Shown: in pieces, positions 1-64,000 of the stretch
How positions within the stretch are numbered: position 1 is the stretch's first letter
Layout: each line of letters opens with the position of its first letter
DNA from: Halothermothrix orenii H 168
GTDB lineage: Bacteria > Bacillota > Halanaerobiia > Halanaerobiales > Halothermotrichaceae
Direction: 5' to 3'
NCBI RefSeq assembly: GCF_000020485.1
Contig: NC_011899.1
Span: 1,520,501 to 1,584,500 of the forward strand
DNA length: 64,000 bases
Translations under genes and position numbers: made by a program
Notes under the pieces: generated by a model
Database searches by the model: none
The model's input: only the letters and a program-made list of their open reading frames with translations
What the model was told of the DNA's origin: nothing

Positions 1-1158
1 AAGTTGAATCGGCATCAACATCATAGGACAGGAATCGACACACCGGGCACATTTAATACATGGTCTGGGATTAAAATCCTCAATCTCTTCTGGAGGTAAA
101 ATCAAAAGACCTGAAGTCCCTTTATTGGAAGGAATTCCGGTATGAGGTTGTGAAATACCCATCATGGGTCCACCTACAATCACCTTACCTCCAGGAGAAA
201 CCATTCCTCCGGCCTGTTCAATCAAATCCTCGATTGGAGTCCCTACCCTGAATACTAAATTCAGGGGGTTCTTAACCCCTCTACCGGTAATAGTTACCGG
301 GCGTTCAATGAGGGGCATTCCCTTCTTAATAGCATCAGTTACCGCCACAGCTGTAGATACATTATTTACAATCACACCTACATCAAGCGGCAAACCTCCC
401 ACTGGCACTTCCCTATCCAGGAGGGCTTTAATTAACATCTTTTCGCCACCCTGGGGATATTTAGTCTCCAGAACCTTAACTTCAATCCCCGGTTCATTTT
501 CTACCACCTTTTTCATAGCCTGGATGGCGTCAGGTTTATTATCTTCAATTCCAATAAGTCCATTCTCTACCCCGGCGGCCTTCATCAAAGCCCTGAGGCC
601 AAAGACAACATCTTCAGACCTTTCCACCATAATCCGGTGGTCAACTGTTAGATAAGGTTCACACTCAGCACCATTAAGAATAACATGATCAATTTCTTTG
701 CCTTCGGGGACATTAAGCTTAACATGGGTAGGAAAAGTAGCCCCACCTAAACCAACAATCCCCGCCTCTCTTATAATGTTTTTAATGTCTTCAGGGGTTA
801 AATCACTTAATTCACCCCGGGGTTTGATACTCTCATCAAGAACATCCTCTTCATCAGCTTCAATTACAACGGCCCTGGACTTTTTACCACTTGGGGTTAA
901 AACATCAGTTATATCTTTAACAGTACCAGAAACCGAGGCATGAACAGGAGCTGATACAAAAGCATCAGTATCCCCGATTTTTTGACCCAGTTTGACCTGA
1001 TCACCTTTTTTTACCAAAGGATCACAGGGGGCCCCAATATGCTGTTGAAGGGGTATTACCACCTTACCGGGTCGTGCTGCTTTTTTTAATGGCTTATCTC
1101 TGGTAAGCTCTTTGTTATACTCAGGATGGACTCCCTGCCTGAATGTTAGTGCACCCAC
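1..1158 (-). CDS. rnfC: Rnf complex subunit C, N-terminal 386 codons (cut by window edge)
   Basis: RnfC carries FMN and Fe-S clusters in the membrane Rnf complex, which couples ferredoxin:NAD+ electron transfer to ion pumping. Seen: a GTG start behind AAAGGGGTG; an N-terminal 'FRQGVHPEYNKELT' segment; the family's 'VVIPLQQHIGAP' and 'VSAPVHASVSGTVK' stretches; and at the left edge the first ferredoxin-type cluster motif CIKCARCVDSCP. The second cluster and C-terminus lie outside the window. By family convention the rest of the operon (rnfD, G, E, A, B) should follow to the left. RnfG and RnfD are known ApbE flavinylation substrates, so the apbE at 59-60 kb may also serve this complex. Confidence 0.93.
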   Translation of the reverse strand, partial: MGALTFRQGVHPEYNKELTRDKPLKKAARPGKVVIPLQQHIGAPCDPLVKKGDQVKLGQKIGDTDAFVSAPVHASVSGTVKDITDVLTPSGKKSRAVVIEADEEDVLDESIKPRGELSDLTPEDIKNIIREAGIVGLGGATFPTHVKLNVPEGKEIDHVILNGAECEPYLTVDHRIMVERSEDVVFGLRALMKAAGVENGLIGIEDNKPDAIQAMKKVVENEPGIEVKVLETKYPQGGEKMLIKALLDREVPVGGLPLDVGVIVNNVSTAVAVTDAIKKGMPLIERPVTITGRGVKNPLNLVFRVGTPIEDLIEQAGGMVSPGGKVIVGGPMMGISQPHTGIPSNKGTSGLLILPPEEIEDFNPRPCIKCARCVDSCPMMLMPIQL

Positions 1159-1178
1159 TTTTTTTCACCCCTTTAGTA

Positions 1179-1206
1179 ATTATAATACAGTATTACGACT
1201 AACAAA
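1179..1206 (-). promoter_or_regulatory. putative sigma-A promoter of rnfC
   Basis: On the minus strand a perfect TATAAT (complement of 1179-1184) lies about 20 bases upstream of the rnfC GTG. A weak TTTGTT -35 (1201-1206) sits 16 bases further upstream. The -10 is convincing; the -35 is not. Confidence 0.4.
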
Positions 1207-1283
1207 AGAATATATATTAAATAAAAAATAAAACAGGCATATGCTAAAAATATTATATATTAAATCCTGGACAAAAACAACCC

Positions 1284-1309
1284 AAAAAAAAACCCCACAA
1301 ATTAGTGGG
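1284..1309 (-). terminator. intrinsic terminator after the SPOR gene
   Basis: Minus-strand hairpin CCCAC/GTGGG (1305-1309 with 1294-1298) followed by a T-rich run. The stem overlaps the stop codon of the SPOR-domain gene, so it ends the folC-SPOR transcript before rnfC. Confidence 0.75.
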
Positions 1310-1826
1310 TAATAAAGGCATCATATCCAAGAGATTCAACGACTTTTTCTGTCTGTTCAGCTTCCTGCCTGTCGGTCGTTGCCCCCAGTTGAACTTTATA
1401 GGGGACCCCTTCAGTAATAACCGCCTGGAGCCCTTTTTCTTCAAGTTCCTGTTTTAACCTCAGGGCATTATTATAGTTATTAAAGGCCCCAACCTGGACT
1501 GCGTAGACTTCTTCTCCCTGTAGCTGCTGTTTTATATACTTATATTCGATGACATCCTGGTCAGGGTCAACACTTTTCCCATTTAAATTTTCTTCCCCTG
1601 TCATATCCCCTGATGTCTCTGGTGAGGGAGTTTTTTGAGTATTTCCCTGATCATCCACAATCTCTTCTTCAATAATTTTGTCTTCAACAACCTGTTGAGT
1701 ATTTTGGCCGGGGTCACCGGTTACCATCTGGATTAACCAGTTCCCCAGTAGATAACCAACAAATATTGCCAGCAGGGCCATAACAATTACCATAATGGTA
1801 AGTGAAAAAGTATTCTGCCTGCTCAT
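1302..1826 (-). CDS. membrane-anchored SPOR-domain protein
   Basis: A 174-residue protein with a short cytoplasmic start, one N-terminal transmembrane segment (about residues 9-35), an acidic low-complexity linker (about 40-95) and a C-terminal SPOR domain (about 105-172, opening 'VYAVQVGAFNNYNNALRLK'). SPOR domains bind denuded septal peptidoglycan, so a role at the division site or in envelope remodelling is likely. The protein has no catalytic domain. It lies about 30 bases downstream of folC on the same strand and was probably co-transcribed with it. The specific function is not known. Confidence 0.8.
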   Translation of the reverse strand: MSRQNTFSLTIMVIVMALLAIFVGYLLGNWLIQMVTGDPGQNTQQVVEDKIIEEEIVDDQGNTQKTPSPETSGDMTGEENLNGKSVDPDQDVIEYKYIKQQLQGEEVYAVQVGAFNNYNNALRLKQELEEKGLQAVITEGVPYKVQLGATTDRQEAEQTEKVVESLGYDAFITH

Positions 1827-1856
1827 TTTTTCACCACACTCCTTTTCTTTATACTA

Positions 1857-3230
1857 TTATGATTGACTGTTATGTTTTATACCACTTTGAACTAATATTT
1901 TAGCTTCTGAAACTGTATATAGAGAACCGGTGACACATATTACATCTTCAGGCCTGGCATCATTTAACACCCCCGTGAGGGAGGTCTTTAAATCAGGATA
2001 TACCCTGTACTTTATTCCCCGTCTTTGAGCATATTGACCGATAACTTCAGGGGAACAGGACCGGCTGTTAGTATTTCTGGTAATTATCAGCTCTTTTTTA
2101 GCCTTTCCAAAATCAAGCATCTCTATCATTCCTTCAACATCCTTATCCCCCAGGATGCCGACTATTATATAAAATTGTCTATCTTCATTAATTAATGGTC
2201 CCAAACTATTTACCAGTTTTTTTACCCCTTCAACATTATGGGCACCATCGGCTATAATCAGCGGAGACCGGGCTAAAACCTCCATCCGCCCCGGAATAAA
2301 AGCTGAGGCTAGACCCTTTTTAATTTGTACTAGATTTACAGGATACTGTTCCTGTAAGTAATCAACCACTGCCATCGCCAGCAGGGCATTTCGGACCTGA
2401 TAAACACCGGGAAGTTTAATAAAATACTCAATCTTCTCAGTCCCGTTTATAGATTCTGCTTCTTTCTCCAGGCTGTAATCCCCATTATTAAGACGGAATA
2501 CGGTAAATGACTGGCCCTCCAGAGAACTCTCAATTATGTTGTATGAATACTCTTTATCAATAATTTTCAGGGGGGAATTTTTTAATTTAGCAGTCTCTTC
2601 AATTACTCTTAAGGCCTCCTTATTCCTGACCCCGGTAACTACAGGACAGTCCCTTTTAATAATACCTGACTTTTCCCGGGCAATACTTTTTACATCATTT
2701 CCCAGAATGGAGGTGTGATCAAGGGATATACTTGTAATTACACTTACCAGGGGCTCTTTAATAACATTGGTGGCATCCAGTCTGCCTCCCAGCCCAACTT
2801 CAAGCAGAACCAGGTCTACATCTTTTCGGGCAAAATATAATAAAGCCAGGGCTGTCACAAACTCAAAATAGGTCGGACCGCCAACCTCCGGGTCTTTCTT
2901 CAAATCTTCAACCCGGGGAACCAGTTCAGAAACAAGGTCTGTTAGCTCAGCTGTACTAATAGCCCTGTTCCCGACTTCTATTCTTTCATTAAAGTGAATC
3001 AAATGTGGTGAAGTATAGACTCCGACCCGGTACCCGGCTTCAGTATATATACTTTTTAAAAAAGCTATCGTTGAACCCTTACCATTGGTTCCGGCTACGT
3101 GAATAACCTTTAACCGGTCTTCCGGGTGGTTAAAGCTTCCCAGTAAGGCATTTATCCTGTCAAGCCCTGGCTTAAATCCAGCATCTGTCCCGAATCTAGA
3201 TAAACTATTAATATACTTATAGGGGTCCAT
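1857..3230 (-). CDS. folC: folylpolyglutamate synthase / dihydrofolate synthase
   Basis: ATP-dependent ligase that adds glutamate to dihydropteroate or to folates, keeping them in the cell. Its 457 residues match the family. The Mur-ligase-type P-loop is 'HVAGTNGKGST' (about 44-54), followed by the family 'YTSPHLIHFNERI' stretch. 'GLGGRLDATN' and 'SLDHTSILG' mark the central domain, and the C-terminal Mur-ligase domain contains 'IADGAHNVEG'. The start is an ATG at 3230. The SPOR gene lies downstream, and a YuiD-like gene diverges upstream. From sequence alone I cannot tell a bifunctional FolC from one limited to FPGS activity. Confidence 0.95.
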   Translation of the reverse strand: MDPYKYINSLSRFGTDAGFKPGLDRINALLGSFNHPEDRLKVIHVAGTNGKGSTIAFLKSIYTEAGYRVGVYTSPHLIHFNERIEVGNRAISTAELTDLVSELVPRVEDLKKDPEVGGPTYFEFVTALALLYFARKDVDLVLLEVGLGGRLDATNVIKEPLVSVITSISLDHTSILGNDVKSIAREKSGIIKRDCPVVTGVRNKEALRVIEETAKLKNSPLKIIDKEYSYNIIESSLEGQSFTVFRLNNGDYSLEKEAESINGTEKIEYFIKLPGVYQVRNALLAMAVVDYLQEQYPVNLVQIKKGLASAFIPGRMEVLARSPLIIADGAHNVEGVKKLVNSLGPLINEDRQFYIIVGILGDKDVEGMIEMLDFGKAKKELIITRNTNSRSCSPEVIGQYAQRRGIKYRVYPDLKTSLTGVLNDARPEDVICVTGSLYTVSEAKILVQSGIKHNSQS

Positions 3231-3402
3231 GGTTCATCTTCCTTTCCGCAACTCCCATCCTGTCTGTATACATTTTGAATCCAGTTCACAGGGTTAACTG
3301 CACCCGTAATTAACACCTTTTATATACAAAACACCTTGCAATAGGAAAATTTTTTTTATACAATTAAATTTGTTTAAAAAGTGATTCTTTAGAGGTGTTA
3401 TT

Positions 3403-3831
3403 ATGAGTTTGCTTGAAATTTCCTTGCTTTCACTATTTATAGCCCAGGTCTTAAAAATCTTTACAACTCTGCCACCTGACTTTAGCCGGATTATAGGTTC
3501 AGGAGGAATGCCAAGCTCCCATGCTTCCTTTGTATCTACTCTCTCCACTACAGTAGGGTTGAATTACGGGTTTGATTCCGACCTCTTTGCAATTGTTACT
3601 GTTTTTTCATTAATAATAATATACGATGCCGGTGGTGTCAGACGGGCCGTTGGCGAACAGGCCAATGTTCTCAACCATTTAATAAAACACCTGGAACTGG
3701 GTAAACTCGGCAAAGAAAAAAAAATAATTAAAAAAGACCTCAGGGAGTTAATAGGCCATACTCCCTTTGAAGTCCTGGCTGGTACAATATTAGGTGTTTT
3801 CATTGCCCTCATAAATTATTATTATCTTTAA
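3403..3831 (+). CDS. YuiD-like divergent PAP2 family membrane protein (DUF212)
   Basis: A 142-residue integral membrane protein of the DUF212 family, related to PAP2 acid phosphatases. It keeps the signature 'GGMPSSHASFVSTLST' (about residues 30-45), where the SSH triad is the shared phosphatase-like motif, and 'YDAGGVRRAVGEQA' (about 67-80). Three to four hydrophobic segments are visible. The ATG has AGAGGTG upstream. A lipid-phosphate phosphatase activity is often assumed for this family but I would not assert it. The gene is transcribed away from folC and toward the nucleotidyltransferase gene. Confidence 0.85.
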   Translation: MSLLEISLLSLFIAQVLKIFTTLPPDFSRIIGSGGMPSSHASFVSTLSTTVGLNYGFDSDLFAIVTVFSLIIIYDAGGVRRAVGEQANVLNHLIKHLELGKLGKEKKIIKKDLRELIGHTPFEVLAGTILGVFIALINYYYL

Positions 3832-3902
3832 TCCTAATATACCTAACTTTACTTAACACTATATTGTCAATAATATATTAACAAAAACATAATATCACAA
3901 AC

Positions 3903-5339
3903 CTATAATTCCTCTTTTATATATTTCTCCAGATAATTTATAGCCTCTTTTCTGGTCATAACTTTACCGTTTGCCTGGGCTTCTTTAAGCTTTTTTAATA
4001 AATATCCAATGACAGGCCCTTCCTCAAGGTTAAAACAACTCCTTATTTCCTCCCCATTTAGCAAAGGGGTAGTTGTTAGCTTTTTGACCCGGTCTCCATA
4101 TAATAGCAAACCATTAATAAACTCCCTGTAGGCTTTTATTCTAACCGGCTCTGAATTGCTGCCAGTAAAACTGGCCAGAGACAGGAGACAAACATCAAAC
4201 CCGTCTCCGCTTAATTCCAGCCAGAAACGGGTTTTATCCAGGGGTTGTAATTTCTTCTTTTGAAATAAATAATACGGATAGTCATGATAACAGATAAGCT
4301 GTTTCACATACCTCCGGCACTTTTTGCCCATCCTTAAATCCAGTAATATTTTTTCAACCATCCTGCCCCCCTGCCTATCAGGGGTGTATTTAGCCCTGCT
4401 TTTCATTCGACTACCCTTAATGTTACCAATATAGAAAAAGAAGGCGGCTAATTTAAGGCAGGCCAGCCTGTCATCTTTAATTCTATCTCTATAAAAACCC
4501 TTACTAATGTAATCTTCAAGGCATTCAAGTGTCCTGATTCCCAGATTCCAGGCATCCAGATTCCACCCCTTACCTGACCCCTCTTCAAGTGTTTTTTCTT
4601 TCATTCTTTTAATAACAGGAATAACATAAGAAAAGAGATTAAAATTATCTTCTGCATATTTAACTACTCTTGCCACCCCGGGGTTTGATAATATCCTGCT
4701 AAATTCATAACCAATCCGTTCCCTGGCAATTTTCCTGATAAGGGGAGAGGCCCTGTGAATCAGGTTCTCAGTATCTTTTTCAATTAAAAATCCTAATTCT
4801 GATTTAAACCTGAAAGCCCTTAAGAGACGAAGTGGGTCCTTGATAAAAACTTTGTCATCAGTAACCCTAATAATACCCTTCTCCAGATCAGTCCAGCCAC
4901 CAAAGGGGTCTATTATGTAATCATTTATATATTCGGTAATTAGATATGGCTCTTTATTACCGAAATTACCGGGAATATCCATTACATTTACCGCCATAGA
5001 ATTAATGGTAAAATCACGTCTGGATAGATCTTCTTTCAGGGTAGACCCCACCATTTTAGCAAAATCATAAATATACCCATCAGCAACCACCCGGTAAATA
5101 TCCCTTTCTCTATCCAGAGGTACAAAAGAACCCCCTGTTTTAGAGCTGAAATCCAATGCTACTTCTCTAACCCGTTCTTTTAAGACAAAATCAAAGTCCT
5201 TTAGATTTCTCTGAAGCAGGATATCCCTGACAGCACCCCCGACGAGATATAATTCCTGCTGATATCTGTCATGGATATCCCTTAAGACAGGGAGTATCTG
5301 TAAGACAGGGAAAATCAGTTTATAATCTTTTGTAAACAC
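3903..5339 (-). CDS. cca: tRNA nucleotidyltransferase / poly(A) polymerase family protein (CCA-adding type)
   Basis: Adds or repairs the 3' CCA end of tRNAs. The class II nucleotidyltransferase head has 'LVGGAVRDILL' (about 31-41) and 'KDFDFVL' (about 46-52), carrying the catalytic acidic residues. 'DLSRRDFTINSMAVN' and 'DPLRLLRAFRF' are the family's nucleotide- and RNA-binding stretches. The last 200 residues form the helical tRNA-binding body. At 478 residues it is somewhat longer than the compact bacterial enzymes. Its start lies 2 bases after the stop of the FtsA-like gene, so the two are probably co-transcribed. The tRNA-Arg gene in this window encodes its own CCA, so here the enzyme may act mainly in repair. 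Confidence 0.88.
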   Translation of the reverse strand: MFTKDYKLIFPVLQILPVLRDIHDRYQQELYLVGGAVRDILLQRNLKDFDFVLKERVREVALDFSSKTGGSFVPLDRERDIYRVVADGYIYDFAKMVGSTLKEDLSRRDFTINSMAVNVMDIPGNFGNKEPYLITEYINDYIIDPFGGWTDLEKGIIRVTDDKVFIKDPLRLLRAFRFKSELGFLIEKDTENLIHRASPLIRKIARERIGYEFSRILSNPGVARVVKYAEDNFNLFSYVIPVIKRMKEKTLEEGSGKGWNLDAWNLGIRTLECLEDYISKGFYRDRIKDDRLACLKLAAFFFYIGNIKGSRMKSRAKYTPDRQGGRMVEKILLDLRMGKKCRRYVKQLICYHDYPYYLFQKKKLQPLDKTRFWLELSGDGFDVCLLSLASFTGSNSEPVRIKAYREFINGLLLYGDRVKKLTTTPLLNGEEIRSCFNLEEGPVIGYLLKKLKEAQANGKVMTRKEAINYLEKYIKEEL

Positions 5340-5341
5340 CT

Positions 5342-7540
5342 TTAATACAAACCCCCTGGTCCAGTTTCATTACTTTTCTGTTTCCTGTCAGAATCATTTA
5401 AAGCTATTTCAATACTGTCTCCATTCTTGATCTGGGTATACAGATTGGCCCTTTCCCCATTTACTTTAACTATAAAGTTTTCTTCAAAATTGGGAGTCAC
5501 TTTATAATTAATATGCTCCAGGGCATGTTTCAGGTTTAAAGAAGCCGGTTGACATGTGATGGCATCTCCGTCTTTTATAGTATAATCAAAGTCTACCTTT
5601 CTACCATTACATTTTACATTCCATCTGGAAACAGGAATCTCCAGTTCAGAACTATTGAAGGAGATTTTAATCCGGTCTTTTATCCCCATAAGTTTACATA
5701 ATTCCCGTATTGTTGGTTCTAAAATGGGTTTTACAGTGGTTAACTCCATTCTATCTTCCAGGGGAATATCCAGATCAACCGGCTTTCCTTCATGTAAGAT
5801 TAGTATATCCCCTTCCGGTATATAAATAACCTTTCCATTAAAGGTAACGGTTTTAGCATGGTTTAAAAGTTCCTGACGTGGTATCTCCAGTATCTGAGAT
5901 ACAGCATCCCTGACTGTCTGTAATTTTTTGAATTCGATATTTCCACCATCTATAATAGGGGTATCATACTCTACCAACCTGCCATTCTGATAAATATGGG
6001 GTTTAAGTTTTACCTGATTGCCATTTACAATTATTTCAACAGGCTTTAATTCCGGGACAATATCCCCTATAAGACCTGAGGCATTTTTACCGTCCTGACC
6101 GGGTTCAAATATAATCTCATCACCGGAAGAAATAGGAGTCTCCAGATTAGCTTCTTCCCCATTTACCAGAATATGGGCCGGTTTACCCATCTCACCCTTT
6201 ATAACTTTCAGTTCACCATTAACAGTACAGGTTAAACCTTTACCCGGTCTACCATTTATCCTCTTTATATCTACCTCTGCTGCCAGCAGGGCATCAGTAA
6301 CTGAGGGTTTATTCAACGTAAACAACTGGACAATATTGTTATTAACCTGTACTTCGAGGAAATTAGCCTTGTTGGTGTTCTGGTGAGCAGTCACCCCGAT
6401 ACCAATGGGTGTTACTGCCTGGGGACTGCTGACACCATTTACCGTCCCGGTTACTTTATTAATATCACTGCTTTCCCGGATCCCAACCCGTTCTGGTGGT
6501 AAATCCAGTCGACTGGCCAGCTCCTCCTGTAACAAGGGGATAAGGCTGCCACCACCGATACAGATTACTGCCTGTGGTGGTTTATTATTTATCGACATAA
6601 TCGCTTCACATATCTGATCAGCTAGACTTTCAATATGAGGTTTTAATATATCTAAAGCTTCCTCTCTTGTTATAACAACATCCTGGCTTAAAAAATTCCT
6701 GATTTTTATTTCCACTTCTCCCTGACTAATTTCACGTTTTATTTTTTCACCAATATGATAATCCAGGAGATAATGTTCTGCCAGGGCTTCAGTTATTTCG
6801 TCCCCCGCCACAGGGACCATAGCATAACCTATCATCCTGCCACCTTTGGTCAGGGCAATATCAGACGTACCGGCCCCGATATCTACTAAAGCCAGGTTGA
6901 AATTAAACATTTCTTTAGGAATAACAACATTTGCAGCAGCAATAGGCTCCAGGGTCAGATGATCAACTTCCAGGCCAACTTGATTGACAACTGTTAACAG
7001 TGACTCGATAACAACTCTGGGTAAAAAGGTTGAAACCAGTTCTACTTCTATTTTCCTGGCCTTCTGACCTACCAGACTCCCGATAAAAAGGTCATCCATG
7101 GTGTATTCAATGACATTATAACCAACAAAGTGGTAATCATGGGGATTAGCAGTCGGATCTGAAGCCGCCAGTTCCTCCTGGGCCTTTTGAACAGCAGAAA
7201 ACTCAAGGGCCTGGACATCTTCCCGGGTAACCAGTTTTTTTGTATTAAATTCCATACTCTGTCGATAGGTTGCTGTCTTGAGAGCCCTACCGGCAGCTGC
7301 TATGGCTACCTTTTTGAGACTGAACCCCAGCTCCTCCTCAAGTTTATCCTTGACCTTTCTCACCTGTCGGGCTACTTCTTCAACATTATGTATCTGACCA
7401 TCGAGCATTGCCCTGTTTTCATGTTCAATGGCATAAGAAGCGATTATTTCATAAAAAAATCCTGTATATTCTAAAACCAGTCCGATAACTGTTCTTGTCC
7501 CTATGTCCAGGGCAAAGATTATGTCGCCCTTTTTATCCAC
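5342..7540 (-). CDS. FtsA-like actin-fold ATPase with a long repetitive C-terminal tail
   Basis: I place the start at GTG 7540 (732 residues), 6 bases behind GGGAGGGG; the open frame extends 24 codons further to a TTG without a ribosome site. Residues 1-350 are an FtsA/PilM-type actin fold: 'FALDIGTRTVIGLV' (phosphate 1), an SHS2-like insert, 'ALVDIGAGTSDIAL' (phosphate 2) and 'VICIGGGSLIPLL' (adenosine). Residues about 370-720 hold several copies of a short beta-rich unit of the form VNG-x(n)-L-x(n)-I-x-(D/S)G(D/N)-x-I, suggesting tandem beta-grasp-like domains. True FtsA is about 420 residues and ends in a membrane-binding helix; this one does not. Related long forms occur in Clostridia-type genomes. 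A cytoskeletal or envelope role is inferred; no ftsZ is nearby. Confidence 0.8.
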   Translation of the reverse strand: MDKKGDIIFALDIGTRTVIGLVLEYTGFFYEIIASYAIEHENRAMLDGQIHNVEEVARQVRKVKDKLEEELGFSLKKVAIAAAGRALKTATYRQSMEFNTKKLVTREDVQALEFSAVQKAQEELAASDPTANPHDYHFVGYNVIEYTMDDLFIGSLVGQKARKIEVELVSTFLPRVVIESLLTVVNQVGLEVDHLTLEPIAAANVVIPKEMFNFNLALVDIGAGTSDIALTKGGRMIGYAMVPVAGDEITEALAEHYLLDYHIGEKIKREISQGEVEIKIRNFLSQDVVITREEALDILKPHIESLADQICEAIMSINNKPPQAVICIGGGSLIPLLQEELASRLDLPPERVGIRESSDINKVTGTVNGVSSPQAVTPIGIGVTAHQNTNKANFLEVQVNNNIVQLFTLNKPSVTDALLAAEVDIKRINGRPGKGLTCTVNGELKVIKGEMGKPAHILVNGEEANLETPISSGDEIIFEPGQDGKNASGLIGDIVPELKPVEIIVNGNQVKLKPHIYQNGRLVEYDTPIIDGGNIEFKKLQTVRDAVSQILEIPRQELLNHAKTVTFNGKVIYIPEGDILILHEGKPVDLDIPLEDRMELTTVKPILEPTIRELCKLMGIKDRIKISFNSSELEIPVSRWNVKCNGRKVDFDYTIKDGDAITCQPASLNLKHALEHINYKVTPNFEENFIVKVNGERANLYTQIKNGDSIEIALNDSDRKQKSNETGPGGLY

Positions 7541-7930
7541 AGATTTCCCCTCCCATAGATACTTTTTTTCAAAGTATGGCTGGCCATTATTTACTACATC
7601 ATAATAATTCAAAAGTTAGTAATAAATTGATTGCTTATAACAATATTCGACCAATAAAATAATAATCCTGCCTTATATTGGATAAATATTTACCCTTTTT
7701 ATATTCCTTTTTGTATTCATTTATATATTTCTTTTATATATTCCTGATTTAATTAAATCTTTCCATAACTTTTAATTAATATATAACATAAATTTTTGAT
7801 TACAAGATTTAAATAACACCATAATCTTATCTCCAGTTAAAAATTCTCTGCATATAATAAAACCGCCGGAAATACCGGCGGCCTTCAGTTTATCTATTCT
7901 CAATACATAATAACAGGATAAATCTGGTTA
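7541..7930. other. AT-rich intergenic stretch
   Basis: It holds the upstream region of the FtsA-like gene and, at its left-strand end, the transketolase terminator (7859-7881). The middle is very AT-rich. I see no gene or RNA in it. Confidence 0.6.
7852..7881 (-). terminator. intrinsic terminator of transketolase
   Basis: Minus-strand stem CCGCCGG / CCGGCGG (7875-7881 with 7863-7869), 5-base loop, followed by TTTTATTAT. Strong GC stem and T-tail. Confidence 0.9.
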
Positions 7931-9913
7931 TTACATTCTGGCCAGGATATCAGAAGCAATCTTTTCAGCATCAAATCCAAGCTCACGGGCCACTTCCTCC
8001 CCGGGACCACTCATACCGAAATCCTCAAGGCTTACCACATGGCATTTATGACCTAATAGACGGTACCAGCCATTTCCGACTCCAGCCTCCAGGACTACCC
8101 TGAAAGTATCCTTACCGAGGACTTCTTCTATATATTCTGTACCCTGGTTTACAAATTCCCGCCGCTCAGGTACAGATACTACCCTGACCTCTTTACCTTT
8201 TTCCTCAAGCAGTTTAGCTACCTCTACAGCCAGGGAAACCTCACTACCACTGGCCATAAGGACAGCATCGGTTCTATCTCCTTTTTCCTTGTGGACAATA
8301 TAACCACCACGTTTGAATCCTACGATCCCCTCTTCTTTTTCAATATGGGGCAATCCCTGTCTTGTCAGTACCAGGGCTGTAGGTCCATCGGTCCTCTTTA
8401 CAGCCTCAAGCCAGGCTGCTTTGGTCTCTTCGGCATCAGCCGGCCTTAAAACTTTGAGATTCGGTATCACTCTCAGGGCTTCAACATGTTCGATAGGCTG
8501 GTGGGTAGGACCATCTTCTCCTACATATACAGAGTCATGGGTAAAGACATAGATTACAGGCTGTTTCATTAAGGCAGCCATTCTGATAGCAGGCCTCATG
8601 TAATCTGAGAAGACTAAAAAGGTAGCACAGAAGGGCCTTACCCCTTTGTGGAGGGATAACCCGTTTACTATGGCTCCCATAGCATGCTCCCTGACACCGA
8701 AGCGGAAGTTACGCCCATCAAAGCTGTCTTTCTGTATCTCTCCATATTTATCTAAATAGGTCTTATTGGATGGGGCCAGGTCTGCTGAACCGCCGACCAG
8801 GTATGGTATTTCATCGGCAATTTTTCTTAAAGTCTCCCCTGAAGCCTTCCTGGTAGCCACGGGGGTTTTTATCTCAAGATTATTGATTATTTCTTCTAAG
8901 TCTCCGGGAAGCTCGAGATTATGGGCCTTATCCCATTCTTCTTTCAGGTCAGGGTTTTCTTCAGCCCATTCAGTAAAGGCTTTTTCCCATTCTTCACGTT
9001 CTTTTTTGAGCTTTTCGGTATGGTCCTTAAAGAATTCTTTTACCTCATCCGGGATATAGAATTCCTTATCTTCAGGGAAACCAATATTTTTCTTTAATCC
9101 CCTTATCTCTTCTTCACCCAGTGGAGCCCCGTGGGCCGAACTGCTCCCTTCTTTGGTAGGAGCCCCGAAAGCAATTTTAGTTTTAGCAATTATTAAACTG
9201 GGTTTATCATTTACCTCCTTAGCTTCTTTAACGGCCTCTTCCAGAGCCTTAAGGTCATGGCCGTCTACCCCTTCAATGACATGCCAGTTATAGGCCTTAA
9301 ATCTATCAGCTACTGATTCGGTAAAGGTTATATCGGTACTACCCCCGATGGAGATTTCATTGTCATCATAGATAGCAATCAGTTTACCCAGGCCAAGGTG
9401 TCCGGCCAGGGAAGCGGCTTCAGATGAAATTCCTTCCATCATACAACCATCTCCGAGGAGGGTATATGTATAGTGATCAACTATGGTATGTCCTTCGGTG
9501 TTAAAGCGCTGGGCCAGCATTCTTTCGGCAATAGCCATTCCTACAGCATTGGCAAAGCCCTGACCCAGAGGGCCGGTTGTGGTTTCAACACCGGGGGTTT
9601 CTCCATATTCGGGATGTCCCGGGGTTTTGGAACCTAACTGACGGAATGATTTAAGGTCATCGAGACTAACTTCAAAACCGGCTAAATGGAGTAATGAATA
9701 TACAAGCATGGAGCCATGGCCTGCTGAAAGGATAAACCGATCCCGGTCAGGCCACTCCGGCTGAGTCGGATCATATTTCATAACCTTCCCATAGAGCAAA
9801 GCTCCTATATCAGCACATCCGATGGGAAGACCCGGATGACCAGAGTTTGCTTTTTCTACTGCATCTGCTGATAATCCTCTGACAGTATTGGCAACTTTTT
9901 TTAACAATTTCAT
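7931..9913 (-). CDS. tkt: transketolase
   Basis: Thiamine-diphosphate enzyme moving two-carbon ketol units in the pentose phosphate pathway. At 660 residues it is a full-length, single-chain enzyme. Seen: 'SGHPGLPIG' near the N-terminus; the TPP motif 'GDGCMMEGISSEAASLAGHLGL...IAIYDDN' (about 155-185); 'AHGAPLG'; the pyrimidine-domain 'GVREHAMGAIVNGL' with the catalytic Glu; and 'VGEDGPTHQPIEH' with substrate His. The ATG at 9913 is followed at once by 'KLLKKVANTVRGLSADAVEKA'. The gene stands alone with its own terminator. Confidence 0.97.
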   Translation of the reverse strand: MKLLKKVANTVRGLSADAVEKANSGHPGLPIGCADIGALLYGKVMKYDPTQPEWPDRDRFILSAGHGSMLVYSLLHLAGFEVSLDDLKSFRQLGSKTPGHPEYGETPGVETTTGPLGQGFANAVGMAIAERMLAQRFNTEGHTIVDHYTYTLLGDGCMMEGISSEAASLAGHLGLGKLIAIYDDNEISIGGSTDITFTESVADRFKAYNWHVIEGVDGHDLKALEEAVKEAKEVNDKPSLIIAKTKIAFGAPTKEGSSSAHGAPLGEEEIRGLKKNIGFPEDKEFYIPDEVKEFFKDHTEKLKKEREEWEKAFTEWAEENPDLKEEWDKAHNLELPGDLEEIINNLEIKTPVATRKASGETLRKIADEIPYLVGGSADLAPSNKTYLDKYGEIQKDSFDGRNFRFGVREHAMGAIVNGLSLHKGVRPFCATFLVFSDYMRPAIRMAALMKQPVIYVFTHDSVYVGEDGPTHQPIEHVEALRVIPNLKVLRPADAEETKAAWLEAVKRTDGPTALVLTRQGLPHIEKEEGIVGFKRGGYIVHKEKGDRTDAVLMASGSEVSLAVEVAKLLEEKGKEVRVVSVPERREFVNQGTEYIEEVLGKDTFRVVLEAGVGNGWYRLLGHKCHVVSLEDFGMSGPGEEVARELGFDAEKIASDILARM

Positions 9914-10011
9914 TACCTCCCTGATAATTTAATTAATAAAAACTTAAGATACTTAAGATATTTTTTTATCCTTAAATATTGTATATGTTTTCATTTTATT
10001 TGTCCAGTAAA

Positions 10012-13000
10012 TCAGGTTACATCTATCTTAAAAGTTTTAATTTCATATGGATTAATCTCAAATGAAAATCTATTTCCCCTAACCCTGATCTCAGAATTAT
10101 TATCAAGGGGTTCTTCCATGAGGTCACATTCAATTACCCAGTTCGGGGGTTTAAAAAATTCAATGGTAACTTTACTCTTCTGGCCATATGACTCATAACA
10201 ACGAATAATAATCCCCTGACCTTCTTCGGCAAACTTAAGGGTTTCCAGGACAACATTATCACTATCCAGATTAACAAAGGAATGAGAAGGTGGTAAAATA
10301 TTTTGCCCTTTAACATCTATTACAGTTAGCCCTTTCAGGGGCTCATTTAAATAATAACCCTGCTTAATGGTCCCTCCTTCCCTTAAATCCCCAACATGGG
10401 GAAACAGAGAATAGGTAAAATTATGAATACCAAGATCAGCCTCAGGATCAGGAAATATACCTCCTTTTAATAAGGTAATTCTCATAATATTATCTTTAAT
10501 ATCATAACCATATTTGCAGTTATTTAACAGACTTACTCCATACCCATATTCGGAAAGGTCAGCCCATTTATGAGCAGGTACCTCCCAGCGGGCCCGGTCC
10601 CAGGAAGTATTCCGGTGAGTGGACCTTTCTATACTGGCTAACCCAATATCATAGGTCGCCCTGTCAGATTGAATATCAAGAGGAAAGGCTGCTTTTAATA
10701 ACATCTGCCGTTCCTGCCAGTCAACCTCTGTTTTAAAATCTATCCTGGGGATACTATCATAAATAATAATTTCCTGTGTGATTTTTGACCTGTTAAAAGC
10801 CTTTTTTATAACAAGGGACCTGTAGACAGGACCATTCTGACCGTACCCAATCTCCTCAACATCCTCTACATTATACTTCTTATCTTCAGAGATCCTGATA
10901 TCCCAGACATCGAAGTAGGTAGATTTATCCTCAAATAACTGAAGATTATTCCCCTCTTCACCTTCAGGAATAAGATCCCTATCAACCCTTTTATCATATA
11001 ATGTTGTCAAATTACCCCTGTCATTAAACTCGAGGTAAAAATACTTATTTTCTAAAGAAAATTTCTTATCTTTCTTTTCATAAACATGGTCCAATTGAGA
11101 CCCGTCTCCATGACTACCCATTATTGCCTCTTCATCATAAACACTGTTTATCCTATCCCCGTTTTCATCATCTTCAAATACCGGGGTGTAACATTTATAC
11201 CCAGAAGGAGGTATATTTTCTGCAACAAAATATCCATAATCTCCCTTCCATTGAACCGGAAGGATTTTACCATTTTCATCTCTAACTACACTAAATTTCT
11301 GACCCTCATAATTTATCTCAACCAGGTCAGTCCTTTCCCAGGAAAGGGTATTAAAGACTACTATGCTATCACCATCTGTATTCACATTTTCAAAAATACC
11401 CTGAAGAGAATCTGTAACTACCTCTTCTCCGATAGCCTCAACCTTTTCATAATCTTTAAGGGCATCATCAACCACTCCCCGGATACAGGAACCAGGCAAA
11501 ATATCATGGAATTGATTCTTTAAAATCAGTTCCCATCCCTGGTGGAGTGACCGGTAGTCCACCTCATGGCCCAGTAAAGTACTGATAACAGATAATAATT
11601 CAGCTTTTCGATATAGCAATTCAGAATGACGGTTTTTCTTTTTTAATATAGCCTGGGAAGTATAAACACCGCGGTGTTTTTCTAAATAAAGCTCCCCTCT
11701 CCAGTGTGGTAGTTCCGCATCATTAAATAACTCCTGAAGATGGTCTTCCACCCTGGAAAATTTACAGTCAGGTAAAAGGGGAATCTCTGAGGTTGCCTTT
11801 AACCTTTTCATCATCTCTTCCGTTATTCCACCACCGCCATCACCGTAGCCATAAAGATATAACAGGTTATTGGCTTCTGCTTTGTTCTTAAAATTATCCC
11901 AGCAATTCAGGATTTCACGGGGTTCTATCTCACCCCCGTATCCCCGGGGCAGAAGATAACCATAAACTTCACTACCATCAACACCCTGCCAGACAAAGGT
12001 ATTATAGGGGAATTCGTTGGTATCATTCCAGTTCAATTTTGTAGTTATAAAATAATCCAGGCCCGATTTTTTCAGGATCTGGGGCAAAATAGCACTAAAA
12101 CCAAAACAATCAGGTAGCCAGCAGGTTCTCGTTCTGATTCCAAACTCCTTTTCTAAAAACTTCTTTCCATAAAGGATCTGTCTTATCAATGACTCCCCGG
12201 AAGTAAGATTGGTATCACTCTCTACCCACATTCCACCAATGGGCTCCAGCCTACCTTCCCTTACCTGCTGCTTTACTTTTCTATATAAGCGGGGGTAATT
12301 GTCCTTAACATATTTCAACAACTGGGGCTGGCTCTGGACAAAAAACAGGTCATGATAACGCTCCATTAAATCTACCGTGGTTGACAGGGTGCGTTTGCTC
12401 TTGCGTATCGTTTCTTTAAGGGTCCATTTAAAGGCCAGATCCAGGTGGGAATGGGCAGTAAAGACCAATTCTCCCGGGTGTTTATACTTTTCCAGACGGG
12501 ACAGGCCTTTTTTTAAAACCTGGAGGGCCTCTTTGATTGAATTTACATAAACTCCCCTGTTATCGGTATGAAACTCAATCTCTTTTAAAGAATCCTCTAA
12601 GGCCTTCCTTAACAGATGTTCTTCCTCCCGGGATGAAATAACATTCAGTAAGTCCTTAATAACACTTAAAAAGTAATAATATTCATCAACTAATTCATTG
12701 AGAACTACCAGGTTGACTTTCTTAAAGAAATGACGGGGGTATTCCCGCCCATGAAAACGGGGGTATTTTACATAATTATGAACATCATAAGTAGCTTCAA
12801 TTAAAATATCGTACTCTGCTTCTGCCCTCTCAGACAGTAATATTAACTCTTCATTTAACCCCCTTTTCAAACTTCCGTTAATATAAATGGCACTCTCGCC
12901 CCCGATATCCACCTCAAGATAAATTTTCTTTCCGATAAGTTCCCGGGGAACCTCCACTTTTCTGGTAAAATAAAAGGTTTTACCGGTATTATCCCATTCA

Positions 13001-13158
13001 TCACCAGGGTTTATTGTCCCTGTCCACCCGGTTTTTTTATAACACCCGGGCTTTATATACTCTACCTCTTCCATCTTCCAGTTATCCAGGGGTAGTCTAT
13101 AGTCAAAGCGGCTTTTATTAATATCACGGATTAGTAAATCGAGATAGTCAGGTTCCAT
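10012..13158 (-). CDS. GH38 alpha-mannosidase
   Basis: Retaining exo-glycosidase removing alpha-linked mannose. It is 1048 residues from ATG 13158, the codon best spaced behind AGGCAGGTG; GTG 13167 and ATG 13164 are also in frame. Residues about 60-150 form a beta-sandwich lead domain. The GH38 catalytic barrel starts with the zinc-binding 'HSHLDLAF' (about 240-247). 'WLPDCFGFSAILPQIL' contains the nucleophile Asp and zinc-site residues, and 'LKNQFHDILPGSCI' supplies another conserved His-Asp pair. The C-terminal 500 residues are the beta-rich GH38 C-terminal domains. There is no signal peptide, so it should be cytoplasmic and act on imported mannosides or mannosylated compatible solutes; the substrate is not visible. 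Confidence 0.92.
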   Translation of the reverse strand: MEPDYLDLLIRDINKSRFDYRLPLDNWKMEEVEYIKPGCYKKTGWTGTINPGDEWDNTGKTFYFTRKVEVPRELIGKKIYLEVDIGGESAIYINGSLKRGLNEELILLSERAEAEYDILIEATYDVHNYVKYPRFHGREYPRHFFKKVNLVVLNELVDEYYYFLSVIKDLLNVISSREEEHLLRKALEDSLKEIEFHTDNRGVYVNSIKEALQVLKKGLSRLEKYKHPGELVFTAHSHLDLAFKWTLKETIRKSKRTLSTTVDLMERYHDLFFVQSQPQLLKYVKDNYPRLYRKVKQQVREGRLEPIGGMWVESDTNLTSGESLIRQILYGKKFLEKEFGIRTRTCWLPDCFGFSAILPQILKKSGLDYFITTKLNWNDTNEFPYNTFVWQGVDGSEVYGYLLPRGYGGEIEPREILNCWDNFKNKAEANNLLYLYGYGDGGGGITEEMMKRLKATSEIPLLPDCKFSRVEDHLQELFNDAELPHWRGELYLEKHRGVYTSQAILKKKNRHSELLYRKAELLSVISTLLGHEVDYRSLHQGWELILKNQFHDILPGSCIRGVVDDALKDYEKVEAIGEEVVTDSLQGIFENVNTDGDSIVVFNTLSWERTDLVEINYEGQKFSVVRDENGKILPVQWKGDYGYFVAENIPPSGYKCYTPVFEDDENGDRINSVYDEEAIMGSHGDGSQLDHVYEKKDKKFSLENKYFYLEFNDRGNLTTLYDKRVDRDLIPEGEEGNNLQLFEDKSTYFDVWDIRISEDKKYNVEDVEEIGYGQNGPVYRSLVIKKAFNRSKITQEIIIYDSIPRIDFKTEVDWQERQMLLKAAFPLDIQSDRATYDIGLASIERSTHRNTSWDRARWEVPAHKWADLSEYGYGVSLLNNCKYGYDIKDNIMRITLLKGGIFPDPEADLGIHNFTYSLFPHVGDLREGGTIKQGYYLNEPLKGLTVIDVKGQNILPPSHSFVNLDSDNVVLETLKFAEEGQGIIIRCYESYGQKSKVTIEFFKPPNWVIECDLMEEPLDNNSEIRVRGNRFSFEINPYEIKTFKIDVT

Positions 13159-13314
13159 CACCATCACCTGCCTAATTGGATTTTATTATAAAAGAATTTA
13201 TAATTTTAGTATAAAAATTATATTATAATTGATTTTTATAATAATTATTCAATAATGGGAGTTTTAAAACACAGTAAAAATAATCAGTTATAAAAACCCT
13301 GAGCTTATTCAGTA

Positions 13315-14673
13315 TTAATTTTTCAGGCTATGGATGGGAGCCGGTATCCGTCCTCCACGACCGATAAAAGCAGAGCTGGAAAATTTGCTGACATCCATTA
13401 CAGGGGCGGTCCCTAAAAGCCCACCAAATTCAACCTCATCCCCTACATCTTTACCGGGAACAGGTATAATTCTAACAGCAGTGGTTTTATTATTTATAAC
13501 CCCGATAGCAACTTCATCGGCAATTACTGCCGAGATAGTATCAGCCTTGGTGGACCCGGGAACGGCTATCATATCGAGTCCCACCGAACAGACACAGGTC
13601 ATGGCCTCAAGCTTTTCCAGATTCAGGCTTCCCCGTTTTACGGCCTTTATCATTCCAGCATCCTCACTTACCGGGATAAAGGCTCCACTCAACCCGCCAA
13701 CATGGGATGATGCCATTGTCCCTCCTTTTTTAACAGCATCATTTAATAAGGCCAGGGCAGCGGTAGTTCCCGGGGCCCCACAGCTCTCAAGGCCCATCTC
13801 TTCTAATATTTCAGCAACACTATCCCCGACGGCAGGAGTAGGAGCCAGTGACAGGTCTACAATACCAAAGGGAACATTCAGGCGTTTTGAGGCCTCCCGG
13901 GCCACCAGCTGGCCAGCCCTGGTTATTTTAAAAGCCGTTTTTTTAATTGTTTCCGCCACTGTATCAAACTTCTGTCCTTTAACCTTCTTCAGGGCGGCCT
14001 TAACGGCACCTGGTCCACTTATCCCTACATTAATAACACATTCGGGCTCACCTATTCCGTGAAAAGCACCAGCCATAAAGGGATTATCTTCAGGAACATT
14101 GGCAAAAACAACCAGTTTAGCACACCCCAGTCCTCCCTTGTCCCTGGTTTCCCGGGCTGTTTTCTTGATAATCTTACCCATACGGGAAACAGCCTCCATA
14201 TTGATACCGGCCCTGGTGGTGGCTACATTAATAGAAGAACAGACCCGTTCTGTATTAGCAAGGGCCCGGGGAATAGAGTTTATAAGTTTTTTATCACCAG
14301 TTGTAAAACCTTTGTGAACCAGGGCAGAAAAACCGCCGATAAAATCCACCCCGACTTCACCGGCAGCTTTATCAAGGGTTTCAGCAAATTTTATAAAATC
14401 CTCTTCAGAGGAGGATTCAGCTACCAGCGATATAGGAGTAACAGCTATTCTCTTATTTATTATGGGAATACCATATTCAAGTTCAATATCCCGGGCTACC
14501 TCTACCAGGTTACCGGCATATCTGAGAATTTTATCATAAATATTCTTTCTGGCCACCTCACCTGATGGATGGGCACAATCTCTTAACGAGATGCCCATAG
14601 TAATTGTCCTGATATCTAATTTTTCTTCTTCAATCATTCTGATAGTTTCCATTATTTCATATGGGTTTAACAT
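13315..14673 (-). CDS. UPF0210 (DUF711, PFL-like fold) protein
   Basis: A 452-residue member of UPF0210/DUF711, a family with a pyruvate-formate-lyase-like fold but no established reaction. Typical stretches are '[18 protein letters not shown]', '[19 protein letters not shown]', '[22 protein letters not shown]' and '[18 protein letters not shown]'. The start ATG lies 60 bases after the stop of the ACT-domain gene. The same UPF0237-UPF0210 pair is found together in many Firmicutes, for example streptococci. Here the pair follows ptsI. Function unknown; a radical-enzyme or sensor role would be guesswork. Confidence 0.88.
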
Positions 14674-14734
14674 TTAATCCCTCCTTATTTCTTCTAAGCG
14701 CCAAACCCGTTTAAATTTAAAGAAAACCCCTACC

Positions 14735-15004
14735 CTAGATCCGGTGCATAGACTTAAAAATATCTTCATGCTGAAGTTTTATAGAAACACCAAGGGATTT
14801 ACCTTTATCATCAAGTTTATCTTTTAATTCCTCAAGTGAGGTGTTAAGCCGGGAGAGGTCGACCAGCATCATCATGGTGAAATAATCCCTTAAAATCGTC
14901 TGACTTATATCGAGAATATTAACCCCACAATCGGCCAATACCTGGCTGACCCCGGCAATAATCCCGATCTTATCCTTTCCAACAACGGTAATAATGGCCT
15001 GCAT
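14735..15004 (-). CDS. UPF0237 single ACT-domain protein
   Basis: An 89-residue protein consisting of one ACT domain, a ligand-binding fold usually regulating amino-acid enzymes. The start 'MQAIITVVGKDKIGIIAGVSQVLADCGVNILDISQTI' shows the ACT beta-alpha-beta pattern with the ligand-loop glycine in 'DKIGIIAG'. It is the normal partner of the UPF0210 protein encoded next. Its start is 16 bases after the ptsI stop, implying one transcript ptsI-ACT-UPF0210. A regulatory subunit of the UPF0210 protein is a reasonable inference. Confidence 0.9.
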   Translation of the reverse strand: MQAIITVVGKDKIGIIAGVSQVLADCGVNILDISQTILRDYFTMMMLVDLSRLNTSLEELKDKLDDKGKSLGVSIKLQHEDIFKSMHRI

Positions 15005-15020
15005 TTTAATATATCCTCCT

Positions 15021-16739
15021 TTAGTCCTTTTTTACTTCCGACAGATAATCTTTAACCTCGCCTGCCGTTTTCAGTTTCAGGGTATTTTTGACAACTTCAC
15101 GGGCTTCAGAAATAGTCCACCTGGCTATTTTTTCTTTAATATTTAAAATTGCAGGGATATTGACACTGAATTCATCTAATCCTGCCCCCAGTAAAAACGG
15201 AATGAGTAGTTCATCTCCTGCCGCCTCGCCACACATCCCCACCTTGATCGATTCCCGGTGGGCTGCTTTAATAACATTATAAATCATTCTGAGAACAGCT
15301 GGATAGTAGGGACTATAAATAGAAGCTACCTGTTCATTTGTCCTGTCTACCGCCATCATATACTGAATCAGGTCATTGGTTCCTATACTAAAAAAATCAA
15401 CCTCCTGGGCCAGAATATCAGCCATCAGGGCTGCTGCTGGCACTTCAATCATGAGACCTGTTTCCATATCTTTAACATATTCCTTACCTTCAGCTTCCAG
15501 TTCCTGCTTCGACTCTTCTAAAACATGATAGGCCTTTTTTAATTCTTCAAGGGATGATATCAAAGGAAACATTAACCTTACATTACCATGCTTACCAGCC
15601 CTCAATATCGCCTTAAGCTGGGTTTTAAATAAATCCTTTTTATCAAGACAGATCCTGATTCCCCGGTAACCGAGGAAAGGGTTCATCTCCTCAGGGAGAT
15701 TAAGATAAGGTAGGTCTTTATCTCCACCGATATCCAGGGTCCTGATAATAACCGGTTTCCTGTCCATTTTTTTAGCTATCTCTAAATACAGGTTGTATTG
15801 TTCTTCTTCATCAGGGAGACTATCCCTGTGCATATACATAAACTCAGTTCTAAATAACCCTACTCCCTGACCACCATTATCAATAACTGCCCCGACCTCT
15901 TCCGGAGAACTAATGTTGGCAAAAACCTCTACAGTAACCCCATCCCTGGTAACCGGCTTTTTAAATTTATATTTATTTAGCCGTTTTTTATCTCTGGCTA
16001 ACCTGTTTAACTTCATTTTATATTTATCTAGAGTAGCCTTATCGGGGTTAAGGTAAACCTTACCGGAATTTCCATCAACAACTATCATTTGACCATTATG
16101 TACTTTTTTAAGAAGCTCCTCTCCAACCCCTACAACTGCAGGTATCCCCAGGGACCGGGCAATTATAGCTGTATGGGAGGTCTTTGAGCCTTCAGCTGTA
16201 ACAAAGGCCATAACCCTGTCCAGATTAATATTAACAGTATCCGACGGGGCCAGATCACGGGCCACAATTATTGATTCATTACCAATATCCTTATTAAGAT
16301 GATCTTTTTTGTAATTTACCAGGATTTGGAGGACCCTGGTCCCGACATCCTGGATATCAAGCTTTCGCCCCTTCATATACTCATTCTCCATTCTGGAGAA
16401 GAGTCTTACATAATGGTTGATAACTTCTTGTACTGCAGTTTCAGCCGTAACCAGGTTGTTTTTAATCTCATTTTCTATTTCAGGTATAAGTTCAGGGTCA
16501 TTAAGAAGTTGTAGATGGGCCCGGAATATATCGGCTTCATCCTCTCCGAGTTCCTTTCTAACCTTATGTTCCAGTTTAGTTACTTCCTTTTTTGCTTTTT
16601 CCAGGGCATCATTAAGCCTTTCAATTTCCCCCTGTACTTCATGTTCATCTATATTTTTTTCAGTAATATTAAACCCACTACTGTTTTTTATATAAACCTT
16701 GCCTATTGCTATTCCTGGTGAAGCCCCTATTCCATTCAT
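15021..16739 (-). CDS. ptsI: PTS enzyme I (phosphoenolpyruvate-protein phosphotransferase)
   Basis: Takes phosphate from PEP and passes it to HPr. At 572 residues it has the usual length. The N-terminal domain carries the active-site His in 'GSKTSHTAIIARSLGIPAVVG' (about 186-206). The PEP-binding barrel shows 'VGLFRTEFMYM', 'RTLDIGGDKDLPYL', 'NPFLGYRGIR' and the signature 'DFFSIGTNDLIQYMMAVDR', with the catalytic Cys in 'VGMCGEAAGD'. The start ATG follows GGGGTGAT. ptsH is not in the same operon but 2 kb away at 18857-19123. No sugar-specific EII gene is present in the window, so a regulatory role or a distant EII gene is expected. Confidence 0.97.
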   Translation of the reverse strand: MNGIGASPGIAIGKVYIKNSSGFNITEKNIDEHEVQGEIERLNDALEKAKKEVTKLEHKVRKELGEDEADIFRAHLQLLNDPELIPEIENEIKNNLVTAETAVQEVINHYVRLFSRMENEYMKGRKLDIQDVGTRVLQILVNYKKDHLNKDIGNESIIVARDLAPSDTVNINLDRVMAFVTAEGSKTSHTAIIARSLGIPAVVGVGEELLKKVHNGQMIVVDGNSGKVYLNPDKATLDKYKMKLNRLARDKKRLNKYKFKKPVTRDGVTVEVFANISSPEEVGAVIDNGGQGVGLFRTEFMYMHRDSLPDEEEQYNLYLEIAKKMDRKPVIIRTLDIGGDKDLPYLNLPEEMNPFLGYRGIRICLDKKDLFKTQLKAILRAGKHGNVRLMFPLISSLEELKKAYHVLEESKQELEAEGKEYVKDMETGLMIEVPAAALMADILAQEVDFFSIGTNDLIQYMMAVDRTNEQVASIYSPYYPAVLRMIYNVIKAAHRESIKVGMCGEAAGDELLIPFLLGAGLDEFSVNIPAILNIKEKIARWTISEAREVVKNTLKLKTAGEVKDYLSEVKKD

Positions 16740-16969
16740 ATTATCATATCACCCCTTTAAAACCAGCACTCATCCAAATATAATTTAAGTAACCAAACAA
16801 TTAAATTTAAGGGAGTTTTCTTATCTGATTTAATTTCCATTATAACATATTAAGCATAAACTGACCACAATCATTAAAAACTAACATTACAGTATAAGCA
16901 AACAGGAAAATTATCAAATAATAAGGAAATATATTTTAACATCTATTTATAATAACCGGGGTGATAAAC

Positions 16970-17641
16970 ATGTTATGGTCCCAAAACCAGGCTTATACTC
17001 CCGAAGAAATGATAAAAAAACACCTTAAACCCAGGGGGATAAAAAACAAACTTGTTTTAAAGGCGATGAGGCAGGTTCCCCGCCATGTGTTTGTTCCTGA
17101 AAAGTTTAAGGCCATAGCCTATTATGACCGGGCCCTGCCTATCGATAAAGGTCAGACCATAAGCCAGCCTTATATTGTAGCTCTTATGATCCAGACACTA
17201 AATCCCAAAAAAAGCCACCGTATTCTGGAAATAGGGACCGGTTCTGGCTACGCAGCTGCCGTCCTATCTCATATTGCCAGACAGGTTTATACAGTGGAAA
17301 GAATAGAACAGCTGGCCAACCGGGCCCGGGAATTATTTAATAAATTAGATTATAGTAATATTGAAGTTAAAGTTGATGATGGGAGCCTGGGGTGGTCTGA
17401 AAAAGCACCATTTGATGGAATAATAGTCTCCGCAGGGGCTCCGGCTATACCTGAAACCCTTACAGAACAACTTAAAGAAGGGGGTCGGCTGGTAATACCT
17501 GTCGGAAAAAGAGGAGGACTCCAGTATTTAACGGTAGTCACCAGGGACAAAAATGGAGAAATAAATCAACAAGAACTGGAGCCGGTTCGTTTCGTACCCC
17601 TCATTGGCCAGGAAGGCTTTAAAGAAAATAACCAGGAATAG
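16970..17641 (+). CDS. pcm: protein-L-isoaspartate O-methyltransferase
   Basis: SAM-dependent methyltransferase that starts repair of isoaspartyl residues in aged proteins. The start is ATG 16970, 6 bases behind GGGGTG; an upstream in-frame GTG (16961) overlaps that site. 223 residues. Seen: 'LKPRGIKNKLVLKAMRQVPRHVFVPEK' (family N-terminus), 'DKGQTISQPYIVALM' and the SAM motif I 'ILEIGTGSGYAAAVLS' (about 76-91). 'DGIIVSAGAPAIPETL' and 'LVIPVG' are the post-motifs. It is divergent from ptsI with a 230-base AT-rich spacer between them. Confidence 0.95.
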   Translation: MLWSQNQAYTPEEMIKKHLKPRGIKNKLVLKAMRQVPRHVFVPEKFKAIAYYDRALPIDKGQTISQPYIVALMIQTLNPKKSHRILEIGTGSGYAAAVLSHIARQVYTVERIEQLANRARELFNKLDYSNIEVKVDDGSLGWSEKAPFDGIIVSAGAPAIPETLTEQLKEGGRLVIPVGKRGGLQYLTVVTRDKNGEINQQELEPVRFVPLIGQEGFKENNQE

Positions 17642-17796
17642 TTATTTAATCAGAACTAATAGTAAAAATAACCACAAATAATAAGTGAATAATATGTAGT
17701 AAAACAGTGCATTATAACAATTGAGTTAATTGAGTCATAAAGTCAATATATGAAATACATAAGGCAAGGATAATTCAGGGCCAGGAGGATTCATTC

Positions 17797-18192
17797 ATGC
17801 TATATTTTAACTATACAGTCGGCTTTTTAATTGCATCTATTCTTCAGGGGGCCATTATTATTCTGGGTGAAATACTCAACCTCTCTAAATTCAAAATGAC
17901 ACCCGGTCTTGATTCCATTCTTATTTACCTGATTATAGGCCAGATGGCAGGTTACCTTTTAATGTATCTTATGACCTTTAAACCAATACGTCTTATAAAC
18001 CCCTGGCTTCTGGGGACAATCTATGGCATTTTTTTATGGTATTTAATTTCTTCTTTTGTCTCTACTTTCGGAATATTACCTTTACCGTGGACTACTGGGA
18101 TTAGCACATCCCTTGTGTCTCTTCTGGCTTTTATTGTTTACGGTCTTATCGCCTGTTTTACAATAAAAAAATATACCAATGTCATGGCCTAA
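17797..18192 (+). CDS. small four-helix membrane protein, unknown
   Basis: A 131-residue hydrophobic protein with four likely membrane spans at about residues 5-27, 44-63, 71-93 and 101-125. I do not recognise the family with certainty. The ATG at 17797 has a GGAGG-like site (CCAGGAGGATTC) upstream, supporting a real gene. It ends 15 bases before the cis-prenyltransferase gene on the same strand, so the two are likely co-transcribed. A link to prenyl-lipid handling is possible but only from position. Confidence 0.7.
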   Translation: MLYFNYTVGFLIASILQGAIIILGEILNLSKFKMTPGLDSILIYLIIGQMAGYLLMYLMTFKPIRLINPWLLGTIYGIFLWYLISSFVSTFGILPLPWTTGISTSLVSLLAFIVYGLIACFTIKKYTNVMA

Positions 18193-18207
18193 AGGGGGGA
18201 AAACTTT

Positions 18208-18852
18208 ATGAGAATTCCAGACCATATCGGAGTTATACCAGATGGAAACCGACGCTGGGCTTTAAGTCATGGTTTAACCAGGGAAAAAGGCTATGCCAGT
18301 GGCCTTAAACCGGGTCTTGAAGTTTTTAAATTATGTAAAAAAGTGGGGGTTAAAGAATTAACCTTTTATGGGTTCACTATGGACAACACCAAAAGACCGT
18401 CTACCCAGACAGAGGCCTTCACAAAGGCCTGTATTGATGCTGTCGAAATGTTATCCCGGGAAGATGCTTCCTTACTGGTAGTAGGAAATACTGAATCCCC
18501 TAAATTCCCCAGAGAATTACTTAAATACACAAGAAAACGACATAAATTTGGCAAGGGGGGACTGAAGGTTAACTTCCTTGTCAATTACGGCTGGCACTGG
18601 GATCTTTATAATCTCAAACAAAAGAAAGTTAAGAAAAGTAAGTTACAGAAATACTTGAATTCCAGTGATATTTCAAGGGTAGATTTAATTATTCGCTGGG
18701 GTGGCAGGAGAAGGCTGAGCGGTTTTCTGCCGGTCCAGTCCATCTATGCCGACTTCTATGTCATTGACGATTACTGGCCCGATTTTAAACCTGAACATTT
18801 TTATGAAGCCCTTGCATGGTATGATAAGCAGGATATAACCCTGGGTGGATAA
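18208..18852 (+). CDS. divergent, short cis-prenyltransferase (UppS-like)
   Basis: A 214-residue homologue of undecaprenyl diphosphate synthase (normally about 240-255). Preserved: the catalytic Asp in 'PDGNRRW' (canonical MDGNGRW), 'LTFYGFTMDNTKRP' (canonical LTLYAFSxENWxRP) and 'LIIRWGGRRRLSGFLPVQ', keeping the two Arg and Ser that bind pyrophosphate in E. coli UppS (R194, R200, S202). Changed: E198 becomes Arg and the Mg-binding E213 becomes Asp ('YADFYV'). This is likely a paralogue with a different chain length or substrate, with the housekeeping uppS elsewhere. AGGGGGGAAAA precedes the ATG. It converges on ptsH with only 4 bases between. Confidence 0.8.
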   Translation: MRIPDHIGVIPDGNRRWALSHGLTREKGYASGLKPGLEVFKLCKKVGVKELTFYGFTMDNTKRPSTQTEAFTKACIDAVEMLSREDASLLVVGNTESPKFPRELLKYTRKRHKFGKGGLKVNFLVNYGWHWDLYNLKQKKVKKSKLQKYLNSSDISRVDLIIRWGGRRRLSGFLPVQSIYADFYVIDDYWPDFKPEHFYEALAWYDKQDITLGG

Positions 18853-18856
18853 AAAA

Positions 18857-19123
18857 TCAACTTTTTACAAGACCGGCTTGAAAGAAATCAATTAGTTCCT
18901 GACGGGCCTTTTCTTCATCAGGCCCGTCTATTTTCAGGGTAATTTTGTCACCCCTCCTGATTCCCAGACTCATTACCCCCATAATACTTTTTCCATCAGC
19001 CCTGAGGTCCTTAAAAATAATTTCAATATTACTGCGATAACTATTTGCCTTTTTAACAAATTTTGATGCAGGCCTGGCATGTAATCCCTCTTCATTTTTT
19101 ACCTTAATATGCTCTGTAATCAT
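18857..19123 (-). CDS. ptsH: phosphocarrier protein HPr
   Basis: An 88-residue HPr. His15 in 'GLHARPA' accepts phosphate from enzyme I. Ser46 in 'GKSIMGVMSLG' is the HPr-kinase regulatory site used in Firmicute catabolite repression through CcpA. Both are present, so HPr here can work in carbon control as well as transport. The protein ends 'FFQAGLVKS'. It is a single-gene unit facing the cis-prenyltransferase gene, without an obvious terminator in the 4-base gap. Confidence 0.97.
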   Translation of the reverse strand: MITEHIKVKNEEGLHARPASKFVKKANSYRSNIEIIFKDLRADGKSIMGVMSLGIRRGDKITLKIDGPDEEKARQELIDFFQAGLVKS

Positions 19124-19289
19124 TAACTTAAACCTTCCTTTTTATATTAAGTTTATATTAAGTTTATATTAATCTTATGTTCTAAACTATATTTTTCGAT
19201 AAACTTCTAATACTATCTATAGTAATTAAAATAGCCCGAAAATATAAAAAGTATGTATACCCTGAATTAATAAATCCGGGGTGTAGTAG

Positions 19290-19367
19290 ATGAAAGCAAC
19301 AGTAATTTTCCAGCTGGAACCGGAGATTAATTTACCAAATTTACATAATAATAAATTTATAAATTAA
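19290..19367 (+). other. possible 25-codon mini-ORF or gene remnant
   Basis: ATG 19290 follows CCGGGGTG and reads 25 codons ('MKATVIFQLEPEINLP...') to TAA. The opening resembles the start of Cas6-type RAMP nucleases (a beta strand followed by 'INLP'), but it is far too short to be one and nothing else CRISPR-like is here. It could be a fossil or chance. Confidence 0.15.
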
Positions 19368-19370
19368 TTT

Positions 19371-20231
19371 TTAGTGACTACGAATAAAGGTTACCCGGTA
19401 AATACCACCCAGAATAAATACCCCCCCAATAATGTTTGAAAATGTAATCACTTCATTTAACAGTAACCAGGCGAATATAGTTGTAAGTACAGGCTCCCCG
19501 AGTATAGCAAGGGATACAACTGTAGATGAAACCCTCCGTACCGACCAGTTTAAGAGGGAGTGTCCCACCAGGGTAGGACCGAGGGCCAGGCCTATAAAAC
19601 ACAAATAATTAATAGTACCATACCCGGTCAACGGGAGGTCTAATACTAAAACAATTATTCCCAGAAAAAGAGTGGCATAGGAATAGACAACATAGAGATA
19701 TGGGAAATAATCCAGCTTTTTTCGCAGACTTCTACCGGCAAAAAGGTAACTGGCTGCAAAAAAAGATGCACTTACAGCCAGTAAATCTCCGATAACCCTT
19801 GAAAATAATAATTCCAGGTCACCGTAACTAATAATAATACTACCCACAAGGGCCATAACAATACCAATAAGAACCCCTTCCTGCATATCTTCCCTGGCAA
19901 ATAAAAACTCAAGGAGTAATGTAAACAGAGGCTGTAAGGCAATAAATATAACTGCACTGGCCACACTGGTATACTCAAAGGCAGTAATCCATAAAATAAA
20001 ATGTCCGGCCAGTAATAAACCCACCAGCATAGGCCGGTAATCTAAAAATATCTTCCAGTTATTATACTTAAGAAAAAAAACAGGTGTCAGTATTAAAGCA
20101 CTGAGAAACATTCTATAAAAGGCTACAATTAATGGTGGTGCAGTGGCTACTTTAATTAATATGCCTGAAAATGAAAGGATAACAACTGCAATACCAAGGA
20201 TTAAGTATAGTCTCTTCTCTGTCTCAGACAT
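19371..20231 (-). CDS. EamA (DMT superfamily) transporter
   Basis: A 286-residue protein with ten hydrophobic segments arranged as two EamA repeats (about 8-135 and 150-282). It belongs to the drug/metabolite transporter superfamily, usually exporters of amino acids, sugars or metabolites. The start 'MSETEKRLYLILGIAVVILSFSGILIK' and the mid-repeat 'PLFTLLLEFLFAREDMQEGVLIGIVMALVGSIIISYG' are typical. The ATG at 20231 has AAAGGAGG upstream. Substrate not predictable. It is monocistronic by position. Confidence 0.88.
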   Translation of the reverse strand: MSETEKRLYLILGIAVVILSFSGILIKVATAPPLIVAFYRMFLSALILTPVFFLKYNNWKIFLDYRPMLVGLLLAGHFILWITAFEYTSVASAVIFIALQPLFTLLLEFLFAREDMQEGVLIGIVMALVGSIIISYGDLELLFSRVIGDLLAVSASFFAASYLFAGRSLRKKLDYFPYLYVVYSYATLFLGIIVLVLDLPLTGYGTINYLCFIGLALGPTLVGHSLLNWSVRRVSSTVVSLAILGEPVLTTIFAWLLLNEVITFSNIIGGVFILGGIYRVTFIRSH

Positions 20232-20558
20232 TAAGAACCTCCTTTACTTCTTACATTAATACAGAATAATTTTAGTTTGTAATCTAAAAAAATAACCAAT
20301 TGTTAAATAAAACCAATTGTTAAAACCTTATTATTTAGATATACAAAACTCTACTTTATTCTTCTGCACAAAAGCCTCAACTCCTCTAAATAATAATTCT
20401 GAAAAAAGAAACCTCCTGACAAATGTCAGGAGGTTGAGGTTATAGTTTAGAACATTATTTAATTTTTACAGACCAACAGAATTTCATTTTTATAAACCAA
20501 TAGAGGTTTCCAAATATGGGTTTTATTTTATCTAAATTCAGGATTACTTATGATTAAT
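20232..20558. other. intergenic stretch between lacI-type gene and EamA gene
   Basis: It contains the strong terminator at 20402-20434 that ends the chemoreceptor-lacI transcript, and AT-rich sequence upstream of the EamA gene. No further gene seen. Confidence 0.6.
20402..20434 (-). terminator. intrinsic terminator after the LacI-family gene
   Basis: Near-perfect minus-strand stem ACCTCCTGACA / TGTCAGGAGGT followed by TTCTTTTTT. It closes the sugar regulon transcript. Confidence 0.9.
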
Positions 20559-21560
20559 TTAAGCTGACTCTCTCACCATTAACTCCGGTGGTAGTAAGAC
20601 ATGTTTATCCTTGACATTTTCACCATTAATCAACTTAATAAGAAGATTTAAAGCCACCCTTCCCATCTGCCGGCTGGGTATTTTTATGGTACTTAAAGGA
20701 GGTTCAATAAATTCCCCCAGCTTAATACCATCATATCCCATAACCGCTATATCTTCCGGTATTGAGAGGCCTTTTTCCTTCAGAGCCTTTATAACCCCGA
20801 AGGCCATCAAATCATTGGCTACAAAAATAGCTGTAAAATCGTTCCTCTTTTCCAATAACTTTAGAACAGCAGAATAGGCCCCCTCTTCGGTAAAATCAGC
20901 ATAACAGACTAGATTTTTATCAATGGTTAAACCGTAATTTTCCAGGGCTTTTTTATAACCTAAATACCTGTATTTACCGGCCACCAGGTCGGGAGACCCG
21001 GCAACAGTAGCTATTTTTTTATGACCGGACTTAATCAAGTATTCCATTGCAAGATAGGATCCCCTTATATTATCAGTTTCTACCCAGTAAACATCGTCTT
21101 TATCCATGGGATTTCCCAGAAACACAAAGGGAATTTCCTTTTCTTTTAAGTATTTAATCCTGGGGTCATCGATTTTTGGTTCAGTCAAAATTACCCCGTC
21201 GACCGTATTTTTGTTTATAACCTGACCAAGGTTTTGAATTTCCTTCCTGGCAAGATTGGGGAGGGTCAGGCTATATCCCTTTTCAACAGCTATTTCTCCT
21301 ATTCCCTGGAGGAATTCCAGGAAAAAGGGGTCAGCTACTGTTCTGGGGAAAGTTGGTAGTACAACCCCTATTATATTGGTATTCTTTTTGGCCAGAGCCT
21401 GAGCAACCTGATGGGGACGATAATTCATTTCCCTGGCTATCTTAACAACCTTTTTTCTGGTTTCTTCATTAACCCGGGGATCATTACTCAGGGCCCTGGA
21501 AACCGTTGATTTAGATACTTTGGCAGCTTTTGCTATATCTTTCATTGTTATTTTATCCAT
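20559..21560 (-). CDS. LacI-family repressor of the sugar regulon
   Basis: A 333-residue repressor from ATG 21560, 5 bases behind GGGTGGT; the open frame runs 15 codons further upstream without a ribosome site. The N-terminal HTH 'TMKDIAKAAKVSKSTVSRALSNDPRVNEETRKKV' is followed by the hinge-region 'MNYRPHQVAQAL' and a periplasmic-binding-protein-like effector domain. It lies 76 bases downstream of the chemoreceptor gene and downstream of the ABC importer, so the natural effector is the imported disaccharide or its product. The three CAACCGGTTG palindromes upstream of the phosphorylase and binding-protein genes have the LacI-type central CG and are its likely operators. Confidence 0.92.
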   Translation of the reverse strand: MDKITMKDIAKAAKVSKSTVSRALSNDPRVNEETRKKVVKIAREMNYRPHQVAQALAKKNTNIIGVVLPTFPRTVADPFFLEFLQGIGEIAVEKGYSLTLPNLARKEIQNLGQVINKNTVDGVILTEPKIDDPRIKYLKEKEIPFVFLGNPMDKDDVYWVETDNIRGSYLAMEYLIKSGHKKIATVAGSPDLVAGKYRYLGYKKALENYGLTIDKNLVCYADFTEEGAYSAVLKLLEKRNDFTAIFVANDLMAFGVIKALKEKGLSIPEDIAVMGYDGIKLGEFIEPPLSTIKIPSRQMGRVALNLLIKLINGENVKDKHVLLPPELMVRESA

Positions 21561-21636
21561 AGATACCACCCAGAATATTATACATAATTTTACTAAAAAA
21601 TTCAATTAAATATATTTTGATAGTGTTAACAACATT

Positions 21637-23685
21637 TTATTTCAATATAAATTTACTTACCAGCATCTCCAGTTGATTAGCCATAACCGAGAGGTCATCA
21701 GCTGCCTCCGAAATATGTTTAACAAATCGGCTGTGTTCCTTATTCAATTCAACAGCCTTTCTGGTCTGGCTGGCATTATTTTGAGCTATTCCATTAATTT
21801 CATCGATAGCACTGGCTACATTCCTGGTACCCTCTAGCTGTTCTTCAATATAGGTGTGTATCTCCTCAGACACGTGTTTGGCATTGGTTATTACCTGCTG
21901 GATCTCATCCAGAACATGTTTTGCACCGGTAACATCTTCTTCACTATTATTAATAAGCTGACTACTTTTATCCATTGATTCAACAACACTCTTCATGGCT
22001 TCATTGATTTCACCAAAGATATTATTAACTTCTTCAAGAAATTTATTTGATTCATCAGCCAGTCTTTTTATTTCCTCAGCCACTACGGCAAACCCTCGAC
22101 CGGCCTCACCGGCCCTGGCTGCTTCAATAGAGGCATTTAAGGATAGCAGGGTTGTTTCTTCATTGAGGTAGTTGATAGCTTCAATTATGTTATTTATCTT
22201 CTTAACCTTCCCTTCCAGGGAAGCCACCCTTGAATTGGTTTTCTTAACTTCTTCCATTACAACCTGCATATTTCGGGATACCCTGTCCATAACCTCCAGA
22301 CTCGTATGGGACTTGTTATAGGCCCCCTCTATCGAATCTATAATCCTCGTAGAACCCTGGCTTACATTTTTAGCCTGTTTATTGATATCACTTAAAAGTT
22401 CAGTAGTTTTACTGATCTGTCGGGCCTGGGCTTCGGTCCCATTTGCTATTTCCCCACTGGCCGCAGCCACTTCCTGAGAAGCCTCACTGGCTTTACTCGA
22501 ATTTTTGGAAAGACCTGTTGACATCCTGAGGATATCCCGGGAGGACTCGACCAGGCTTTCTACCATCTTTCGCAGATTTGTAATCATCTTATTAAAATTA
22601 TCTGTTAATACCGCCAGCTGATCTCCAGTTCCAGTGGTAACAGTCTGGGTTAAATCCCCGGCAGCTACCTTTTTTGTTGCTTTAGTAATTTTATTAAGAG
22701 GTACTGTGATACTCCTTGATATAAGACTGATTATTATAAATGATATAATAGTAAACAGTGCAGCAGACATAAGTGTTTTAATTAATAAGTTATGTTTTGT
22801 AACATTCACATGACCCTGGGAGGCCATCAACACAAAATAACCGATTGGTTGACTGAAATAATCTTTAAGAGGGATATAATTTATTAGATATGACTCGCCC
22901 CCTATTGTCTTCTTATCGATCAGGTAATTAAGGGAAGCTTTGTTGTTAAATTGTTTTCTCACATCTTCAGTAATGAGGTTTATATTTTTAAGACTTTCTG
23001 AGGATACATTTCCCAATACAAGTTTTTTGTTACTGTATAACTGCACAGAAGTTCCTGTATTTTTGGCCAGGTTATTCAACAACTTAATGTTAATATACTG
23101 GCTAACAATAACTGCTCCGAGATACTTATTACCATCCTTTACTCCACAGATAGCATTCAGCTGTATATTAGAACCATTACGGGTCAGAAATGGTATAGCT
23201 ATTCCCTGTTTAACCAGCATAGAGAGCATATTTGCCGTTTTACTTTTATCCCGTAATCCTGTAACTCCCGTCGCTGACACTACTTTAAAGTCCTGATCCC
23301 TTAACTCAATACCACCAACCTGTAGTTCCTGTTTTAACTCAGAAAGAATATCATCATTACCTGATCCCCTGAGAAGTTTTTTAACCTCCTCCAGCCTGGC
23401 AATAGTCTTACTATAACCGGTATATTTACTTTTCGTCTCTTCCAGCATACTGTGAACCACATTATAATTCTCTATTAGCTTCTCTTTCTGCTTGCTACTT
23501 ACATAATTTGAAAAAGTATTTATAGACTGCCAGGAACTTAAAGCAACTATAGAAATAATCAAAATTAAACTGAAAACCATCAGGCGTTTTCCAATATTAA
23601 TCCTTGTTAAAATCTTAATAAAGAAAGATTCTAATCTTCCGAAAATTGCTTTTAATAAGTAAAAAATCCGGTTGTTTGTCATCAC
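21637..23685 (-). CDS. methyl-accepting chemotaxis protein
   Basis: A 682-residue chemoreceptor. One membrane span at about 33-50 is followed by an extracytoplasmic sensing region (about 55-305, Cache-like: '[16 protein letters not shown]', '[22 protein letters not shown]'). A second span (about 310-330) leads into a HAMP domain ('[27 protein letters not shown]') and the cytoplasmic signalling coiled coil with the conserved tip '[27 protein letters not shown]'. The gene sits between the sugar ABC importer and its LacI regulator, suggesting taxis toward the same sugar. A 196-base gap separates it from the permease gene, so it may have its own promoter. Confidence 0.93.
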
Positions 23686-23881
23686 TACCTCTCCTACTCC
23701 CCTTAAATTTTAATTATTAAGACCGGACTACTCTCTTTGAACAGACAGACCATCCCCTGGTTTTTACCTGTATTAACTTATACCCATATTTAATATAAAA
23801 AAAGGTAAAAAACCACCTCCCTCTATACTAAATTTAATTTAATATAAGCACGTCTGACATTTTTATCTTTTTATAACATAA

Positions 23882-24736
23882 TTAACCTTTAACTGAACCA
23901 GCCAGAATACCTCTAACAAAGTACCGCTGTAAAGTAAAGAATATTATCAAAGGAACAATCATAGAAACAAAGGCAGCTGATGTTAAGAGGTGCCAGTTCT
24001 GACCATAGGAACCAACCAGACTTGATAACTTAACAGTAAGTGGAGCTACCCTGTCAAAGCCACCAAGGTATATTAAAGCCACCAAAAGGTCATTCCAGAC
24101 CCACAGGAACTGGAATATAATCAGGGAAGCAATGGCTGGAACTGATAACGGTAACGCCAGTTTATAAAAAACAGTCCAGACAGAAGCCCCATCTATATAG
24201 GCAGCTTCAAAAAGGTCCTGGGGTAAAGACTGGAAGAAATTATGAAGCATAAATACAGCAAATGGTAGGCCATAACCAGTGTGAACCAGCCATAATCCCA
24301 CAAAGGAACCCGACAGGTTCAGGGTATTATATAATTTTAAAACAGGTATAAAGGTCATCTGGAGGGGTACTACCAGTAGACTTACAATTAAACCATAAAA
24401 GAAACTTCTACCTTTAAAATGTAATCTGGAAAGGCCAAAGGCTGCAAAGGCAGCAACTGCAACAGGTATAAGGGTTCCCATAATAGTTATCAAAAAACTG
24501 TTTCTAAAGGCCATAGCCATTCCACCCTGTCCCAGTACCTTCTGGTAATTTTCAACAGTAAACTGGGTAAATTTAAGGGGACTGCTTAAAACACTCCACC
24601 ATCCAGTTTTACTTACATCCTGGGCTGGACGGAAGGAAGTAATCAAAAGCCCCAGTGTTGGTAAAATCCAGACCAACATAAAGACTATAATTACAATGTT
24701 TAATATAATTTTAGGGGTTGCTTTCTTTAAATTCAT
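23882..24736 (-). CDS. sugar ABC transporter permease (MalG type)
   Basis: A 284-residue inner-membrane permease with six predicted spans and the EAA loop 'DLFEAAYIDGASVWTVFYKLALPLSVPAIASL' (about 187-218) that contacts the ATPase. It belongs to the carbohydrate uptake CUT1 family. Its start ATG shares a base with the stop of the partner permease (24736), indicating tight coupling. No ATPase gene is in the cluster, so a shared MsmK/MalK-type ATPase must be encoded elsewhere, as is usual in Firmicutes. Confidence 0.94.
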   Translation of the reverse strand: MNLKKATPKIILNIVIIVFMLVWILPTLGLLITSFRPAQDVSKTGWWSVLSSPLKFTQFTVENYQKVLGQGGMAMAFRNSFLITIMGTLIPVAVAAFAAFGLSRLHFKGRSFFYGLIVSLLVVPLQMTFIPVLKLYNTLNLSGSFVGLWLVHTGYGLPFAVFMLHNFFQSLPQDLFEAAYIDGASVWTVFYKLALPLSVPAIASLIIFQFLWVWNDLLVALIYLGGFDRVAPLTVKLSSLVGSYGQNWHLLTSAAFVSMIVPLIIFFTLQRYFVRGILAGSVKG

Positions 24737-25605
24737 TAGCTTTCATCCCCTTTCATCCGCTTCAGATTCATGGCTATTGCTGGAATAATTAGCATAAACA
24801 GAACTACCGCTATGGCACTTGCCCTGCCATAGTTCCGGTACTGGAACATCTCTTTATACATCCTGTTGGCAATAACCTCTGTTTTAAAGTTACCATTGGT
24901 CATTACATATACAATATCAAAGATTTTGAGAACATTAACAACCATGGTAGTAGCTACAACGGCGATCGTTGATTTCATTGATGGGATAATGATGTGACGA
25001 AATACCTGCCATTCATTAGCTCCATCAACTCGCCCGGCTTCCAGTAATTCTTTGGGTATACCTTTATAGGCCGCTGATAATATAACCATACAGAATCCGG
25101 TCCAGATCCAGATACCGACAAAAATTAAAGCCAGGTTATTAAGCCATGGCCCCTGTATTAGCCATCCTTTGGGCTGAAAGCCAAAAGTAACTAATATCTG
25201 GTTCAACAAACCGATCTGGTTAATTCCTGGCGGACGATAGGTATATACGAATTTCCAGACAACACCGGCTCCAACCATGGAAATGGCCATGGGCATGAAT
25301 ATAACCGATTTTGCCAGCTTTTCATATTTTATCCTGTCTACCAGGATAGCCAGTATTAAACCAAATCCAACTGTACATAGAGTAAAAACAATCAACCACA
25401 ACAGATTATTTTTAAAAGAAATCAACATGGGCCGGGATGTAAAAGCATAAATAAAATTCCTTAACCCGACAAAATTCTCTCCCGAATTATCCATAAAACT
25501 GATAACTATAGTATGCAAAGACGGATACAACAAATATACTGTTATGAAAAAAAGGGCGGGCCCTACGAAGAGGGCCACCCATAATTTATTTCTTTTTTTA
25601 TCCAT
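24736..25605 (-). CDS. sugar ABC transporter permease (MalF type)
   Basis: A 289-residue partner permease of the CUT1 importer with six spans. The first is 'LWVALFVGPALFFITVYLLYPSLH' and the EAA loop is 'KELLEAGRVDGANEWQVFRHIIIPSMKSTIAVV'. It is 23 bases downstream of the binding-protein gene and overlaps the next permease by one base. Together with the binding protein it should import a disaccharide or related oligosaccharide. Confidence 0.94.
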   Translation of the reverse strand: MDKKRNKLWVALFVGPALFFITVYLLYPSLHTIVISFMDNSGENFVGLRNFIYAFTSRPMLISFKNNLLWLIVFTLCTVGFGLILAILVDRIKYEKLAKSVIFMPMAISMVGAGVVWKFVYTYRPPGINQIGLLNQILVTFGFQPKGWLIQGPWLNNLALIFVGIWIWTGFCMVILSAAYKGIPKELLEAGRVDGANEWQVFRHIIIPSMKSTIAVVATTMVVNVLKIFDIVYVMTNGNFKTEVIANRMYKEMFQYRNYGRASAIAVVLFMLIIPAIAMNLKRMKGDES

Positions 25606-25628
25606 TACTGACTTCCCCCTAATATGTT

Positions 25629-26927
25629 TTAGTCTGTAGTTTTTCCGGAATCGTAGGCATCATCAGCAACAGATTCGATATGTTCCAGAACACTGTCAAG
25701 ATCCTGACCTCCAACATAATCCATTACACCCTGCCAGAAGGCACCAGAACCAACAGCCTTGGGCATCAGGTCAGAACCATCAAACCTGAATACATCTGCT
25801 TCCCTTAATCCTTTAGCGATATTCTTCATTAACTCACTGGAGTATACATTGAGGTCAATCCGTTTGTTGATACCGATTTTACTACCAACAGCCCCAATCC
25901 AGACCATCTGGGCTCCAGGAGAGGCGAGATATCTCATGAAAGCTCTGGCTTCAGGAGTATCATTAATCATACCCATCATATCAGCAGCACCAAGAACCGG
26001 AGTCCCTACTTCTTCGTTGATTGGGGGAAGAATGAAGCAGTTGTAGTCTTTACCGGCAACAAGGTCTGGATTATTATCTGTAATAAATCCAGTGATAAAG
26101 CTAGCCTGACGGTGCATATATGCCTGTGGAGGATTGGTGAACAGTGGGTTAGCAGCATCACCAAAGTTAGTAGCTAATACAGCAGTAGGTCCTCCCCAGG
26201 TGAATTTAGGATTACGGGCAATTTTACCAAAAATTTCAAAGGCTTTTTTAACCCTTTCGTCAGTCCAGGGAATATCGTGATTTACCCACTGGTCATAAAC
26301 TTCAGGACCGGCTGTTCTTAACATAATGTCTTCGATCCAGTCAGTTCCAGGCCAGCCACTGGCAGCACCGGATTCCAGACCGATAGACCATGGGATATCA
26401 CCTTTAGCAACCATGTTGTTCATTAATCTTTCCATCTCATCCCAGGTCTTGGGAATATCATAACCTTTAGCTTCAAACTGTTTCGGATTATACCAGACTA
26501 AACTCTTAACATCTGCAGAAATAAAAATTCCATATAGACCATCATTGTAGGAACCTAAGTCAATCCATGTCTGTCCGTAATCTTCCCTTAAGGTATCCAT
26601 ATCAAGAACTTTCCTCAGGTCAACCAGATGACCTTCAGCAGCAAGTTCTTTCATATTACCGGGATTGGGAAGGGCAACAATATCAGGCGGGTTTCCTGCT
26701 TCCAGACGTGTTGTTAACAGAGTGGGCAGGTCCCTTGTTCCTTCAAACTGAACATCAATTCCGGTTGCCGTTTCAAAAGTTTCAATAACCTTTTCAAAGG
26801 CATCCCTTTCATGGCCTCCCCAGACTCCCATAATTGTTAAAGTCTTGTCAGCAGCTAAAGCTGTGGAGGCAAAAGCCATTACAGAAACCAATACCAGGGT
26901 TAAAACTAAGGTTAAACCTTTTTTCAC
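25629..26927 (-). CDS. sugar ABC transporter substrate-binding protein
   Basis: A 432-residue extracytoplasmic binding protein (family 1) starting at GTG 26927, 6 bases behind GGGGGAG. The leader 'KKGLTLVLTLVLVSVMAFASTALA' ends in an ALA-A signal peptidase I site with no lipobox Cys, consistent with a soluble periplasmic protein in a diderm cell. The mature part begins 'DKTLTIMGVWGGHERDAFEKV', typical of glucoside-binding proteins. It has its own regulated upstream region with two CAACCGGTTG operators and heads the importer genes. Confidence 0.94.
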   Translation of the reverse strand: MKKGLTLVLTLVLVSVMAFASTALAADKTLTIMGVWGGHERDAFEKVIETFETATGIDVQFEGTRDLPTLLTTRLEAGNPPDIVALPNPGNMKELAAEGHLVDLRKVLDMDTLREDYGQTWIDLGSYNDGLYGIFISADVKSLVWYNPKQFEAKGYDIPKTWDEMERLMNNMVAKGDIPWSIGLESGAASGWPGTDWIEDIMLRTAGPEVYDQWVNHDIPWTDERVKKAFEIFGKIARNPKFTWGGPTAVLATNFGDAANPLFTNPPQAYMHRQASFITGFITDNNPDLVAGKDYNCFILPPINEEVGTPVLGAADMMGMINDTPEARAFMRYLASPGAQMVWIGAVGSKIGINKRIDLNVYSSELMKNIAKGLREADVFRFDGSDLMPKAVGSGAFWQGVMDYVGGQDLDSVLEHIESVADDAYDSGKTTD

Positions 26928-26971
26928 AATTAACTCCCCCTTATGTTTAATTTATTTATAAAAAATATGTG

Positions 26972-26981
26972 CAACCGGTTG
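26972..26981. promoter_or_regulatory. LacI-type operator O2 (CAACCGGTTG)
   Basis: Perfect 10-base palindrome 45 bases upstream of the binding-protein start. Identical to the sites at 27003 and 29490. Confidence 0.85.
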
Positions 26982-27002
26982 AAATAAGAAGTTTTTTAAA
27001 AA

Positions 27003-27012
27003 CAACCGGTTG
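27003..27012. promoter_or_regulatory. LacI-type operator O3 (CAACCGGTTG)
   Basis: Second perfect copy, exactly 31 bases (about three helical turns) from O2. The spacing puts both sites on one face of the DNA, as expected for cooperative repressor binding. Confidence 0.85.
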
Positions 27013-27136
27013 TAAAATTAGGGGTTATATTCTTATATGGCTTATCCCTAATTAATATATTATACATATTTTTTAAAAATCCTTCTTTTATCAGTTAAAT
27101 TTTTTTAATAATTTTTATTTGAAAAACATTTAGAAA

Positions 27137-29473
27137 TTATCCCATTTCTATATTATGCTCCTCCCCTGAATTTAATTCCAGTTTCCTATCTCCATGGTAG
27201 AAGCTCAATTTTTCACCTTTAATAAGCTTATACATGACTCCCTCTTCATTTACAGTAATTTTAAGCTGTCTTCCCCTGAACTTAACCTTAAATTCATACC
27301 CATCCCACTTTTCCGGTAAACAGGGGCTAAAGTGGAGTTCGCCATTATAATTACGCATTCCAGCAAATCCCTGGACTAACGCAAGCCAGGTTCCGGCCAT
27401 ACAGGCTGTATGGACACCCTGATAGGCATTTTTATTATAATCATCCAGGTCCAGCCTGGCTGTTTGCATAAAGTAATTGTAGGCAGAGTCATGATACCCG
27501 ATTTCACTGGCAATAATACTATAAATTGCCGGTGACAAAGAGGAATCATGGGTAGTTTTGGGTTCATAAAAATCATAGTTGGCTTTCTTCTGCTGGGTGG
27601 TAAATTGGTCACCCAGTAATAACATCAATAAAATTACATCTGCCTGTTTTATTACCTGGTAGCGCCATATAACCAGGGGATGCCAGTTTTTAACCAGAGG
27701 AATATCCTCTTCCGGTATGCTATCTACATCTATAGGGTCTTTATACAGGAAGGAATCGTCCTGGGGATGGATTCCCAGTTCTTCATTATATGGTAAATAC
27801 ATGTTGTCAGCAGCCCTTTTCCAGGCTTCAAGTTCTGAATCCTGTAAATTAATCTTTTCAACTAATTTTTTTAAATTATCAGGGGCTTTTTTCTCCATCA
27901 ACCGGTATGCCTCTAATGCCAGTTCCAGATTCAATTTAGCCATATAGTTGGTATAACAATTATTATTGACTCCCGGTTTATATTCATCCGGACCACAAAC
28001 CTCATTGATACAGAAGCGATTTCCTTTAAGCTCAATATAACTCCCCCGGCTGGCCCACATCCGGGCAGTTTCAAACAGGATTTCAGCGCCGTAATTAAAC
28101 AAGAAATCATAATCTCTGGTTGCAGTTACATACAGGTTAATGGCATAAGCAATGTCAGCATCTATATGATACTGTACGGTTGAACCCATAAAAAACCCTG
28201 AGGCTTCTTTACCATTAATCGTTCGCCACGGGTATAAGGCCCCATCCAGCCTCATCCTGCGGGCATTTTCCCGGGCTTCATCAAGGGTATAGTAACGGAA
28301 CATAAGTAGATCCTTTGAAATCTCCGGTTTACTATAGAGATAAAAAGGCAATATATATGTTTCTGTATCCCAGAAATAATGCCCTTCATAATATTCTCCG
28401 GTGAGTCCTTTGGCAGCAATATTAGTCTTTCCGTCACGCCCGGTTGACTGAATGAGATGAAAGGCATTAAACCTTAAAGCCTGCTGCAGGGCATCATCTC
28501 CGTATATTTTAATATCAACATCATCCCAGTAGTTCTGTAAAAATTGACAATGGTTTTCGAAAAGATAATCCCAGCCCTTTTCAGCGGCCTTACTAACTTC
28601 AGTAATAACTTTATCCACAATATCTTCTTTATCTATCTCCAGGGAATGGTACAGACAGGCATATTTCTCTAGAGTATACTCTTGACCCTGGCTGGCTTCG
28701 ATCTTATATAATTTTATAACCTTATCTCCCTCAATAAGGCTATTAGTAGTTTCAATTTCACCTGAACCAGCTGAAATTACATTCTTAACAGCAGTAGCCA
28801 CTTCAATACCACTGTTTTTTATTTTATGAACAAGATACAGCATTCCATCGGAAAAAGCCTTATCTATTACCTGTAAAGGTTTTTTATTTCTTAAGGTATG
28901 ATAATTTTGAACATCTCCCTTTAGAGATGACTCAACGGTTATGGTACCATCAAAATTAACTGGGGTAAAGCTATATTTAATAACTCCGATATGTGGTGAT
29001 GCCAGGGATAAAAACCTTTTTATTGTTAACTTAACTTTCCTTCCCTGAGGACTCTCCCAGGTAAGTTCCCTGGTTAAAGTCCCTTCCTTCATATCAAGAA
29101 CCCGTTTATAACCGCTGACCTTACCCTGTAACATATCAAATTTTTCATCACCAAGGTAAAGGTTAATTCCAGTCCAGTCAGCCAGATTGACCATGGTCTG
29201 ATAAAACTCCGGTAAATCAGGTGCCTCTTCTCCGTATATTATTTTCTCTTCAGTATAAACCCCGTTTATGTATGTACCAGGGGTAGTTGTCTGTTCCGGC
29301 CCTGAATAATCTTCTTCCAGAGTCCCCCTTAATCCCATATAACCATTACCGAGGGCAAAAATTGTTTCATTGTGGTGATTATTTTCTATCTTAAATTCTT
29401 TCTCAGTTATCGTCCATGGTTCATATTTATACAGCGGATTCTGGTAAAATTTCTTCAGATGGTATTTTCTCAT
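27137..29473 (-). CDS. GH65 disaccharide phosphorylase (kojibiose/trehalose/maltose phosphorylase group)
   Basis: Inverting phosphorylase that splits an alpha-glucosyl disaccharide with phosphate to beta-glucose-1-phosphate and glucose. 778 residues, full family length. Order: N-terminal beta-sandwich (about 1-270, 'ALGNGYMGLRGTLEE'), linker helices, an (alpha/alpha)6 barrel with the catalytic-acid motif 'CGPDEYKPGVNNNCYTNYMA', and a C-terminal beta-sheet domain. 'KPGVNNN' next to the catalytic Glu makes me lean to kojibiose phosphorylase, but trehalose, maltose or nigerose specificity cannot be excluded. There is no signal peptide. The start has AAAGGAGG. Beta-phosphoglucomutase, needed to use the product, is not in the window. 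Confidence 0.9.
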   Translation of the reverse strand: MRKYHLKKFYQNPLYKYEPWTITEKEFKIENNHHNETIFALGNGYMGLRGTLEEDYSGPEQTTTPGTYINGVYTEEKIIYGEEAPDLPEFYQTMVNLADWTGINLYLGDEKFDMLQGKVSGYKRVLDMKEGTLTRELTWESPQGRKVKLTIKRFLSLASPHIGVIKYSFTPVNFDGTITVESSLKGDVQNYHTLRNKKPLQVIDKAFSDGMLYLVHKIKNSGIEVATAVKNVISAGSGEIETTNSLIEGDKVIKLYKIEASQGQEYTLEKYACLYHSLEIDKEDIVDKVITEVSKAAEKGWDYLFENHCQFLQNYWDDVDIKIYGDDALQQALRFNAFHLIQSTGRDGKTNIAAKGLTGEYYEGHYFWDTETYILPFYLYSKPEISKDLLMFRYYTLDEARENARRMRLDGALYPWRTINGKEASGFFMGSTVQYHIDADIAYAINLYVTATRDYDFLFNYGAEILFETARMWASRGSYIELKGNRFCINEVCGPDEYKPGVNNNCYTNYMAKLNLELALEAYRLMEKKAPDNLKKLVEKINLQDSELEAWKRAADNMYLPYNEELGIHPQDDSFLYKDPIDVDSIPEEDIPLVKNWHPLVIWRYQVIKQADVILLMLLLGDQFTTQQKKANYDFYEPKTTHDSSLSPAIYSIIASEIGYHDSAYNYFMQTARLDLDDYNKNAYQGVHTACMAGTWLALVQGFAGMRNYNGELHFSPCLPEKWDGYEFKVKFRGRQLKITVNEEGVMYKLIKGEKLSFYHGDRKLELNSGEEHNIEMG

Positions 29474-29489
29474 CGTATTACCTCCTTTG

Positions 29490-29499
29490 CAACCGGTTG
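29490..29499. promoter_or_regulatory. LacI-type operator O1 (CAACCGGTTG)
   Basis: Third perfect copy, between the -10 box and the start codon of the GH65 gene, close to the expected transcription start. Binding there would block the promoter. Confidence 0.88.
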
Positions 29500-29506
29500 T
29501 ATTTTG

Positions 29507-29535
29507 ATTATATAACAGTAAATTATATTAGTCAA
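29507..29535 (-). promoter_or_regulatory. sigma-A promoter of the GH65 phosphorylase
   Basis: Minus-strand TTGACT (complement of 29530-29535), 17-base spacer, TATAAT (complement of 29507-29512). It lies just upstream of operator O1. Near-consensus. Confidence 0.85.
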
Positions 29536-29723
29536 GTAGTTGTGTTATCAAAAAATTATTTTATTATTAATTTTCTGTATAATTTAAGCCAGGTTTCTTA
29601 AACTAAAAAAAAATCCCGTTATCTCTCATAATTGATACCCAGGATATTAAATAATACTCCAGAATACTGCTGTTTTTACTGTCGTAACCCCATGGTCCAA
29701 TACTCATAAAGGAGGTTAAAAAC

Positions 29724-30620
29724 TTGCTGAATACAATTAAGAAATGGTTAATTGCTATTAGACCATTTGGCTTTGCAACAACTCTGGTCTCAACAACCCT
29801 GGGAGCATCCCTGGCCTTCTATCATGGTAGTTTTAACCCAGGGCTCTATTTTATGACAATGGCTCCTCTACTTTTGATCCATACTGGAACAAATCTGATC
29901 AATGATTATTATGATTATAAATTCGGCCTTGACGGTGAACAGAGTCTATCCTCAAGTGGCCTCAACAGAGTTAATGGTCAAATTAAATTAAATCAAATAT
30001 ATACTGTAGCCATTGCCTGTTTTCTGGCCAGTATCCCCTTTGGGGCATATTTAACCCTGTTAAGGGGACCTATTATCTTTATTCTGGGAACACTGGGGGC
30101 GCTGGCAGGGTATTTTTATACAGCATCTCCCATCAGTTATAAATACTATGGTCTTGGTGGCCCCTCCATATTTATTTTTATGGGGGTTATGATGGTCTGG
30201 GGAATGTTTTATATTCAGACAGGAATTAATAGCTGGTATCCGGTACTGGTGGGCCTTCCTGTTAGCTTTTTAATTACAGGAATGCAGCATTCCAATGAAT
30301 TGAGGGATTATGAAAATGATATGAAAAATGGTATAAAAACAGCCCCGGTAATAATGGGGTTTGAAAGAGCCAGGTATTATTATTATTTTCTTATCATCTC
30401 TGCCTATATATCCCTGGTCTTGCTTATTACCTATAACCTGCTACCCCTCTGGACCACCCTGGCCTTTATAACTATACCCCTGGCCTATTTACCAGTAAAA
30501 AAAGTAGCAACAGCCACGTCTCAGAATGACCTTAAAGGTATTGACTATCAGATGGCCCGGTTAAACATTCAATTCGGCATTTTCCTGTCCGGGGCCATTA
30601 TTATCAGTAAATATATGTAA
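29724..30620 (+). CDS. UbiA-superfamily prenyltransferase, MenA-like
   Basis: A membrane enzyme that attaches a prenyl chain to an aromatic acceptor. 298 residues; TTG start 8 bases behind AAAGGAGGT. About eight spans. First Asp-rich motif 'NLINDYYDYKFGLD' (about 58-71); second 'NELRDYENDMKNG' (about 192-204). Both resemble 1,4-dihydroxy-2-naphthoate prenyltransferase (MenA, or DmkA of Listeria extracellular electron transfer) more than 4-hydroxybenzoate enzymes. No other men gene lies beside it; its neighbour mogA is convergent. Together with the UbiA/UbiD/UbiX set at 55-58 kb, it suggests this organism makes a quinone. Other acceptors are possible. Confidence 0.85.
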   Translation: MLNTIKKWLIAIRPFGFATTLVSTTLGASLAFYHGSFNPGLYFMTMAPLLLIHTGTNLINDYYDYKFGLDGEQSLSSSGLNRVNGQIKLNQIYTVAIACFLASIPFGAYLTLLRGPIIFILGTLGALAGYFYTASPISYKYYGLGGPSIFIFMGVMMVWGMFYIQTGINSWYPVLVGLPVSFLITGMQHSNELRDYENDMKNGIKTAPVIMGFERARYYYYFLIISAYISLVLLITYNLLPLWTTLAFITIPLAYLPVKKVATATSQNDLKGIDYQMARLNIQFGIFLSGAIIISKYM

Positions 30621-30625
30621 AATAT

Positions 30626-31090
30626 TTAGACCTTTTTTAATTCCGCTAACCCATGGATTAAGACTGTACAAATGGATTCCAGGCTGTCTTTTATTTCTCC
30701 TGGTTTTCCAGGTAAATTAACAATCAATGTCGACTTTCTAATACCGGCCCTGGCCCTGGTGAGACAGGCCTCAGGGCATCTCTTCATCAATTCCCACCTC
30801 ATTAATTCTGTTATTCCCGGAACTTCACGTTCAATTACTGCCATAGTGGCCTCAGGAGTTACATCTTTTCTGGCAAAACCTGTCCCCCCTGAAGTTAAAA
30901 TTAAATCAGCCATGCCCCTCTCACTTATATTAAAAAGGGCCTCTCTGATTTTTCCAAAGCTCTCAGGTACCCTTTTATAACAAACCTCTTTACCCCCTAT
31001 TTTATCAACAAATTCTTTTATAATAGGTTTGGTCTGGTCCTCTTCTTCAGAATCTCCCCCGGCAATAGAAAGTATGGCCACTTTAATCAT
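30626..31090 (-). CDS. MogA/MoaB-family molybdopterin-binding protein
   Basis: Adenylates molybdopterin during molybdenum (or tungsten) cofactor assembly. 154 residues from ATG 31090, which is 8 bases behind AAAGGGG; an upstream in-frame ATG overlaps that site. The motif 'LILTSGGTGFARKDVTPEAT' (about 64-83) is the molybdopterin-binding signature, and 'VNLPGKPGEI' is the second conserved loop. No other moa or moe gene is in the window. It is the last gene of its strand here and converges on the MenA-like gene. Confidence 0.9.
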   Translation of the reverse strand: MIKVAILSIAGGDSEEEDQTKPIIKEFVDKIGGKEVCYKRVPESFGKIREALFNISERGMADLILTSGGTGFARKDVTPEATMAVIEREVPGITELMRWELMKRCPEACLTRARAGIRKSTLIVNLPGKPGEIKDSLESICTVLIHGLAELKKV

Positions 31091-31261
31091 TAAATTACCC
31101 CTTTCCATTTTCACTTAACATTACAACCAGAATCTACCCATTTCTTAATTATTATTATAACTCTTTTTTTTACTAATTTCTACTAGTTAATTACTAATAG
31201 TTACCTTTGCTTTGAATTATCTGTAAACTAAAATTTAATAAAAATAAAAATTAATATAAAC

Positions 31262-31299
31262 AAAAAACTCAGGGGGTCGTATCATACAACTCCCTGAGC
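31262..31299 (-). terminator. intrinsic terminator of valS
   Basis: Minus-strand stem GCTCAGGG...CCCTGAG (31292-31299 with 31268-31274), followed by TTTTTTG, just past the valS stop. Confidence 0.88.
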
Positions 31300-31313
31300 T
31301 TTACAATTATATA

Positions 31314-33962
31314 CTATTTTAACTCTTTCAGCCTGCTCAAAAGCTTTTCCTTTTTATCCTGGTAGGTTTTAAGTTTTTCCCTCTCGGCTTCAACTAAATG
31401 TTGAGGAGCCTTATTAACAAAACCCTCATTGGCCAGTTTTCCTCTGGCCCTGTTTATTTCAAAATCAACCTTTTCCATTTCTTTTTTGAGCCTTTCTACC
31501 TCTTTTTCAAGATCAACCATACCCTCCAGTGGCAGAATAATCTCAACACCATTGACAACTGCTGTAGAAACTTTATCCGGTTTCTTCTGTAAGGATTCAG
31601 TTATGGTTAACTCCTTAACCCGGGCCAGGTCTTTAATATATTCAGCCCCTGCTTCCAGCAACTCCAGCTTCTGGGTTGGTGAATTTAAGATAGCTGTAAT
31701 CCTTCTGCCGGGGTTAACTTTCATTTCATTCCTTATATTCCTGATAGATTTTATAATATTCATGATTAACTGCATATGCTCTTCTACTTCTTCATTAATC
31801 AATTCGCTCTCAACTTCTGGCCATGAACTAATCATAATACTTTCTCCATTACTGATTGATAACTGCTGCCATATCTCTTCTGTAATAAAGGGCATAACGG
31901 GATGGAGTAACCTTAATATTTTCTCCAGAACCTTTAATCCTGTATACTGGGCAGTTCTCTTTTCCATAACATCTTTATCCTGATATAGCCTTGGTTTAAT
32001 CAACTCAATGTACCAGTCACAGAATTCACTCCAGATAAAATCATAAAGTACTTTAGCCGCTTCCCCGAAATAATACTTTTCAAAGGCTTTATCCACTTCC
32101 TCTATAACCTTCTGGAGTCTGCTTAACATCCATTTATCGGCCAGGGTTAACTTGAGGTCATTCTCATCAATTTCTGAAGGATCAAGGTCATCTGTATTCA
32201 TCAAGATAAAACGGGCCGCGTTCCAGATTTTGTTGGCGAAATTTCGACTTGCTTCCAACCTTTCTTCCCTGAACCTCATATCATTTCCGGGGGTATTACC
32301 GGTTATCAGCATAAATCTAAGGGCATCGGCTCCGTATTTTTCGACAACCTCCAGAGGATCAATTCCATTACCTAGGGACTTACTCATCTTCCTCCCCAGG
32401 GCATCTCTGATTAGCCCGTGAATATATACATCTTTAAAGGGTGGCTCATCCATAAATTCTAAAGCCATAAATATCATTCTTGCAACCCAGAAGAAGATGA
32501 TATCTCGACCTGTAACCAGGACATCAGTGGGATAAAAATAATCAAGGTCTTCAGTCCGGTCTGGCCAGCCCATTGTAGAGAAAGGCCAGAGGGCAGAACT
32601 GAACCAGGTATCAAGGACATCCTCATCCTGTTTGAGATTTTCACTACCACAGCCAGGGCAAACTTTAACCTCTTCTTCCTTGCTTACAATGGTCTCTCCA
32701 CAGTCCTGACAGTACCAGACAGGAATTCTATGTCCCCACCATAACTGTCTTGAAATACACCAGTCCTGAATATTTTCCATCCAGTTTAAATAAACCTTAC
32801 TAAACCGTTCCGGAACAAATCTAACCTTCCCCTCTTTTACAATTCTGATGGCCGGTTCGGCCAGGGGCTTCATTTTAACAAACCACTGCTTGGAAACAAG
32901 TGGCTCAATAACAGTGTCACATCGATAACACTGGCCCACCGAATGTTGGTGGTCTTCAATCTTTTCCAGCAGTCCCTGTTTTTTAAGATCTTCCACAACC
33001 TTTTCCCGGCATTCATAGCGGTCAAGCCCGGCATAATCACCAGCTTCCTCTGTCATTTTAGCATCCTCATCTATAACTTTAACCAGGGGCAGGTCATGAC
33101 GCTGACCCATCTCAAAGTCGTTTGGGTCATGGGCCGGGGTCACTTTAACCATACCTGTTCCAAATTCACTATCAACATATTCATCGGCTATAATAGGAAT
33201 TTCTCTATCCATCAGGGGCAGAACAACATGGGAACCTACCAGGTCTTTATACCGGTCATCCCCAGGGTGAACGGCCACAGCTGTATCCCCGAGCATGGTC
33301 TCCGGCCTGGTGGTAGCTACCGTGATATAACCGTCTCCATCTTTTAATGGATACTTAATATGGTAAAGTTTCCCTTCTTTTTCTTCATGTTCAACCTCAA
33401 TATCAGAGAGAGTGGTGTGGCAATCTGGACACCAGTTTACAATATAATCACCCTGATAGATTAACCCCCTTTTATATAGCTCTACAAATACTTCACGAAC
33501 TGCCCGGGAACAGCCTTCATCCATTGTAAACCTTTCCCGGGACCAGTCACACGATGACCCCAGTTTCCTTAACTGACTGGTAATCCGGCCACCATATTCT
33601 TCCTTCCATTCCCAGGCCCTTTTTAAAAAGCCATCACGACCAAGGCTGTCTTTATCCAGTCCTTCGTCCCTGATCTTATCAACAACCTTAACCTCAGTGG
33701 CTATACTGGCATGGTCAGTACCTGGTAACCACAGGGTATTATAACCCTTCATCCTTTTCCATCTGGTCAAAATATCCTGAAGGGTATTATCCAGGGCATG
33801 CCCCAGATGGAGCTGGCCAGTAATATTCGGTGGTGGCATTACAATACTGAAAGACTCACGGTCGGGCTTTGTTTCAGCCTCAAAAAAACCTTTTTCTTCC
33901 CAGTATTCATACCATTTATCCTCTACTTTACCGGGATCATAAGTCTTCGGTAGTTTTTTCAA
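31314..33962 (-). CDS. valS: valyl-tRNA synthetase
   Basis: Class I synthetase charging tRNA-Val. 882 residues. HIGH-type motif '[16 protein letters not shown]' (about 43-58), editing domain with '[17 protein letters not shown]', a zinc ribbon (C-x2-C ... C-x2-C near 410-440), KMSKS motif '[12 protein letters not shown]' (about 520-531), anticodon-binding domain, and the C-terminal coiled coil '[32 protein letters not shown]' typical of ValRS. The ATG at 33962 follows GGGGGAATAAATTTG. Expression is controlled by the T-box leader just upstream. Confidence 0.98.
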
Positions 33963-34005
33963 ATTTATTCCCCCCTTTTAGTATTCTGATTACCCATAAA
34001 TAATT

Positions 34006-34285
34006 AAAAAGTCCTCCCTCATCCCTGTTAAGGACGAAAGAGGACCTTTCTTCCGTGGTACCACCTTACTTCTACTCCACCACTATAACGATAACGGTGA
34101 AGTAGCTCTCATGCCAAGATAACGGTTTAACCGTCCCGACCTACTCTATTCAGCCAGGCAACTCCCGGGCGACCTTCATTCAGTCTCTTCTAAGGGGACT
34201 TTCAGCCTCTGGTCCCCTCTCTCTGGAGAAGAACAAACTGAATTACTCCTCCCGTTCCCAGTCTTTAATTTAATAATATCAAGTT
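34006..34285 (-). promoter_or_regulatory. T-box riboswitch (Val specifier) of valS
   Basis: The 280-base leader upstream of valS contains the T-box antiterminator sequence GGTGGTACCACGGAAG (complement of 34050-34065). It is followed by a terminator with arms GTCCTC / GAGGAC (34040-34045 with 34011-34016) and TTTTT. Stem I lies upstream. The triplet GTC in 'GAAGGTCGCC' (complement of 34171-34173) is the likely valine specifier. Uncharged tRNA-Val would stabilise the antiterminator and switch on valS. Confidence 0.93.
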
Positions 34286-34678
34286 TATCTAATATCATTG
34301 AGTTTATCTAGGTTAATCGATAATAAATAAACAAAAAACTTTTTCTACATTTCTTTTAAATATCATATAATTAATAATAGATTTTGTCAAGGATAAACAA
34401 CTATAATTTTTATTCAAGCTCCACATAAATCAATTATTATTAATTTTTTATTATAAAATTAACTTTTTTGAAAATAAAAAATTTTACAATGTGAAAAATT
34501 TTAAATTTTATTCAAGGTATTTGCCACCTTTTGTCGAATTACATTAATAAAATGTTACAATTAGAATGTTACAATGTATAATATAATTTATAATATTAAT
34601 GTATAACATATAGTAAGATCTATACAGAGGATATCGGTAAACCAGATTTAAGTGCAATTTTTAAGGGAGGTGATTGAG
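34286..34678. other. AT-rich divergent promoter region with a direct repeat
   Basis: Between the valS leader and the histidine kinase gene. It holds the (unplaced) promoter of the T-box transcript and, on the plus side, two direct copies of AATGTTACAAT (34551-34561 and 34565-34575, 14 bases apart) about 105 bases before the kinase start. No gene seen. Confidence 0.5.
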
Positions 34679-36016
34679 ATGACAATTTCTTTCCCTAATT
34701 TTTATTTATACTATGTAATAACTGAACTAACGGTCTTTACACTGGTTTTAAAAATCCTTAAAACAACCAGAAACAATTTATATTTTATTATACCCTTTAT
34801 CCATACTGCTTTTTTATACATATTTAGATCCCATCTCCACCCGGTTTTTTCCCTGACCTTTTCTATAATCCTGGGGGGTATACTTATTCATTATATCCTG
34901 AGGTTTAATATAATCCAGAGCCTGATAATTACCCTGATTACATTTTCTATTTATATACCCCTGGAGAATATGGTCTTTGCCCTCTTCTTTTATTTTTCAT
35001 CAGAAGACTATTACACTACTCTAAATTCTATAACATATACAGGCACCATTTTACTCATATTTTTATTAATCATCTTTGGTTTTACCCTTCTACTCAAGTG
35101 CCTGAACTCAAAGAATAACCTTAACAGTGAAAAGTTTAATTACATTAACTGGGAGAATATAGAATTAAGCTCTGTAATTATCTTCATTTTTATTGAAAAC
35201 ATTGCCTTTTCATACTATTTCACTCATCTTCTGGTCCTTAGACCCGGTGGTAGTAATAAAGAAATTCTCCTTTTTTCCACAGCCTTATTAATCTTGATCA
35301 TTGTCTCTTTATTAATGGTTAGATTTATTAAACTTATTAATAAAAAAATAGACCTGGCAGCAGCCGAGGAAAAAATAAACTCCCTTTCCAACCTTAACTT
35401 TGCTTTAAAACGGCAACTACATGATTTTAAACATCATCTCCAGCTCCTGACCTTTTTAATCCAGATGAAGAAATATGACAGGGCCCTTGAATATATGAAA
35501 AGTGTAACCACTGAACTAAATGAACTGGGTAAAATTAGTAGTACCGGAATACCTGCCCTCAACGGACTTCTCCAGTATAAAATGGCCCTGGCTAAAAAAG
35601 AAGATATCAAACTCCAGGTGGAAGCCCTGGCCAAACTGGAAAATCTACCCCTGAACCCTAGCAAGATTTGTCGGGTTATCGGAAACCTTATTGATAATGC
35701 CATCGAATACTTAAAAGATAAAAAGGACCTTGAAAAATATATACAGTTAATTATAACCGATACCAGACATGAATACCACATAAACCTGTCCAACCCTGTA
35801 ACCCCGAAAGACCATTTAAACGAAAACATGTTATCTAAATTTTTACAACCCGGTTTTTCCACCAAGGGAAAAAACCGGGGATTAGGTCTTGCCATTGTTA
35901 ATGAAATTATAAAAGAAAGTGGTGGGAAATTTTTACCTCAACTCGATGAAGAAGAAGGAATTTTGTCATTTCAAATAATAATACCAAAAAGCAACAGTAA
36001 TGATAAACCATTTTAA
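34679..36016 (+). CDS. GHKL sensor histidine kinase (AgrC/NatK-like), orphan
   Basis: A 445-residue kinase from ATG 34679, 7 bases behind GGGAGGTG (an upstream in-frame GTG, 34652, has no ribosome site). Six or seven membrane spans fill residues 1-215. A helical dimerisation segment follows with the phospho-accepting His in 'LHDFKHHLQLL'. The ATPase domain has an N-box 'GNLIDNAIEYL' and a G-box 'KGKNRGLGLAIVNEI'. This layout matches peptide- or membrane-stress-sensing kinases that pair with LytTR response regulators. No response regulator is nearby, so its partner is unknown. Confidence 0.88.
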   Translation: MTISFPNFYLYYVITELTVFTLVLKILKTTRNNLYFIIPFIHTAFLYIFRSHLHPVFSLTFSIILGGILIHYILRFNIIQSLIITLITFSIYIPLENMVFALFFYFSSEDYYTTLNSITYTGTILLIFLLIIFGFTLLLKCLNSKNNLNSEKFNYINWENIELSSVIIFIFIENIAFSYYFTHLLVLRPGGSNKEILLFSTALLILIIVSLLMVRFIKLINKKIDLAAAEEKINSLSNLNFALKRQLHDFKHHLQLLTFLIQMKKYDRALEYMKSVTTELNELGKISSTGIPALNGLLQYKMALAKKEDIKLQVEALAKLENLPLNPSKICRVIGNLIDNAIEYLKDKKDLEKYIQLIITDTRHEYHINLSNPVTPKDHLNENMLSKFLQPGFSTKGKNRGLGLAIVNEIIKESGGKFLPQLDEEEGILSFQIIIPKSNSNDKPF

Positions 36017-36073
36017 AGAATATTTAAAACAGACATGGGGATGCTATAACAAAAGGATAAAAGGAGGCAAAAC

Positions 36074-36505
36074 ATGAGGCGATACCCTCTGGAAAGGCAT
36101 CCCTTTAGTGAAGTTAACTCTCTCAGGGACCAGATGGACCGTTTTTTTGAAAATCTCCCCTATGAAAATTTTATGAATTTTAGACCCTCTATTGATGTCT
36201 TTGAAAAGGATGGAAATGTTATTGTCGAAGCCGATATCCCGGGAATTAACCCTGACGACATTGAAATTGCCATAAGTGAAGACCGCTTAAATATCAAAGG
36301 AAAAGTAGAAAAAAATGAAGAAGTTAAAGAAGATAACTATTACCGGACAGAAAGACAGTTCGGCAGTTTTAATAGAAATATAAATCTGCCAGCCCGGGTT
36401 AACCATAAAAAAGCTGAAGCCCGGGTCAACAATGGCGTACTTAAAATAAAGATACCCAAAATGGAACACGAATCAGAAAAAATCACTCGCTTACGCCCTC
36501 ATTAA
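36074..36505 (+). CDS. small heat-shock protein Hsp20
   Basis: A 143-residue ATP-independent chaperone that holds unfolding proteins. Alpha-crystallin domain about 38-130, opening 'PSIDVFEKDGNVIVEADIPGI', with 'ERQFGSFNRNINLPA' and the C-terminal I-x-I anchor 'LKIKIPK'. AAAGGAGG precedes the ATG. It is 57 bases after the kinase gene on the same strand. Its last 15 bases overlap the 3' end of the convergent mrfB gene. I see no CIRCE element. Confidence 0.94.
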   Translation: MRRYPLERHPFSEVNSLRDQMDRFFENLPYENFMNFRPSIDVFEKDGNVIVEADIPGINPDDIEIAISEDRLNIKGKVEKNEEVKEDNYYRTERQFGSFNRNINLPARVNHKKAEARVNNGVLKIKIPKMEHESEKITRLRPH

Positions 36506-37711
36506 TTTATGCCTAATACGGTTTTGCCGATAAATCAGTTCCTCGCGTTTTTCATTGTTTAAAGTTAAAGCTCTATATTTGTTTAAATAAGCCAGGGCCT
36601 GTTCAGTATATTTAAATGCCCTGGTTAAATTTTTTTCCCGGTGTTCATAATATTTAGCCAGTTCCACATAAGGGAAGATTCCTCCGAGGTTATTACTTAT
36701 CATTTCCTCCCAGACGGTTACAGCTTCCTTCCATCTCCCCGCTCTTTTATACTGCCATGATAGTCTGTGGCAAATTTTGCTCCTTAAACAGGAATTTTTC
36801 GTTCTCTTCAAAGCCATTTCATAACATTTTATACTTTCCATTAAATTCTTATCCCTCTCATGGGCTTTTCCCAGATTATAGAGTTCCTCTCCAGTGAGTT
36901 CAATGACCCCGGAAAAGGCGTTGACCAGATGAACCATCAGGGTTACCAGGGTCAAAATATCTAGAAGATTATGCTTTAAAACAGGTTGTAGTAACTGACC
37001 TTTCTTTTCGTTTAAAAACCTGAAAAATGTTTTTGGAACCTCATGACCCGGCAGATCATCTATCCTGTTGATGTTTAAAACCCTCTCCTCAAGGCTACCC
37101 AGGGCACAGGACTCAAGGTGATTCCATACCCTCCGGGCCGGGTATAATAAGTCAATATGGTTTTCAAACTCCAGCGGATTGAACCTGTTTAAAATAAAAC
37201 GGGAGTTTAATAGAGGAAGGTCAAAAGACTTCCCGTTAAAACTTACAATAGCCGGATAATCCTTCAAAATATTACCCAGATGAAACAGCATAGCAGGTTC
37301 ATCTTCGAAATCCCTGATTAAAAACTGCTCTATTTTAAAATTACTCTTATCAAAATACCCGATACCGACCAGGAAAACCAGGGTTCCACTGCCCCCCATA
37401 AGACCCGTTGTTTCCGTATCAACAAAAAGGAGATCACCTGGAGTTATGTTTTCAACCCCGCTAACACCTCCACTATCGAGTTTTGACAATCCCCCGGGGC
37501 CTAACTTATTGATATCACTTAGTTTATAAATCCCGTGTTTATAGTCCAGAGGGTATGTTTTTTCCTTTTTTAAAAAACCACCGGCCTCATTTGATATTTC
37601 TATAGCACCTTCTAGCGATATTCTGAGAGTGTTATGTGATGTCTGGTTATCTTTATTCCCCCGGTTACCACCCTCTACTGTTATCTTTTTCAACTTCTCC
37701 CGCAAATTCAT
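36491..37711 (-). CDS. mrfB: MrfB-like (YprB) 3'-5' exonuclease with TPR-type tail
   Basis: In Bacillus subtilis MrfB is the nuclease partner of MrfA in repair of mitomycin-type DNA damage. 406 residues: an RNase-H-fold DEDD exonuclease (about 90-260) with 'FVDTETTGLMGGSGTLVFL' (motif I), 'IVSFNGKSFDLPLL' (motif II) and 'HNLLDILTLVTL' (motif III). A C-terminal TPR-like helical region (about 280-395) follows. It overlaps mrfA by 4 bases (ATGA), so translation is coupled. The 3' end overlaps the convergent hsp20 gene by 15 bases. Confidence 0.88.
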   Translation of the reverse strand: MNLREKLKKITVEGGNRGNKDNQTSHNTLRISLEGAIEISNEAGGFLKKEKTYPLDYKHGIYKLSDINKLGPGGLSKLDSGGVSGVENITPGDLLFVDTETTGLMGGSGTLVFLVGIGYFDKSNFKIEQFLIRDFEDEPAMLFHLGNILKDYPAIVSFNGKSFDLPLLNSRFILNRFNPLEFENHIDLLYPARRVWNHLESCALGSLEERVLNINRIDDLPGHEVPKTFFRFLNEKKGQLLQPVLKHNLLDILTLVTLMVHLVNAFSGVIELTGEELYNLGKAHERDKNLMESIKCYEMALKRTKNSCLRSKICHRLSWQYKRAGRWKEAVTVWEEMISNNLGGIFPYVELAKYYEHREKNLTRAFKYTEQALAYLNKYRALTLNNEKREELIYRQNRIRHKLMRA

Positions 37712-39963
37712 CTCCCCAGGGCCTCCTTAAGTAAAACCCGGGTATAATCTTTACCCTGAAGACCAATTTCATTGACGGGACCAACACATCCCGGACAACC
37801 TCCAGAACAGGGACACTCTTCAAGTTGTTTCAGGGCTGTGCCCAGAACCTTTTCATGAATCCGGAATAACTTCTCACTCATACCAACCCCGCCCGGATAA
37901 CTATCATAAACAAAAATAGTTGGCCTTCCGGTATATGGTGATTTTACCTGGACGGTCGATTTAATATCACCGGGGTCACACATCAAATAAATGGGGGCTA
38001 TATTCACAAGGAGGTTGGAAAGTCCCAGTAAACCGCTTTCAAGTTCCTTTCTACCGAACCGTTCTTCCAGATAACCAGGAAAGGAAAACCAGTAAGATGT
38101 AGTATGCATTTCGACCTCGGGAAGGTTAATATCACCATAACCAACATTTTCATGGGTATTAAATTTAACTTTCTTGAACATGGTTGCTTTGGCTGAAACT
38201 ACAACTTCTCCATGCTCTATTCTGAGTCCCTGACATTCCTTATTATCAAACTCATCTAAAACCCTTAAATCTACAGCCAGGCTGGCATCAGTGTAGTAAT
38301 TTACATTGACCTGTTTTACATACGCCTTCTTCCCATCATAATCAAGCTCTTTTACCTGATACTGTTTCCCTTCATGGAGATATATAGCATCTTTATGGAT
38401 TGTAGTCAGGGCACTGAAATGGTCAACCTTACCGATAACCCGGGGTTTGCTTTGACGGGTGGCATCTATAACGGCAAAATCATGGGGGCTGGCACTCCTG
38501 AGGCTAATATCTTCAGCTGGATACCGCTCAGCCATCCAGTACCATTTTCCATTTCTATATCTCAATATTTTTTCTTCTTCCAGATAGGCCAGAATTTCAT
38601 CAGTTGTTTCTACCCCAAAGGTTTCACCATCTTCAAAGGGAAGTTCAAAGGCAGCACACTTTATATGGCTGACAAGGATATAGAGATTATCAGGGTTAAT
38701 AAGGGCGTTTTCTGGGGGTTGCTCAAAAAAGTATTCAGGTTGGTTTACTATAAACTGGTCTAAAGGACTGCTTGAAGCTATTAACACAGCCAGGGAATGG
38801 CCATTCCTCCGTCCGGCCCGCCCGGCCTGTTGCCAGGTACTGGCGATGGTTCCAGGATAACCTCCCATAATACAGACATCCAGCTGTCCAATATCTATGC
38901 CCAGCTCCAGGGCATTGGTACTGACTACCCCAAGGATGTCACCCTCTCGAAGACCCTTTTCTATCTCTCTTCTTTCTCCCGGGAGATAGCCTCCCCGGTA
39001 ACCCCTGATCTCTTTTCTGCCTTTAAAGTGTTCCTTTAAATATGAGAGAATTACTTCTGTTACCAGTCTGCTTCTGGCAAAAACAATGGTCTTGATATCA
39101 TTCTCTAAAAATAGCTTACCGAATGATTTGCACTCCAGAACATAACTACGTCTTATCCCCAGTTCCCGGTTTATAACCGGTGGATTGAAGAAAATAAAGT
39201 CCCTCGGGCCACGGGGGGCACCATTTTTATCAATCAGGTGGACCTTATCCCCGATAAGCTTACCGGCAAATTCCCGGGGATTGGCAATGGTGGCTGAAGA
39301 ACATATAAAGACCGGATCAGAACCATAAAATTTACAGATCCTCTTTAACCGCCTGATTACATTGGCCACATGACTTCCGAAAACTCCACGGTAGGTATGG
39401 ATCTCATCAATAACAACATACTTAAGGTTTTCAAATAACTTAATCCACTTAGTATGATGGGGAAGGATTCCGGTATGTAACATATCAGGATTTGTTATAA
39501 CAATATGCCCTGATTGACGAATATTTTTGCGGGCCTGAACCTGGGTATCACCATCATATGTATAGGTCTTAATCCCCTCATCAAGGCGGGAAATAAGGTC
39601 ATAGAGCTCAGCAAGCTGATCCTGGGATAAAGCCTTGGTTGGAAATAAATAAAGAGCCCGGTTGGATTTATCTTTAAGGATATCATCGAGGACAGGGAGA
39701 TTATAACAGAGTGTCTTTCCGGAAGCAGTCGGGGTAACAATAACCGTATGATTCCCATCTTTAATAGCCCGGTAAGACTCAGCCTGGTGGGAATAAAGGG
39801 AAGTAATTCCCTTTTCCCTTAACACCCCGGCCAACCCTGGATCTAATTCTCCGGGAAAGTCAACAAACTCTGCTTCTTTCGGGGGAATATGCTTCCAGTA
39901 TGTAATCAGGTTTTTATATTTATCAGAATTTTTAAGATAGTCCTTTATCTGGGATAGATTCAT
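37708..39963 (-). CDS. mrfA: MrfA-like (YprA) DEAD/DEAH-box helicase with DUF1998
   Basis: Superfamily 2 DNA helicase working with MrfB. 751 residues from ATG 39963, behind AGAGGTG; an in-frame GTG 9 bases upstream overlaps that site. Motifs: 'VTPTASGKTLCYNLP' (Walker A), 'VVIDEIHTYRGVFGSHV' (DEIH box), 'FICSSATI' (motif III) and 'QQAGRAGRRNG' (motif VI). The C-terminal DUF1998 has the four-cysteine metal motif 'CPCSGGCPGC'. The promoter should lie in the 160-base spacer before it. Confidence 0.93.
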   Translation of the reverse strand: MNLSQIKDYLKNSDKYKNLITYWKHIPPKEAEFVDFPGELDPGLAGVLREKGITSLYSHQAESYRAIKDGNHTVIVTPTASGKTLCYNLPVLDDILKDKSNRALYLFPTKALSQDQLAELYDLISRLDEGIKTYTYDGDTQVQARKNIRQSGHIVITNPDMLHTGILPHHTKWIKLFENLKYVVIDEIHTYRGVFGSHVANVIRRLKRICKFYGSDPVFICSSATIANPREFAGKLIGDKVHLIDKNGAPRGPRDFIFFNPPVINRELGIRRSYVLECKSFGKLFLENDIKTIVFARSRLVTEVILSYLKEHFKGRKEIRGYRGGYLPGERREIEKGLREGDILGVVSTNALELGIDIGQLDVCIMGGYPGTIASTWQQAGRAGRRNGHSLAVLIASSSPLDQFIVNQPEYFFEQPPENALINPDNLYILVSHIKCAAFELPFEDGETFGVETTDEILAYLEEEKILRYRNGKWYWMAERYPAEDISLRSASPHDFAVIDATRQSKPRVIGKVDHFSALTTIHKDAIYLHEGKQYQVKELDYDGKKAYVKQVNVNYYTDASLAVDLRVLDEFDNKECQGLRIEHGEVVVSAKATMFKKVKFNTHENVGYGDINLPEVEMHTTSYWFSFPGYLEERFGRKELESGLLGLSNLLVNIAPIYLMCDPGDIKSTVQVKSPYTGRPTIFVYDSYPGGVGMSEKLFRIHEKVLGTALKQLEECPCSGGCPGCVGPVNEIGLQGKDYTRVLLKEALGR

Positions 39964-40035
39964 TATAGCCACCTCTTATGTACTGATGTTCACCTATTAT
40001 TATACCTGTTATTTATATTTACAGTCAAGGCAATA

Positions 40036-40072
40036 AAACAACAAACAGCAGGGGAAATAACCCCCTGCTGTT
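40036..40072 (-). terminator. intrinsic terminator of the DegV-NfeD-SPFH group
   Basis: Minus-strand stem AACAGCAGGGG / CCCCTGCTGTT (40062-40072 with 40044-40054) followed by a T-rich tail. The symmetric stem may also act weakly on the other strand. Confidence 0.82.
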
Positions 40073-40131
40073 CTTACTGTTATCCTGTATATTCTTTCCC
40101 ATAACGCTATCCAGGATTCACCTATCCATGT

Positions 40132-41112
40132 TTAACCTTCCTGGAACAATTCTTTAATACTTCCCACTGAGCCCAGGATACCGGTTGCTTCATAGGGCAG
40201 ATAAATAACTTTATTATCTTTACCCTCAACCATTTCCCTCAGGGTCTCAATATATCTTATGGCAATAAGGTACTGGGTGGGGTCCCCTCCGGCATCCTTA
40301 ACAGATGCAGCAATAGTTTTGATAGCCTTGGCCTCGGCCTGGGCCACCTTAATACGAGCTTCCTGTTCACCCTCTGCTTCAAGAATGCGGGCCATTTTCT
40401 TACCTTCAGCCTCATTAATTTCAGCCTCTTTTTTACCTTCGGCTTCCAGAATAGCTGATTTCTTTTTACCTTCAGCCTTTAAAATAGCTGCCCTTTTATC
40501 ACGTTCAGCCCTCATCTGTTTTTCCATAGCTTCTTTAATATCTTCAGGTGGGGCAATATCCTGAAGCTCAACCCTGTTAACCTTAACTCCCCATTTATCA
40601 GTTGCTTCATCTAGAATAGATTTTAATTTGCTGTTAATCTTATCCCGGGAGGCAAGGGTTTCATCGAGTTCCAGTTCCCCGATAACATTCCTTAAAGTAG
40701 TCTGGGTTAACTTCTCAATGGCATTAGGGAGATTGTTAATCTCATAGACAGCCTTTTTGGGATCTGTAATCTGGAAATATAGCATAGCATTTATCTCAAT
40801 AGCAACATTATCTTTGGTAATAACATTTTGCTTGGGGAAATCATAGACTGTTTCCCTTAAATCAATCCTGGAAATCTTTCTTCTTAAAACAATCTTGTTT
40901 CCTTTGCGGTCCTCATCAATATATTTCCAGTCAATGGTCTGGGGCCGTTCAATGATAGGAATAATTACATTAACCCCAGAATCAAGGACCCTGTTAAACC
41001 TACCGAGACGTTCGATAACCATGGTTTCAGCCTGGGGTATGATCACAATCCCTTTCACAATTAAAATAATTACAAATAGGGCGATTACCCCCAAGATTAC
41101 TAAAAGTGCCAT
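40132..41112 (-). CDS. SPFH/band-7 membrane protein (QmcA/paraslipin type)
   Basis: A 326-residue protein from ATG 41112 behind AGGAGG; six upstream in-frame codons overlap the ribosome site. One N-terminal membrane span (about 3-24) is followed by 'IIPQAETMVIERLGRFNRVLDSGVN', the start of the band-7 domain. The long C-terminal coiled coil has repeated 'AEGKK' units (about 205-255). Such proteins form membrane microdomain scaffolds or large cage-like rings and are nearly always encoded with an NfeD partner, as here (stop-to-start gap about 50 bases). Confidence 0.93.
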   Translation of the reverse strand: MALLVILGVIALFVIILIVKGIVIIPQAETMVIERLGRFNRVLDSGVNVIIPIIERPQTIDWKYIDEDRKGNKIVLRRKISRIDLRETVYDFPKQNVITKDNVAIEINAMLYFQITDPKKAVYEINNLPNAIEKLTQTTLRNVIGELELDETLASRDKINSKLKSILDEATDKWGVKVNRVELQDIAPPEDIKEAMEKQMRAERDKRAAILKAEGKKKSAILEAEGKKEAEINEAEGKKMARILEAEGEQEARIKVAQAEAKAIKTIAASVKDAGGDPTQYLIAIRYIETLREMVEGKDNKVIYLPYEATGILGSVGSIKELFQEG

Positions 41113-41163
41113 AAAATAACCTCCTGTCATTTATTTTTAATTTAATTTATTTATAATGAATTC

Positions 41164-41598
41164 TTATTTAACTATTAATTTAGCTCCATCAACCTTAATT
41201 ACTTCTACCTGCTCACCAACTTCATGTTTCTCACCATTACTGGATACGGCCATCCAGTCCTCTCCACCTACCTTAACACGGCCCGGATTATCTGTTGAAA
41301 CTTCCTGAATAACTTTGCCCTTTTTACCTATTAAGGCATGAACATTGGTTGCTGTCTCCTCCTCAGGGCCATAAAGGTGTTTTATAAAAAATGGCCTTAA
41401 CTTCCAGAAAATAATAACATTAGCCAGAATAAAGACTGTTATCTGCCAATAAATTGACAGCTCAAAATAGGCCGCTATTGCTGTCACCAGGCCTGAAATG
41501 CCGATACAGGCCATAAAAAAAGATGGAGTAAAAATTTCAAGTATCAATAATAAAATTCCCAGGATAACCCAGACATGCCATGCTTTCAATAAAAACAA
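41164..41598 (-). CDS. NfeD-like membrane protein (partner of SPFH protein)
   Basis: Residues 1-75 hold three to four membrane spans; residues 85-144 are the OB-fold NfeD domain ('ALIGKKGKVIQEVS...GRVKVGGEDWMAVS'). I prefer the TTG at 41598 as start (144 residues) because AAGGAGGT lies 7 bases before it; an ATG 18 bases upstream places that same ribosome site inside the gene. It is the short, protease-less type of NfeD. It is co-directional with degV upstream and the SPFH gene downstream. Confidence 0.88.
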   Translation of the reverse strand: MFLLKAWHVWVILGILLLILEIFTPSFFMACIGISGLVTAIAAYFELSIYWQITVFILANVIIFWKLRPFFIKHLYGPEEETATNVHALIGKKGKVIQEVSTDNPGRVKVGGEDWMAVSSNGEKHEVGEQVEVIKVDGAKLIVK

Positions 41599-41619
41599 GG
41601 TAATACCTCCTTCCATAAG

Positions 41620-42468
41620 TCATTTTTCAAAGTATAAAATACCTACTGTACCCGGCCCACAGTGGCTGGATATAACACAGCCAGCCCCGGTAATTAAAAC
41701 CTCCTCTATATTAAGTTCCTCACGGAGTTTTTCCTGTAAAAATTCAGCATCTTTATCACTATGAGAATGAGTTACAAAAACCCGGTCTTTTCTGATACTA
41801 TCTCTATTTTCTAAAAATCTTTCCAGTAACCTTTTAACTACCCTTTTCTTTTTCCCCCTGGTCTTTTCTGCTAAAATCATTTTACCATCAACAACCTTAA
41901 CAACAGGATGAATCCTTAGCATACTCCCCAGAAACCGTTCTAATCCAGAACAACGTCCCCCTTTGTGTAGATAATCCAGGGTGTCAATCACAAATTCTGT
42001 ATTTACCCGGGAAACAAGCCTTCTAACCCTGCTAACCACTTCATTAAAATTTAGTCCATCCTTGATAAAATCAACAGCTTTCATTACCAGCAAACCAATC
42101 CCGGTTGACAGGTTTAAAGAATCAATTATTTCAATTTGAGCATTATCAAACATACGGGATGCTGTGATCGCATTCTGTAATGAGGACGACAATTTAGAAG
42201 ACAGACCGATATAAATAATTTTATAACCCTTCTCAACATAGGGTTTAAAAGCCTGATAATATTCATTAGGGGTAACCGCCCCGGTAATGGGTAGTTTATC
42301 AGTTTCTTCAACTTTACGGTACAATTCCTCAGTAGTTATATCTACCCCATCCCGGTAGACCTTTTCCCCGAAGGTAACATTAAGGGGAACCACTCCTATA
42401 TTATTCTCTTCTATCAAATCTGATGACAGGTCACTGGTGCTGTCTGTAAAAATTTTAATACCGTTCAT
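41620..42468 (-). CDS. DegV family fatty-acid-binding protein
   Basis: A 282-residue protein from ATG 42468 behind CGGAGG. DegV proteins bind fatty acids and in Firmicutes act as FakB, the carrier subunit of fatty acid kinase. Signature 'IFTDSTSDLSSDLIEENNIGVVPLNVTFGEKVYRDGVDIT' at the start, lipid-contacting 'IGLSSKLSSSLQNA' (about 92-105) and C-terminal 'GCVISSHCGPGTVGILY' are all typical. It ends 21 bases before the NfeD start, suggesting a membrane-lipid-related operon of three genes. Confidence 0.93.
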   Translation of the reverse strand: MNGIKIFTDSTSDLSSDLIEENNIGVVPLNVTFGEKVYRDGVDITTEELYRKVEETDKLPITGAVTPNEYYQAFKPYVEKGYKIIYIGLSSKLSSSLQNAITASRMFDNAQIEIIDSLNLSTGIGLLVMKAVDFIKDGLNFNEVVSRVRRLVSRVNTEFVIDTLDYLHKGGRCSGLERFLGSMLRIHPVVKVVDGKMILAEKTRGKKKRVVKRLLERFLENRDSIRKDRVFVTHSHSDKDAEFLQEKLREELNIEEVLITGAGCVISSHCGPGTVGILYFEK

Positions 42469-42812
42469 GGCCACTACCTCCGTTCCGGGTTAGCAGAAAC
42501 AAGTCCCTCTTTCATGTATATTTCTTATTTTGTAAATAATTCAGGTTAAAATAAAAAAACATTACCTACTTATCCTGATTTTGATAATTTCATGTTAGTA
42601 AATTAATTCGTCGATTCGTGTTATAATTCCTGCCTTTTTCTATATAAACTGTACAATTTAATTTTCAATTAAGCTAAACTACTTGTATTTTTACATATTT
42701 TTTACCAAAAAAACAACCACCGGACTTACTCCGGTGGTCTTATTGTTTATACTGGTCATGAATTACTTTAATACATAGTTACTGAATTTTATATAGCACC
42801 AACATTAAAATA
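42469..42812. other. intergenic stretch between arsC and degV
   Basis: Contains the arsC terminator (42707-42738) and an AT-rich region that must hold the degV promoter. I see no gene. Confidence 0.6.
42707..42738 (-). terminator. intrinsic terminator of the arsenic operon
   Basis: Minus-strand perfect 9-base stem ACCACCGGA / TCCGGTGGT, 5-base loop, followed by TGTTTTTTT. Confidence 0.9.
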
Positions 42813-43220
42813 TTATAACTCACCATTTTTTACTTTCTCAATTAACTTTTCCACTTTTTCTTTAATTATATCCCTGGTCTTTCTGAACTCCTCAATAGGG
42901 TTCCCATCGGGATCATCAAGCCCCCAGTCTTCTCTAAACTTACAGGGAATAAAGGGACACTGGACATTACATCCCATGGTTATTAAAACATCCAGTTCAG
43001 AAGGTATATCTTCAAGCAGTTTAGGATGCTGATTACTGATATCAATCCCTACCTCTGACATAACCTCTACTGCATTGGGATTAACCCTGGGGGCGGGCCT
43101 GGTCCCGGCACTATATACCTCCAGTAAATCAGAGGCCAGATGTTTGGCAAACCCCTCTGCCATCTGGCTGCGGCATGAATTACCTACACATACAAAAGCA
43201 ACTTTAGTTTTGTTTTTCAT
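42813..43220 (-). CDS. arsC: arsenate reductase, thioredoxin-coupled (ArsC, LMW-PTPase fold)
   Basis: Reduces arsenate to arsenite. 135 residues from ATG 43220 behind GGGAGAGG; the open frame runs 20 codons further upstream through the arsB remnant and should not be used. Catalytic P-loop 'VCVGNSCRSQMAEG' with the first Cys and Arg, and the redox pair in 'GCNVQCPFIPC', match the Bacillus-type enzyme (Cys10, 82, 89), followed by 'DWGLDDPDG'. Reduction is useful only if arsenite is exported, and the exporter gene just upstream is reduced to a remnant. Confidence 0.93.
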   Translation of the reverse strand: MKNKTKVAFVCVGNSCRSQMAEGFAKHLASDLLEVYSAGTRPAPRVNPNAVEVMSEVGIDISNQHPKLLEDIPSELDVLITMGCNVQCPFIPCKFREDWGLDDPDGNPIEEFRKTRDIIKEKVEKLIEKVKNGEL

Positions 43221-43233
43221 AATAACCTCTCCC

Positions 43234-43374
43234 TTATTCACTATTTTTAAATAAGTGTCTAGTACGATTAGCAATAGCAACCAGGGCCAACATTACCGGT
43301 ACCTCAACAAGAACACCAACAACTGTAGCCAGGGCAAATATAAATCCCCCACTCTCTTTAATTACTGGTTTCAT
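43234..43374 (-). pseudogene. C-terminal remnant of an ACR3-type arsenite exporter gene
   Basis: A 46-codon open frame between arsR and arsC, starting ATG 43374 directly after the arsR stop and ending TAA 43234. After the first seven residues it reads 'GGFIFALATVVGVLVEVPV' and continues 'MLALVAIANRTRHLF', the typical last membrane helix and tail of ACR3/ArsB permeases (normally about 350 residues). The rest, some 300 codons, is missing, so an internal deletion seems to have joined the gene start region to its 3' end. The ars order arsR-acr3-arsC is otherwise intact. The peptide may still be translated but cannot transport arsenite by itself. Confidence 0.75.
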
Positions 43375-43377
43375 TTA

Positions 43378-43785
43378 TTACTTGAAAGGATTTTTACTGC
43401 TTAAATCTTTACATGTAAATTCACTCTCAAGGTATTCTTTAAGCCTTTTATTATCTTCCTGACATATCTTAATTTTTTGTAGTTCCTTATTAATTATCAA
43501 TGAAATAAATGGATAACGTTCCAGGGTATCCTGGTTGAGGTGATAATATACCCACTGGGCCTTTTTTTTACCATAAATTATATTGGCCTGGTTTAGTTTA
43601 TTTAAATGGCGGGAAGCATTGGACTGGGTTACCCCCATAATTGTTTCAATTTCACAGACACATAATTCCTGCTGATTTATAAGATTTAAGATACGCAACC
43701 TGTTTTCATGGGATAAGGCTTTAATTATAGTAAGCAAACCCAGATAAAACACCTCCTTTTTATTACTATATTCGGTTATACTCAT
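43378..43785 (-). CDS. arsR: ArsR-family arsenical-responsive repressor
   Basis: A 135-residue winged-helix repressor from ATG 43785, 7 bases behind GAAGGGG; 15 further codons upstream lack a ribosome site. The metal-sensing motif 'QELCVCEIETIMGVTQSNASRHLNKL' carries the ELCVCE cysteine pair that binds As(III)/Sb(III). A strong AAGGAGGTG occurs inside the frame, 6 bases before a CTG at about residue 15; a shorter product from there would still include the DNA-binding domain. It heads the arsR-(acr3 remnant)-arsC unit. Confidence 0.92.
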   Translation of the reverse strand: MSITEYSNKKEVFYLGLLTIIKALSHENRLRILNLINQQELCVCEIETIMGVTQSNASRHLNKLNQANIIYGKKKAQWVYYHLNQDTLERYPFISLIINKELQKIKICQEDNKRLKEYLESEFTCKDLSSKNPFK

Positions 43786-43869
43786 ATAATACCCCTTCAA
43801 CAAGAAAATGTCAAGCATGAACCTCTCCACCTAAATCACAGATTTAGAGTTTTCTTGGCTGTTTTAAAT

Positions 43870-43894
43870 AAAAAAACCGACGGTCAACACCGCC
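43870..43894 (-). terminator. intrinsic terminator of the TetR gene
   Basis: Minus-strand stem GGCGGT / ACCGTC (one G-T pair), 4-base loop, then GGTTTTTTT. Separates the TetR gene from arsR. Confidence 0.75.
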
Positions 43895-43908
43895 AGAGTT
43901 CATAACAT

Positions 43909-44532
43909 CTATTTTGATAAATCATGAAAACCCAGGTGACTCTTTTTGAATACTTTTTTAAAATGATCTTTAATTTTGTCTGGATCTGTACCAAAATAAT
44001 TACTAAAATTATCTTTGAAAATAACAAAGCCAATCATTGGTAAAATACCAGTAAAAAACTCACCAACCAGCATATACTGTTTATCTTCAGGAACTTCTAA
44101 TCCCATACTGGTAAACACTTCTGTAATCCGCTCAATCTCACTACCCATTATAATCTCACCGAGATTAAAAATTATAGAATGTTTTGTATCACCTTTAAGG
44201 GATTCAATAAAAGCAACTTTAAGGATATCTCGTTTTGTTTCAAGTAAATTCAGGGTATTGTTGAAAACTTTATTAAAAGCTTCATCATCATCTAAATTTA
44301 AATCTTTTACCTCTTCAACTATAAAATTACGGACTTCATCTATCAGTAAATTAAAAAGATGGTCAAGGAGATCATCTTTTCCGTCAAAATAATAATATAT
44401 CAAAGCTTTATTAACCCCTGCTTTCCGGGCTATCTCATCTACTCTGGCTCCATCAAAACCCTTTTCAGCAAAAACCTGTTCCGATACCTTTAATATTTTC
44501 TCTTTTGTAGATAAATTACTGCCTTCTACCAT
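43909..44532 (-). CDS. TetR-family regulator
   Basis: A 207-residue regulator from ATG 44532, 6 bases behind AGAGGGTG (GTG 44541 overlaps that site). N-terminal HTH 'KILKVSEQVFAEKGFDGARVDEIARKAGVNKALIYYYFDGKDDLLDHLF' is canonical; the helical C-terminal ligand domain is unlike families I know. Its target may be the two-gene permease just upstream on the same strand, from which it is separated by about 370 bases containing a direct repeat. Confidence 0.9.
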   Translation of the reverse strand: MVEGSNLSTKEKILKVSEQVFAEKGFDGARVDEIARKAGVNKALIYYYFDGKDDLLDHLFNLLIDEVRNFIVEEVKDLNLDDDEAFNKVFNNTLNLLETKRDILKVAFIESLKGDTKHSIIFNLGEIIMGSEIERITEVFTSMGLEVPEDKQYMLVGEFFTGILPMIGFVIFKDNFSNYFGTDPDKIKDHFKKVFKKSHLGFHDLSK

Positions 44533-44899
44533 ACCTTTCACCCTCTTTAGAGCTTATAATTACTAAGCAATTACTGAAAAAATGTAATTATAAACCCATT
44601 ATACAATTACTTAGCATTTCGGTTAAATTATACCCCTATTATACCCGGGTGTCAAGCTTTATGCAAACACACCAGGCTGAACCATGTAAATACCTGAATA
44701 TAACTTTATTAAATCGTACACTTATAACTTCATTGAACTGATTATCGACCCCGGAACGGATATGTACCTGAATACGTTTGGTGCTGGTGGTGCTGCTTAA
44801 CCTTAACATTTGTATATAAAATATAATGTTGTATTTAAAATTCTCCAAATGCCGATATATTCCTTTATCAATAACTTATTTTTTACCAGTATTTTAGCT
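44533..44899. other. non-coding stretch with a direct repeat upstream of the TetR gene
   Basis: Holds two direct copies of AATTACT(A/T)AGCA at 44558-44569 and 44605-44616, 26 and 73 bases before the TetR start, possibly its own operators. Further left a 69-codon minus-strand frame (44639-44848) is open but matches nothing I know and has no good ribosome site. Confidence 0.45.
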
Positions 44900-45451
44900 T
44901 TAGTCATCACATTCCACACCGGTACTTTCTTTTTTATTAATTCCAAGTAAAAAATTCTTTTTGTCAAGGTAATTTCCTAACCAGATAGAACTTAATATAA
45001 CCAGCGGGAGGGAGGTAAATAACCTGACCAGGCTAAATTTAACACCAAGAAAAGATGCCTCAAATAAGGTCATGGGGATACGGGTTAATGCCGCAGCACC
45101 AATGTAGGTAAAAATAATGCTATATTGTGCACCTTTACGATACAGTGAATATGCTACCGGAAATGCTACATAAGTCCCCCCCACAGTTGTACTGGCAAGT
45201 AGTATTGCCCAGATGAATCCCCTGATACCTGCTTCTTTACCAAAGTGTTTCTCAACAGTCTCCCTTTTAACCCAGACCTCAAATAAACCAATTAAGATAA
45301 ATGCTGCAGGAAGAACCTTTAACATACTCATTGTAAAATGAATAAAGTTGTACTCTATTTGTATACCGGGCTGGTAACCTGTTAAATGAGATATAATGAT
45401 AAATATAAGAAATAATAACAAAATGATAGCATCACCTTTTTTTAACTTCAA
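44900..45451 (-). CDS. permease half-protein, C-terminal-type partner (DUF318/ArsP-like)
   Basis: A 183-residue membrane protein with about five spans. 'LPAAFILIGLFEVWVKRETVEKHFGKEAGIRGFIWAILLASTTVGGTYVAFPVAYSLYRKGA' has the layout of one half of the DUF318 permeases (ArsP, organoarsenical exporters, is one branch). It lacks the Cys residues that ArsP uses, so arsenic transport should not be assumed. Its ATG directly follows the stop of the partner gene. The last residues 'ESTGVECDD' are a hydrophilic tail. Confidence 0.72.
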   Translation of the reverse strand: MKLKKGDAIILLLFLIFIIISHLTGYQPGIQIEYNFIHFTMSMLKVLPAAFILIGLFEVWVKRETVEKHFGKEAGIRGFIWAILLASTTVGGTYVAFPVAYSLYRKGAQYSIIFTYIGAAALTRIPMTLFEASFLGVKFSLVRLFTSLPLVILSSIWLGNYLDKKNFLLGINKKESTGVECDD

Positions 45452-45934
45452 CTAGATTACCTCCCCATATACAAATCCAACAATTATCGTGATGATAATG
45501 GCGATAATAAAACTGATTATATTTCTTAAGATAGTAATCTTCTTTCCGAGGTATTCTTTTTCAACAGGGTAAGTAAGTATCCCTACCATCATCAGGGTTG
45601 TTGTAAATGCAGCTATATTCATATAGCTTACCCCTTTATCAAGCAGTATTTTACCCAGTGGAAAGGCTATAAATCCGGGCATCATGGTTATCGAACCAAA
45701 AAACAACCCTGAAACCACCCCATACATTTTTGAACTCTCCCCTAAATAACTGACAATCACTCTGTCAGGCACCAGATAAAGGGTAATTGATACTAAAATT
45801 AACATTTTTATAAAACCAGGTAGTATTTTAAACAATTTATTATAAGCAACCTTTATCGCCTTTATAGTTTTGTTTACATCAAGCAGAGAGGAAACAATTA
45901 GCGCAACACCAGTAATTATATAAATTACAGTCAT
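45452..45934 (-). CDS. permease half-protein, N-terminal-type partner (DUF318-like)
   Basis: A 160-residue membrane protein with four to five spans. 'KTIKAIKVAYNKLFKILPGF' is followed by 'GLFFGSITMMPGFIAFPLGKILLDKGVSYMNIAAFTTTLMMVGILTYPVEKEYLGKKITILRN', typical of the split permeases found in Clostridia and methanogens. GGCAGGGG precedes the ATG. Zero-gap arrangement with the next gene indicates that the two halves form one transporter. Substrate unknown. Confidence 0.72.
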   Translation of the reverse strand: MTVIYIITGVALIVSSLLDVNKTIKAIKVAYNKLFKILPGFIKMLILVSITLYLVPDRVIVSYLGESSKMYGVVSGLFFGSITMMPGFIAFPLGKILLDKGVSYMNIAAFTTTLMMVGILTYPVEKEYLGKKITILRNIISFIIAIIITIIVGFVYGEVI

Positions 45935-46071
45935 TTTTACCCCTGCCTTACATTTTTATTTAAATTATACCATACTACTCAACAAGTAGAAGATAATAAC
46001 TACCTTTCCCCTTTATTATTATAATACTTCTAACCGTAAAACTAATATAATTAGATATTCTCTAATTAAAT

Positions 46072-46101
46072 AAAAAAATCCACCTTTCTTAATTCAGGTG
46101 G
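46072..46101 (-). terminator. intrinsic terminator after tRNA-Arg
   Basis: Minus-strand stem CCACCT / AGGTGG followed by ATTTTTTT, about 90 bases past the tRNA gene. Confidence 0.75.
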
Positions 46102-46191
46102 AAGCATACAGGTATTACATAAATTTGTAGAATTGAGTTTTTCAACTTTTAATTTTAACTGACTGACTTATCATTTAAATTTAAATAAAAA

Positions 46192-46268
46192 TGGTGGGGC
46201 TAGCAGGATTTGAACCTGCGACCTACAGATTAGGAATCTGTCGCTCTATCCAGCTGAGCTATAGCCCC
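46192..46268 (-). tRNA. tRNA-Arg, anticodon CCU
   Basis: Minus-strand cloverleaf: acceptor GGGGCTA pairing TAGCCCC, D-arm AGCTCAGCTGGATAGAGC, anticodon stem ACAGA/TCTGT with loop TTCCTAA (anticodon CCT), variable loop AGGTC, T-arm GCAGGTTCAAATCCTGC, discriminator A and encoded CCA (46192-46194). Reads AGG codons. Confidence 0.97.
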
Positions 46269-46413
46269 ATCGCTTTTATATTTTACCGCAACTCCAACAA
46301 TTTTGCAAGGGGTTTTTTAAATTTTTTTTACCCCACCCGGTGTGATACAGGTCACTTAAACCAATCAGTAAATAACTTATCCTTAAAATACAAAAATGAA
46401 AGGAGGGATAAAG

Positions 46414-47238
46414 ATGTCTTTTAAAAGAGTATTATTGACTCTATTAACCCTCACTATGATCCTGGGGCTGACAGCCTGTGATAACCTGTCTTTTTTTGGC
46501 AAAGAAACCGGTGAAATCCAACTACTCCTGACCGATGCCCCGGCCGATAATGTAGAAAAATTACTGGTAACCATATCGAGAATAGAAACACATAACGACG
46601 AAGAGGGCTGGTTCACAATCCTGGAAGAGGAAAAAGAGTTTGATTTATTAGAACTTCAGGGGGTTTCTGAATTAATCGGCAAAGACTATTTACCTGAAGG
46701 ACACTACACTCAAATGAGGGTTTATGTCTCCAAAGCCCGGGTACAAGAATCTGGTAAAGATAGTACAGAACCTGTCGATATTCCTTCTGCAGATCAGACC
46801 GGTATTAAACTGGTCAACTCATTTACTGTTTCTCCAGACAAGGTTACCGTCCTGTTGCTTGATTTTGATGCCAGAAAGTCTCTAATTTATCCAAATAATA
46901 AATATAAACTTAAACCAACTATAAGGATTATTGAAAAAGTAATCTCAGGAGATATCCAGGGTAAGGTAGTTGACAGTAATGGTAATGGTATTGCTGAAGC
47001 AGCCATTACAGTTTATCACAATGATGAATTTACTGAAGAGGGGTATGTCACTTCTACCAATAGTGGTAATGAAGGTGGCTTTAAACTTCTCGGCCTCGTG
47101 GAAGGAACCTATGACCTTGAAATTACTGCCGACAACTATGATGAATCAACAATAATCGAAGATGTCCAGGTTACAGCCGGTGAGGTTACAACACTGGGTG
47201 AAATTGAGCTGACATCAAATCAAACTCAGACCAATTAG
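46414..47238 (+). CDS. DUF4382 lipoprotein with carboxypeptidase-regulatory-like domain
   Basis: A 274-residue protein from ATG 46414 behind AAAGGAGGG (a track 6 codons longer exists but includes the ribosome site). Lipoprotein leader with lipobox 'LTAC' (Cys22). Residues about 33-175 are a DUF4382 beta-sandwich ('GEIQLLLTDAPADNVEKLLVTISRIETH'); residues about 180-270 are a carboxypeptidase-D-regulatory/SdrD-like Ig fold ('GDIQGKVVDSNGNGIAEAAITVY'). Surface-exposed, likely binding; no catalytic residues seen. It converges on amyA with a shared terminator. Confidence 0.88.
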   Translation: MSFKRVLLTLLTLTMILGLTACDNLSFFGKETGEIQLLLTDAPADNVEKLLVTISRIETHNDEEGWFTILEEEKEFDLLELQGVSELIGKDYLPEGHYTQMRVYVSKARVQESGKDSTEPVDIPSADQTGIKLVNSFTVSPDKVTVLLLDFDARKSLIYPNNKYKLKPTIRIIEKVISGDIQGKVVDSNGNGIAEAAITVYHNDEFTEEGYVTSTNSGNEGGFKLLGLVEGTYDLEITADNYDESTIIEDVQVTAGEVTTLGEIELTSNQTQTN

Positions 47239-47314
47239 TTCAGTTCTATCTCAATTTAAAAAATAAATAACATCAAAAAAATCAATTATAACAGGTATAA
47301 TAAAAATATTTAAC

Positions 47315-47346
47315 AAAAAAGGAGAGGGATTTACCCTCTCCTTTTC
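47315..47346. terminator. bidirectional terminator between the DUF4382 gene and amyA
   Basis: Stem GGAGAGGG / CCCTCTCC with TTTT on the plus side and TTTTTTG on the minus side, serving both convergent genes. Confidence 0.9.
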
Positions 47347-47370
47347 ATAATTATTACTCACCCTCTCCCT

Positions 47371-48918
47371 TTACTCCTTTTCCAGAACAATGGTAGTATA
47401 AGCAGGGATAGTATACATAAGTTTATTATTATCTTCAACAGGGGTAATTTCCTTATCACCTGAATTAAACAATAAGGTCCAGTTACCACTAGCCACTTTT
47501 ATTTTAACCGGTCTGTTTACCAGGTTATGGTAGACATATAAATCCCTCTTATCATTATATCTTCTAAATGCAACTACATTTAATCCTCCATTTATAATCT
47601 CAATCTTACCGGTATAAAAGACAGGATTTTCGTTCCGGAAATGGATTAACCTCCTGTAGTGATTTAAGAGGGAATCGAGATTCTTTTCTTCCTGTTCAAC
47701 AGAAGTAAAGCCATCATTATACATGGCTGGCTCCCAGTATGTTTCTCCCTCCCCGGATCCATTATACCACTGGAAGGGCTCCCTGATAACTTCATGGGGC
47801 CCCTGCCCCCTCATACCGATTTCTTCACCATAGTAAATAAAGGGATTACCAGGCAAGGTCAAATAAATACTGGCAGCAACCCTGGCCTTATTACGATCCT
47901 GCCCAAGCTGGTCCAAAATCCGGTTCTGATCATGGTTGGTCAGGAAGGGAGCATCGATATAATTCCCAAATCCAACCTCCCTGTCATATACCCCGTAAAT
48001 ATGTTTTGCCTTTTTATTAAAACCAAAGGGAAATCCAGCTTTAGCCGTAGCGATAACTGCCTCTGCCAGTTTAAAGTTAAAGGTAGAATCAAAACCATAT
48101 TTGAAGTAAGGAGCTACCGTTTCCGAAATATCCCAGACCTCACCCACCAGGTAAACGGGTTTTACCTCTTCAATTTCCTGACGGAACTTCTCCCACCAGG
48201 TAAAGTTTTTATCATACTGGGCCGGTGGGAAGATATGCATGGCTCCATCAAGCCTGAAACCATCAACCCCCTGTTTTAACCAGTATTTTGCTATCTCAAT
48301 AACCTTTTCCTGAACTTCAGGGTTATTATAGTTTAAATCAGGCATGCCACTCCAGAAATACCCATAATACATACCGGTCGGGGAATGATGCCAGACCCGG
48401 CCTCCATCTAACTTGGTTTCTTTGGTATCGGTATCGGGGCCAGCCCAGACATAATAATCCCTGTATTCACTATTCTTATCCCGGGAAGCCTTGAGAAACC
48501 AGGGATGTCTTTCACTGGTATGATTGATGGGTAAATCAATTATAACCTTGATTCCCCTTTGATGGGCAGCCTCAACAAGCTTATGGAAGTCTTCCAGAGT
48601 CCCGTAGTCAGGATTAATCTTATAATAATCGGTTACATCATAGCCATGATAGGAGGGAGATTTAAAGATAGGCATTAACCAGATACCATTAACCCCCAGA
48701 TCAGCAATGGTTTCAGGGTCTCCATCATTAAGATAATCCAGTTTTTCTATTATACCTTTCAAATCCCCTATTCCGTCACCATCAGAGTCATAAAAAGACC
48801 TGACAAAAATTTCATAATATGTACCATGTTTTTCGAAATCGTTTGCATAAACAGGAAAAACAGATATAAATACCAGTAAGGTAACAAACATGAAGAAAGA
48901 CAAGCGTTTTAGCTTCAC
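47371..48918 (-). CDS. amyA: secreted alpha-amylase (GH13)
   Basis: Hydrolyses internal alpha-1,4 bonds of starch. GTG 48918 (10 bases behind AAAGGA) gives 515 residues, the size I recall for AmyA of Halothermothrix orenii; GTG 48927 is almost on top of the ribosome site. The signal peptide 'KLKRLSFFMFVTLLVFISV' ends near VYA-N. GH13 motifs: 'DLPINHTS' (I), 'GFRLDGAMH' with the nucleophile Asp (II), 'LVGEVWD' with the acid Glu (III) and 'FLTNHDQNR' with the transition-state Asp (IV). The N-terminal calcium loop 'DSDGDGIGDLKGI' is visible. The C-terminal beta domain spans about 435-515. Monocistronic. Confidence 0.97.
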   Translation of the reverse strand: MKLKRLSFFMFVTLLVFISVFPVYANDFEKHGTYYEIFVRSFYDSDGDGIGDLKGIIEKLDYLNDGDPETIADLGVNGIWLMPIFKSPSYHGYDVTDYYKINPDYGTLEDFHKLVEAAHQRGIKVIIDLPINHTSERHPWFLKASRDKNSEYRDYYVWAGPDTDTKETKLDGGRVWHHSPTGMYYGYFWSGMPDLNYNNPEVQEKVIEIAKYWLKQGVDGFRLDGAMHIFPPAQYDKNFTWWEKFRQEIEEVKPVYLVGEVWDISETVAPYFKYGFDSTFNFKLAEAVIATAKAGFPFGFNKKAKHIYGVYDREVGFGNYIDAPFLTNHDQNRILDQLGQDRNKARVAASIYLTLPGNPFIYYGEEIGMRGQGPHEVIREPFQWYNGSGEGETYWEPAMYNDGFTSVEQEEKNLDSLLNHYRRLIHFRNENPVFYTGKIEIINGGLNVVAFRRYNDKRDLYVYHNLVNRPVKIKVASGNWTLLFNSGDKEITPVEDNNKLMYTIPAYTTIVLEKE

Positions 48919-49018
48919 ATATCTCACATCCTTTTACTAAATATTTTCAGATTTAATATTATTATAACGGAATTTATCGAAAATTTCAATAAATTATATA
49001 ATCCAGCCTACCACTGGA

Positions 49019-49762
49019 CTATATACCCCTGTCAATAAATAACCAGGGGCAGATAATACGCTCCAGCAGGTCTATCAACAGAAACAGGGAGAGGCCAAGA
49101 AGGCTTAAAATTAAAATCCCGGCATACATTTCAGTATAGTTGACCCTGGTCCAGCAATCCATAATAAAGTACCCCAGTCCCCTGAAAGTAGCAAAGGTTT
49201 CGGTCAGGAAAAGGACAGCTATAGCTGTACCAATACTTATTCTGGTAGCCGTAAAAATTTTAGGGAAAGTGGCTGGAATTATTACTTCCCGGTATATCTG
49301 CATACTCCCTGCCCCCAGGGATTTAACCGAAATAATAAGCTCAGGATCAATATTTTTGGCAGCATCTCTGGTGGTCACTACTATCTGGAAGAATACTATA
49401 AAGGCAATCAAGAATATTTTTGACATATTCCCCAGGCCCAGGAAAAGCAAAACCAGAGGCAAAAAAGCAATTTTGGGGACAGGGTAACCCAGGTAGATTA
49501 CAGGGCTCAATACCTTATCCAGCTCCTTGTTTCTACCGAGTAATAACCCCACCGGAACACCTGTTAACAGACCGAATAATAGACCATAGCCAACCCTGTA
49601 AAGGCTAACCCCCAGATGAGTTAACAATATACTTCTCTGTTTAACCAAAACGGAGACAACCTCAAAGGGTGAAGGTAGAACCGGAGAATTAAGCAGGATT
49701 GATGCCATATACCATATTATAAAAAGTACAACAATCACTAATAGATATCTTAGCAGTTTCAA
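49019..49762 (-). CDS. ABC transporter permease (SsuC/TauC type)
   Basis: A 247-residue permease with six spans and the family's loop 'AAKNIDPELIISVKSLGAGSMQIYREVIIPATFPKIFTATRIS', typical of importers for sulfonates, nitrate, pyrimidine precursors or aromatic acids. It starts one base after the ATPase stop. It is the last gene of the run that begins at ubiX; no clear terminator follows before amyA. Confidence 0.92.
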   Translation of the reverse strand: MKLLRYLLVIVVLFIIWYMASILLNSPVLPSPFEVVSVLVKQRSILLTHLGVSLYRVGYGLLFGLLTGVPVGLLLGRNKELDKVLSPVIYLGYPVPKIAFLPLVLLFLGLGNMSKIFLIAFIVFFQIVVTTRDAAKNIDPELIISVKSLGAGSMQIYREVIIPATFPKIFTATRISIGTAIAVLFLTETFATFRGLGYFIMDCWTRVNYTEMYAGILILSLLGLSLFLLIDLLERIICPWLFIDRGI

Positions 49763-49763
49763 T

Positions 49764-50510
49764 TTATAAACCCTCCTTCAAAAGGGCCCGTAGTCGGCCA
49801 CACTGTTTATAAAAAGACGGGTCATTTCTCCAGTCTTCACGGGCAAAATGAGGGTTATCGATAACTGTTACTATCCTCCCCGGGGGTGATGACATAACTA
49901 CAATCTTCTGTCCCAAAAAAACCGCTTCTTCGATACTGTGGGTGACCAGAAAGGCTGTCAGGCTATATTTCTTCCAGACCTTTAAAAAGAGGTCTTGAAT
50001 TTCCTCCCTTGTCAGGGCATCCAGGGAAGAAAAAGGCTCATCCATTAATAACAACCGGGGCCTCAGGCTTAAGGCCCTTCCAATGGCAACCCGCTGTCGC
50101 TGTCCCCCGCTCAACTGCCTGGGGTAACAGTCCTTATAGTCCCCCAGCTTTAATTCGGACAGTATCCTGTCGACCCTGTCTTCAATCTCCCCTGACCTAA
50201 CCCCCCTCAATTTCAAACCGAGAGCAATATTGTTCCAGGTCGTCTTCCACGGTAAAAGGCCGTATTCCTGGAGAATAATTGCCACATCTCTTCTCTGGCC
50301 CCGGACCGGGGAACCATCAATAAAAATGGTACCCCGGTCCGGATTTAAAATCCCGGCCAGAAGGTATATCAGGGTAGTTTTTCCACAACCTGACGGCCCG
50401 ATCAAAGCACAGGTAGTTCCCTCGGGAATCATCAGGTTAATATTATCCAGGACCTTTATTTGTCCGCCATTGTGGTTATATGAAAAAGAGAGGTGTTCAA
50501 CTCTGACCAT
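49764..50510 (-). CDS. ABC transporter ATPase (SsuB/TauB type)
   Basis: A 248-residue ATPase. Walker A 'GPSGCGKTT' (about 39-47), Q-loop 'ILQEYGLLPWKTTWNNI', signature 'LSGGQRQRVAIGRAL', Walker B 'LLLMDEPFSSLD' and H-loop 'LVTHSIEEA' are all intact. 'LLPWKTxWNN' is the SsuB-type feature. It couples ATP hydrolysis to uptake through the permease encoded next; 20 bases after the binding-protein gene. Confidence 0.95.
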   Translation of the reverse strand: MVRVEHLSFSYNHNGGQIKVLDNINLMIPEGTTCALIGPSGCGKTTLIYLLAGILNPDRGTIFIDGSPVRGQRRDVAIILQEYGLLPWKTTWNNIALGLKLRGVRSGEIEDRVDRILSELKLGDYKDCYPRQLSGGQRQRVAIGRALSLRPRLLLMDEPFSSLDALTREEIQDLFLKVWKKYSLTAFLVTHSIEEAVFLGQKIVVMSSPPGRIVTVIDNPHFAREDWRNDPSFYKQCGRLRALLKEGL

Positions 50511-50530
50511 ATTTACTCCTCCACCTTAAG

Positions 50531-51478
50531 TTAGTGAACTGATGTGTTTTTTACAAAAAAATCGGTCACCAAATCCTGATATTTAACCTTGTCCTTTAAA
50601 AGCCCTTTCTCTTCCATCCATTCCATAACTCCGTCTACCATTTCCCGGGTTGGCAGGGCCGGCTTATGGTAATGGGGAAATTTAAAAACATCCCGAACCC
50701 TGGCAGGGAACCCCCCTTTTTCTACCAGAAGGGAGCGGTAAGCTTCAGGGTTGGAATTTATTCTTTCAACAGCCTGTCGGTAAGCCCTGTAGAAGGCTTT
50801 GATTTCGTCAGTTTTTTCGTTTATAGCCCCTTCATTAAAAAGAATTACAACCGGTACTCCCCCGGCCAGTTCATCACTTGTTGCCAGAACTTTTGCCCCC
50901 TTTTTATGGGCCAGAGTAGCCAGGGGTTCAGGCAGGGTAGCAGCTGCGACCTGACCGGCATTTAGCATCTGGAGCCTGACCGGAATTTTGGGGATAGCAA
51001 CCCTGTTTATCTCTTCAGAATCGACCCCGTGTTCAGTTAATAACCGGTCGGTAATATATTCAATTATTGTATTCCGGGACATGGCCACTGGTTTACCCCT
51101 GAGATCCTTAACCCCGCTTGCTTCCATCTTACCTGAAGATAGAAGTAAAAAACGATTGTTAATATGAGAAGTAATTTTAATCTTATGACCATTGGAAACA
51201 GCAAAAACAGCCGCCAGTACATCAGAGATAGTTCCATCAATAACCCCGGCCTGAAGGGCACTATCCCGTTCCAGGGCATTAGTAAAGTTGACCAGCTCAA
51301 TATCATAACCGGCAGCCCCAAAAAAACCTTCTTCCCGGGCTACCAGAAAAGGAAGGGCTGTGTCATCAGGCAGGATTCCAAACCGGATTTTTGCCCCGGC
51401 TGGCAAAGTAAAAATGCCTGTCAGTAAAAAGATACTTAATAGATATAACGACAATTTTTTAAACATGTTTTTAAACAT
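50531..51478 (-). CDS. ABC transporter substrate-binding protein (NMT1/SsuA-like)
   Basis: A 315-residue periplasmic binding protein. Leader 'MFKKLSLYLLSIFLLTGIFTLPAGA' with signal peptidase I site (AGA-K), no lipobox. Mature part 'IRFGILPDDTALPFLVAREEGFF' and 'DGTISDVLAAVFA' are typical of NMT1/THI5-like proteins. The fold is shared with MqnA/MqnD enzymes of the futalosine menaquinone route, but the signal peptide, ATPase and permease argue for transport. Its position 17 bases after an aminotransferase gene, in a run with quinone-type genes, suggests the ligand may be a quinone precursor or an amine; this is inference. Confidence 0.9.
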   Translation of the reverse strand: MFKNMFKKLSLYLLSIFLLTGIFTLPAGAKIRFGILPDDTALPFLVAREEGFFGAAGYDIELVNFTNALERDSALQAGVIDGTISDVLAAVFAVSNGHKIKITSHINNRFLLLSSGKMEASGVKDLRGKPVAMSRNTIIEYITDRLLTEHGVDSEEINRVAIPKIPVRLQMLNAGQVAAATLPEPLATLAHKKGAKVLATSDELAGGVPVVILFNEGAINEKTDEIKAFYRAYRQAVERINSNPEAYRSLLVEKGGFPARVRDVFKFPHYHKPALPTREMVDGVMEWMEEKGLLKDKVKYQDLVTDFFVKNTSVH

Positions 51479-51495
51479 GGTTCCATAACCCTCCT

Positions 51496-52809
51496 CTAGT
51501 CAAGGCCAGCTTCTTTTTCTACTTCATTCAGGACTTCATCGAGGGTAGCAATAACCTGCTCCACATCTTTTTTATTAATAATCAAAGGAGGCTGGAAGGC
51601 GAGAACATTCCGGGAAGGACCATTTTTACCAATTAAAATACCGCGGTCCTTCATCTTTTCAAGAACCAGATCTGTTTCATCAGGGGCAGGCTCTTTATTT
51701 TCTTTTACCAGCTCTGCTCCCAGCATGAGACCCAGACCCCGGACATCACCAATTATCCTGTGTCTTTTGGCCAGGTTTTCCAGACCATTTTTAAAATATA
51801 AACCAACTTCAGCTGCATTTTCTGTCAGTTTTTCCTCTTCGATAACCTTCAGTGTAGCCAGACCGGCTGTAGCGCTTACTGGGTTTCCTCCCAGGGTTGA
51901 AGCCCCGGGGCGGGTATAGACATCAGCAACCTCTTCAGTGGCTGTAAAAGCACCAATGGGGACACCATTACCGAGGGCCTTGGCCATGGTCATAATATCA
52001 GGGGTAACCCCCCAGTTTTCAATGGCAAACATTTTACCGGTCCGCCCAAACCCGGTCTGAACTTCATCAATTATTAATAACGCCCCATATTCATCGAGGA
52101 TATCCCTGACGACTTTAAAGTACTCCGGGGGTGGGGTAATTATACCACCGTTACCCTGAATCGGTTCAGCAATCAGGGCTGCCACCTGTTTTGAAGTTGA
52201 AGTTTCAATTACATCCCTTATGGCCCGGGCACATTTGAGGTCACACCCCGGGTATTCAAGTCCATAAGGACAACGATAGCAGTATGCATCAGGGGCAAAA
52301 CTTATTCCACCGGCCGGGTTGGGGTCTGTTCTCCAGAAAGATAACCCGGTAATACTCATGGTTAAATGAGTTCTACCATGAAGCCCCTGCTTTAAGGCAA
52401 TATACTCAGAATTCCCCGTATACAACTTGGCCAGGAGTAAAGCACCCTCATTGGCTTCAGTACCACTATTGACAAAAAAGCTCTTCTTTAAGTTGCCGGG
52501 TGTAACTTCAGCCAATTTCTCAGCCAGGTCAACAATAGGCTGGTTCAAATAAATAGTACAGGTGTGCTGCAAGGTCTTAACCTGCTCACAGACCCTGTCT
52601 GTAATTTCAGGGTGACAGTGACCGGCGTTCATCACCGAAACCCCGGCAAAAAGATCTAAATACTCTTTACCTGCCTGGTCATAAAAATATTTTCCTTTAG
52701 CCCTCACCAGCTGCATTGGGTTTTTATAAAAATGGTAAACACAGGGAATCAGATACTCCTTTTTCTTGTCAATTATGGCATCGGGACCAATATAATTTTT
52801 CTCACCCAC
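51496..52809 (-). CDS. class III PLP aminotransferase (AGXT2 / beta-alanine-pyruvate group)
   Basis: A 437-residue transaminase. PLP motif '[21 protein letters not shown]' (about 240-260) is followed by the Schiff-base Lys in '[16 protein letters not shown]'. '[19 protein letters not shown]' binds the cofactor phosphate. The Cys-rich stretch '[17 protein letters not shown]' is typical of the alanine-glyoxylate / 3-aminoisobutyrate-pyruvate branch. It is placed between the U32 gene and the importer and probably acts on the imported compound or supplies amino groups; its true substrate is unknown. Confidence 0.88.
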
Positions 52810-52873
52810 ATTACCCCTCCTTTTAATTTTTAAGCAAATTTTTTAAAACAAACTATCATAACAGTTTTGTGGA

Positions 52874-54883
52874 TTAAGTACCGGTCCCCAGGACCCCTTT
52901 CTCGTAGGCTGCCAGGGTATAACCGGTATCACTTAACCCCTTAAGCTCATTATATAACGATGTTTTTTCCTGTGACCAGCGACCATTTTTAATAGCTATA
53001 AAGGCCCGTTTATAGATATCAACTACAGCCTCTACCTTTGCAGCATTATAAAGTCCGGCCTCAATCCTGAAACTCTTTATACCTGATAATAATATTCTAT
53101 CCAGAAATGGGAGGAGAGCAAGCTCTTTACTGAGATAAAGATGGGTCCGGCAATACTGATCGGTCATAACAGGGTAAACCCTCTTTTTATCATTGACAAG
53201 TCCATATCTCTCACCCCGACAGGGGGCAGAACACTGATCCTCCGGAGTCTTCCCTTCCAGAAGTTCAGAAAGGAGACAGTGGTCAGATACCATAAAGGGA
53301 AGATGGCCATGACCGATAAGCTCGAGGTCCATATCTGTACCTGAAGCCATCTTTAAAATCTGCTTCAGGGAAGATTCCAGTTGATTTGTAACCTGAACCA
53401 CCCCGGATTCTTTTAAAATACTGAGAGCCCTGGTGTTAAACGCATTAACTCCAAAATCTGCCATAACCCTGGTATCAAAATACTCATTCAGGGCTCTGAT
53501 CATCCCCAGGTTACCGGCCATAACTCCACCGGTTTGCTCCAGATCTAATCCCTTCAACAACTCAATATATTCTTCCATTTCATCAGAGAAAGTAATTCTG
53601 GGGGTAGTTACTACCACTTCCACCCCTGCTTTTTCGGCTTTATCAAGGACCTTGTTTATAACCTCCTGGCCACAGGGAGGTTTCCAGGACGGAGTTTCAC
53701 CACCTATATAGATGCGGTCTACCCCTGACTTTAAAGCAGCTTCAGCCTCCTCAAGACCGTTAACCTTAATCGATAGCAAAGGAAGGGCCACAACCTCCTT
53801 TGCCCCTGAACTATAATCCGTGGGGTTATCTATATCCAGTTTAAGATCCATATCAAGATCCATGTCAGGATTTAATTTTTTCTCCTCCCGGGCTTCACTA
53901 AAAAACTTGGGTTCCCTCTCCCCGGTATAACCGATTCCATCTGACCCCGGATTCTTAAGGGCAAAACAGGTACTGAAATCCCGGACCCGGTGATCATAGA
54001 GGTCACGGTAAATATCCTCATCAACCGTATAACCCACCGGATCATCAAGGTACCTGTCGATAGCTGTCCGGTAAGCAGATACAATTCTCTTAAGCTGACT
54101 GGCCGGCTTCATTCTGCCCTCTATCTTAAAGGAGACAATTCCCGACCTGATCAACTGGGGTATATGCCGGAAAACACACATATCCTTTACCGCCAGGAAG
54201 TAAGGACCGTCAGCCTTAACCTCTACCCCCTCTTCAAAATAACCGTTTTTATACCGGGCCAGGCTATAGGGCCAGCGACAGGGCTTTAGACAACGCCCCC
54301 TGTTGCTGCTGTTCCCAAAAACCATACCACTCAATAAACACTGCCCACTCTGAGAAAAACACATATCTCCATGTATAAAATATTCATATTCAAAGCCGGT
54401 TTCCCGGGTCATATGCCTCACCTGGTCAAAGGATAATTCCCGGCTAACTATAAACCTTCTGACTCCATGGTCATGTAAATACCGGGCCATATCTATGTTA
54501 TGAACATTCATCATTACACTGGAGTGTACAGGAACCTCAAGCCCCAGCTCATTAATAAGATAGAGTAATCCCAGGTCCTGAACTATAAAAGCATCAACCT
54601 CAATTTCAGCCAGATACTGAAGATATGGTGCTATCTCATCAAGTTCCTCATCGCCCTGTAAATTATTAACAGTTACATATATCTTTACTCCCCGGCTGTG
54701 GGCCAGGTTAACAGCCTCTTTTAATTCTTCATTACTGAAGTTGAAACCGGTCCTGAGAAGCCTCATATTATGCTTTTTACCACCCAGGTAAACAGCATCT
54801 GCCCCGGCTTCAATTACCGTTTCCAGGGCCTCCCACTTACCGGCAGGAGCCAGTAGTTCCACGTTATTTATCATCATTATCAT
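52874..54883 (-). CDS. double-domain U32 family protein
   Basis: A 669-residue protein built of two U32 TIM-barrel halves. Half one (about 5-330): 'LLAPAGKWEALETVIEAGADAVYLGGKKHNMR' and a four-Cys cluster site in 'MCFSQSGQCLLSGMVFGNSSNRGRCLKPCRW'. Half two (about 365-660): 'LEEAEAALKSGVDRIYIGGE' and four Cys in 'DHCLLSE', 'DQCSAPC' and 'DQYCRTH'. U32 proteins, despite the 'peptidase' name, include UbiU/UbiV (O2-independent ubiquinone hydroxylation) and RlhA/TrhP (RNA hydroxylation), each with 4Fe-4S clusters. Its start overlaps the ubiX 3' end by about 20 bases, favouring a quinone-related role, but long U32 proteins with RNA-modifying roles are the alternative. The start may be ATG 54883 or ATG 54877. 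Confidence 0.85.
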   Translation of the reverse strand: MIMMINNVELLAPAGKWEALETVIEAGADAVYLGGKKHNMRLLRTGFNFSNEELKEAVNLAHSRGVKIYVTVNNLQGDEELDEIAPYLQYLAEIEVDAFIVQDLGLLYLINELGLEVPVHSSVMMNVHNIDMARYLHDHGVRRFIVSRELSFDQVRHMTRETGFEYEYFIHGDMCFSQSGQCLLSGMVFGNSSNRGRCLKPCRWPYSLARYKNGYFEEGVEVKADGPYFLAVKDMCVFRHIPQLIRSGIVSFKIEGRMKPASQLKRIVSAYRTAIDRYLDDPVGYTVDEDIYRDLYDHRVRDFSTCFALKNPGSDGIGYTGEREPKFFSEAREEKKLNPDMDLDMDLKLDIDNPTDYSSGAKEVVALPLLSIKVNGLEEAEAALKSGVDRIYIGGETPSWKPPCGQEVINKVLDKAEKAGVEVVVTTPRITFSDEMEEYIELLKGLDLEQTGGVMAGNLGMIRALNEYFDTRVMADFGVNAFNTRALSILKESGVVQVTNQLESSLKQILKMASGTDMDLELIGHGHLPFMVSDHCLLSELLEGKTPEDQCSAPCRGERYGLVNDKKRVYPVMTDQYCRTHLYLSKELALLPFLDRILLSGIKSFRIEAGLYNAAKVEAVVDIYKRAFIAIKNGRWSQEKTSLYNELKGLSDTGYTLAAYEKGVLGTGT

Positions 54884-55481
54884 GCACTCCTTTCCAGCGT
54901 TGGTAAAGGCTATGCTCCAGTTGAAGGTGGTCCAGTACTCTTCCCACTACAAAATCTATAAGCTCCGATATACTCCGGGGATGGTTATAAAAGGCGGGCA
55001 TGGCCGGTACCACATCAGCCCCCATTTTTTTTAAAGCCAGCATATTCTCCAGGTGAATCTGGTTTAAGGGGGTTTCCCGGGGAACCAGGATCAATTTCTT
55101 GTTTTCTTTAAGGGCCACATCACAGACCCTTTCCAGGAGATTCGAGGAAAACCCATGGGCAACCCGGGCCAGGGTTCCCATGGTACAGGGGATAACCACC
55201 ACAGCATCCGGAGCCCTGCTTCCACTGGCAATTTTGGCCGTAATATCATCTATCTTTTCCCGGGAAATCAAATCAGGCCTTGAAAGATCCCATTCGGCCT
55301 GTATTGAAGCAAGGGGGTTATCCTTTTTAATGGATAAATCCAGTTCCTGTGACAGTACCTTCTCTCCCGCCTCTGTTATCAAAAGGGTCTGTTTATGTCC
55401 GAGGCGGTTTACCTCTTCAACAAACCGTTTCCCGTAAATAACCCCACTGGCTCCTGTTATGGCAGTAACTATCTTCAACAA
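54864..55481 (-). CDS. ubiX: flavin prenyltransferase UbiX
   Basis: Makes prenylated FMN, the cofactor of UbiD decarboxylases, from FMN and dimethylallyl phosphate. 205 residues; TTG start behind AAAAGGAG. 'AITGASGVIYGKRFVEEV' (FMN loop), 'IPCTMGTLARVAHGFSSNLLERVCDVALKENKKLILVPRETPLN' and 'IHLENMLALKKMGADVVPAMPAFYNHPRSI' are the complete family signature. It starts the run ubiX-U32-aminotransferase-ABC. The ubiD partner lies upstream on the same strand beyond a 340-base gap and ubiA. Confidence 0.96.
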   Translation of the reverse strand: MLKIVTAITGASGVIYGKRFVEEVNRLGHKQTLLITEAGEKVLSQELDLSIKKDNPLASIQAEWDLSRPDLISREKIDDITAKIASGSRAPDAVVVIPCTMGTLARVAHGFSSNLLERVCDVALKENKKLILVPRETPLNQIHLENMLALKKMGADVVPAMPAFYNHPRSISELIDFVVGRVLDHLQLEHSLYQRWKGVHDNDDK

Positions 55482-55821
55482 TTGTCTATCAACTCCTTTT
55501 CAGTAAATGCTGAAGGTTCGAATTCAGTAAATTGAGTGTTTTATTGATCACTAATGTAATGTTTTATTTTTTCATGTAGGTAATAAGGTGTTATGCAATA
55601 AGGCAATAAAGATTATATTCTAAAGTAGTTGTAAAGTAGTTGTTTTAAAGTAGTTGTTGTAAAGCAATACATTAAGTTTGAGTGTACTAAAGCATTATAA
55701 TAGTTACCCTAAAGCCTTATATTAATGTAATAAAGCATTACATCAAATGAACTACTATATCTGATGTATTTTTACCATAGAATAGTAATTCGTCAGAAAA
55801 GTAATAATTTATGATAATACA
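55482..55821. repeat. intergenic region with triplicated 11-base repeat
   Basis: This 340-base AT-rich gap between ubiA and ubiX contains three copies of TAAAGTAGTTG (55621-55631, 55632-55642, 55646-55656). Several looser TAAAGCATTA/TAAAGCAATAC units follow up to about 55750. It presumably holds the ubiX promoter. It could bind a regulator or be a replication-slippage expansion; no gene is visible. Confidence 0.6.
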
Positions 55822-56685
55822 TTAAAACAGTAATATATCAAGGACTGATGCCAGTAATAAAACTGGCCCTATTATTTCATTAACATTATAGGAGGCCTTA
55901 TTCACCCGGCTCAAATCATCAGGGGATACCAGTCGGTGCTGGTAGATTAACAGACCACCTATAATTACAAGTCCGAGGTAATATATCAATCCCAGGGGGA
56001 AAAAACAGGGTAATATAACCAGTAGTAAAAAGGCCAGAAAATGCAACAACCTGGCAATCTTCAAACCACCACTGACTCCGAACCGGGCTGGAATGGAATA
56101 AACCCCTTCTGTGGTATCAAATTGGTAATCCTGGGTAGCATATATGATATCAAACCCGGCCACCCACAGGGCCTGAACCATGGCCAGTATAATAACCCCG
56201 GGAGCAAGACCCCCCCTGACCGCAAGCCAGGCTCCTAAGGGGGCTAAAGCCACTGAAAAGCCCAAGAACAGATGACAGGCCCAGGTAAAACGTTTGGTAT
56301 AGGAATAAAAGATAACAATAATAACTGCCAGGGGAAGCAATTTAAGACAGATGGGATGTAGATTAAAAGCTGCCAGAATTAAGAGGGTAAAACAGAAAAC
56401 AGTTAAAAAAACAACTTCCCGGGGTGAAACCTCACCCCTTGGTAGGTGCCGGTCAGCCGTTCTGGGGTTCTTTTTATCAATATCCATATCTGCCAGCCGG
56501 TTCCAGGCATTGGCCCCATTTCTGGCCCCGATCATAGCCACCGTAACCCAGAAAAAATAGGAAAGATCAATTTTCCCACCCAAAGCCAGGAATAAAGACA
56601 GATAGGCAAAAGGAAGAGCAAAAATAGTATGTTCAAACATAACCAGGTCGGCATAGGTTTTTACTTTTTTATATATTAATTCCAT
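55822..56685 (-). CDS. ubiA: UbiA-family 4-hydroxybenzoate/naphthoate prenyltransferase (UbiA/MqnP-like)
   Basis: A 287-residue enzyme with eight to nine spans. First Asp-rich motif 'NAWNRLADMDIDKKNPRTADR' (about 60-80); second 'DIIYATQDYQFDTTEGVYSIPARFG' (about 180-204). This form is shared by bacterial UbiA and by MqnP of the futalosine menaquinone route. It overlaps ubiD by 17 bases, so the pair is co-translated: prenylation followed by decarboxylation. The acceptor could be 4-hydroxybenzoate, 1,4-dihydroxy-6-naphthoate or another phenolic acid; no chorismate-consuming gene is in the window. Confidence 0.92.
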   Translation of the reverse strand: MELIYKKVKTYADLVMFEHTIFALPFAYLSLFLALGGKIDLSYFFWVTVAMIGARNGANAWNRLADMDIDKKNPRTADRHLPRGEVSPREVVFLTVFCFTLLILAAFNLHPICLKLLPLAVIIVIFYSYTKRFTWACHLFLGFSVALAPLGAWLAVRGGLAPGVIILAMVQALWVAGFDIIYATQDYQFDTTEGVYSIPARFGVSGGLKIARLLHFLAFLLLVILPCFFPLGLIYYLGLVIIGGLLIYQHRLVSPDDLSRVNKASYNVNEIIGPVLLLASVLDILLF

Positions 56686-58114
56686 ACTCCTGCCACCTCT
56701 TATCGACCAGCTTTTTTATCTTTTTATTCATCTCTATTTCAGGGGGCCACTCCCTTGTATGACCCTCTTCCGGCCAGGCTTTAGTAGCATCAATCCCCAT
56801 CTTGGAGCCGTAATGGCGGACAGGGGAAGAGTGGTCCAGGGCATCAAGCGGACCATCGACAATAACTACATCCCGTCTGGCATCTATATTATTAAACACC
56901 TTCCAGGCCACTGTTGACAGGTCCTGAACATCGACATCTTCATCAACTACAATAATCATTTTAGTATACATCATCTGACCCAGCCCCCACAGGGCGTGCA
57001 TTACTTTTTTAGCATGGCCGGGGTAGGATTTTTTTATAGAAATTATAGCACAGTTATGGAATACCCCCTCGAGGGGTAAATTCATATCTACAATTTCCGG
57101 AAGTTGCATCTTGAGGAGTGGTAAGAAGATCCTCTCCGTTGCTTTAGCCATAAAACAATCTTCCATGGGAGGTTTGCCAACTACTGTTGCATTATAAACG
57201 GGCTGATTCCGCCTGGTAATGGCCTGGACATGAAAGACAGGATACTCATCAACCAGGGAATAATAACCCGTATGGTCACCAAAGGGTCCTTCTTTCCTTA
57301 ACTCCCCCGGTTTAACATAACCCTCGAGAATTATTTCAGCATTGGCCGGGACTTTAAGGTCCACAGTCCGGCATTTTACCATCTCAACCGGCTCCTTACG
57401 TAAAAACCCGGCAAAAAGCATCTCATCTATCCCGGCTGGCAGGGGAGCGGTGGCCGCATATATAGTAGCGGGATCGGCCCCGATGGCTACAGCAACCTCC
57501 ATTTTTTCCCTGTTGCCAAGATGTTTCCGATAATTCTCGGCACCATCTTTATGTATATGCCAGTGCATACCGGTCGTTTTTTTATCAAAAACCTGAAGGC
57601 GGTACATCCCCACATTCTGGCGACCTGTCCCCGGGTCTTTTGTAAAAACCAGGGGAAGGGTAATATAACGACCCCCGTCACCGGGCCAGCACTTCAATAT
57701 GGGAAGACTTCCCAGGTCAACATTCTCCTCAACCACTTCCTGGCAGGGAGCCTTCTTTACTGTACGCGGTAAAAAATCCCCCAGTTCTTTCAACAGGGGG
57801 AGCATTTTTAACTTATCCAGAAAATTTTCCGGGGTCGGCAGCTGTAAATACTGATTTATCCTGTCCCCTATATCATCAAGGCTTTCTGCCTCCAGAGCCA
57901 GCTCCATTCTCCTGATAGAACCAAAGGCATTAATTAAAACCGGAAAATCAGAACCCTTAACATTTTCAAATAAAAGGGCCGGCCCCCCATTTTTAACAAC
58001 ACGGTCGGTTATTTCTGTTATTTCCAGGACCGGGTCTACTTCAACCCCGACCCTCACCAGTTCATTTTCCCTTTCAAGGGTCTTAATAAAGTCACTTAAA
58101 TCACGGTAAGCCAT
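56669..58114 (-). CDS. ubiD: UbiD-family prenyl-FMN decarboxylase
   Basis: Removes the carboxyl group from a prenylated aromatic acid using prenyl-FMN made by UbiX. 481 residues. 'NVGMYRLQVFDKKTTGMHWHIHKDGAENY' contains the cofactor/metal residues. 'LRKEGPFGDHTGYYS' holds the two catalytic Glu/Asp of the E-R-E network. 'NCAIISIKKSYPGHAKKVMHALWG' and the C-terminal 'GSKMGIDATKAWPEEGHTREWPPEI' are typical of the UbiD/MqnL branch. 17 bases after the polyprenyl synthase gene. Confidence 0.95.
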   Translation of the reverse strand: MAYRDLSDFIKTLERENELVRVGVEVDPVLEITEITDRVVKNGGPALLFENVKGSDFPVLINAFGSIRRMELALEAESLDDIGDRINQYLQLPTPENFLDKLKMLPLLKELGDFLPRTVKKAPCQEVVEENVDLGSLPILKCWPGDGGRYITLPLVFTKDPGTGRQNVGMYRLQVFDKKTTGMHWHIHKDGAENYRKHLGNREKMEVAVAIGADPATIYAATAPLPAGIDEMLFAGFLRKEPVEMVKCRTVDLKVPANAEIILEGYVKPGELRKEGPFGDHTGYYSLVDEYPVFHVQAITRRNQPVYNATVVGKPPMEDCFMAKATERIFLPLLKMQLPEIVDMNLPLEGVFHNCAIISIKKSYPGHAKKVMHALWGLGQMMYTKMIIVVDEDVDVQDLSTVAWKVFNNIDARRDVVIVDGPLDALDHSSPVRHYGSKMGIDATKAWPEEGHTREWPPEIEMNKKIKKLVDKRWQEYGINI

Positions 58115-58131
58115 ATACCATCACCCTGTCT

Positions 58132-59118
58132 TTATTGTTGTCGATTTAATTGAAGCGATAATATAAAATTAAGCTCCTCTTTTACCCTTTCATCAGGTAA
58201 ATGCTCGACATATTTCTGAGATTTTTCAATATACCTTTTACCCAGTTCTCTGCTTTGATTTATAGCCTTACTGTTATTCACCATATTGATAATATCAACT
58301 ACATCTGAGACCGACAGCCTGTCTTTACCCAGGATCTCCCGGGCCCTGTCCCTGAAAATCTCATCCTGAACCAGGTAGATTACAGGGAGATTATATATCC
58401 CATTTATTAAATCCTGGCCTATTGCTTTTCCTGACTCCTCGGGGTCAGCCACAAAATCTAGAATATCATCCTGAATCTGAAAAGCAGTTCCCAACCTGAG
58501 ACCAAATCTATATATATTTGACAGGTTCCTCCCCCGGACACCACTCTCATAGGCCCCGATATATGTACTCAATCCAAATAGCAGGGCTGTTTTCCTCCTG
58601 ATTCTCCGGAGGTACTCCCGGATAGAAACCTTATATTCAAATTTATCCTCATACTGATCTATTTCCCCTTCACAGATTAAACCGACAACCTTATTTAGCT
58701 TTCGTAAAGAGTGCCGACTTAAATAGAGGGTAAAAATATCAAAGGCCCGGCTTAACATAAAATCACCCAGAAAGACAGCAACATCCTTACCAAATTTACT
58801 CTGGGCTGAGATTTCCCCTCGTCTTATCCTGGCTTCATCTATAATATCATCATGAACCAGGGTAGCCATATGCAAAAGTTCAATTGCTGAAGCAATATGG
58901 TATATTTTCTCTTTATCAAAATCACCCAACCGGGCTGACAAAACCACCAGTAAGGGCCTTAACCTTTTACCACCACTCTCAACAAGGTCTCTGGTAGCTA
59001 TATTAATTAACCCCACCCTGGTTTTAGTTATCTCCCATATAATTTCATCTATTTTTTCAATAACCGGAGCAAATCTCTGTCTGTACTCGGCAATACTATA
59101 TTTGCTCATCATTATCAT
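58132..59118 (-). CDS. trans-polyprenyl diphosphate synthase
   Basis: A 328-residue E-type prenyl synthase that builds the quinone side chain (hepta- to octaprenyl range) from farnesyl-type primers and IPP. First DDxxD 'LVHDDIIDEARIRRG' (about 90-104), second 'QIQDDILDFVADPEESGKAIGQD' (about 214-236), plus 'ESGGKRLRPLL'. Three ATGs (59118, 59112, 59109) lie inside the 3' end of apbE, so translation is coupled. It plays the part that DmkB has in the Listeria electron-transfer locus. Chain length cannot be read from sequence with confidence. Confidence 0.93.
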   Translation of the reverse strand: MIMMSKYSIAEYRQRFAPVIEKIDEIIWEITKTRVGLINIATRDLVESGGKRLRPLLVVLSARLGDFDKEKIYHIASAIELLHMATLVHDDIIDEARIRRGEISAQSKFGKDVAVFLGDFMLSRAFDIFTLYLSRHSLRKLNKVVGLICEGEIDQYEDKFEYKVSIREYLRRIRRKTALLFGLSTYIGAYESGVRGRNLSNIYRFGLRLGTAFQIQDDILDFVADPEESGKAIGQDLINGIYNLPVIYLVQDEIFRDRAREILGKDRLSVSDVVDIINMVNNSKAINQSRELGKRYIEKSQKYVEHLPDERVKEELNFILSLQLNRQQ

Positions 59119-60178
59119 TCCCTACAAGTTTAAAATCCTGGTTCAGGACCTTAATCTTATTCTTAAGGCCTTCTGACAGAATTATCTCTAAATCTTTATT
59201 TATAAACATAACTTCAACCCCATTAAGGCTCTCCACTAGCTCCAGTCCTCTATCAACCCCCATGACAAAGACACTGGTTGATAGGGCATCGGCATCAAAA
59301 GAATCATCACAGATAATGGTAGCACTCAAAAGATTTGTCCGGGCCGGTGAGCCTGTTTTGGGATCAATAATATGGTGGTAAACCACCCCGTCTTTTTCAA
59401 AATACCGTTCATAATTACCCGAAGTTACAATAGCCTTATCCTTAACCTTAAAACTGGCCATAACACTACCCCGTTCCCGACGGGGGTCCTGAATCCCCAC
59501 AACCCAGGGCGAACCATCGGGCTTGCCACCTACAACCAGAACATTTCCCCCCAGATTTACAAAGGCATGCTCAACACGGTGTTTTTTAAATATCCTCCTG
59601 ACTTCATCTGCCGCATATCCTTTAGCAATAGCACCCAGGTCTATTCCCATACCCGGTTTTTGCAACACTACCGTCTTTTCTTCTTCATCAAGCTTAATCA
59701 ACTTATAATTAACCAACCTTTTTGCCTCTTCGATCTCTGACCGGGCAGGTACCCGTGCATTTTCAGTACCTATACCCCAGAGGCTGACCAGAGGCCTGAT
59801 ACTGGGATCAAAATTACCATCGGTTATTTCAGCATAAGTTATTGCCTTTCTAATAACACGAAAGGTATCAGAATCAACCTTGACCGGTTCTCCCGGGTTA
59901 GAATTAATTTTGTAAATATAGCTGGATTTAAGGGTAACACTCATCTCATTCTCGATTTCACGCATTCTCTGAAAAGCCTCTTCAATAACTTTGTCTGGCT
60001 TTTCACCATAAACCTTCATACTTACAATGGTATCCATTAAAAAAGAAGATTTGCTGGCAGCAGGCAAATCATTCTTTTCTTTTTGTCCCTGACAGCCATT
60101 TAACACGAAGACAACTATTAAGACTAAACATATGACTGCGATAATCCCGCAACACCTTTTTTGCATATATAATTTCAT
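59096..60178 (-). CDS. apbE: FAD:protein FMN transferase ApbE, lipoprotein
   Basis: Attaches FMN covalently to Ser/Thr of target proteins outside the cytoplasm. 360 residues. Lipoprotein leader ending in lipobox 'VLNGC' (Cys29). 'DTIVSMKVYG' starts the catalytic domain; 'GIDLGAIAKGYAADEVRRIF', 'AFVNLGGNVLVVGGKPDG' and 'DADALSTSVFVMGVDRGLELV' are the FAD- and Mg-binding stretches. It heads the run apbE-polyprenyl synthase-ubiD-ubiA and lies next to the doubly FMN-binding protein, its obvious substrate. FmnB of Listeria is the closest functional analogue. Confidence 0.96.
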   Translation of the reverse strand: MKLYMQKRCCGIIAVICLVLIVVFVLNGCQGQKEKNDLPAASKSSFLMDTIVSMKVYGEKPDKVIEEAFQRMREIENEMSVTLKSSYIYKINSNPGEPVKVDSDTFRVIRKAITYAEITDGNFDPSIRPLVSLWGIGTENARVPARSEIEEAKRLVNYKLIKLDEEEKTVVLQKPGMGIDLGAIAKGYAADEVRRIFKKHRVEHAFVNLGGNVLVVGGKPDGSPWVVGIQDPRRERGSVMASFKVKDKAIVTSGNYERYFEKDGVVYHHIIDPKTGSPARTNLLSATIICDDSFDADALSTSVFVMGVDRGLELVESLNGVEVMFINKDLEIILSEGLKNKIKVLNQDFKLVGNDNDEQI

Positions 60179-60551
60179 AAGCCTTCACACCCTGTTATTT
60201 CTCTATTGTTCTATTATTCCGTTAAAATTAAGAATAAATTAGCCTTTGACAAAATCATTTAAAAGATAAATGAAAGCCTCGACGTCCAGATATTAAACTC
60301 AACAGTTCGCTATTGATAATGGAGATTTTAAAGATTGTTAATGCCGAAAAATATCCACCAGAAAAACACCTGTGTACAAATTCTGGACATTAAAAAATAA
60401 CAGTCACCTTTTTTATTTTATCATAAAAATATAAATATAAAAACAAATAACAAAGATATAAACTCTACTGAAATAAAATACGATTGTAATTCATATGTCA
60501 AAAAAGAAAGCCCCGCTGGGGGGCTTTCCCTTGGAATTTAAATTTAAAAAC
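60179..60551. other. intergenic stretch between apbE and the FMN-binding gene
   Basis: 373 AT-rich bases holding the promoter region of the apbE operon and the terminator of the FMN-binding gene (60499-60528). A single CATATGTC (60492-60499) repeats the half-site of the inverted repeat at 61270-61306. No gene or structured RNA seen. Confidence 0.55.
60499..60528 (-). terminator. intrinsic terminator of the FMN-binding protein gene
   Basis: Minus-strand stem AAAGCCCC / GGGGCTTT followed by CTTTTTT. It makes the FMN-binding gene a separate transcript from apbE. Confidence 0.9.
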
Positions 60552-61238
60552 TTATTTTAAACCAGCCTGTTCCATGGCCATATCAAGGGCTTCATTATAG
60601 CTGTGACCACTGTGGGTAGCACCACTGACAATATCAACATTACCCTGATTTTCCACTACTTTTTCAGGGAATTCTTTGAAGTACTTAAGGGCTACTTCGT
60701 GAGGATAGCTGTCATCTTTAGCAGGCATTAATTTTTCCCGGCCATCTTCTTTTTTCAATAATTCAGGATTGGCAGTTATAAGCCTGCAGTCTGTTATTTT
60801 GTCCCCCTCAACGGTAATTTCAACAACAACATGGCCGTGTTCAAAGTTTTCAGCTACACCGTAGTATTTATTGCCATCATAATTACCGCTGGCAATATCT
60901 AAAGCCATCTGGGTAGCTTTTTCATAGTCATGGCAGCTGTGGGTAGCCCCACTGATGACATCATGTTTGGCAGACTGTTTTTCTAAAACCATATAAGGCC
61001 ATTCCAGGAAAGCCTTTTTACCGGCTTCATACTTATAATGGAGTTTAAAGGGGTTTAACATGTTAATATCAGTAATCTGGCCCCTCTCAATTACAACCTC
61101 AATTACAACATCACCATGATCATTAGGAACATAACCTACATAATGCCCATCCTTGTGCTGTACATCAGCAGCGGCAATCCCAAAACTTAAAGTAAGTACT
61201 AAAACAGCAGCCAGCAGAATTGCAAGACCTTTTTTCAT
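60552..61238 (-). CDS. secreted protein with two FMN-binding domains (PplA-like)
   Basis: 228 residues from ATG 61238; a TTG 12 bases upstream abuts GGGAGGAG. Signal peptide 'MKKGLAILLAAVLVLTLSFGIAAA-D', without a lipobox. Two tandem FMN_bind domains (about 30-115 and 125-225), each ending in the ApbE flavinylation motif: D93-V-I-S-G-A-T99 and D202-I-V-S-G-A-T208. Thr99 and Thr208 are the predicted FMN attachment sites. PplA, the extracellular electron carrier of Listeria, also has two such domains but is a lipoprotein; here the protein should be soluble in the periplasm. Its likely role is to carry electrons from a quinol or membrane enzyme onward. Confidence 0.92.
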   Translation of the reverse strand: MKKGLAILLAAVLVLTLSFGIAAADVQHKDGHYVGYVPNDHGDVVIEVVIERGQITDINMLNPFKLHYKYEAGKKAFLEWPYMVLEKQSAKHDVISGATHSCHDYEKATQMALDIASGNYDGNKYYGVAENFEHGHVVVEITVEGDKITDCRLITANPELLKKEDGREKLMPAKDDSYPHEVALKYFKEFPEKVVENQGNVDIVSGATHSGHSYNEALDMAMEQAGLK

Positions 61239-61269
61239 ATAAACAATCAACTCCTCCCTTTAAATTTTT

Positions 61270-61306
61270 GACATATGTGTCATTTGTTCATAATATCACA
61301 TATGTC
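61270..61306. promoter_or_regulatory. inverted repeat GACATATGTG-17-CACATATGTC
   Basis: Two perfect 10-base inverted arms (61270-61279 and 61297-61306), 32 bases upstream of the FMN-binding gene start and about 160 bases before the ndh promoter. Probable binding site of a dimeric regulator overlapping the FMN gene promoter. Confidence 0.6.
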
Positions 61307-61464
61307 CACAAGAATATGTTCTTCTGTAATATTGTTATTCGATATAAATTAAAAAATTCCTCTTTTGTTTTTTTACTTTTTGTATATTTCTCTAAAAAAA
61401 GCTTTACTTTGTTTTATTGTTTAGCAGATTCAATTGACCTTATCAATTAATATTAACAAACAGG

Positions 61465-61493
61465 TTTACATCTTCTTTTTTCCATGTTATAAT
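61465..61493 (+). promoter_or_regulatory. sigma-A promoter of the ndh-DoxX gene
   Basis: TTTACA (61465-61470), 17-base spacer, perfect TATAAT (61488-61493), 63 bases before the start codon. Confidence 0.85.
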
Positions 61494-61556
61494 TAATGTG
61501 AATAATGTAACTTTTTCTAGTTATACTATTTTCTGAATCAAAAAAGGGGGAGGAAA

Positions 61557-63338
61557 ATGTCTAAAAACATCATTATTCTGGGGGCCGGGTATGGTGGTGT
61601 CGCAGCAGCTAAAAAATTACACAAATTATTAAAAAAGAAGGATGACACTACCATTACCCTGATCGATAAAAACCCCTTCCATACCTTGCTTACTGAAATT
61701 CATCAGGTGGCGGGTAATAGAATTGATGAAGATGGGGTTAAAATTGGTCTTAATGAACTATTTGAATCAACTAAAGTTAATGTAGTCCAGGATCAAATCA
61801 AGGACATCGATTTTGAAAACAAAACACTAAAATCTGATAATTATCTATATAATTATGATTATCTCATTCTGGGTACCGGTAGTGAACCAGCTGATTGCGG
61901 GGTTAAAGGTGTTGCTGACTATGCCTACACTTTATGGTCAATAGATGATGCCAAAAAAATCAAAAAACACATAATAGAAATGTTCCAGAGAGCCCGGGTT
62001 GTTGATGATCCTGCCCTCAGGAAGGAATTACTGACTTTTGTCGTCTGTGGGGGTGGGTTTACCGGGGTTGAAATGGTTGGAGAATTAGTTGAATGGATGG
62101 ATGACCTCTGTTACCAGTACGGAATTGACAGAAGTGAAATCGACCTTTATTTATGTGAGGGTCTGGACAGAATTCTACCCAATTTAAATGACAAACTGGT
62201 AGACAAAGCCATGAAATATCTTGATAAAGTTGGTGTCAAGGTCAAAACCGGTTCTTTCGTATCTGAAGTTAAAGAAGACGGTTTAACCATGGCAAATGGG
62301 GACACATTAAAAACCAGAACAGTTATCTGGAACTGTGGTGTTGTTGCTTCAGACTTTGCAGCCAATCTCGGTTTAGATACCGATAAAGCCGGCAGGGTAA
62401 AGGTTAATAAGTATCTCCAGACTGAAAAATATCCTGAAGTTTATGCCATCGGAGATAACAGTCATGTTCCTAACGAAGAAGGCAAACCATTACCGGCCCT
62501 GGTAGAGACTGCCCTCCAGACCGGCGAGTGTGCTGCTGAAAATATTGTTGCCGACATCAATGGTGAACCGAAAGAAGAGATGGAACCTGATTATCACGGA
62601 ATCCTGGTCTCCATCGGCGGCAAATATGCAGTAGCTGACGTCATGGGCATGTCCTTAAAAGGCTGGTTTGGTATGTTTATGAAACATGTCGTCAATATGC
62701 ACTACCTCTTCGAAATTGGTGGATTAAAGAAAGGTTTTAATTACATCAGTAAATATTTAAAAGAACAGGGCTCCCATAAGGGACTGGTAGCCCAGGGCTT
62801 TGACCATTTTAGTCAGCGGTCCCGTACCTTCTGGGTTGCCTTCCTGCGTATATTCCTGGGTTTTCAGTGGTTATTCAGTGGCCTGGACAAAGTTCATTCA
62901 GGCTGGTTGCTTAAAGGAGACAAACTGGTAGCCGGGGCCTCAACATCCCCGATCGGGCCTAATCCTGTTGAGTGGTATGTAACCTTTATGGAAAATGTGG
63001 TTTTCGAATACCCCTTACTCTTCCAGTATATGATTACCCTGGGAGAACTGGCTCTGGCTTTCTCTCTCATCCTGGGAGTCTTCAGTACTCTGGGAGCACT
63101 GGGGTCTACTGTTATGACTATTAACTTCTTCCTGTCAGGTTTCTATCCCCAGAATCCAACCTTGCCATGGTTCCTGATGGCCTCCATCGCCTGTATCGGT
63201 GCGTCAGGTCGGGCCCTTGGACTGGATTATTATATCCTGCCATGGTTAAAGAAACTTGTCTGGGGACGCCGTAAAGGGAAAAATAAAGACCTGCAAAACG
63301 TTGTGAAACCCCTAAATGAAGGTCAGCAAAGCAGTTAA
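61557..63338 (+). CDS. ndh: type II NADH dehydrogenase fused to a C-terminal DoxX-like membrane domain
   Basis: 593 residues. Residues 1-400 are a non-pumping NADH:quinone oxidoreductase: FAD motif 'IIILGAGYGGVAAAKKL', NADH motif 'VVCGGGFTGVEMVGELVEWM' (about 162-181), and 'VYAIGDNSHV' closing the FAD site. Residues about 420-575 form four membrane spans of the DoxX/TQO type, starting 'FWVAFLRIFLGFQWLFSGLDKVHSGW'; 'PVEWYVTFMENVVF' lies in the loop. Ordinary NDH-2 is about 400-450 residues and membrane-bound by amphipathic helices. The Listeria electron-transfer Ndh2 also carries an added C-terminal membrane domain. GGGGGAGG precedes the ATG. Monocistronic with its own promoter and terminator; divergent from the FMN-binding gene. 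Confidence 0.94.
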   Translation: MSKNIIILGAGYGGVAAAKKLHKLLKKKDDTTITLIDKNPFHTLLTEIHQVAGNRIDEDGVKIGLNELFESTKVNVVQDQIKDIDFENKTLKSDNYLYNYDYLILGTGSEPADCGVKGVADYAYTLWSIDDAKKIKKHIIEMFQRARVVDDPALRKELLTFVVCGGGFTGVEMVGELVEWMDDLCYQYGIDRSEIDLYLCEGLDRILPNLNDKLVDKAMKYLDKVGVKVKTGSFVSEVKEDGLTMANGDTLKTRTVIWNCGVVASDFAANLGLDTDKAGRVKVNKYLQTEKYPEVYAIGDNSHVPNEEGKPLPALVETALQTGECAAENIVADINGEPKEEMEPDYHGILVSIGGKYAVADVMGMSLKGWFGMFMKHVVNMHYLFEIGGLKKGFNYISKYLKEQGSHKGLVAQGFDHFSQRSRTFWVAFLRIFLGFQWLFSGLDKVHSGWLLKGDKLVAGASTSPIGPNPVEWYVTFMENVVFEYPLLFQYMITLGELALAFSLILGVFSTLGALGSTVMTINFFLSGFYPQNPTLPWFLMASIACIGASGRALGLDYYILPWLKKLVWGRRKGKNKDLQNVVKPLNEGQQSS

Positions 63339-63408
63339 ATACAACCCTCTTTCAACTAAATCTATAACACAAATATCTCAAGTTAATGAATATCAAGTTA
63401 ATTAATAT

Positions 63409-63443
63409 AAGCCTCCTTCCTGTCAAGAAGGAGGCTTTCTTTA
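63409..63443. terminator. terminator between ndh and the GGDEF gene
   Basis: Perfect 10-base stem AAGCCTCCTT / AAGGAGGCTT (63409-63418 with 63428-63437), followed by TCTTTAT on the plus strand. It serves ndh and, less strongly, the convergent GGDEF gene. Confidence 0.85.
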
Positions 63444-64000
63444 TCTAACAGAATTAATCATGTTTTTACCGTCATCTTTGGATTTATATAGGGCCTTATC
63501 TGCCAGGTCTATAAGCTCAATGGCTTTCGAAACCTTACACTCAGGATATGTTGCTATCCCTCCCGAAATACTTATTTTAATCTTATGTCCCCCACCAGTC
63601 TCAAAGATATGTTTATTAACAATGCACCTTATTCTTTCCGCAATATTATAGGCTATACTGGCTCCAGTCTTTGGTAATATTAAGGCAAATTCTTCTCCCC
63701 CATACCGGGCCAGTATATCGTTTTTCCGTATATTATCCTGGAGAAGGGAAGCTACTTCTCTTAAAACCTTATCCCCGAAAAGGTGTCCATAGCTGTCATT
63801 CAATGACTTAAAGTTATCAATATCAAAAATAACCACTGATAAGGGTTTATTATTCTTTTTAGCATAAGAAAATAATCTATTGAGCCTTTTATAGAAATAC
63901 CGCTGGTTATATAGATCTGTTCCTTCATCAGTAATTGCCAGGTAATTGATTTCTTCAATTAACTCCAGTTTATTGAGTAATAACCCGGTCTGATCTGCCA
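63441..64000 (-). CDS. GGDEF diguanylate cyclase, C-terminal part (cut by window edge)
   Basis: The frame is open to the right edge, so the N-terminus is outside. Visible: the tail of a GAF-like sensor domain or linker coiled coil ('LLLNKLELIEEINYLAITDEGTDLYNQRYF'), then a full GGDEF domain with 'VVIFDIDNFKSLNDSYGHLFGDKVL' (Mg and GTP site) and active-site 'ARYGGEEFALILP' (GGEEF, an active variant). No RxxD inhibitory site is seen before GGEEF. It should make cyclic di-GMP in response to the missing N-terminal sensor. Confidence 0.93.
   Translation of the reverse strand, partial: ADQTGLLLNKLELIEEINYLAITDEGTDLYNQRYFYKRLNRLFSYAKKNNKPLSVVIFDIDNFKSLNDSYGHLFGDKVLREVASLLQDNIRKNDILARYGGEEFALILPKTGASIAYNIAERIRCIVNKHIFETGGGHKIKISISGGIATYPECKVSKAIELIDLADKALYKSKDDGKNMINSVR

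Follow-up and report, generated by a model that had tools for sequence, protein, structure and literature searches.

A lipobox-lacking two-domain FMN_bind protein of Halothermothrix orenii as a probable counterpart of PplA in a diderm cell

The window analysed here, a 64,000-nucleotide stretch of the Halothermothrix orenii H 168 genome (positions 1520501-1584500 on a single contig of 2,578,146 bp), encodes a two-domain FMN_bind protein, designated PPLA1. This protein is probably the PplA-equivalent carrier of a FLEET-like chain in a diderm member of the Bacillota, acting after Ndh2 and quinone. A FLEET-like role is supported by gene content and conservation. The domains of the protein, its conserved flavinylation sites, its missing lipobox, its conserved gene neighbourhood and the presence of Omp85 genes were observed directly; flavinylation, solubility in the periplasm, electron source and acceptor are inferred. 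The organisms in which flavin-based extracellular electron transfer was elucidated are monoderm Gram-positive bacteria, whose carrier is tied to their single membrane. If our reading is correct, the conserved unanchored carrier of diderm Bacillota would represent the same chain adapted to a periplasm, and it would raise the question of how electrons pass over the outer membrane. What appears to be new is the missing anchor in a diderm lineage; the broad class of multi-flavinylated carriers is already published. The literature searched contained no description of an unanchored, diderm-restricted FLEET carrier as such, and a literature search for extracellular electron transfer in H. orenii found no paper. 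As a small thermophilic protein that would carry two flavins, PPLA1 should also be amenable to biochemistry. The carrier gene comprises the following features.

60552-61238, minus strand: two-domain FMN_bind protein PPLA1, 228 aa (Pfam, genome scan, alignment, AlphaFold model)
61167-61238, minus strand: predicted signal peptide, residues 1-24 (MKKGLAILLAAVLVLTLSFGIAAA), without a lipobox (sequence and alignment)
60942-60962, minus strand: flavinylation motif 1, DVISGAT, residues 93-99, putative acceptor T99
60615-60635, minus strand: flavinylation motif 2, DIVSGAT, residues 202-208, putative acceptor T208

The open reading frame begins with an ATG at 61238, preceded by AGGGAGGAG, and its stop codon ends at 60552. 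Two stretches of the product match Pfam FMN_bind (PF04205) above the curated cut-off (2.6e-13, 50.9 bits), and the two halves, scored singly in the genome scan, reach 29.6 and 24.6 bits against a curated FMN_bind cut-off of 22. An alignment of one half to the other gives 37% identity (E 4e-17), which excludes chance and indicates a true internal duplication. The doubled domain reported in the initial annotation is thereby borne out, and the D-x-x-S-G-A-T sites that it placed at T99 and T208 match exactly. An AlphaFold model (pLDDT 83.9, pTM 0.79) contains a three-strand, two-helix unit twice, rather than the single-domain structure that the same annotation had regarded as incompatible with its reading. 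The best fold matches are solved covalent-FMN domains (8p2a, Z 10.4; 3o6u, Z 10.3; 8p2b, Z 9.2); matches with Z under 8, including IscU and lipoate ligase, were attributed to a common arrangement and rejected as kinship. Judged by sequence, PPLA1 has the features of a multi-flavinylated protein, namely more than one FMN_bind domain and [S/T]GA[S/T]-type sites, and it would be expected to carry two covalent FMN groups, on T99 and T208.

An ndh2-like gene lies upstream of the carrier gene and is divergent from it, and five genes follow downstream on the carrier's own strand. These genes and two non-coding features of the locus are listed here.

61557-63338, plus strand: Ndh2-like NADH dehydrogenase ending in a DoxX/DoxD-like membrane part (PF07992, 3.5e-42; PF07681, 1.9e-5)
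61270-61306, no strand assigned: inverted repeat GACATATGTG-N17-CACATATGTC, a possible operator within the divergent promoter region
60502-60532, minus strand: hairpin plus T run just 3' of the carrier stop codon, probable terminator (-19.2 kcal/mol, z -3.0)
59096-60178, minus strand: ApbE flavin transferase, FmnB-like, with its own lipobox VLNGC, presumed modifying enzyme (Pfam PF02424, 2.7e-98)
58132-59118, minus strand: HepT/DmkB-like polyprenyl diphosphate synthase, for the quinone tail (PF00348, 2.1e-64; TIGR02748, 8.5e-83, under cut-off)
56669-58114, minus strand: UbiD-family menaquinone decarboxylase, MqnL type (TIGR03701, 677 bits, cut-off 495.9)
55822-56685, minus strand: UbiA-family prenyltransferase, MqnP-like (TIGR01475, over cut-off; NF041586, 1.9e-102, under cut-off)
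54864-55481, minus strand: UbiX flavin prenyltransferase, for the UbiD cofactor (TIGR00421, over cut-off)

The locus therefore has the composition by which a FLEET locus is recognised, with an ndh2 gene encoding a membrane C-terminus, apbE and a polyprenyl synthase gene beside the carrier. Two of its features count against the FLEET-carrier reading. First, eetA (PF07009) and eetB (PF07456) are absent from the carrier locus of this genome and are found with its RNF operon instead. Second, the gap between the carrier gene and apbE measures 373 bp and contains the hairpin terminator; given this gap and the probable terminator, the amounts of carrier and ApbE may differ. The inverted repeat just upstream of the carrier gene is perfect, with a chance expectation of zero, and no counterpart of it or conserved operator was seen in the divergent promoter regions of the orthologues.

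The possibility that PPLA1 is unique to one genome was rejected, as 19 complete clade members were found, the window's included. Orthologues are present in 10 other genomes of the order Halanaerobiales, one of which is truncated where its contig stops; the complete ones show 45-68% full-length identity, and residues D93, G97, A98 and T99 of motif 1 are unchanged across 10 orthologues. Both flavinylation sites are retained in 18 of the 19 complete clade members. Among two-domain proteins that are more distant, 21 of 49 have both sites in the form [STA]GA[TS]. Gene order is conserved as well. The arrangement ndh2 (divergent) / carrier-apbE-hepT is complete in eight genomes of the order, including that of the window, and a ninth has carrier-apbE-hepT on a contig that ends before ndh2. 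Outside the order, a member of the same class (L106) has ndh2 / carrier-apbE-eetA-eetB-hepT, and members of one other family (L107, L108, L109, L111 and L112) have hepT-eetB-eetA-apbE and ndh2 a few kilobases from the carrier. The genomes with eetA and eetB close to the carrier gene number six, all outside the order; an EetB homologue (PF07456) was found in 38/38 genomes of the order. Altogether, the carrier gene has apbE and hepT, and mostly also ndh2, as neighbours in 15 of the 19 complete clade members. FLEET neighbours were absent from the sequence read around four members (L046, L110, L113 and L114), which counts against the FLEET-carrier reading.

One of these four, the orthologue of Halanaerobium saccharolyticum MSL 17.2 (L046/L069), bears on the function of the group. 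It has lost site 2, with APSTKK in its place, has neither apbE nor ndh2 as a neighbour, and adjoins a gene for a P19 iron-binding protein (PF10634, 8.8e-63) and one for a membrane protein of FtrD-like type. FMN_bind genes within P19 clusters have been reported previously (PMC8238504), and the carrier might thus serve mainly in assimilatory periplasmic iron reduction, in which case an importer would receive the ferrous iron and there would be no extracellular flow of electrons. We consider this unlikely, because the H. saccharolyticum orthologue, in losing site 2, apbE and ndh2, looks like a reassigned copy, and because the neighbours in 15 of the 19 members are respiratory (apbE, hepT and mostly ndh2) and include no iron transport. 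This orthologue shares the setting of the FMN_bind proteins known from P19/FTR1 iron-uptake clusters (PMC8238504), whereas the window gene and most orthologues do not. Its setting hints at iron as the acceptor, and its loss of site 2 suggests that this site matters in the context of Ndh2. The P19/FtrD-like iron-uptake cluster (L046:3928-9768, also in L069) additionally includes MacB-like ABC genes.

PPLA1 appears to be exported by a short, hydrophobic signal, and the signals of its orthologues finish in AxA-type sites. The signal region contains no cysteine and hence no lipobox, as the initial annotation had stated in contrasting the protein with PplA, and a lipobox is also absent from all 19 complete clade members. 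After its predicted export, PPLA1 would presumably be soluble in the periplasm. Alternatively, the N-terminal hydrophobic segment could remain uncleaved and tether the carrier to the inner membrane, a PplA-like anchoring without lipid that would be in keeping with the single helix formed by residues 2-23 in the AlphaFold model. Such a tether seems improbable: the orthologues have a plausible signal-peptidase I site that retains small residues at -3/-1, and their domain 1 starts about 3-10 residues past that site, which leaves an anchored carrier no linker, whereas linkers are present in lipidated paralogues.

To relate lipidation to envelope type, lipoboxes were scored by a PROSITE-type pattern and Omp85 (PF01103) was taken as the marker of an outer membrane. 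The window genome encodes Omp85, and the Halanaerobiales, including H. orenii, have been described as diderm (PMC5007114), in agreement with the diderm cell assumed in the initial annotation. Omp85 is present in 19 of 19 genomes tested that have the PPLA1 clade. A lipobox occurs in 23 of the 24 two-domain proteins of Omp85-negative Bacillota, the sole exception (L141) having the near-lipobox SAPAC, versus 6 of 41 in Omp85-positive Bacillota (35 without). The raw Fisher p for this association is 4e-11, a value that is not readable as independent evidence, because the two states fall into tight groups on the tree and an independent-pairs test (68-row tree) provides only three contrasts on well supported branches, or five on all branches. 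The contrasts divide into about 1.7 for the trend, 1.3 with no difference and none opposed, and p 0.05 is unreachable with them. Five of the six lipidated two-domain proteins of diderm genomes belong to one lineage, that of a paralogue, which in the window genome is the following.

L009:7784-8539 (genome about 2008283-2009038), minus strand: PPLA2, second two-domain FMN_bind protein, with lipobox MVGC and a long linker

Since the lipobox-bearing PPLA2 occurs in the same genome as PPLA1, a diderm envelope alone does not dictate solubility, and the rule that diderm cells have soluble carriers was rejected on the basis of lipidated PPLA2 in this genome and other Halanaerobiales. The argument of the initial annotation, that a soluble shuttle crossing the periplasm would make sense in a diderm cell, stands in part: the pattern (35/41 without a lipobox versus 23/24 with one) fits it, but significance is not reached and a lipidated paralogue is present in the same genome. 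The missing anchor is thus consistent with a periplasmic shuttle in diderms, as an unproven tendency and not as a strict rule.

PplA of Listeria monocytogenes likewise has two FMN_bind domains and two sites, its flavinylated threonines being Thr143 and Thr265 (PMC8906456) and those of PPLA1 being predicted. Two flavinylation sites are therefore neither a novelty nor a difference from PplA, and the anchor is left as the sole contrast of those drawn at the outset. PplA's FLEET gene set also has ndh2, apbE (fmnB), a polyprenyl synthase gene (dmkB) and a UbiA-type prenyltransferase gene (dmkA) in common with the PPLA1 locus. PPLA1 differs from PplA in having no lipobox, in its length (228 aa, compared with the 302 positions of the PplA model), in the outer membrane of its host and in the location of eetA/eetB outside its locus in the window genome. 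Its score of 44.5 bits against the PplA model (NCBIfam NF041941), far from the cut-off of 325, counts against the FLEET-carrier reading.

Two flavins per carrier would be ordinary, given that multi-FMN_bind proteins are already published: 2081 such proteins were found in 1530 genomes (PMC8238504, Meheust 2021), two have been produced and demonstrated to bind several FMN groups covalently (PMC10339131), and many have been modelled structurally (PMC11334425). PPLA1 resembles the multi-flavinylated proteins (PMC8238504; SaFMN3 and CbFMN4, PMC10339131) in its more than one FMN_bind domain, its predicted extracytosolic location and its T-type sites, and SaFMN3 domain 2 and CbFMN4 domain 1 (PMC10339131) are matched by its fold. 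Unlike them, it has only two domains, is encoded in an Ndh2 locus and does not belong to a cell-wall-binding protein.

RnfG and NqrC also contain an FMN_bind domain, with FMN attached covalently to threonine through ApbE, but they have one domain each and are subunits of an ion-pumping complex in the inner membrane, whereas PPLA1 has two domains and no complex genes nearby. Identity of PPLA1 with RnfG or NqrC was rejected, as model scores are far under cut-off (18.3 bits for the RnfG model, cut-off 205) and there is no rnf operon context. The initial annotation was thus right to separate PPLA1 from single-domain RnfG; the genuine rnfG of this genome (L007:4348-4908) encodes a separate single-domain protein of 186 aa. 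The RNF operon (window 1-1158; L007:431-7158; L011:9169-9696) lies near the left edge of the window, about 60 kb from the carrier. Besides a second apbE, it includes genes of the EetA-like (NusG_II) and EetB-like (PF07456) types, and both flavinylation systems may therefore depend on it for FAD export. Although these operon genes, and the existence of multi-flavinylated RnfG proteins (PMC8238504), would be in line with a carrier that is an RNF subunit or side branch, fed by RnfG and not by Ndh2 and quinone, such a role is highly improbable in view of the poor RnfG model scores and of the fact that rnf genes adjoin no clade member in the sequence read, whereas ndh2 does.

In the FLEET-like chain that we favour, PPLA1 would be exported via its signal peptide and set free in the periplasm, and the neighbouring ApbE would transfer FMN from FAD to T99 and T208. 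The exporter of the FAD would presumably be the EetB-like ECF-S protein, whose gene lies 67 kb away alongside the RNF operon; in Listeria, EetB is the ECF-S subunit for FAD export (PMC9973259). Ndh2 would oxidise NADH and reduce membrane (demethyl)menaquinone, for which the products of the adjacent genes, HepT, UbiA, UbiD and UbiX, would provide the tail and ring steps. Either the quinol or the membrane part of Ndh2 would then reduce both FMN groups of the carrier, and the soluble carrier would hand electrons to acceptors past the inner membrane, ferric iron being the most likely one.

Where the quinone ring comes from deserves separate consideration. The window genome has late futalosine-type menaquinone steps (UbiA, UbiD, UbiX and HepT); MqnA and MqnD were not found in it and no MenD match exceeded the cut-off, which counts against the FLEET-carrier reading. 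In two Halanaerobium genomes (L123:5357-10078 and L124:8684-13473), ubiD-ubiA-ubiX, again encoding a TIGR03701-type UbiD and an MqnP-like UbiA, is followed directly by genes for an ABC substrate-binding protein and a permease, and MqnA and MqnD were likewise not found there, the MenD search having covered the window genome. An importer of the same NMT1/SsuA type is encoded in the window at 49019-51478, further down on the same strand, the stretch with the menaquinone genes spanning 49019-58114. It is possible that the quinone ring precursor is salvaged by import from outside. The FLEET system of Lactiplantibacillus plantarum requires external DHNA because its DHNA route is incomplete (PMC8837199). 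More speculatively, these loci may represent a diderm form of FLEET in which the carrier is a free two-flavin periplasmic shuttle whose lipid anchor was lost or never present, lipidation tracks envelope type across Bacillota, and the quinone is made from an imported ring precursor; we regard this combined proposal as doubtful.

Site sequences vary among the other FMN_bind proteins. The sites of PPLA2, which is conserved in other Halanaerobiales, are off-consensus (ENYSGAT and DTYSKAT), and three diderm two-domain relatives (L126, L127 and L129) have SKAT or TKAT rather than SGAT at both sites. The window genome also encodes a small single-domain FMN_bind protein of 127 aa (L010:4850-5233) with the motif DAISGAT, located after a flavodoxin-like gene.
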